Virus record (IMG/VR): IMGVR_UViG_3300042133_000008
Location: 1 to 21,054 of that record
Reading direction: 5' to 3' (one strand)
DNA from: a virus
DNA length: 21,054 nucleotides
Notes under the pieces: generated by a model
What the model saw: the letters and a program-made list of their open reading frames with translations, nothing else
Databases searched by the model: none
What the model was told of the DNA's origin: nothing
Program-made: the position numbers and the translations under genes
In this document: positions 1 to 21,054 of the stretch, in pieces
Layout of the letters: every line of letters starts with the position of its first letter
Position numbering within the stretch: the stretch's first letter is position 1

Positions 1-184
1 GGCCACGTTAGCTTGGCGCGGTGCGCGTGACTCTGGGGATCTGATGATCAAGCTCTGACCTGCGGTTATGTCGATCGGCTGGTTCGGTGTCCGGGCCGGG
101 GGCACCGACTGGCTACTGTCACGAGACTGCATCAGTGCAGGTCAGAGTGCAGATTGGCGTCACACGCCCGGCTATCCTGGTCTC
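1..184. other. Non-coding left edge of the window
   Basis: I see no convincing gene here. An ATG at position 68 is in frame with the downstream gene, but the residues it would add look random and no ribosome site precedes it. The stretch holds a short inverted repeat, CTGCA (127-131) and TGCAG (136-140), and the element AGTGCAG appears twice close together (134-140 and 145-151). These lie just upstream of a candidate promoter and could be an operator, but that is only a possibility. No tRNA or other RNA gene could be folded by eye. Confidence 0.5.
154..184 (+). promoter_or_regulatory. Possible leaderless promoter of the PrimPol gene
   Basis: TATCCT at 173-178 fits the actinobacterial -10 pattern TANNNT. 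It ends six bases before the ATG at 185, so transcription would begin at or next to the start codon. No Shine-Dalgarno sequence precedes that ATG, which agrees with a leaderless transcript, a common arrangement in actinobacteria. The nearest -35-like element, TTGGCG at 154-159, is only 13 bases upstream and therefore poorly spaced. The promoter call is an inference. Confidence 0.35.
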
Positions 185-787
185 ATGAAGACGAAGCGCT
201 GCGAGCACTGCCGGGAGCACCTCGGTGCCAGGCATGCTCACAACGCACGCTTCTGCTCCGGCCGCTGCCGCACCGCCGCGCACCGTGCGGGCCGGCGTCA
301 GACGGATCCGATCCCGTCAGCTATGGCGCGCCGTCGGCAGTGGGTTCGCCGGACGGACCGCAAGGTCCCTCTCTCGGTCGTCGGCCCCAAGGTGCGGCCA
401 GCCTCTTCTGTCGATCCTGAGACGTGGGCGAGCTACAGCGCGGTCAGCCGCTCGACGGCAGGCGTGGGCGTCGGGTTCGTCCTGAGCAGCGCGGACCGGC
501 TGGTGTGCATCGACCTCGATCACGCGTTGCTGGATGGTGAGCTGCGGCCTTGGGCTCGAAGGATCGTCGAGCGGCTGCCGGAGACGTACATCGAGGTCTC
601 ACCATCAGGTTCCGGCCTGCACGTCTGGGGCTTCGGAACGGTGGGGCGTGGCCGCCGGATCCGTAGGGGTGATTCGGCTATTGAGGTGTACGACCGTGGC
701 CGCTACATCACGGTGACCTGTGAGCCCTTCGAGAACGCCCCGTCGAAGTTGGCGGACTTGACACAGGTGATCGCTGACTTGCTGTGA
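185..787 (+). CDS. Small PrimPol-like protein (NrS-1 type) with N-terminal zinc knuckle
   Basis: A 200-residue protein. Residues 6-28 carry four cysteines spaced C-x2-C-x14-C-x3-C (C6, C9, C24, C28), a likely zinc knuckle. Residues 50-180 match the phage primase-polymerase domain typified by the NrS-1 polymerase: W53 followed by KVP (60-62), W81 of the ETW segment, GVGFVL (95-100), the acidic CIDLDH motif with D110 and D112 (108-113), SPSGSGLHV with H146 (139-147) and IEVYDRGRY (166-174). Known family members prime and extend DNA, using the Asp pair and the His in catalysis. No helicase or primase C-terminal domain follows, so this is a minimal stand-alone domain. The start at 185 is chosen because homology begins there and a possible leaderless promoter abuts it. 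The gene stands apart from the late operon, separated by a hairpin. Whether it is an active primase is unknown; it could be a residual or regulatory nucleotidyltransferase. Confidence 0.72.
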   Translation: MKTKRCEHCREHLGARHAHNARFCSGRCRTAAHRAGRRQTDPIPSAMARRRQWVRRTDRKVPLSVVGPKVRPASSVDPETWASYSAVSRSTAGVGVGFVLSSADRLVCIDLDHALLDGELRPWARRIVERLPETYIEVSPSGSGLHVWGFGTVGRGRRIRRGDSAIEVYDRGRYITVTCEPFENAPSKLADLTQVIADLL

Positions 788-818
788 GGCGTCAGCGTCG
801 CCTGACAGAATGAGAGAA

Positions 819-847
819 CCTCGGCGGGTGCGCTAACACCCCCGAGG
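819..847 (+). terminator. Strong RNA hairpin between PrimPol and HNH genes
   Basis: CCTCGGCGGGTG (819-830) pairs with CACCCCCGAGG (837-847), giving eleven base pairs with one bulged C (825) and a six-base loop. It lies 32 bases after the PrimPol stop. There is no T-tract, as is usual for terminators in high-GC actinobacteria. A smaller inverted repeat, GTCAG (791-795) and CTGAC (802-806), precedes it. It most simply terminates or attenuates PrimPol transcription. A role as part of the packaging (cos) site is also possible, because it borders the HNH-terminase block. Confidence 0.5.
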
Positions 848-862
848 CGTGACCGACTGTGT

Positions 863-867
863 AGGAG
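863..867 (+). promoter_or_regulatory. Ribosome binding site that fixes the HNH start
   Basis: AGGAG is placed five bases before the GTG at 873. The frame also offers a GTG at 849, but that one sits only one base from the end of the hairpin and has no usable ribosome site. The start at 873 is therefore preferred. Confidence 0.65.
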
Positions 868-872
868 TCGAT

Positions 873-1724
873 GTGGGACAGCGTACCTGCGCTCAATGCG
901 GCGTGGACATCTCGGACCGCCACGCGCGCGCTCGCTACTGCGCCCCGAAGTGCCGCAAGGCCGCTGAGGTGGCCAAGCGCGATCCGGACAAGTGGCGCGC
1001 TAAGGATCAGGCCAGGCGGGCGGAGCAACTCGCACAGTTGGGGCCACGAGCCTGCGCCTCGTGCGGCACCTCCATCGACCACCGCCCGCCGCATGCGAAG
1101 TACTGCGGAAAGCCGTGCGCCAAGCGGGCCGAGTTGATCCGCGACCGAGCGGTCAGGGCGGAACGCACCAGGGCGTGGGCGCTTGCGAACCCCGAGTACA
1201 TCAAGCGGTGGGCGGCAGAGAACGCAGATCTGAAGCGCGCTGCAGTGCGACGCTCGTACCTACGACACCGTGAAGTTCGGCGGGCCGACAACCGGGCCTG
1301 GGAGGCCCGGAATCCTGGCGCTGCGAAGCTTCGGGCCGCTCGAAGGCGCCTGCTGAAGTTGGGCTGCTCGGCTGGCCTGGTCGTGACGTCTCGCGATGTA
1401 CGCCGCCTGATCCACCGATACGGCGGACGCTGCGCCTACTGCGGCATCAAGCCGGGGAGCCTTCACCTTGACCACGTAGTTCCGATCGCCCGCGGTGGCC
1501 GTCACTCAATCGGAAACCTGCTGCCTGCCTGTCAGGACTGCAACCTGTCGAAGAACGCTACGCCCCTCTCGGTGTGGCGCCATCGGAGGGAGGGCGCTCG
1601 ACATGGCCGGACGGGGGATGGCACCCAAGGCGACACGGTCGCGGGCACGCGACTCCAAGGCGCGCGATGCCGAGATGCGGAGCGTCGAGGACGACGGCGA
1701 GCTGCGCGGGCCGCCGCTGCCTGA
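873..1724 (+). CDS. HNH endonuclease with two N-terminal zinc knuckles
   Basis: A 283-residue nuclease, expected to work with the terminase in cutting or processing packaged DNA, as HNH proteins beside terminase genes are known to do. Two knuckles of similar spacing occur at C6/C9/C23/C27 and C61/C64/C78/C82. A basic, probably helical linker (about 85-165) follows. The HNH domain spans about 180-235: zinc pairs C187-x2-C190 and C220-x2-C223, catalytic LDHVVP (D200, H201), N215 in GNLLPAC, and CN plus K227 near the end. The third classical residue is N224 rather than H, which is common in this group. The last roughly 40 residues are Arg/Ala-rich and overlap the small terminase gene by 122 bases in another frame, so that tail is probably unconstrained. 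It lies directly upstream of both terminase subunits, supporting a packaging role over a free-standing homing nuclease. Confidence 0.85.
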   Translation: MGQRTCAQCGVDISDRHARARYCAPKCRKAAEVAKRDPDKWRAKDQARRAEQLAQLGPRACASCGTSIDHRPPHAKYCGKPCAKRAELIRDRAVRAERTRAWALANPEYIKRWAAENADLKRAAVRRSYLRHREVRRADNRAWEARNPGAAKLRAARRRLLKLGCSAGLVVTSRDVRRLIHRYGGRCAYCGIKPGSLHLDHVVPIARGGRHSIGNLLPACQDCNLSKNATPLSVWRHRREGARHGRTGDGTQGDTVAGTRLQGARCRDAERRGRRRAARAAAA

Positions 1725-2061
1725 GGGGGTCCTGCCGGACGGTGAGGACTGGCACCCGCGCACGAGGCAGTGGTGGGACACCTGGCGGCGCTCCCCTCAA
1801 GCTCAGACCTTCATCGACACCGACTGGGACTTTCTCCTGGACACGGCCCTTCTGCACGCCATCATGTGGAGCCGAGGGCGGTGGGAATTCGCGTCTGAGG
1901 TTCGGCTGCGGGCTGCGAAGTACGGGGCGACGCCGGAAGACCGGATGAGGTTGAAGCTGAAGATCGAGACTCCGGCGGATCGGTCGGCTCCGCCTGAGAC
2001 GCCGCGGTCTACGTCGGACCGGCGAAAGAACCTGCGGATCGTTTCGGAGGATGCCGTGTAG
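1603..2061 (+). CDS. Terminase small subunit
   Basis: A 152-residue protein resembling actinophage small terminase subunits, which recognise phage DNA and hand it to the large subunit. The diagnostic centre reads HPRTRQWWDTWRRSPQA, then TDWDFLLDTA, then EVRLRAAKYGATPEDRMRL. The N-terminus is short and basic and the C-terminus is Ser/Thr/Pro-rich and probably disordered. The ATG at 1603 is chosen because a GGGAGGG ribosome site (1588-1594) lies eight bases upstream; an in-frame ATG at 1618 is possible. The 5' part overlaps the end of the HNH gene. The large subunit gene begins eight bases after the stop. Confidence 0.8.
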   Translation: MAGRGMAPKATRSRARDSKARDAEMRSVEDDGELRGPPLPEGVLPDGEDWHPRTRQWWDTWRRSPQAQTFIDTDWDFLLDTALLHAIMWSRGRWEFASEVRLRAAKYGATPEDRMRLKLKIETPADRSAPPETPRSTSDRRKNLRIVSEDAV

Positions 2062-2069
2062 GGGGTGCC

Positions 2070-3719
2070 ATGCCGTGGCGCGGACCCCAGTACGACGGCG
2101 AGTTCCCTTCTCTCGGGCACCTCATCGTGGAGCACATCGAGGAGTTCCTCTGCCACGGTCCTGGCGACGTTGTCGGCGAGCCGATCGAACTGGACGATGA
2201 GTTCTACGCGTTCATCGTGAAGGCCTACCGGCTGGATCCGGAGACGGGCCGCCGTGTGTACCGGAGGGCGTTCCTGTCGCGGGCGAAGGGGCGGGCGAAG
2301 TCTGAGATCGCCGGGATGCTGGTGTGCGCGGAGGCGCTGTTCCCGGTTCGCTTCGACGGCTGGGATGCGAACGGGGAGCCGGTCGGCCGACCGGTGAAGT
2401 CGCCGTTCATCCGCTGCCTGGCTACGGAGGAAGGCCAGTCCGGCAACACCTACGACAACGTCTCCACGATGCTTGAGTACCTGATCGAGCATCATGGCGA
2501 CGACTTCCCGGGCGTCGATATCGGCAAGTCGGCTCAGTCTTCGAGCCGGATCATCCTGCACCACCAGCGCGGCGAGATCACCCCGTCGACGGCTTCTTCC
2601 GCGGCGAAGGACGGTGGCAAGGAGACTTTCGCGGTCTTCGACGAGACGCATCTGTACGTGCTGCCGGAGCTGCGGCGAATGCATGGCACGGTGCGCCGGA
2701 ACCTGCGGAAGCGTAAGGAAGCCGAGCCGTGGTGTCTTGAGACGTCGACGATGTACGAGCCGGGCCAGGATTCGGTTGCGGAGGCCACGCACACCTACTT
2801 CAAGGCCATCAAGGAAGGCCGGGTGCGCGACGCGGACGCAGCGGGGCTGCTGTTCGATCACCGGCAGGCCGCCGACGGTGTCGACCTCGCCGACCGTGAA
2901 GCTCTACTGGCAGGCCTCAAGGAGGCTTACGGGCCGGCCTCTGCCTGGATGGATCTGGACGGCATCATCGCGGAGATCTGGGATCCGCAGTCGGCGCCTT
3001 CGGATTCGCGCCGGTACTGGCTGAACCAGCCGGTTGCGGCAGAGGACGCGTTGCTGGATCCGGGCGAGTGGGCGAAGTGCGTTTCGGAGGAACGCCTGCG
3101 GGACGGTGACGAGATCGCGCTCGGCTTCGACGGCGGAAAGACCGATGACGCGACCGTGCTGCTGGCAATGCGTGTCTCGGACCGGCTTGTGCAGCCGCTC
3201 GGGATCTGGGAGCGCCCGGAAGGGCCGCTGGGGAAGAACTGGGAAGTCGACCGTAAGCAGGTGTCTGACCTGGTAGCGCACGCGTTCGGCCGCTACCAGG
3301 TTCGGGCGTTCTTCGCGGACGTCAAGCTGTGGGAGTCGTACATCGACGAGTGGGGCGAGACGTACCGGGATGAGCTGCTGGTGAAGGCATCCGTCAGGTC
3401 GGCGATCGGCTACGACATGCGTGGCCACCAGCAGGAGTTGACGAAGGCGACCGAGGCCCTGGTACAGGCGATCATCGACCGCAAGATCCTCCACACCGGC
3501 GATCCCGTGCTGACGCGGCATGTGGGGAATGCTCGGCGGCGGCCGAACAGGTGGGGCGTTTCGTTCGGCAAGGAGTCGCGGGAGTCGCCGAAGAAGGTCG
3601 ACGGCTTTGCGGGCATGCAGTTGGCGGACATGGCGCGGCGGGCGTTGCTCGCCTCCCCGGAGTGGGCCAAGCGGCAGAAGAAGCGGAAGCGCACGGGTCG
3701 GGTTCACGGGTTTGCGTAG
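2070..3719 (+). CDS. Terminase large subunit (packaging ATPase-nuclease)
   Basis: A 549-residue motor protein that translocates DNA into the prohead and cuts it. The ATPase half carries a deviant Walker A, SRAKGRAKSE (about 70-79), and a Walker B strand with acidic pair FAVFDETH (D191, E192). A coupling-type motif, LETSTMYEPG, follows at about 223-232. The nuclease half has the RNase H-like acids at LGFDGGKTDD (D354, about 351-360), AFFADVK (D417) and KKVDGF (D511), with a conserved region up to D520. Length is normal for the family. The ATG at 2070 follows the small subunit closely, with AGGGGGTG just upstream. The C-terminus is a Lys/Arg-rich tail. Assignment rests on motif order and genomic position. 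Confidence 0.9.
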   Translation: MPWRGPQYDGEFPSLGHLIVEHIEEFLCHGPGDVVGEPIELDDEFYAFIVKAYRLDPETGRRVYRRAFLSRAKGRAKSEIAGMLVCAEALFPVRFDGWDANGEPVGRPVKSPFIRCLATEEGQSGNTYDNVSTMLEYLIEHHGDDFPGVDIGKSAQSSSRIILHHQRGEITPSTASSAAKDGGKETFAVFDETHLYVLPELRRMHGTVRRNLRKRKEAEPWCLETSTMYEPGQDSVAEATHTYFKAIKEGRVRDADAAGLLFDHRQAADGVDLADREALLAGLKEAYGPASAWMDLDGIIAEIWDPQSAPSDSRRYWLNQPVAAEDALLDPGEWAKCVSEERLRDGDEIALGFDGGKTDDATVLLAMRVSDRLVQPLGIWERPEGPLGKNWEVDRKQVSDLVAHAFGRYQVRAFFADVKLWESYIDEWGETYRDELLVKASVRSAIGYDMRGHQQELTKATEALVQAIIDRKILHTGDPVLTRHVGNARRRPNRWGVSFGKESRESPKKVDGFAGMQLADMARRALLASPEWAKRQKKRKRTGRVHGFA

Positions 3720-3734
3720 GGAGGTGGGCGGCGC

Positions 3735-5129
3735 GTGGCGGTGATGGGTGAGGATGCGGCGGTGTCGATGGCGCGGCGCCTGCTGAAGCTGCGGGATTCG
3801 GAGCAGGAGCGTCTGAACAAGATTCAGCGATACATGTGCGGCAAGCACGACAGCGTCTACGTGCCGAGAGGAGCGCGGGCGGAGTACCGGTGGCTGATCG
3901 AGCGGGCCCGGGTGAACATCCTGCCGCTGGTGGTCACTGTGGTGGCGCAGAACATGTACGTGGACGGCTACCGTCCGGCGGGCGGCGACGAGAACGCGGC
4001 GCCGTGGACGGTGTGGCAGGCGAATCGGATGGATGCTCGGCAGCACGGCATCCACCGGTCGGTTCTCACTTACGGGGCTGCGTATGCGGTGGTGATGCCA
4101 GGGAAGCCGGTCCCCGTGATCACGCCGTTCTCGCCGCGGCGCATGACGGCCCTGTACGCGGATCCGGTGAACGACGAGTGGCCGATCTTCGCGGTCGAGG
4201 ACCGGCTGGAGAACACCGCGAAGGGGCAGCGGCGTGTGGTGCGGGTGTATGACGATCGGGCCCGGTACACGCTGGTGGGGGCTGCGGACGGCTCACAGTT
4301 GGCGCCGGACGGCGACCGGTGGGTGATGAGTCACAACCTCGGGGTGTGCCCGGTGGTGCGGTACGTCAACACCGCGGATCTCGACGGCGATGGCGTGGTC
4401 GGCGAGGTTGAGCCGCTGATCGACACGCAGGACCAGTTGAACATGACCACGTTCAACCTGCTGATGGCGCAACAGTATGCGGCGTTCCGTCAGCGCTGGG
4501 TGACCGGCATGGCGCCTCCGCTGGACGAGCAGGGCAATGCGATGGAGCCGTTCCGGTCCCGCGTCGACGGCCTGTTCGTCGCCGAGGACGTGGATACGAA
4601 GTTCGGCGAGTTCGGCGCCACGGATCTGAAGGGCTACTTGGATTCGAGGGAGTCGACGATTCGGCACGTCGCCACTCTGTCGCAGGTTCCCCCCTACCAT
4701 CTGCTCGGCCAGATGGTGAACCTCTCCGCCGAGGCCCTGGCCGCGGCGCGCGACGGCCTGGATCGCAAGACGGACGAGCGTGAGTCGCTGTGCGGCGAGG
4801 GGCATGAGCAGATGCTGCGCCTGGTCGGTCTGGCTTCTGGGGATACGGTCGCTTGGGAAGACACCGCAGCGCAGGTCGTGTGGCGGGACACGTCGGCTCG
4901 TTCGCTGGCGCAGACGGTGGACGCGCTGGGCAAGCTGGTGACGATGCTCGGGGTTCCGCCACAGGAACTGTGGGAGAAGATCCCCGGCGTCACACAGACT
5001 GATGTGGAGCGTTGGAAGACGGCGGCGTCTGAAGGTGACGCCATGAACCGGCTGAACGGCATCATCGAGAAGCAGATGCAGCCTCCGCCCGACGCTCAGT
5101 TGCCGTCCGAGTCGCCTGTGGCGGCGTGA
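3735..5129 (+). CDS. Portal protein (SPP1 gp6-like family)
   Basis: A 464-residue protein forming the ring at the unique capsid vertex through which DNA passes. It has features of actinophage SPP1 gp6-like portals: an N-terminal helical region with LNKIQRYMCGKHD (about 27-39), RVNILPLVVTVVAQNMYVDGY, a central PVVRYVNTADLDGDGVVGE segment, and the typical DQLNMTTFNLLMAQQYAAFRQRW. The latter part carries SQVPPYHLLG and NLSAEALAAARDGL. The C-terminus is polar and Pro/Gln-rich. The GTG at 3735 has GGGAGG (3719-3724) ten bases upstream; ATG at 3744 is an alternative. The stop is separated by one base from the next start, so translation of the two is probably coupled. Confidence 0.9.
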   Translation: MAVMGEDAAVSMARRLLKLRDSEQERLNKIQRYMCGKHDSVYVPRGARAEYRWLIERARVNILPLVVTVVAQNMYVDGYRPAGGDENAAPWTVWQANRMDARQHGIHRSVLTYGAAYAVVMPGKPVPVITPFSPRRMTALYADPVNDEWPIFAVEDRLENTAKGQRRVVRVYDDRARYTLVGAADGSQLAPDGDRWVMSHNLGVCPVVRYVNTADLDGDGVVGEVEPLIDTQDQLNMTTFNLLMAQQYAAFRQRWVTGMAPPLDEQGNAMEPFRSRVDGLFVAEDVDTKFGEFGATDLKGYLDSRESTIRHVATLSQVPPYHLLGQMVNLSAEALAAARDGLDRKTDERESLCGEGHEQMLRLVGLASGDTVAWEDTAAQVVWRDTSARSLAQTVDALGKLVTMLGVPPQELWEKIPGVTQTDVERWKTAASEGDAMNRLNGIIEKQMQPPPDAQLPSESPVAA

Positions 5130-5130
5130 G

Positions 5131-5910
5131 GTGGCCGTCCGGCCGCAGCCTGCGCAGCGGTTCCGCCGGGTGCAGGCGCTTCTGGCTGCACAGATGGCTC
5201 AGCAGGTGCTCCGTGTGTGGCGTGAGCTGATGAACCCGGCGAAGGTGGATGCGTCGTGGCCGGCCGTGCGGTCTGCTCTGATGCCGATCGTGCAGCAGGC
5301 TCGTGCGCAGTCTTCGGTGTTGGCGCAGGCGGCGTACCGGGAGGCCCGCGCTGAGGCAGGTGTGGGTGCTGACGGTTTCGAGCCTTCGGGCCCGCTTCCG
5401 CTGGCGATCAAGCGCTTGGAATCGGCTCTGGATGTGACGGGGCCGGTGGAGTTCAAGAAGGCGATCGCTGCTGGCAAGAGTCCTCAGCAGGCGATGGATG
5501 CCGCTGCGGTGCGGATGGTGGGCTCCACGCAGTATCTCGCGCTTGAGGGCGGCCGGTCGGTGATGAAGGAGTCCATCGACGCCGACGAGCGGGCGACGGG
5601 TTGGGCGCGGGTCACCGACAGCGACCCTTGCGCGTGGTGCGCGATGCTCGCTTCCCGCGGGCCGGTCTACAAGTCGGCGAAGACGGCAGGAGATCCGCGG
5701 CAGGGCGGCAATCGCTATCACGACCATTGCTCTTGCCAGGCGTGGCCGGCGTTCACGAACGACGAACCCTTCATCGGCATCGCCGAGAAGCTCTATGACG
5801 ACTGGCTGGCAGCAACGCGAGGCCGCGGCGGTACGCACGCCGTGAACGCGTTCCGCCGCTGGTGGGAGTCGGAAGGGCGCGCCGCCTATGCGGCACCTGA
5901 GCGTCCCTGA
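5131..5910 (+). CDS. MuF-like minor head protein
   Basis: A 259-residue protein with the position and character of MuF-type minor head proteins, which sit inside the capsid near the portal. The N-terminal half is helical (about 10-130). The C-terminal half contains a cysteine/histidine cluster: C167-x2-C170 in DPCAWC, then HDHCSC with H197, H199, C200 and C202, a spacing suitable for metal binding. This cluster followed by AWPAF is common in actinophage MuF-like proteins. The GTG at 5131 starts one base after the portal stop, without a strong ribosome site of its own, which implies reinitiation or coupling. No protease motif is evident. Exact function beyond minor head protein is not readable. 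Confidence 0.75.
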   Translation: MAVRPQPAQRFRRVQALLAAQMAQQVLRVWRELMNPAKVDASWPAVRSALMPIVQQARAQSSVLAQAAYREARAEAGVGADGFEPSGPLPLAIKRLESALDVTGPVEFKKAIAAGKSPQQAMDAAAVRMVGSTQYLALEGGRSVMKESIDADERATGWARVTDSDPCAWCAMLASRGPVYKSAKTAGDPRQGGNRYHDHCSCQAWPAFTNDEPFIGIAEKLYDDWLAATRGRGGTHAVNAFRRWWESEGRAAYAAPERP

Positions 5911-5918
5911 CTCCCGAA

Positions 5919-5952
5919 TCGGTGCCCCTTCGGGCCCGTTCAGCTCCACCGA
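5919..5952 (+). terminator. Possible hairpin after the MuF gene
   Basis: TCGGTG (5919-5924) pairs with CACCGA (5947-5952), enclosing a small inner stem of CCC and GGG around TTC. It lies in the 128-base gap before the scaffold gene, just after the MuF stop. No T-tract follows. The same gap repeats GCCGACATGGC at 5960-5970 and 6002-6012. It may be a weak attenuator or an RNA-processing point. Confidence 0.3.
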
Positions 5953-6038
5953 GGCGCCCGCCGACATGGCCGGCGCCTTCCGCATGACCACCCCCGCGTC
6001 TGCCGACATGGCGGCGCACCCGACACGGGAGCCCATCA

Positions 6039-6659
6039 ATGGCCGAGAACACTTCGGAGACCGCCGGCGGCACGCAGGCAGTCCCGACCCCCGCCGAAGC
6101 CGTCGCCGCGGGCCAGATCCCCGCCCAGACCCCGACCCAGCTCCCGCAGCAGCCAGCCGCGTCGGAGTCGAAGCCGGAGGTCACGGACTGGGAGGCCGAG
6201 GCGGCGAAGTGGAAGTCACTGTCCAGGCAGCATGAGCGGCAGCACCTGTCCGCACTCGGCTTCAAGTCGAAGGACGAGATCGACCATCTGCGGCAGGCGG
6301 CCCAGAAGTACGCCGAGTTCGAGGACACGCAAAAGTCCGAGCTCCAGCGGGCCAACGAACGAGCGCAGAGCGTCGAGCAGAAGCTCGCAGATCTGCAGTC
6401 GACGAACGCCCGCCTCATGGCCGCGGCCACGCACAACATCCCGCCGGACCTGATCGACCTTCTCGGCTCAGGCAGTGACGAGGAGATCAACGCGCGAGCC
6501 GAGGCGCTCGCCGAGCGCCTCAAGGCCACAGCGCCTCCCCCTGCCGCCACGCAACACCGGCCCGTCGAGTCGCTGACACCGGGCGCGGCCACCGCCTCCG
6601 GATCCGCGGAGGCGACCCCCGACCAGTGGATCCGCCGGATGGCCGGCCGTACCCCCTGA
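6039..6659 (+). CDS. Scaffolding protein
   Basis: A 206-residue, charged, helical protein located directly before the major capsid gene, the usual place for a scaffold. Residues 1-50 are Pro/Ala/Thr-rich and disordered. Residues 55-175 form a predicted coiled coil (DWEAEAAKWKSLSRQHERQ onward, including RANERAQSVEQKLADLQ). The C-terminal tail DQWIRRMAG is short and basic, as expected for the part of scaffolds that contacts the capsid protein. The ATG at 6039 has GGGAG (6027-6031) seven bases upstream. There is no sequence signature of a protease. Scaffolds guide capsid assembly and leave before DNA enters. Confidence 0.82.
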   Translation: MAENTSETAGGTQAVPTPAEAVAAGQIPAQTPTQLPQQPAASESKPEVTDWEAEAAKWKSLSRQHERQHLSALGFKSKDEIDHLRQAAQKYAEFEDTQKSELQRANERAQSVEQKLADLQSTNARLMAAATHNIPPDLIDLLGSGSDEEINARAEALAERLKATAPPPAATQHRPVESLTPGAATASGSAEATPDQWIRRMAGRTP

Positions 6660-6690
6660 CCTGAATCTCACCGCAGCACCGGAATCACCC

Positions 6691-6734
6691 GCACGGGGCC
6701 GGGGTCGCTGCATTTCCGAAAGGAGACCCCGTGC
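6691..6734 (+). promoter_or_regulatory. Inverted repeat enclosing the major capsid ribosome site and start codon
   Basis: GCACGGGG (6691-6698) is the exact inverse complement of CCCCGTGC (6727-6734), and the second arm contains the GTG start (6731-6733). The ribosome site AAAGGAG (6719-6725) lies between the arms. A competing pairing is possible between GGGGTC (6701-6706) and GACCCC (6725-6730), which would leave the start codon free but hold part of the ribosome site. The sequence is seen directly; translational control is inferred. Confidence 0.5.
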
Positions 6735-7678
6735 CTTACGACTCTCTGATCTCTCGGGACGCCAGCAACGATCCGCTGGTCCCGGAGCCGGTTTCGGCTC
6801 AGATCATCCAGGAGATGCCTGCCGCGTCCGCGCTGCTGCAGCGTGCCGCGCAGGTGCCGATGTCGACGAAGACGCAGCGGCAGCCCGTCCTCGACGTGAT
6901 GCCGATCGCCTACTTCGTGGGCGGTGACACCGGTCTGAAGCAGACGTCGGCGCAGGACTGGAAGAACGTCGACCTGATCGTGGAGGAGATCGCGTCGATC
7001 GTGCCGATCCCCGAGGCGTACCTCGACGACGCGCAGATGCCGATCTGGGACCAGGTGCGTCCGCGTCTCGTGGAGGCGATCGGTGCGAAGCTGGACGGTG
7101 CGGCACTGTTCGGCACCGACAAGCCGTCGACGTGGCCGACTGCCGTGTACCAGTCGGCGGTCGCGGCGGGCAACGTCACGATCTCCGGTACCGGCGACGA
7201 CTTCGCGCAGGACGTCGCCGTGGTCGCGGAGAAGGTCGCGCAGGACGGGTTCGCCGTGAACGGGTTCATGTCCCGGCCGGGCCTGACGTGGAAGCTGAAC
7301 GGCCTGCGTTCGGCGGACGGCATCCCGATCTACCAGCCGAACCTGCAGGGCACGCCGGGCGGCACCCTGTACGGCTACCCGATGTCGGAGCTCACCAACG
7401 GCGCCTGGGACACGTCGGAGGCGGAGCTGCTGATGGGTGACTGGCGCAAGGCGATCGTCGGCATGCGGCAGGACATCAGCTTCAAGCTGTTCACCGAGGG
7501 CGTCATCTCCGACGACGACGGCAAGGTCATCCTCAACCTGATGCAGCAGGACTCCGTCGCGATGCGCGTCGTGATGCGGGTGGCGTTCGCCACGGCCAAC
7601 CCGGCGACGCGTCTGAACAGCAACTCGGCGACCCGCTCGCCGTTCGGCGTGGTTCAGGCGACGACCGCCGCGTCCTGA
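6731..7678 (+). CDS. Major capsid protein (HK97 fold)
   Basis: A 315-residue protein, the expected shell subunit. It shows the layout of HK97-type capsid proteins of actinophages: an N-terminal arm (PLVPEPVSAQIIQEMPAAS), the E-loop region with QPVLDVMPIAYFV, the spine segment VEEIASIVPIPEAYLDD, the A-domain with KLDGAALFGTDKPSTW, and the C-terminal strands DSVAMRVVMRVAFATANP. The C-terminal tail (about 290-315) is rich in Ser and Thr. It follows the scaffold and has no fused protease. The GTG at 6731 is fixed by AAAGGAG five bases upstream. Its leader folds into a hairpin around the start, and another hairpin follows the stop, in keeping with special control of an abundant protein. It is a plausible acceptor for the downstream glycosyltransferases. 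Confidence 0.92.
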   Translation: MPYDSLISRDASNDPLVPEPVSAQIIQEMPAASALLQRAAQVPMSTKTQRQPVLDVMPIAYFVGGDTGLKQTSAQDWKNVDLIVEEIASIVPIPEAYLDDAQMPIWDQVRPRLVEAIGAKLDGAALFGTDKPSTWPTAVYQSAVAAGNVTISGTGDDFAQDVAVVAEKVAQDGFAVNGFMSRPGLTWKLNGLRSADGIPIYQPNLQGTPGGTLYGYPMSELTNGAWDTSEAELLMGDWRKAIVGMRQDISFKLFTEGVISDDDGKVILNLMQQDSVAMRVVMRVAFATANPATRLNSNSATRSPFGVVQATTAAS

Positions 7679-7684
7679 CCGAGT

Positions 7685-7719
7685 ACGGCCGGCGGCCTCC
7701 CCAGGGGGCTGTCGGCCGT
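7685..7719 (+). terminator. Hairpin after the major capsid gene
   Basis: ACGGCCG (7685-7691) pairs with CGGCCGT (7713-7719), and inside it GCCTCC can pair with GGGGGC, making a long stacked hairpin. It starts seven bases after the capsid stop and ends ten bases before the GGAG ribosome site of the glycosyltransferase gene. No T-tract follows. It is probably an attenuator or an mRNA 3' stabiliser that keeps capsid expression above that of downstream genes. Confidence 0.5.
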
Positions 7720-7738
7720 CGGTAGATCGGAGTTCCTG

Positions 7739-8752
7739 TTGCGGGTGCTGGCGATGCTGCACGCCTATCCTCCGGGCCACAATGCGGGTGCGGAGTGGGC
7801 GGCTCACAGCCTGCTGCGCGAGCTGGTGGTGCGCGGGTATGAGGTGGATGTTCTGCTGTCGGATCCTCGGTCGGCGGATGTCGGGTACGAGATCGATGGC
7901 GTGAGCGTGCACCCGTACCGGGGCAAGGCCGATCCGTCGCCGTGGATGCGCGGCGAGGGCCGTGCGCGGGTGATTGTGACGCATCTGGAGAACACGGCCC
8001 GCGCGTCGGTGCTGGGTGAGTTGAACCGGATCCCGGTGGTGCATCTGCTGCACAACACCTTCGAGAAGTCGAAGGCGTGGCTGGTGAAGGGCGCCCCGTC
8101 GCTGGTGGTGTACAACACGGCGTGGATGAAGGCGGATGCGGAGGCGTGGTGGCGGCGCAACCGCGGGGACCGTCCGATGCCGTGGGGCATCACTGTGCAC
8201 CCACCGGTTGCGGTCGCCGACTACCTGGCGTCGCCGGGGGATCGGGTCACGCTGGTCAACTTGACGGAGGAGAAGGGCGCGAAGGTCTTCTACGCGCTCG
8301 CCGAGCGTATGCCGCGCCGTAAGTTCCTTGGCGTGATCGGCGGTTACGGGGCTCAGATCGTGCGTGAGGATCTTCCGAACGTGGAGATCGTCCCGCACAC
8401 GCCGGGGGACCGCATGGCGAAGGACGTGTACGCGCGTACCCGGGTGCTCCTGGCGCCGTCGGTGTACGAGTCCTACGGGCGAGTCGCCGTCGAGGCGATG
8501 TGCTCCGGGATTCCCGTGGTCGCGCACCCGACCCCGGGCCTCATGGAATCCCTGGGGGAGGCCGGCGTTTTCGCCGACCGGGACGACTTGGACGCGTGGG
8601 AGGCCGCAGTGAAGCGCCTGTTCTCGCCGAAGGTGTACCCGCAGGCTTCGAAGGCTTCCGCAGCGCGTGCGGCGGAGCTCGATCCGGGTCCGGAGCTCGA
8701 TCTGTGGTGCCAAGCCGTGGAGGGGGTGGCTCGCCGTGGATCCCCTCGCTAG
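7739..8752 (+). CDS. GT4-like glycosyltransferase, copy 1
   Basis: A 337-residue GT-B fold enzyme of the family 4 type, which transfers a sugar from a nucleotide donor. The N-terminal domain begins with the strand RVLAMLHAYPP and the glycine-rich HNAGAEW (14-20); HLLHNTFEKS and VYNTAWM follow. The C-terminal donor domain contains TLVNLTEEKG (171-180), KFLGVIGGYG, and the diagnostic E-x7-E in YESYGRVAVEA (E244 and E252). It starts with TTG at 7739, supported by GGAG at 7729-7732 with a six-base spacer; the next start, GTG 7745, is too far from it. The end overlaps the connector gene by 17 bases. Phage-encoded glycosyltransferases of this kind are known to decorate capsid or tail proteins of mycobacteriophages. 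Its position right after the capsid gene suggests a virion target, but donor and acceptor cannot be read from the sequence. Confidence 0.87.
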   Translation: MRVLAMLHAYPPGHNAGAEWAAHSLLRELVVRGYEVDVLLSDPRSADVGYEIDGVSVHPYRGKADPSPWMRGEGRARVIVTHLENTARASVLGELNRIPVVHLLHNTFEKSKAWLVKGAPSLVVYNTAWMKADAEAWWRRNRGDRPMPWGITVHPPVAVADYLASPGDRVTLVNLTEEKGAKVFYALAERMPRRKFLGVIGGYGAQIVREDLPNVEIVPHTPGDRMAKDVYARTRVLLAPSVYESYGRVAVEAMCSGIPVVAHPTPGLMESLGEAGVFADRDDLDAWEAAVKRLFSPKVYPQASKASAARAAELDPGPELDLWCQAVEGVARRGSPR

Positions 8753-9365
8753 CCTCACCGACCTTTCGGATCGTCTTGGGCGTCCGCTCACTGTCGCCGA
8801 GGAAGCGCGGGCTTCGGCTCTGCTCGCCGACGCTTCGGCGAAGGTCCGTTCGTACACGAAGCAGAACTTCACCCGCACCGACGATGAGACCGTGGTGGTG
8901 CGGGCCCAGCAGGGGGAGATCCGGCTGCCGCAGCGCCCGGTCATCGACGTGACGGCCGTGGTGGCGATCGGCGCCGGCGGGGCCCCGGATGTGCCGGTGG
9001 TGGGCTGGCGGTGGGACGGCTTGGACATCATCCGTGTGGCGGCCGACACTTCCGTCATCAACTTGCCGGAGGACTGGTACGACGACGTTGAGGCGTATCC
9101 GGGCACCTACCGCGTCGTCTACAGCCACGGTGACGCCCAGGTGCCGGACATTGTGGTCGCCGTCGTCGCCCGGATGGCGCTGCGAACCTTGACCGCCCCG
9201 ACGATGGCGGGCGGGATCACGGGGGAGACGATCGGCCCGTACACGTACCGCACGGACGGCTCTGGTGTCGGCACGGCTGTGCTGATGACGGACGAGGATC
9301 GCCGGGAGCTTGCCGATGCCGGGTTCCGGCCGAAGGCGGGCATGTCGATGGTGAGGTACCGGTGA
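8736..9365 (+). CDS. Head-tail connector protein (gp6-like adaptor)
   Basis: A 209-residue protein in the position and style of the adaptor that docks under the portal. The N-terminal helical bundle (DLSDRLGRPLTVAEEARASALLADASAKVRSYT) is typical of gp6-like connectors. A beta-rich middle follows (VVVRAQQGEIRLPQRPVIDVTAVV, then WRWDGLDIIRV), and a helix, VPDIVVAVVARMALRTL, comes before the C-terminal tail. The start is GTG at 8736, with AGGGGG (8721-8726) nine bases upstream. It overlaps the first glycosyltransferase by 17 bases and the second by four (GTGA). It is sandwiched between the two enzymes. Confidence 0.8.
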   Translation: MDPLASLTDLSDRLGRPLTVAEEARASALLADASAKVRSYTKQNFTRTDDETVVVRAQQGEIRLPQRPVIDVTAVVAIGAGGAPDVPVVGWRWDGLDIIRVAADTSVINLPEDWYDDVEAYPGTYRVVYSHGDAQVPDIVVAVVARMALRTLTAPTMAGGITGETIGPYTYRTDGSGVGTAVLMTDEDRRELADAGFRPKAGMSMVRYR

Positions 9366-10378
9366 CGGGCGCGCTGAACGTGGTGGCCCGGGTGCACGCC
9401 TATCCGCCCGATCACAATGCGGGTGCGGAGTGGGCGCTGCATGAGATGCTGCGGGCTCTCGTCGGGCGGGGCCATGAGGTGTCGGTGTGGCTGTCGCGGC
9501 AGGCGGCGAGCCGCGAGCCGTACAGCGTGGATGGTGTGCGGGTCGTGCCGCATGCGGGCGGCGGCGATGCCCGGTTCGCTCGGGCCGTGGCCAGGGCGAG
9601 CGCGGTGGTCAGTCATCTGGAGAACGTGCCGGGCGCAGCCTGCTTGGCCCGCGGGTTCGGCAAGCCGCTGATCGTTGTATGCCACAACACGTTCGGCCTC
9701 ACGTGGCAGCCCATGCTGGAGGGGTCTTCGGCGCTGGCGGTGGTGAACTCGCAGTGGATGCTGGCGAAGGCCGAGGAAGTCTTCGACGGGCAGAGGTGTC
9801 GTCCGGATCGGATGCTGGTGGTGCGGCCTCCGGTGTGGCCGGAGGAGTACCGGGCGCCGCGCGGCGACTGCATCACGCTGGTGAACTGCACTGTGACCAA
9901 GGGTGTGCGGGTGCTGGCCGAACTCGCGGAGCGCATGCCGGAGCGGAAGTTCCTTGCGGTGAAGGGCGGCTACGGGGAGCAGGAGCCTCCGGTGCTGGAC
10001 AACGTGCTCGTGCTGGATCATCTGCCGGGGCGGGAGATGCGGGACGCGGTGTATGCGCGGACGCGTCTGCTGCTGATGCCGTCGGACTACGAGTCGTGGG
10101 GCCGGGTGGGTGTGGAGGCGATGTCCTCCGGCATCCCTGTCCTGGCGCACCCGACCGCAGGGCTCACCGAGTCTTTGGCGGGCGCGGGAATCTTCTGTGA
10201 TCGCGACGACGTGGATGCGTGGCAGGCCGAGATCGAGCGGCTCGATGACCGCGACGCGTACCAGGCGGCCTCACGGAAGGCGAGAGCCCGCTCGAAGGCC
10301 CTCGATCCGGCAGCCGATTTGGCGGCCTGGTGCGAGGCGGTCGAGGAGGTGGCTCGTGCACGAACTGCCGCACGGTGA
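9362..10378 (+). CDS. GT4-like glycosyltransferase, copy 2
   Basis: A 338-residue paralogue of the enzyme at 7739. Matching landmarks appear in the same order: ARVHAYPP, HNAGAEW (18-24), VVCHNTF, VVNSQWM, TLVNCTVTKG, KFLAVKGGYG, and E-x7-E in YESWGRVGVEA (E244, E252, the same numbering as the first copy). By eye, more than half the residues of the C-terminal half are shared, and a 24-base block is identical at DNA level (7778-7801 and 9413-9436). The N-terminal acceptor-side domain differs more, particularly after residue 45, so the two may act on different acceptors or add successive sugars. The GTG at 9362 overlaps the connector stop by four bases; the end overlaps the stopper gene by 23 bases. 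A tandem duplication around the connector gene, or two acquisitions, would explain the layout. Confidence 0.87.
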   Translation: MTGALNVVARVHAYPPDHNAGAEWALHEMLRALVGRGHEVSVWLSRQAASREPYSVDGVRVVPHAGGGDARFARAVARASAVVSHLENVPGAACLARGFGKPLIVVCHNTFGLTWQPMLEGSSALAVVNSQWMLAKAEEVFDGQRCRPDRMLVVRPPVWPEEYRAPRGDCITLVNCTVTKGVRVLAELAERMPERKFLAVKGGYGEQEPPVLDNVLVLDHLPGREMRDAVYARTRLLLMPSDYESWGRVGVEAMSSGIPVLAHPTAGLTESLAGAGIFCDRDDVDAWQAEIERLDDRDAYQAASRKARARSKALDPAADLAAWCEAVEEVARARTAAR

Positions 10379-10709
10379 CACGGTCACGATTCTGCGCCCC
10401 GGCTCGCCAAGCCGGGACGTCTACGGGAACGACGTGCCGGGCCCGCCGACGGAGATCCCCGTCCCAGGGTGTGCGGTGGCACCCCGGGACGGGACGGGCT
10501 CCGGCACGAACGAACTCACGGACGCCCGGGACACGGTCATCTCGGGCCTGATGCTGTACGCGCCCTACGGCACCGACATACGGGCCACCGACCAGATCCG
10601 CGTGGACGGGGACGTCTACACGGTGGAGGGCCGCGCGGGCAGCTTCCGGTCGCCGTTCACCGGGTCGACGGGACCGGTCGTGGTGGCGTTGGAGCGAGTG
10701 ACCGGCTAG
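10356..10709 (+). CDS. Head-tail stopper (head closure) protein
   Basis: A 117-residue, beta-rich protein. Sequence features are HGDTVTILRPGSPSRDVYGND at the start, GCAVAPRDG in the middle and DQIRVDGDVYTVEGRAG towards the end, the usual plan of small head-closure proteins of siphoviruses. The GTG at 10356 has the strong ribosome site GAGGAGGT (10343-10350) five bases upstream. It overlaps the second glycosyltransferase by 23 bases. Its TAG stop shares the tetranucleotide CTAG with the stop of the opposite-strand gene. Recognition is by composition, size and gene order rather than a unique motif. Confidence 0.7.
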   Translation: MHELPHGDTVTILRPGSPSRDVYGNDVPGPPTEIPVPGCAVAPRDGTGSGTNELTDARDTVISGLMLYAPYGTDIRATDQIRVDGDVYTVEGRAGSFRSPFTGSTGPVVVALERVTG

Positions 10710-11032
10710 TTACGGGCATGTTCGACGGCCGCCACGAGTTTCTGCGCGGCGTCGTTGCTGCTGCGGCGAATGGACAGGCTATGCGGGTCACTGAGTGGTG
10801 GGCGCCCGCCCTGCGCGAGTCCCGACTTCTCGCCTGCCGGAAGGCTGCCGGGCAGCACGAACTGCACGTAGCCGTGCATGAGGAGCGTGCCCGGCTTGAA
10901 GCGGGTTCCGGTGACGTCGGCGGCCCGGATCCGTACAGGCGCCGGCTTCGGTCCGACGGGTGTCTTGGTGATGGTCACCCACTCTCCGTCGAAGTGGATG
11001 CTGCCGAGCACTCCCTTGACCTGAATGTCCAT
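10706..11032 (-). CDS. DUF4429-like PH-fold protein on the opposite strand (candidate moron)
   Basis: A 108-residue protein and the only gene in the window on the minus strand. Its sequence fits the short DUF4429/bacterial PH-like domain found in actinobacterial SHOCT-type proteins: VKGVLGSIHFDGEWVTITK at the start, then RIRAADVTGTRFKPGTLLMHGYVQFVLPG (given here by positions 33-62), then HSLSIRRS and a C-terminal helix AAQKLVAAVEHAR. No SHOCT domain, signal peptide or membrane segment follows. Third codon positions on this strand are mostly G or C, as expected for a real gene here. The start is ATG with a weak GGGGGCGG upstream. Its stop overlaps that of the stopper gene in CTAG, and its start lies 35 bases from that of the gp10-like gene, so any promoter must lie within or just before that gene. 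Function is unknown. Independent expression, for example in lysogeny, is an inference. Confidence 0.78.
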   Translation of the reverse strand: MDIQVKGVLGSIHFDGEWVTITKTPVGPKPAPVRIRAADVTGTRFKPGTLLMHGYVQFVLPGSLPAGEKSGLAQGGRPPLSDPHSLSIRRSSNDAAQKLVAAVEHARN

Positions 11033-11067
11033 GTCCGCCCCCAGCGGCTTGAGTTGCAGGAGGGGCT

Positions 11068-11394
11068 ATGGCAGCACGGTTCAAGATGAAGCGCAAAGGT
11101 GTCGGCGAGATGCTGCGGATGCCTGGTATGCAGGCGGAGATGCTGCGCCGCGCCGAGGTCATCAAGGCGATTGCGGCTGCCACGTCGCCGGTGTACGAGA
11201 AGGGGCCGCACGTCGGGCACTACAAGGCGTCGTGGGAGACGGACAGCACCAGCCGAGGCGGCCGTCGGCGTGACCGGGCGGTGGGCTACGTGCGGAACAC
11301 GTCCAGGTACGCACGGTTCGTGGAGTACGGCACTGAACGGGTTGTGGCGCATCACGTCCTGCTTCGGGCTGCGCAGGCGGGCGGGGCGGACTGA
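11068..11394 (+). CDS. HK97 gp10-like neck protein
   Basis: A 108-residue protein. An N-terminal basic helix with LRMPGMQAEMLRRAEVIKAIAAA is followed by HVGHYKASWETDS, VGYVRNTSRYARFVEYGTERV, and a C-terminal helix HHVLLRAAQ. The pattern G-x-Y-K-x-S, then V-x-N-x-x-x-Y-A-x-x-V-E-Y-G-T is characteristic of gp10-like head-tail joining or tail-completion proteins. The ATG at 11068 has AGGAGGGG (11058-11065) just upstream. It resumes the structural operon after the reverse-strand insertion, and its stop overlaps the next ATG by one base. Confidence 0.78.
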   Translation: MAARFKMKRKGVGEMLRMPGMQAEMLRRAEVIKAIAAATSPVYEKGPHVGHYKASWETDSTSRGGRRRDRAVGYVRNTSRYARFVEYGTERVVAHHVLLRAAQAGGAD

Positions 11395-11774
11395 TGTGGC
11401 CCGACGCAGAAGCCGAACTGGCGGCGTGGCTCACGGCGGTGTTGGACGTGCGGCACGTCACGGACCTCCCCGCAGACCTCGCAGACGTTCTGCCGATCAA
11501 CCAGCTGCAGCGGGTTGGCGGCGACGATGACGGGATCCGCTTGGAACGGGCCCTCGTCACGGTGGACAGCTACGCCTCCGACCGTGCAGCGGCGTCCTTG
11601 CTGGCCAGGAGGACCCGCAATGCGCTGGTCGTGACCTTGAGGGGCGTACAGACCACGAATGCGGTGTTCGGCCGGGTGTCGACGATTTCGGCGCCCGCAT
11701 GGCGCGACTACGAGAATCCGGCGCTGCGACGCATGGGCGCTACCTACGAAATCTACTTCCACCCGGTCTCCTGA
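11394..11774 (+). CDS. Tail terminator protein
   Basis: A 126-residue protein in the standard place of the tail terminator, which caps the tail tube and joins it to the head. It starts with DAEAELAAWLTAVL, continues LPADLADVLPINQLQRVGG, and has a beta core with RLERALVTVDSYAS and ATYEIYFHPVS at its end, typical of actinophage terminators. It begins within the TGATG overlap with the preceding gene, indicating translational coupling. No ribosome site beyond that coupling is obvious. Confidence 0.72.
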   Translation: MWPDAEAELAAWLTAVLDVRHVTDLPADLADVLPINQLQRVGGDDDGIRLERALVTVDSYASDRAAASLLARRTRNALVVTLRGVQTTNAVFGRVSTISAPAWRDYENPALRRMGATYEIYFHPVS

Positions 11775-11784
11775 CCGGCCGAGG

Positions 11785-11823
11785 GCCCGCGCCGGACCTT
11801 CAAGTTCCCGCCCGTGCGCGGGC
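11785..11823 (+). promoter_or_regulatory. Hairpin in the leader of the tail tube gene
   Basis: GCCCGCGC (11785-11792) is the perfect inverse complement of GCGCGGGC (11816-11823), with a 23-base loop. It lies between the terminator gene and the tail tube ribosome site (TGGAGA, 11835-11840). With no T-tract, a processing or stabilising role at the 5' end of the tail tube message is as likely as termination. Confidence 0.4.
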
Positions 11824-11845
11824 TTCACCATGTCTGGAGACAACG

Positions 11846-12433
11846 ATGGTCAACATCACCCGCGCAGCGGACCTGCTGGAGGTCGGTGCGAATGGCGCCG
11901 GCTGGACGGCTCCGCTCGGTACGGCGTCGCCTGGCGATCCGGAGGTGCAGCCGCTGGCGCCGTGGGCGCCGTTGGGCGCGATCTCGGACGACGGTCTGGT
12001 GCAGGGTTTCGAGGAGGACACGCAGTCGTTCACGCCGTGGGGGTATACGGCGCCGATCCGCACCACGATCACGTCGTCGCTGCGGACGTTCGGGCTGACG
12101 GTGTGGGAGGTGGGCCGGACGACGGTGCAGTCGCTGCAGTACCGGCTCGATGTCGCGGATCTGGCGCCGGTGTCGGGTCTGACGTCGTTCGCGGAGACCG
12201 CGTCTCCGGTGCCGGACCGGCGCGCGTTCTGGTTCGTCGTCCTGGACGGCGACTCCTTCCAGCGCGGCTTCTACGTCCCGGAGGGTGAGATCACGGAGCG
12301 CTCGGACGTCACACACAAGCAGGACGAGATCGCCGGCTTCGAGTGGACGATCACGGCCTACCCGGACGCGTCCGGCAACACGGTCTACCACTTCGACCGG
12401 GTGCCGGAGACCGCGGCGTACACCGGGTCCTGA
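11846..12433 (+). CDS. Major tail protein (tail tube)
   Basis: A 195-residue tail tube subunit. Typical features are NITRAADLLEVGANGAGW at the start, the conserved LAPWAPLGAISDDGLVQGFEEDT region with FTPWGYTAPIRT (about 35-72), RTFGLTVWEVGR, and the late strands DRRAFWFVVLDGDSFQRGF and GFEWTITAYPD. Length fits actinophage tube proteins without an extra Ig-like domain. ATG at 11846 is fixed by TGGAGA five bases upstream and by the start of recognisable sequence. A hairpin precedes the gene and an intrinsic terminator follows it, consistent with an abundant product. Confidence 0.88.
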   Translation: MVNITRAADLLEVGANGAGWTAPLGTASPGDPEVQPLAPWAPLGAISDDGLVQGFEEDTQSFTPWGYTAPIRTTITSSLRTFGLTVWEVGRTTVQSLQYRLDVADLAPVSGLTSFAETASPVPDRRAFWFVVLDGDSFQRGFYVPEGEITERSDVTHKQDEIAGFEWTITAYPDASGNTVYHFDRVPETAAYTGS

Positions 12434-12436
12434 GCG

Positions 12437-12494
12437 GGTGGGCGGGTCGACATAGCCAGCCGGCGCGGGCCCGGCCCGCCCACCTTTCCCTTTT
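12437..12494 (+). terminator. Intrinsic terminator after the tail tube gene
   Basis: GGTGGGCGGG (12437-12446) pairs perfectly with CCCGCCCACC (12475-12484); the loop can form a second stem from GCCGG and CCGGC. The stem is followed directly by TTTCCCTTTT (12485-12494). This is the most complete terminator in the window. It lies three bases after the tail tube stop and would lower transcription into the chaperone and tape measure genes, unless antitermination operates. Confidence 0.72.
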
Positions 12495-12496
12495 CC

Positions 12497-12530
12497 AGCC
12501 CGCGCCGTATCGGTAAGGAGCCCGCGCCGT
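12497..12530 (+). repeat. Short direct repeat around the chaperone ribosome site
   Basis: AGCCCGCGCCGT occurs at 12497-12508 and again at 12519-12530, the second copy running from the end of the AAGGAG ribosome site into the GTG start. The shorter element CCCGCGCC also occurs in the tail tube leader hairpin (11786-11793). No function is evident. Confidence 0.45.
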
Positions 12531-12960
12531 GGCCAACACGCGTACCAGTAGCACGAGCAGGAAGCCGCGGACCGCGGCACGAGCAGCGTCCCGTCCGTCG
12601 GCGGCCCGCGATGTCGTGGAACCGGAGGACTTCGACGACGAGCCGGACGTGTCGGAGGCGGAGGCCCAGGAGATCGAGGCCGTCAGCAAGCATGTGACGG
12701 GTCTGCTGTGTGGTGAGGATGTCCGCATCATTCCGCCGGGGGCGTGGCGGCAGTCGTGGCAGCGGCTGCTGAACCAGGGGCAGATCGACGCGTTCGCGAA
12801 GATCGTGCTCCACCCGGACGACTACGAGCTGTACGACGAACTCGATCCGACGAACGACGAGTTCGGTGAACTCATCAACGATGCTGCCCAGCGGGCCGGT
12901 GAGAGCCTGGGGAAATCCAGTGGACCCGCTCCGTCGTCGAGGCGCACGCGGAGGCGGTAG
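12529..12960 (+). CDS. Tail assembly chaperone, short form (gpG-like)
   Basis: A 143-residue protein, the unshifted product of the tail chaperone pair. It has a basic N-terminus (1-28), an acidic stretch (DVVEPEDFDDEPDVSEAEAQEIEAV), and the recognisable core VRIIPPGAWRQSWQRLLNQGQIDAFAKIVLHPDDY. It binds the tape measure during tail assembly and is absent from mature virions in known phages. The GTG at 12529 has AAGGAG (12515-12520) eight bases upstream. The final residues after the slippery site are Ser/Arg-rich, as is typical when only the shifted frame is under strong selection. Confidence 0.85.
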   Translation: MANTRTSSTSRKPRTAARAASRPSAARDVVEPEDFDDEPDVSEAEAQEIEAVSKHVTGLLCGEDVRIIPPGAWRQSWQRLLNQGQIDAFAKIVLHPDDYELYDELDPTNDEFGELINDAAQRAGESLGKSSGPAPSSRRTRRR

Positions 12961-13370
12961 AAGCCGACCTGCTGCGCTACTACCCGGGTGTGGATCTCCT
13001 CGATGTGTACCGGGGTGCGATGTCGTGGCGCAGGCTGCGGGTGCTGATCCAGCATCTGCCGCCGGAGTCGGCGACGTTGACGGCGATGCGGAACGCGATG
13101 CCGCCGGAGGAGATCGCCGCGCAGGCCGAGACGGGCGAGCCGGAGAGGGCCCGCTGGTCGCAGCTGGAGCAGCTGCAGGCGTCGACTCTGGACGCGGTGC
13201 GCCGTGTGGAGTGGGTGCTGTGGAGCGTGAACATCGAGAAGAAGTCGGAGCGCCCGGATCCTCCGGAGCCGACTCGCAGGCCTGGTGCGGCACCGCGTAA
13301 GGCGAAGCCGAAGCTGACCGAGAAGTCCGCCGACAGGCTGTTCCATCTGTTGAACGGGGGCGCCGCGTAG
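12529..13370 (+). CDS. Tail assembly chaperone, frameshifted long form (gpG-T-like)
   Basis: The long product is read by a -1 shift at GGGGAAA (12909-12915): codons 12529-12915, then 12915-13370, about 280 residues. The shifted part is open from 12903 to the TAG at 13368-13370 and begins IQWTRSVVEAHAEAVEADLL, then YYPGVDLLDVYRGAMSWRRL, the hallmark of actinophage long chaperones, followed by IQHLPPESATLTAMRNAM. The C-terminus is Pro/Lys-rich. The shifted frame has an internal ATG at 13020 but no ribosome site, and meaningful sequence extends upstream of it to the slip site, so separate initiation is unlikely. The ratio of the two forms controls tail assembly in related phages. Confidence 0.83.
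12909..12915 (+). promoter_or_regulatory. Slippery site GGGGAAA for -1 frameshifting
   Basis: Read in the chaperone frame as G-GGG-AAA. GGGGAAA is a slippery sequence known from actinobacteriophage tail chaperone genes. It lies within the short interval (12903-12960) where both frames are open. I could not confirm a downstream pseudoknot by eye. Confidence 0.8.
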
Positions 13371-13376
13371 GGCGCC

Positions 13377-13390
13377 GGGAGGAGGCTCCC
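13377..13390 (+). promoter_or_regulatory. Tape measure ribosome site within a small hairpin
   Basis: GGGAG (13377-13381) and CTCCC (13386-13390) can pair around the loop GAGG, so the Shine-Dalgarno GGGAGGAGG is partly buried just before the GTG at 13392. The stem is short, so any effect on translation is uncertain. Confidence 0.35.
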
Positions 13391-13391
13391 G

Positions 13392-16300
13392 GTGCCCGCT
13401 ATCTCCGTCGGCAGCGTCGAGGTCGATGTTCTGCCCAACGTGCAGGGCATCTACGGGCGCCTGCGCAGTGCACTGGTTCCGGCGGCGACTCGGGCCGGCC
13501 GGGATGCGGGCGATGCTGCCGGGCGCGCGTTCGGGCCGGCCATGCAGGGCCAGGTCGACGGTGTGGGTTTGCAGATCGGCCGGCAGATCGGCCGGCAGAT
13601 CGCGAGCCAGGTGACGGCGTCGCTGCGGACTGCGATCCGGGACGGTGTCACTCAGGGCGGGCGGACGGCTCGTCCGGCGGCCACTCGGCAGGGTGAGCAG
13701 ACGGGTGGGGCGTTTGCTCGGTCGCTGCGTGCTCGTCTGGAGGCGGCTTTCCGGTCGATGCCGCGTCTGGATGTTCGGCTGTCTGACACGGGCGTGGATG
13801 CGGATCTGGCCCGTCTGCGGGCCCGGCTGGAGACGCTGGCCGGGAAGACGGTCGGCATCGACATCGATGCGGCTACGGCTCGCGCTCAGGCTGCGGACAT
13901 TGAGGAGCGTCTCCGCCGTATCGGCGCCGTGCACCCGAACGTAGCGGTGCGTGCGGACACGGCTGCCGCGATCGCCCAGTTGCAGGCTCTGCAGACGCAG
14001 ATCGACGAGGTCACCGCCGATCCGGCCCGGATCCGGGTGGAGACCGACGGCACGTTCGGGCAGCGACTGCGCGCGCAGGTGCAGGCTGCTGAGGCGTCGC
14101 TGCCGAACATCAACCTGACCGCCGACTCGTCTGCGGCCGAGGTGGAGATCGCCCGGCTGAGGGCGCAGCTGACGGCGCTGCGGGACGTCCGGATCGGCGT
14201 CGACATGGACGCTGCGACGGCTACCGCCCGCATCGAGGCGATCCAGGCCCGCCTCCAGCGGCTTGCCGCGTCGGATGCCGATGTCGCGATCCGTGTCGAC
14301 ACAGCCGCGGCGGTGGCACAGCTGGCGGCGATCCAGGCGGCAGTGAACCGCCTGGACGGCCAGACGGCGAACGTGAACGTCAACGTCAGCGGCATGCAGA
14401 TGCTGGTGACGGCGGCGCTCGCGTTCGGCCCGGCGATCATCCCGGCTCTGCCGGTGGTGGCGGCCGGCCTGGGTGCGGTGACTGCTGCTGCGGTGGCCGC
14501 GGGTGCGGGCATCGGGGCGATCGCTTTGGTCGCGGCGCCGGCGTTCAAGGGCATCGCCAGCGCGCTGCAGGCGCAGAAGTCTGCCCAGGATGCGGCGGCG
14601 AACTCCACGTACAAGGGCGGGGCGGCGTCGGGGCAGGGTGCGCGGCAGGCTCTGTCGGCTGCTGGCGCGCAGCAGTCGTTGGCGACGGCGCACCGGAATG
14701 CGGCCCGGCAGATTTCGCAGGCCCAGCAGGCTGTCGGGGACGCCGTCCGTAACGCGGCGGAGGCGAACCGGCGGGCCGCCGATCAGGTGAAGCAGGCGCA
14801 GCAGGGACTGGCGGATGCGGTGCAGCAGGCCGCGGACCGGCAGCGGGATGCAGCCGACCGTGTCGTGGAGGCGGAGCGGTCGCTGGCGGATGCCCAGCGC
14901 ACTGCCCGGCAGGCTCAGGCAGATCTGACGCAGGCCCGCCGTGATGCGGCGGATGAGCTGCGGGAGCTGTCGGACCGGGTGGCGGGCGCCCAGCTCAGCG
15001 AGCGGGACGCGGCCCTGTCGGTGCAGGAGGCTGAGGTCCGCCTGCGCCAGGTGAAGGCGCAGGGCAGTAAGGCTTCGGCGATCGAGCAGCAGCGTGCCCA
15101 GCTTGCCTATGACCAGGCTGTGCAGCGGCTGAAGGAGCAGCAGCAGGAGACGAAGGATCTGTCGGCGGAGAAGAAGGCCGCAGACAAGGCGGGCGTTGAG
15201 GGGTCGGAGACGGTTCGGGATGCGCAGCAGCGGATCGCGGATGCGGACCGGGCGGTAGCCGATCAGCAGAAGGGTCTGGCGAAGGCGCGGCAGGAGCAGC
15301 AGCGTGCCGCGGTGGAGGGTGCGCGGAGTATCGCGGAGGCTCAGGCGAAGGTTGCCGAGTCGCAGCGGGCGGTGACGCGGACTCAGGAGGACGGGGCGCG
15401 CAGTGTGGCGCGGGCGCAGGAGAATTTGGCGGCGGCTCAGGCGTCGGCGGCGGATTCGATTGCGTCGGCGCAGCGGCAGATCGCGTCGTCGTCTTTGTCG
15501 GCGGCTGGCGGGATCGATCAGGCTGCGATCGCGCAGGCGAAGTACCAGGCGGAGCTGGACAAGCTGACTCCGTCGGCGCGGGAGACGTTCGACGCGTTCG
15601 TCGGTTTGCGGTCGGCGTTCGGCAAGTGGTCGAAGTCGTTGCAGCCCAAGGTGATGCCGATCTTCACGCGGGCGTTGAACGGGATGCGGAAGGCGCTGCC
15701 TGGTATCACGCCGTTCGTGAAGGAGGCCGCTGGGGCGGTCGGCGACCTTCAGGATCGGGTGTCGCGCGGGTTCAAGTCGCCGTGGTGGAAGTCCTTCAAG
15801 AAGGATCTTCAGGGTTCGGTGCGGCCCGCGATCATCGGGCTGGGTGTGTCGTTCGGTCGCGTTTTCAAGGGCATGGCCGGGATCGTGCAGGCGTTTTTCC
15901 CGCACATGGATTCGATCTCCGAGCGGATGCAGAAGATCACGGGCCGGTTCGCGAACTGGGGCACCAGCCTGAAGGGCAGCCCGGAGTTCGAGCGGTTCCT
16001 GGACTACTCGTCGACGATGGCCCCGAAGCTGGGCGACGCGCTCGGGAAGATCGCGGGCGCGTTCCTGTCGATCGGCCAGGCACTGTCGCCCGTGTCGGGG
16101 CCGCTGCTGTTCCTGTTGAGCGGTTTGGCGGAGGCGATCGGAATCATCGCCGAGGCCGCGCCGTGGATGGTTCAGGGCATCTGGCTCGCGATCGTCGCGA
16201 TGCGGGTGTGGACGATCGCGCAGTGGGCTTTGAACGCGGCCATGTCCGCCAACCCCATCAGCCTGATCATCATCGGGATCGTTGCGCTCGTCGCTATCGG

Positions 16301-18299
16301 GATCTACGCGTTCAACAAGTTCCCGTGGTTCCGTGACCTGGTCCTCAAGGCGTGGGCCGGGATCAAGACCGCTTCGCTGTGGCTGTGGAACACCGTCCTG
16401 AAGCCGTTCTTCACGTGGTTCGGCGGCATCGTCGTCTGGCTGTGGCAGCGGATCATCCGCCCGTACATCGGGTTCCTGATCGCGTACTGGAAGACCGTCG
16501 CCCAGGTCGCGGTGTGGCTGTGGAACACGGTGCTCAAGCCGTTCTTCGTCTGGTTCGGCGGGATCGTTGTCTGGCTCTGGCAGAAGATCATCAAGCCGTA
16601 CATCGGATTCCTCATCGCCTACTGGCGCAAGGTCGCCGACGTCGCGATCTGGCTGTGGAAGACGATCCTCGCACCCGCGTTCCGGGGCATCGGCGCCATC
16701 ATCTCGTGGTGGTGGACGAACATCGTCAAGCGGTACTTCGGATTCGTCCGAGGCGCCATCAGCGTGCTCGGCGATGTGTTCCGCTGGCTGTGGCAGAAGG
16801 CCGTCAAGCCTGCTTGGAGCGGTATCTCTGGCGTCATCGGCACGATCTGGCGGGACGGGATCAAGCCCGCCTTCGACCGGCTGAAGGCCGCGGTCGGCAA
16901 GGTCGGTGACGCTTTCGAGGCTGCCCGTAAGGCGATCAAGATTGCGTGGGACAAGCTGAAGGGCATCGCCCGCACCCCTGTCCAGTACGTCGTGGACGTC
17001 GTCTACAACAACGGTATCCGCGGCGTGTGGAACAAGGTGGCGGGCGCGTTCGGGGCGAAGAAGCTGGAGAAGTTCACGTTCGCCCGCGGCGGCATCATGC
17101 CCGGTTACACGCCGGGTAAGGACGTCCACAAGTTCGTGTCCCCGACGGGCGGCCAGCTGGAGCTGTCCGGCGGTGAGGCCATCATGCGGCCGGAGTTCAC
17201 CCGCGCGGTCGGCTCCGGTTTCGTCGGCGCCATGAACTCGATCGCCAGGTCCCGTGGCGCTCAGGGCGTCAAGGCGGCGCTGGCGCCCGTGTTCGGCGGC
17301 AACCCGACCACACCGACGGACCGGTCGCTGAAGTACGCGGGCGGCGGGGTCTACCCGGTGCAGCGGTTCGAGGACGGCGGCATTTTCGGCTGGATCGGCT
17401 CGGCGGCCTCCAAGGCTGCGGGTGCCGGCTCGGCGGCCTGGAACGGCATCAAGGCGGGCGCGTCGTGGCTCGGTGATTCGCTGGAGGAGTCGGCGCGGGC
17501 CGGGGTGAAGAAGGTCGTCAACCCGCTCCTGAAGTCGTTCCCGGGCATGGACACCGGCTTCGGCCGCATGATCCGCAAGGTTCCGGACCGGATCATCGAC
17601 ACCCTGTTCGGGTACACGAAGGAGGCCGACAAGAAGGGCGGCGGAGGCATCGGCGGCCCGAAAATCCAGGCCGCCACGCGGTGGGCGAAAACCCAGAACA
17701 GGCTGCCCTACCAGTGGGGCGGCAACGGCAACCCCAGCTGGGACTGCTCCGGTTTCATGTCCGCGATCGAGTCCGTGATCCGCGGGCAGAAGCCTCACCG
17801 CCGCTGGTCCACGCACGCGTTCAAGGGCGGCACCCCGCCCGGCTGGGTCAAGAACGGCCAGTCCGCGTTCAAGGTCGGTATCACCCATGCCGGCGTCGGC
17901 CACACCGCGGGCACGATCGGCAAGACGAAGGTCGAGTCCCGTGGTGGGGATGGCGTGGTTGTCGGGTCTCGGGCCCGCGGCTACAGCGACCGCCTGTTCA
18001 CGTCCTGGTACGGGTTCAAGCCCGGCTCCTACGACTCGGGCGGCTACCTGCAGCCCGGCCTGAACCTCGCCTACAACGGCACGGGCCGCCCGGAGCCGGT
18101 GTTCACGACGGGGCAGGCCAACGCGTTGACGTCGATGGCCGGTCGCGGAGCGGCTGCGGGGCCTGCCTCCTTCCAGGGTGACCTGTACCTCGACAGCGGT
18201 GAGTTCCTCGGCCGGGTGCGGGGTGAGGCGCAGCAGGTCGTCGACCAGAACAACGGACAACTGCTCACGGCCCTCGGGGCTCGTCCGACACGGAGGTGA
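13392..18299 (+). CDS. Tape measure protein with C-terminal NlpC/P60-like domain
   Basis: A 1635-residue protein that sets tail length and passes into the host envelope at infection. It begins with the typical ISVGSVEVDVLP. Two related N-terminal repeats (about 152-220 and 263-333) share DAATARAQAADIEERLRRI-like and VRADTAAAIAQLQALQ-like stretches. A hydrophobic segment covers about 337-393, an Ala/Gln-rich coiled coil about 425-730, and a second hydrophobic region about 897-977. Four Trp-rich 45-residue repeats occupy 997-1176. The C-terminal part (about 1424-1540) resembles NlpC/P60 peptidases: YQWGGNG, then NPSWDCSGF with likely catalytic C1452, then HAGVGHTAGTIG with H1504, then VESRGGDGVVVG. 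It could open peptidoglycan during DNA entry. The GTG at 13392 follows a GGGAGGAGG ribosome site. The stop overlaps the ribosome site of the next gene. Confidence 0.92.
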   Translation: MPAISVGSVEVDVLPNVQGIYGRLRSALVPAATRAGRDAGDAAGRAFGPAMQGQVDGVGLQIGRQIGRQIASQVTASLRTAIRDGVTQGGRTARPAATRQGEQTGGAFARSLRARLEAAFRSMPRLDVRLSDTGVDADLARLRARLETLAGKTVGIDIDAATARAQAADIEERLRRIGAVHPNVAVRADTAAAIAQLQALQTQIDEVTADPARIRVETDGTFGQRLRAQVQAAEASLPNINLTADSSAAEVEIARLRAQLTALRDVRIGVDMDAATATARIEAIQARLQRLAASDADVAIRVDTAAAVAQLAAIQAAVNRLDGQTANVNVNVSGMQMLVTAALAFGPAIIPALPVVAAGLGAVTAAAVAAGAGIGAIALVAAPAFKGIASALQAQKSAQDAAANSTYKGGAASGQGARQALSAAGAQQSLATAHRNAARQISQAQQAVGDAVRNAAEANRRAADQVKQAQQGLADAVQQAADRQRDAADRVVEAERSLADAQRTARQAQADLTQARRDAADELRELSDRVAGAQLSERDAALSVQEAEVRLRQVKAQGSKASAIEQQRAQLAYDQAVQRLKEQQQETKDLSAEKKAADKAGVEGSETVRDAQQRIADADRAVADQQKGLAKARQEQQRAAVEGARSIAEAQAKVAESQRAVTRTQEDGARSVARAQENLAAAQASAADSIASAQRQIASSSLSAAGGIDQAAIAQAKYQAELDKLTPSARETFDAFVGLRSAFGKWSKSLQPKVMPIFTRALNGMRKALPGITPFVKEAAGAVGDLQDRVSRGFKSPWWKSFKKDLQGSVRPAIIGLGVSFGRVFKGMAGIVQAFFPHMDSISERMQKITGRFANWGTSLKGSPEFERFLDYSSTMAPKLGDALGKIAGAFLSIGQALSPVSGPLLFLLSGLAEAIGIIAEAAPWMVQGIWLAIVAMRVWTIAQWALNAAMSANPISLIIIGIVALVAIGIYAFNKFPWFRDLVLKAWAGIKTASLWLWNTVLKPFFTWFGGIVVWLWQRIIRPYIGFLIAYWKTVAQVAVWLWNTVLKPFFVWFGGIVVWLWQKIIKPYIGFLIAYWRKVADVAIWLWKTILAPAFRGIGAIISWWWTNIVKRYFGFVRGAISVLGDVFRWLWQKAVKPAWSGISGVIGTIWRDGIKPAFDRLKAAVGKVGDAFEAARKAIKIAWDKLKGIARTPVQYVVDVVYNNGIRGVWNKVAGAFGAKKLEKFTFARGGIMPGYTPGKDVHKFVSPTGGQLELSGGEAIMRPEFTRAVGSGFVGAMNSIARSRGAQGVKAALAPVFGGNPTTPTDRSLKYAGGGVYPVQRFEDGGIFGWIGSAASKAAGAGSAAWNGIKAGASWLGDSLEESARAGVKKVVNPLLKSFPGMDTGFGRMIRKVPDRIIDTLFGYTKEADKKGGGGIGGPKIQAATRWAKTQNRLPYQWGGNGNPSWDCSGFMSAIESVIRGQKPHRRWSTHAFKGGTPPGWVKNGQSAFKVGITHAGVGHTAGTIGKTKVESRGGDGVVVGSRARGYSDRLFTSWYGFKPGSYDSGGYLQPGLNLAYNGTGRPEPVFTTGQANALTSMAGRGAAAGPASFQGDLYLDSGEFLGRVRGEAQQVVDQNNGQLLTALGARPTRR
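16380..16919 (+). repeat. Four 135-bp tandem repeats coding for Trp-rich 45-residue units
   Basis: Units begin at residues 997, 1042, 1087 and 1132 of the tape measure (bases 16380, 16515, 16650, 16785), each starting with WLW. Units 1 and 2 are nearly identical in protein (WLWNTVLKPFF, then WFGGIVVWLWQ, then PYIGFLIAYW); units 3 and 4 are diverged but keep WLW and the KP or AP pair. Spacing is exactly 45 residues throughout. The DNA copies differ mainly at third positions, so selection acts on the protein. Confidence 0.85.
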
Positions 18300-18300
18300 T
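18292..18300 (+). promoter_or_regulatory. Full-length Shine-Dalgarno for the first minor tail gene
   Basis: GGAGGTGAT is complementary over nine bases to the 3' end of actinobacterial 16S rRNA and contains the tape measure stop codon. The core GGAGG lies six bases before the GTG at 18303. This predicts very efficient, possibly coupled initiation. Confidence 0.75.
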
Positions 18301-18302
18301 CT

Positions 18303-20549
18303 GTGGCGATCCCCGGGAATTTCCTTAGCCAGACGACGGAGTCGGTGGACCCGAACACCTCCGGGTGGGCGGCAAAGCTGAACTGCACGCTGGCGCTGGG
18401 TACGGGTGGCCGGAACGGCGACGGCTGCGTCCAGATGAAAGCGGTCGCGGCCGGGGAGATGCAGGCCCGTACCTACTCCTCCTATGCGGTCACCCCGGCG
18501 GAAACCTATTGGGCGTTCGCCGACGCCAGCAGCACCACGATCCCGGAACGGATCGGGATCCGCTGGCTGAACGCGAGCGGCGGCGAGATCAGCATCACGT
18601 GGTCGCTGACCACGAGTGCAGCCTCGTCAGCATGGCACCGCATCTCCGTTGGCGGGGCCGCCCCGGTGGGGGCGGCCCGCGCCCAGGTTCTCGTCTCCGC
18701 AACAGCCGGGGCACCCAACCAGATCCTGTTCTTCGAGAACGTCTACTTCGGCTATCCCCTCAGGTTCGCCCTCAACCTGCTCAGCTTCGACGCGGAGCAG
18801 CACGAGATCACCGGCACATCGTGGGCATCCGAAACGAACTGCGTGGTTTCCCGCACCGCCCCCCCTGTGCCGTGGCAGGTCGACTGGTACTACGCGGGCG
18901 GCGAAGTCCTCACCCTCACCGTCACCGCGAACGGCAACGCATCCGCCCTCTGCGCCGAGCGGCCCGCAGTGACTCCTGGGGTGGAGTACTTCGGGTACGC
19001 CTACCTCAACCCGCCGACCTCCGGCTCCGCATGCTGGGTGGAACTCCGGTTCTACAACGCGGGCGGCTCCCAGATCCAAGCCACCCGTTCCACGCTCGCG
19101 GCACCGGGCACCGACTGGTACCGGCAGACCGCATCCGCCGTCGCCCCCGCCGGCGCTGTGACAGCATCGCTGGCTGTCGGGATCACGTCCGGCACGGCCG
19201 CGCAGGTGGTCCGCAGCGACGGCGCCGTCGTCAAGCAGCGCACCACGTCCACCGTCAGCAGCGAACCCGACCCCAGCGTCGTTCTCTTCTCAGACGCCAA
19301 CTTTGAGCAAGGCGTGGGCCAGTGGACGGTGCCGTCCGGGGTGGCAACGATCGCCCGGTCCACACCGTGGGGTGCGCAAACCTTCCAGGGCAGCTACAGC
19401 CTCACCGTCACCAGCAGCACCGCAACAGTCAGCACGATCCGGTCCGGCCAGTACGCGGTGACGGGCGGCGTGAACTGGCGGCTCAAGGTGGCAGCGAAAC
19501 GCGTCGCAGGCGGCTGGACACTGGCCTCATCCATCCGCTGGCTCGACGGGGCACTCAGCCTGATCAGCACGACATCCAGCGTCGCAGCCGGCATCCCGTC
19601 CGACGGCTTGTGGTACATCCTCAACCAGGACTTCACCGCCCCGGCGAACGCGGCATTCGCGCAGATCGACTACACGCTCACCGCGACGTCCGCGAGCAGC
19701 ACCCTGCAACTCGATCTTGTGCAACTGCTGCAGGTGCTGCCGGCCACGTCCGTTACGGTCGATGACGAGTCGGCGTCGACGCAGCTGACGGTCCGCGAGA
19801 TCAGCTCCTCGCATCTGATGACCGTGTACCGGATCCTCGACGACGGGTCCCGGGCTTTGGTGCGCGGCACGGCCGGGTTGATCGAGTTGCTGGCTGTCGG
19901 CGCTGATACGTCCATCATCGCCGACTACGAGGCGCCGCTGGGGGTGCCGTTCTCGTACCGGATCGAGTTCTACAGCTCGACGACGGGCGCACTGGCCGAG
20001 TGGCGCACTACCGCCCTGTTCACGATCGATCCGGGTGACCGGAACTACGCCTGGCTGAAGGACCCTTTGCGGCCGCAGTTGAACCGGCGGGTGCTGGTCA
20101 GGCAGGCGCCGGACTGGCAGCAGCCGATCGAGCAGAACGTGATGCGGATCGCCGGACGTCAGAACGCAGTCGTCCTCTCGCGGATCCGTTCGGGCCGCGA
20201 GGGCTCGTTGACGGTGTGGACGCAGTCGGACGACGAACGGGAAGCCATGCGGTTCCTCATGGCGACCGGGAACGTCCTGCTGTGGCAGTCAGCCCCCGGT
20301 ATGGGCGAGCCGGACGTGTACGTGTCCGTCGCTCAGACCAGCTATCCGCGTGTCACCTCCCATGCGCCGGAGTCGTGGCGGGAGTGGACGCTGCCGCTCA
20401 CCGAGCAGGACCGGCCGACGGGCGGCACCGCTGGGTCTGCTACCTGGACGGTCCGCGATGTGGGCCTGGAGAACGCGTCCGTGCTGAGCCTGATCGGCCG
20501 CTACGCCACCGTCCTCGACCTGGCACTCGACCAGCGCACCGGAGGCTGA
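18303..20549 (+). CDS. Minor tail protein with repeated jelly-roll-like modules
   Basis: A 748-residue tail-tip protein. Three modules of about 150-160 residues are stacked (about 5-150, 155-315 and 326-475). Each starts with an NFLS-, NLLSFD- or LFSDANFE-like segment, contains a GCVQMKA- or YSLTVTSS-like strand, an FGYAYLN- or AFADAS-like strand, a RWLN-, RFYN- or RWLD-type strand, and ends FFENVYFGY- or LQLDLVQL-like. This pattern resembles carbohydrate-binding jelly-roll (CBM4/9-like) domains. Residues about 480-575 look like a fibronectin-type domain. The remainder (about 576-748), with NYAWLKDPLRPQLNRRVLV and SRIRSGREGSLTVWTQSD, resembles distal tail-type minor tail proteins of Streptomyces phages. 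It probably contributes to binding cell-wall polysaccharide. The fold assignment is by pattern only. Confidence 0.75.
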   Translation: MAIPGNFLSQTTESVDPNTSGWAAKLNCTLALGTGGRNGDGCVQMKAVAAGEMQARTYSSYAVTPAETYWAFADASSTTIPERIGIRWLNASGGEISITWSLTTSAASSAWHRISVGGAAPVGAARAQVLVSATAGAPNQILFFENVYFGYPLRFALNLLSFDAEQHEITGTSWASETNCVVSRTAPPVPWQVDWYYAGGEVLTLTVTANGNASALCAERPAVTPGVEYFGYAYLNPPTSGSACWVELRFYNAGGSQIQATRSTLAAPGTDWYRQTASAVAPAGAVTASLAVGITSGTAAQVVRSDGAVVKQRTTSTVSSEPDPSVVLFSDANFEQGVGQWTVPSGVATIARSTPWGAQTFQGSYSLTVTSSTATVSTIRSGQYAVTGGVNWRLKVAAKRVAGGWTLASSIRWLDGALSLISTTSSVAAGIPSDGLWYILNQDFTAPANAAFAQIDYTLTATSASSTLQLDLVQLLQVLPATSVTVDDESASTQLTVREISSSHLMTVYRILDDGSRALVRGTAGLIELLAVGADTSIIADYEAPLGVPFSYRIEFYSSTTGALAEWRTTALFTIDPGDRNYAWLKDPLRPQLNRRVLVRQAPDWQQPIEQNVMRIAGRQNAVVLSRIRSGREGSLTVWTQSDDEREAMRFLMATGNVLLWQSAPGMGEPDVYVSVAQTSYPRVTSHAPESWREWTLPLTEQDRPTGGTAGSATWTVRDVGLENASVLSLIGRYATVLDLALDQRTGG

Positions 20550-20561
20550 GAGGGGGCGGTC

Positions 20562-21054
20562 GTGTATCCCGTTCCTTCCTCCCGCTTCCTGCCCGCGCTG
20601 CGCGAGTCGCACGTCCCTTACACGCAGGTGCAGCTGCTGCGCGCGGACGGTGTGGTGCAGACGCTGGAACACGCGGACGGCAGCGTGACCGTGGACCGCG
20701 GCAGCGCGGTGCGCCGCACCTGCTCGGTCAGCGTGCCCGATATCAGCCTGATCCCGATGACGCCGACGGCACAGATGGCGATCTATGGTGGCCGGCTGCT
20801 GATCCGCCGCGGAGTCGTCTACGGCGACGGATCGTTCGAGTCGGTGCCGCTCGGGCTGTTCCGTGTCGACTCCGTGGAGGGAGATCCGGCGCTGGGCCCG
20901 GTCACCATCAACGGCTCCGGCCTGGAAGCTGTTGTTGCGGATGACAAGTTTCTTGCCCCGTACACGACCCGCGGGGCGACCGCGGCGGTCACGGCGATCA
21001 CCGGCCTGATCCAGGATTCGATCCCCGGGGCAGTGATCGTGAACCGGGCGTCGG
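20562..21054 (+). CDS. DUF5047-like minor tail protein, cut by the window end
   Basis: The first 164 residues of a gene that runs off the right edge; no stop is reached. The start MYPVPSSRFLPALRESHVPYTQVQLLRADG, given here by residues 1-30, the strand DGSVTVDRGSAVRRTCSVSV and the segment LIPMTPTAQMAIYGGRLLIRR, followed by VPLGLFRVDSV, match the N-terminal part of DUF5047-type minor tail proteins of actinophages, usually found after the distal tail gene. The GTG at 20562 follows AGGGGGCG in the 12-base gap after the previous stop. It is probably part of the tail tip. Confidence 0.78.
   Translation, partial: MYPVPSSRFLPALRESHVPYTQVQLLRADGVVQTLEHADGSVTVDRGSAVRRTCSVSVPDISLIPMTPTAQMAIYGGRLLIRRGVVYGDGSFESVPLGLFRVDSVEGDPALGPVTINGSGLEAVVADDKFLAPYTTRGATAAVTAITGLIQDSIPGAVIVNRAS

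What the first reader, a model, noticed from the sequence alone, without database searches (positions are those of the whole stretch)
7739..10378. Two paralogous glycosyltransferases alternate with head-completion genes
Seen: the order is capsid, GT, connector, GT, stopper, with 17, 4 and 23-base overlaps. Both enzymes carry E-x7-E at residues 244 and 252 and share a 24-base identical DNA block. Known: phage GT4-type enzymes can glycosylate capsid and tail proteins in mycobacteriophages. Inference: a two-enzyme virion glycosylation module made together with its substrates. The stronger divergence of the N-terminal domains suggests two acceptors or a disaccharide. Interleaving with connectors, rather than clustering, is unusual.
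Basis: partly seen in the sequence, partly recalled or inferred. Interest (0 to 1): 0.75.

Follow-up and report, generated by a model that had tools for sequence, protein, structure and literature searches.

The report
Phage enzymes likely sugar-coating their particles
A temperate Streptomyces-type phage carries two sugar-attaching enzymes threaded between the genes that build its head; comparison of about 150 relatives suggests they attach sugars to the last residues of the head and tail-tube proteins, as reported for a few mycobacterium phages, but with an unrelated enzyme family.

Summary
In detail: capsid, GT1 (7739-8752), head-tail adaptor Ad1 (8736-9365), GT2 (9362-10378), head closure Hc1 (10356-10709), overlapping by 17, 4 and 23 bases, with E-x7-E at 244/252 in both GTs. 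The arrangement is stable: it recurs in dozens of IMG/VR contigs and Streptomyces prophages, and many relatives keep one copy at the same junctions. GT1 and GT2 belong to two old clades (AU p=1e-8 against one type A clade), and the shared 24-base block is coincidence. Both are retaining GT-B (GT4) enzymes with catalytic residues intact. Best explanation: O-glycosylation of virion proteins. New support: of GT-bearing phages, 143 of 146 distinct capsids end in Ser/Thr (124 Ser) and 118 of 121 major tail proteins in Ser; GT-less relatives mostly do not. One natural GT-less phage ends both in Ala. Che8, a mycobacteriophage reported as glycosylated, ends both in Ser. A third GT and a nucleotide-sugar epimerase lie upstream in the near-identical phage. 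Which GT modifies which protein is unresolved. New variant of a known kind; no chemistry has been shown.

The parts
6731..7678 (+). major capsid protein (HK97-type family), likely acceptor
   Evidence: PF05065 E=3.7e-27; phrog_10
7628..7675 (+). capsid C-terminal tail ATRSPFGVVQATTAAS, proposed glycosylation site (inferred)
   Evidence: Ser/Thr-ended, nearly uncharged tail in GT-bearing phages; charged or Ala-ended in GT-less relatives
7678..7723 (+). GC-rich hairpin between capsid stop and GT1 start (15 bp inner stem at 7686-7718), possible attenuator
   Evidence: fold z -3.5; a long stem at this place in the nine relatives folded, with compensatory changes
7739..8752 (+). GT1, GT4-type retaining glycosyltransferase (TTG start)
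   Evidence: PF13692 2e-14, phrog_26352 3e-103; AF2 pLDDT 95, closest folds MshA/SPS Z 33
8736..9365 (+). head-tail adaptor Ad1 (connector)
   Evidence: phrog_442 5.8e-21, phrog_2377
9362..10378 (+). GT2, second GT4-type glycosyltransferase (GTG start)
   Evidence: PF13692 2e-12, phrog_26352 2.6e-130
10356..10709 (+). head closure protein Hc1 (stopper)
   Evidence: phrog_501 5e-22
11846..12433 (+). major tail (tube) protein, second likely acceptor; ends ...ETAAYTGS
   Evidence: phrog_117 5e-38; C-terminal Ser in 118 of 121 GT-bearing relatives
12407..12430 (+). major tail protein C-terminal ETAAYTGS, proposed glycosylation site (inferred)

Best explanation
GT1 and GT2 are two soluble, probably active, phage-encoded GT4-type (GT-B, retaining) glycosyltransferases translated together with the head-completion proteins during late gene expression. 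They most likely attach sugar to Ser/Thr at the C-termini of the abundant virion proteins, the capsid and the major tail (tube) protein, before or during assembly, so that the particle carries a sugar coat. Shown here: enzyme family, intact catalytic residues, operon position, deep linkage to head genes, C-terminal Ser signature, and an upstream epimerase plus third GT in the near-identical phage. Inferred: that the reaction takes place, the sugar, the exact residue, and the division of labour. GT1 acting on the head is favoured because it co-evolves with the head module; GT2's target (tail tube, or a second sugar) is open.
For: Fold and catalysis: AF2 pLDDT 95.3; VIA Z 33 to MshA and sucrose-phosphate synthase, Z about 26 to the protein-Ser GlcNAc transferases SdgB and GtfA; H105, K179, E244, E252 invariant in 62/62. 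Position: in the 57 type A-C loci scanned the upstream neighbour of the single or first GT is a major head protein (loci with other neighbours). Ad1 directly follows the GT in 31/31 first copies, in the type B phages tested, and in 29/34 aquatic loci only ~35% identical. Second copies and L120 sit between Ad1 and Hc1. C-termini: type A-like capsids with GT end in Ser 47/51 and MTP in Ser 36/39; without GT, capsid 3/15 and MTP 0/14; type B (all with GT) capsid Ser/Thr 93/95, MTP Ser 82/82. L201 lacks the GT at exactly that junction and ends ...VLKTA / ...MGYTA. Six INPHARED phages without this GT: 1 of 12 C-termini is Ser; Che8 (reported glycosylated) ...NKTGS / ...SDGS, Muddy ...GESE / ...GEGE. 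Sugar supply: phrog_540 nucleotide-sugar epimerase plus phrog_14945 GT upstream of terL in the near-identical contig, found together in 11 of 28 GT+ records and 0 of 4 GT- records. Literature: glycans at C-termini of capsid and tail tube in mycobacteriophages (PMC12619734 citing Freeman 2023, PMC12363180, PMC11256854).
Against: No chemistry or expression evidence. The GT+/GT- contrast rests on only two well-supported independent changes, so raw p-values overstate it. Thr is the last residue of MTP in 11/14 GT-less relatives, and 3/15 GT-less capsids end in Ser. The L059/L060/L062 lineage has a GT but capsids ending in Thr and, where seen, MTP ending ...LTP. The Arg of the usual GT4 'GR...KG' donor-phosphate motif is missing, with an invariant Asn next to the gap. 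The acceptor is not identified by any direct test.
Confidence: 0.7

Rival explanations
1. Sequential enzymes: GT1 and GT2 act on the same acceptor and build a disaccharide, one adding the first sugar to Ser/Thr and the other extending it, instead of serving two different proteins. (A variant inside the best explanation.)
For: Phages with only a GT1-type or only a GT2-type enzyme still mostly have Ser at the ends of both capsid and tail protein, so one enzyme may serve both acceptors. TurkishDelight carries two GT domains fused in one protein. A third GT and an epimerase exist upstream.
Against: GT1 distances follow the head genes, while GT2 distances follow neither GT1 (rho 0.06) nor capsid (0.12); partners in one pathway might be expected to be exchanged together. 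The N-terminal acceptor domain is the most divergent part, which also fits two acceptors.
Confidence: 0.35
2. The GTs modify a host cell-surface polymer (lysogenic conversion or superinfection exclusion).
For: Many relatives are prophages of Streptomyces and kin. Related folds include teichoic-acid and lipid glycosyltransferases such as TarM and PimA.
Against: The genes overlap late head genes and are locked to that site across very distant phages. No flippase or membrane partner was seen among the ORFs scanned. The C-terminal Ser signature of virion proteins would be unexplained.
Confidence: 0.08
3. The GTs glycosylate phage DNA as a shield against restriction, as in T4-like or hypermodified phages.
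For: Phage GTs with this role exist (literature cited).
Against: No base-hypermodification gene appeared among the Pfam hits of the ORFs scanned outside the window in the 45.8 kb near-identical contig. The location is in head completion, not replication.
Confidence: 0.05
4. The acceptor is the neighbouring connector (Ad1 or Hc1) and the sugar acts in head completion.
For: The GT-Ad1 adjacency is the deepest conserved feature.
Against: Connectors are present in few copies per virion (general knowledge). The window's Ad1 and Hc1 end in ...VRYR and ...RVTG, without a Ser tail. The GT-less phage L201 keeps Ad1.
Confidence: 0.07

Closest known systems
Mycobacteriophage virion glycosylation (Che8, Corndog, Myrna; Freeman et al. 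2023, read only through citing papers PMC12619734, PMC12363180, PMC11256854)
   Same: Phage-encoded GTs; reported glycans at C-termini of capsid and tail-tube subunits. Che8 capsid and tail protein end in ...TGS and ...DGS, like the window's ...TAAS and ...YTGS.
   Different: Che8 gp108-110 are phrog_8858, phrog_1721 and phrog_854, not phrog_26352; they lie at the genome end, not among head genes; gp108 gives no meaningful profile match to the window GTs. Host is Mycobacterium, not Streptomyces and kin.
Streptomyces phage TurkishDelight gp20 (NC_073473)
   Same: Same GT family (36-43% identity), in the head-tail block between capsid and major tail protein; capsid and tail protein end in Ser.
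   Different: Two GT domains fused in one protein, not interleaved with Ad1.
PHROG 26352
   Same: Both window proteins match it (E 3e-103 and 3e-130).
   Different: Annotated 'unknown function'; no activity or context assigned there.
Retaining GT4 enzymes MshA, PimA, BshA, SdgB/GtfA
   Same: Fold and E-x7-E, Z 26-33.
   Different: About 14-20% identity; the Arg of the GR..KG phosphate motif is missing; acceptors are metabolites, lipids or Ser-rich proteins.

Membership tests
GT4-type retaining GT-B glycosyltransferase | Significant match to Pfam GT-B C-terminal domain models (PF13692/PF00534) above cut-off | tested here: met
   54.4 and 47.8 bits v 27 (PF13692); 47.2 and 44.5 v 26.4 (PF00534)
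GT4-type retaining GT-B glycosyltransferase | GT-B fold over the full length | tested here: met
   GT1: pLDDT 95.3; 319-321 residues aligned at Z 33 to MshA and SPS; GT2 not modelled, 50% identical
GT4-type retaining GT-B glycosyltransferase | E-x7-E and catalytic Lys conserved | tested here: met
   E244, E252, K179 in 62/62 sequences
GT4-type retaining GT-B glycosyltransferase | Arg of the GR..KG donor-phosphate motif (typical, from memory; not strictly defining) | tested here: not met
   HMM alignment to MshA and GlgM leaves this Arg unaligned, with Asn174 invariant in 62/62; reported as a departure, not as exclusion
GT4-type retaining GT-B glycosyltransferase | Measured retaining sugar transfer | not testable with these tools
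   needs enzyme assay
Phage virion glycosylation system | Phage-encoded GT linked to virion genes | tested here: met
Phage virion glycosylation system | Capsid and/or tail tube carry glycans at C-termini | not testable with these tools
   only the C-terminal Ser signature was tested
Phage virion glycosylation system, Che8 enzyme families | Same GT families as Che8 gp108-110 | tested here: not met
   Che8 gp108-110 fall in other PHROGs; hence 'works like', not 'is a Che8-type enzyme'
DNA glucosyltransferase (T4 type) | Hypermodified-base synthesis genes in the genome | tested here: inconclusive
   none among Pfam hits of 44 ORFs of the near-identical contig; ORF choice was not exhaustive
GT4-conflict (PF20706) | Match above cut-off over the domain | tested here: inconclusive
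   31.7 and 35.3 v 26 bits, but only about 65-112 C-terminal residues; no conflict-system partner genes seen

The most novel reading that the evidence does not exclude
A large group of temperate Streptomyces-type phages, and aquatic phages with a distant form, carry C-terminally O-glycosylated capsids and tail tubes made by a GT4 family unrelated to the Che8 enzymes. In two-GT phages one enzyme is dedicated to the head and the other to the tail, brought together by joining a head module and a tail module that each carried its own GT.
Probability: 0.3. Interest if true: 0.75.

Novelty: new variant of a known kind. Interest (0 to 1): 0.6.

Why it matters
Virion glycosylation in phages has been shown, as far as the papers read here say, for only a few mycobacteriophages. 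If this reading is right, it is widespread in temperate phages of Streptomyces and kin, arose at least twice with unrelated enzymes, and converges on the same site, the last residues of capsid and tail tube. It gives a sequence rule (GT in the head block plus Ser-ended capsid and tail protein) that predicts which phages are glycosylated and can be tested by mass spectrometry on inducible Streptomyces prophages. It also suggests a role for PHROG 26352, now 'unknown function'.

Tried and rejected
Recent in-place duplication or gene conversion: rejected by the trees and the 24-base block test. GT2 co-evolving with the tail tube: pairwise distances show only rho 0.32 with MTP, so not supported. 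Che8 enzymes as homologues: other PHROGs, no useful similarity. My first census used a wrong-frame MTP start (11803), so the MTP columns must be ignored; the correct ORF (11846-12433) was used from then on. 'GT-less' type B loci were a scripting artefact (long open frames), corrected. One search printed nothing through a column error, redone. The BFVD fold search gave only general GT matches. Records AY129335, NC_004685 and EU568876 are not held. The primary paper on mycobacteriophage glycosylation is not held. The seven GT1/GT2 group-specific positions do not point to an acceptor. The capsid model (pLDDT 77) was too weak to place the C-terminal tail.

Full report
OBSERVATION. The window is a whole virus record of 21,054 bases, with terminase, portal, MuF-like, scaffold, capsid, GT1, Ad1, GT2, Hc1, neck, tail terminator, major tail protein (MTP), chaperone, tape measure and minor tail genes on the + strand (chaperone and tape measure by position and length). 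The two proteins are 50% identical, 41% in the N-terminal and 58% in the C-terminal domain.

IS IT MORE THAN CHANCE? Yes for the arrangement, no for the 24-base block. Searching IMG/VR and GTDB genomes found the same capsid-GT1-Ad1-GT2-Hc1 order ('type A') in dozens of contigs and in prophages of Streptomyces species (L111-L116). In 20 longer records, those with this order carry exactly two members of PHROG 26352 and the others one. The 24-base block encodes the family motif HNAGAEWA. Across 25 two-GT genomes, copies from the same genome agree in it no better than copies from different genomes.

ARCHITECTURE IN RELATIVES. Type B phages (95 distinct capsids, many of them Streptomyces prophages) have a different capsid (about 27% identical), one GT2-type gene directly after it, then Ad1, Hc1 and a related tail module. 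Type C phages have a type A-like capsid (roughly 52-72%), one GT1-type gene, then Ad1. Aquatic phages with GTs only ~35% identical still have Ad1 directly after the GT in 29 of 34 loci. In L120 the GT lies between Ad1 and Hc1, and in a Nonomuraea prophage (L121) between Hc1 and the neck gene. In Streptomyces phage TurkishDelight two GT domains are fused in gp20, between capsid and MTP. The GT is therefore tied to the head-completion block but occupies different junctions in it.

HISTORY. In a 62-sequence tree the type A first copies fall with type C singles (96/94) and the type A second copies with type B singles (99/99). Forcing all type A copies into one clade is rejected (AU p=1.1e-8). Some type A second copies (L015, L020, L021, L023) nest among type B. 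Pairwise GT1 distances follow the head genes (MuF 0.82, Ad1 0.69, portal 0.64, capsid 0.60), whereas GT2 distances follow neither GT1 (0.06) nor capsid (0.12), and MTP only weakly (0.32). So this is not a recent duplication in place. GT1 is part of the head module, and GT2 is exchanged separately. Joining of two modules that each had a GT is a plausible origin (inference).

ENZYME. The AF2 model of GT1 has pLDDT 95.3. The closest folds are sucrose-phosphate synthase and MshA (Z 33), then BshA, PimA, TarM and the protein-Ser GlcNAc transferases SdgB and GtfA (Z about 26). H105, N106, K179, G180, E244 and E252 are invariant in 62 of 62 sequences, so both copies are probably active. A departure is the missing Arg of the usual GR..KG donor-phosphate motif, with Asn174 invariant next to it.

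ACCEPTOR EVIDENCE. Papers that cite Freeman et al. 2023 state that glycans sit at the C-termini of capsid and tail-tube subunits in mycobacteriophages, Che8 among the glycosylated ones. I therefore compared C-termini. The window's capsid ends ...ATTAAS and its MTP ...AAYTGS. Among type A-like capsids with a GT, 47 of 51 end in Ser (3 Thr, 1 Ala) and 36 of 39 MTPs end in Ser; without a GT, 3 of 15 and 0 of 14. In type B, 93 of 95 capsids end in Ser or Thr and 82 of 82 MTPs in Ser. The last 12 residues of type A-like capsids are 2% charged with GT and 42% without (all). L201 is a natural GT-less phage: its capsid ends ...VLKTA and is followed directly by Ad1, its MTP ends ...MGYTA, and its 24 kb contig has no PHROG 26352 match. 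Of twelve C-termini from six INPHARED phages without this GT (Muddy, ReT1v-2, FF47, JacoRen57, Eileen, Golden) one ends in Ser. Che8 ends both proteins in ...GS. Caution: only two well-supported independent GT changes underlie the contrast, so its statistical weight is small.

SUGAR SUPPLY. A near-identical phage on a 45.8 kb contig carries, on the structural strand a few kb upstream of the terminase, a phrog_14945 glycosyltransferase, a methyltransferase-like gene and a phrog_540 nucleotide-sugar epimerase whose best PDB match is GDP-L-fucose synthase. The GT and epimerase occur together in 11 of 28 GT-bearing records (types A, B and C) and in none of four GT-less ones.

EXPRESSION. A GC-rich hairpin lies between the capsid stop and GT1. 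A long stem forms at this place in the window and all nine relatives folded, with sequence changes that keep pairs. It could lower GT output relative to capsid (inference). No sigma-70-type promoter was found between capsid and Hc1.

VERDICT. Virion-protein glycosylation is the best explanation (0.7). The site at the C-terminal Ser/Thr is likely but indirect. Division of labour between GT1 and GT2 is undecided: two acceptors and a disaccharide remain open. It works like the mycobacteriophage system but is not a member of Che8's enzyme families. New variant of a known kind.

Noticed in passing
L109:14324-17077 (- strand), left of the window in the near-identical phage: Module of a third glycosyltransferase (phrog_14945), a methyltransferase-like protein and a nucleotide-sugar epimerase; GT and epimerase recur together in 11 of 28 GT-bearing records.
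   Followed up: partly
7678-7723: Strong hairpin between capsid stop and GT1, with sequence varying but a long stem kept in relatives; no T tract.
   Followed up: partly
10706-11032, - strand: DUF4429 gene on the opposite strand between Hc1 and the neck gene; the Hc1-neck spacing suggests it is absent in about half of the relatives.
   Followed up: no
849-1724: HNH endonuclease protein with zinc-finger-like CxxC pairs upstream of the terminase.
   Followed up: no
L074:4803-5363; L106:9423-10001: Aquatic phages have a ~190 aa gene without any PHROG match directly upstream of the GT, at the place of the capsid gene in other types; a possible acceptor.
   Followed up: no
L067:8743-9996: A distant GT of this family lies next to a phrog_1721 'galactosyl transferase', the family of Che8 gp109, a phage reported as glycosylated.
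   Followed up: partly
GT1 residue 174 and all homologues: The Arg of the GT4 donor-phosphate motif is missing and Asn is invariant, which may mean an unusual donor or donor binding.
   Followed up: partly
L204-L234: GT-less relatives of the capsid carry long, highly charged C-terminal extensions.
   Followed up: no
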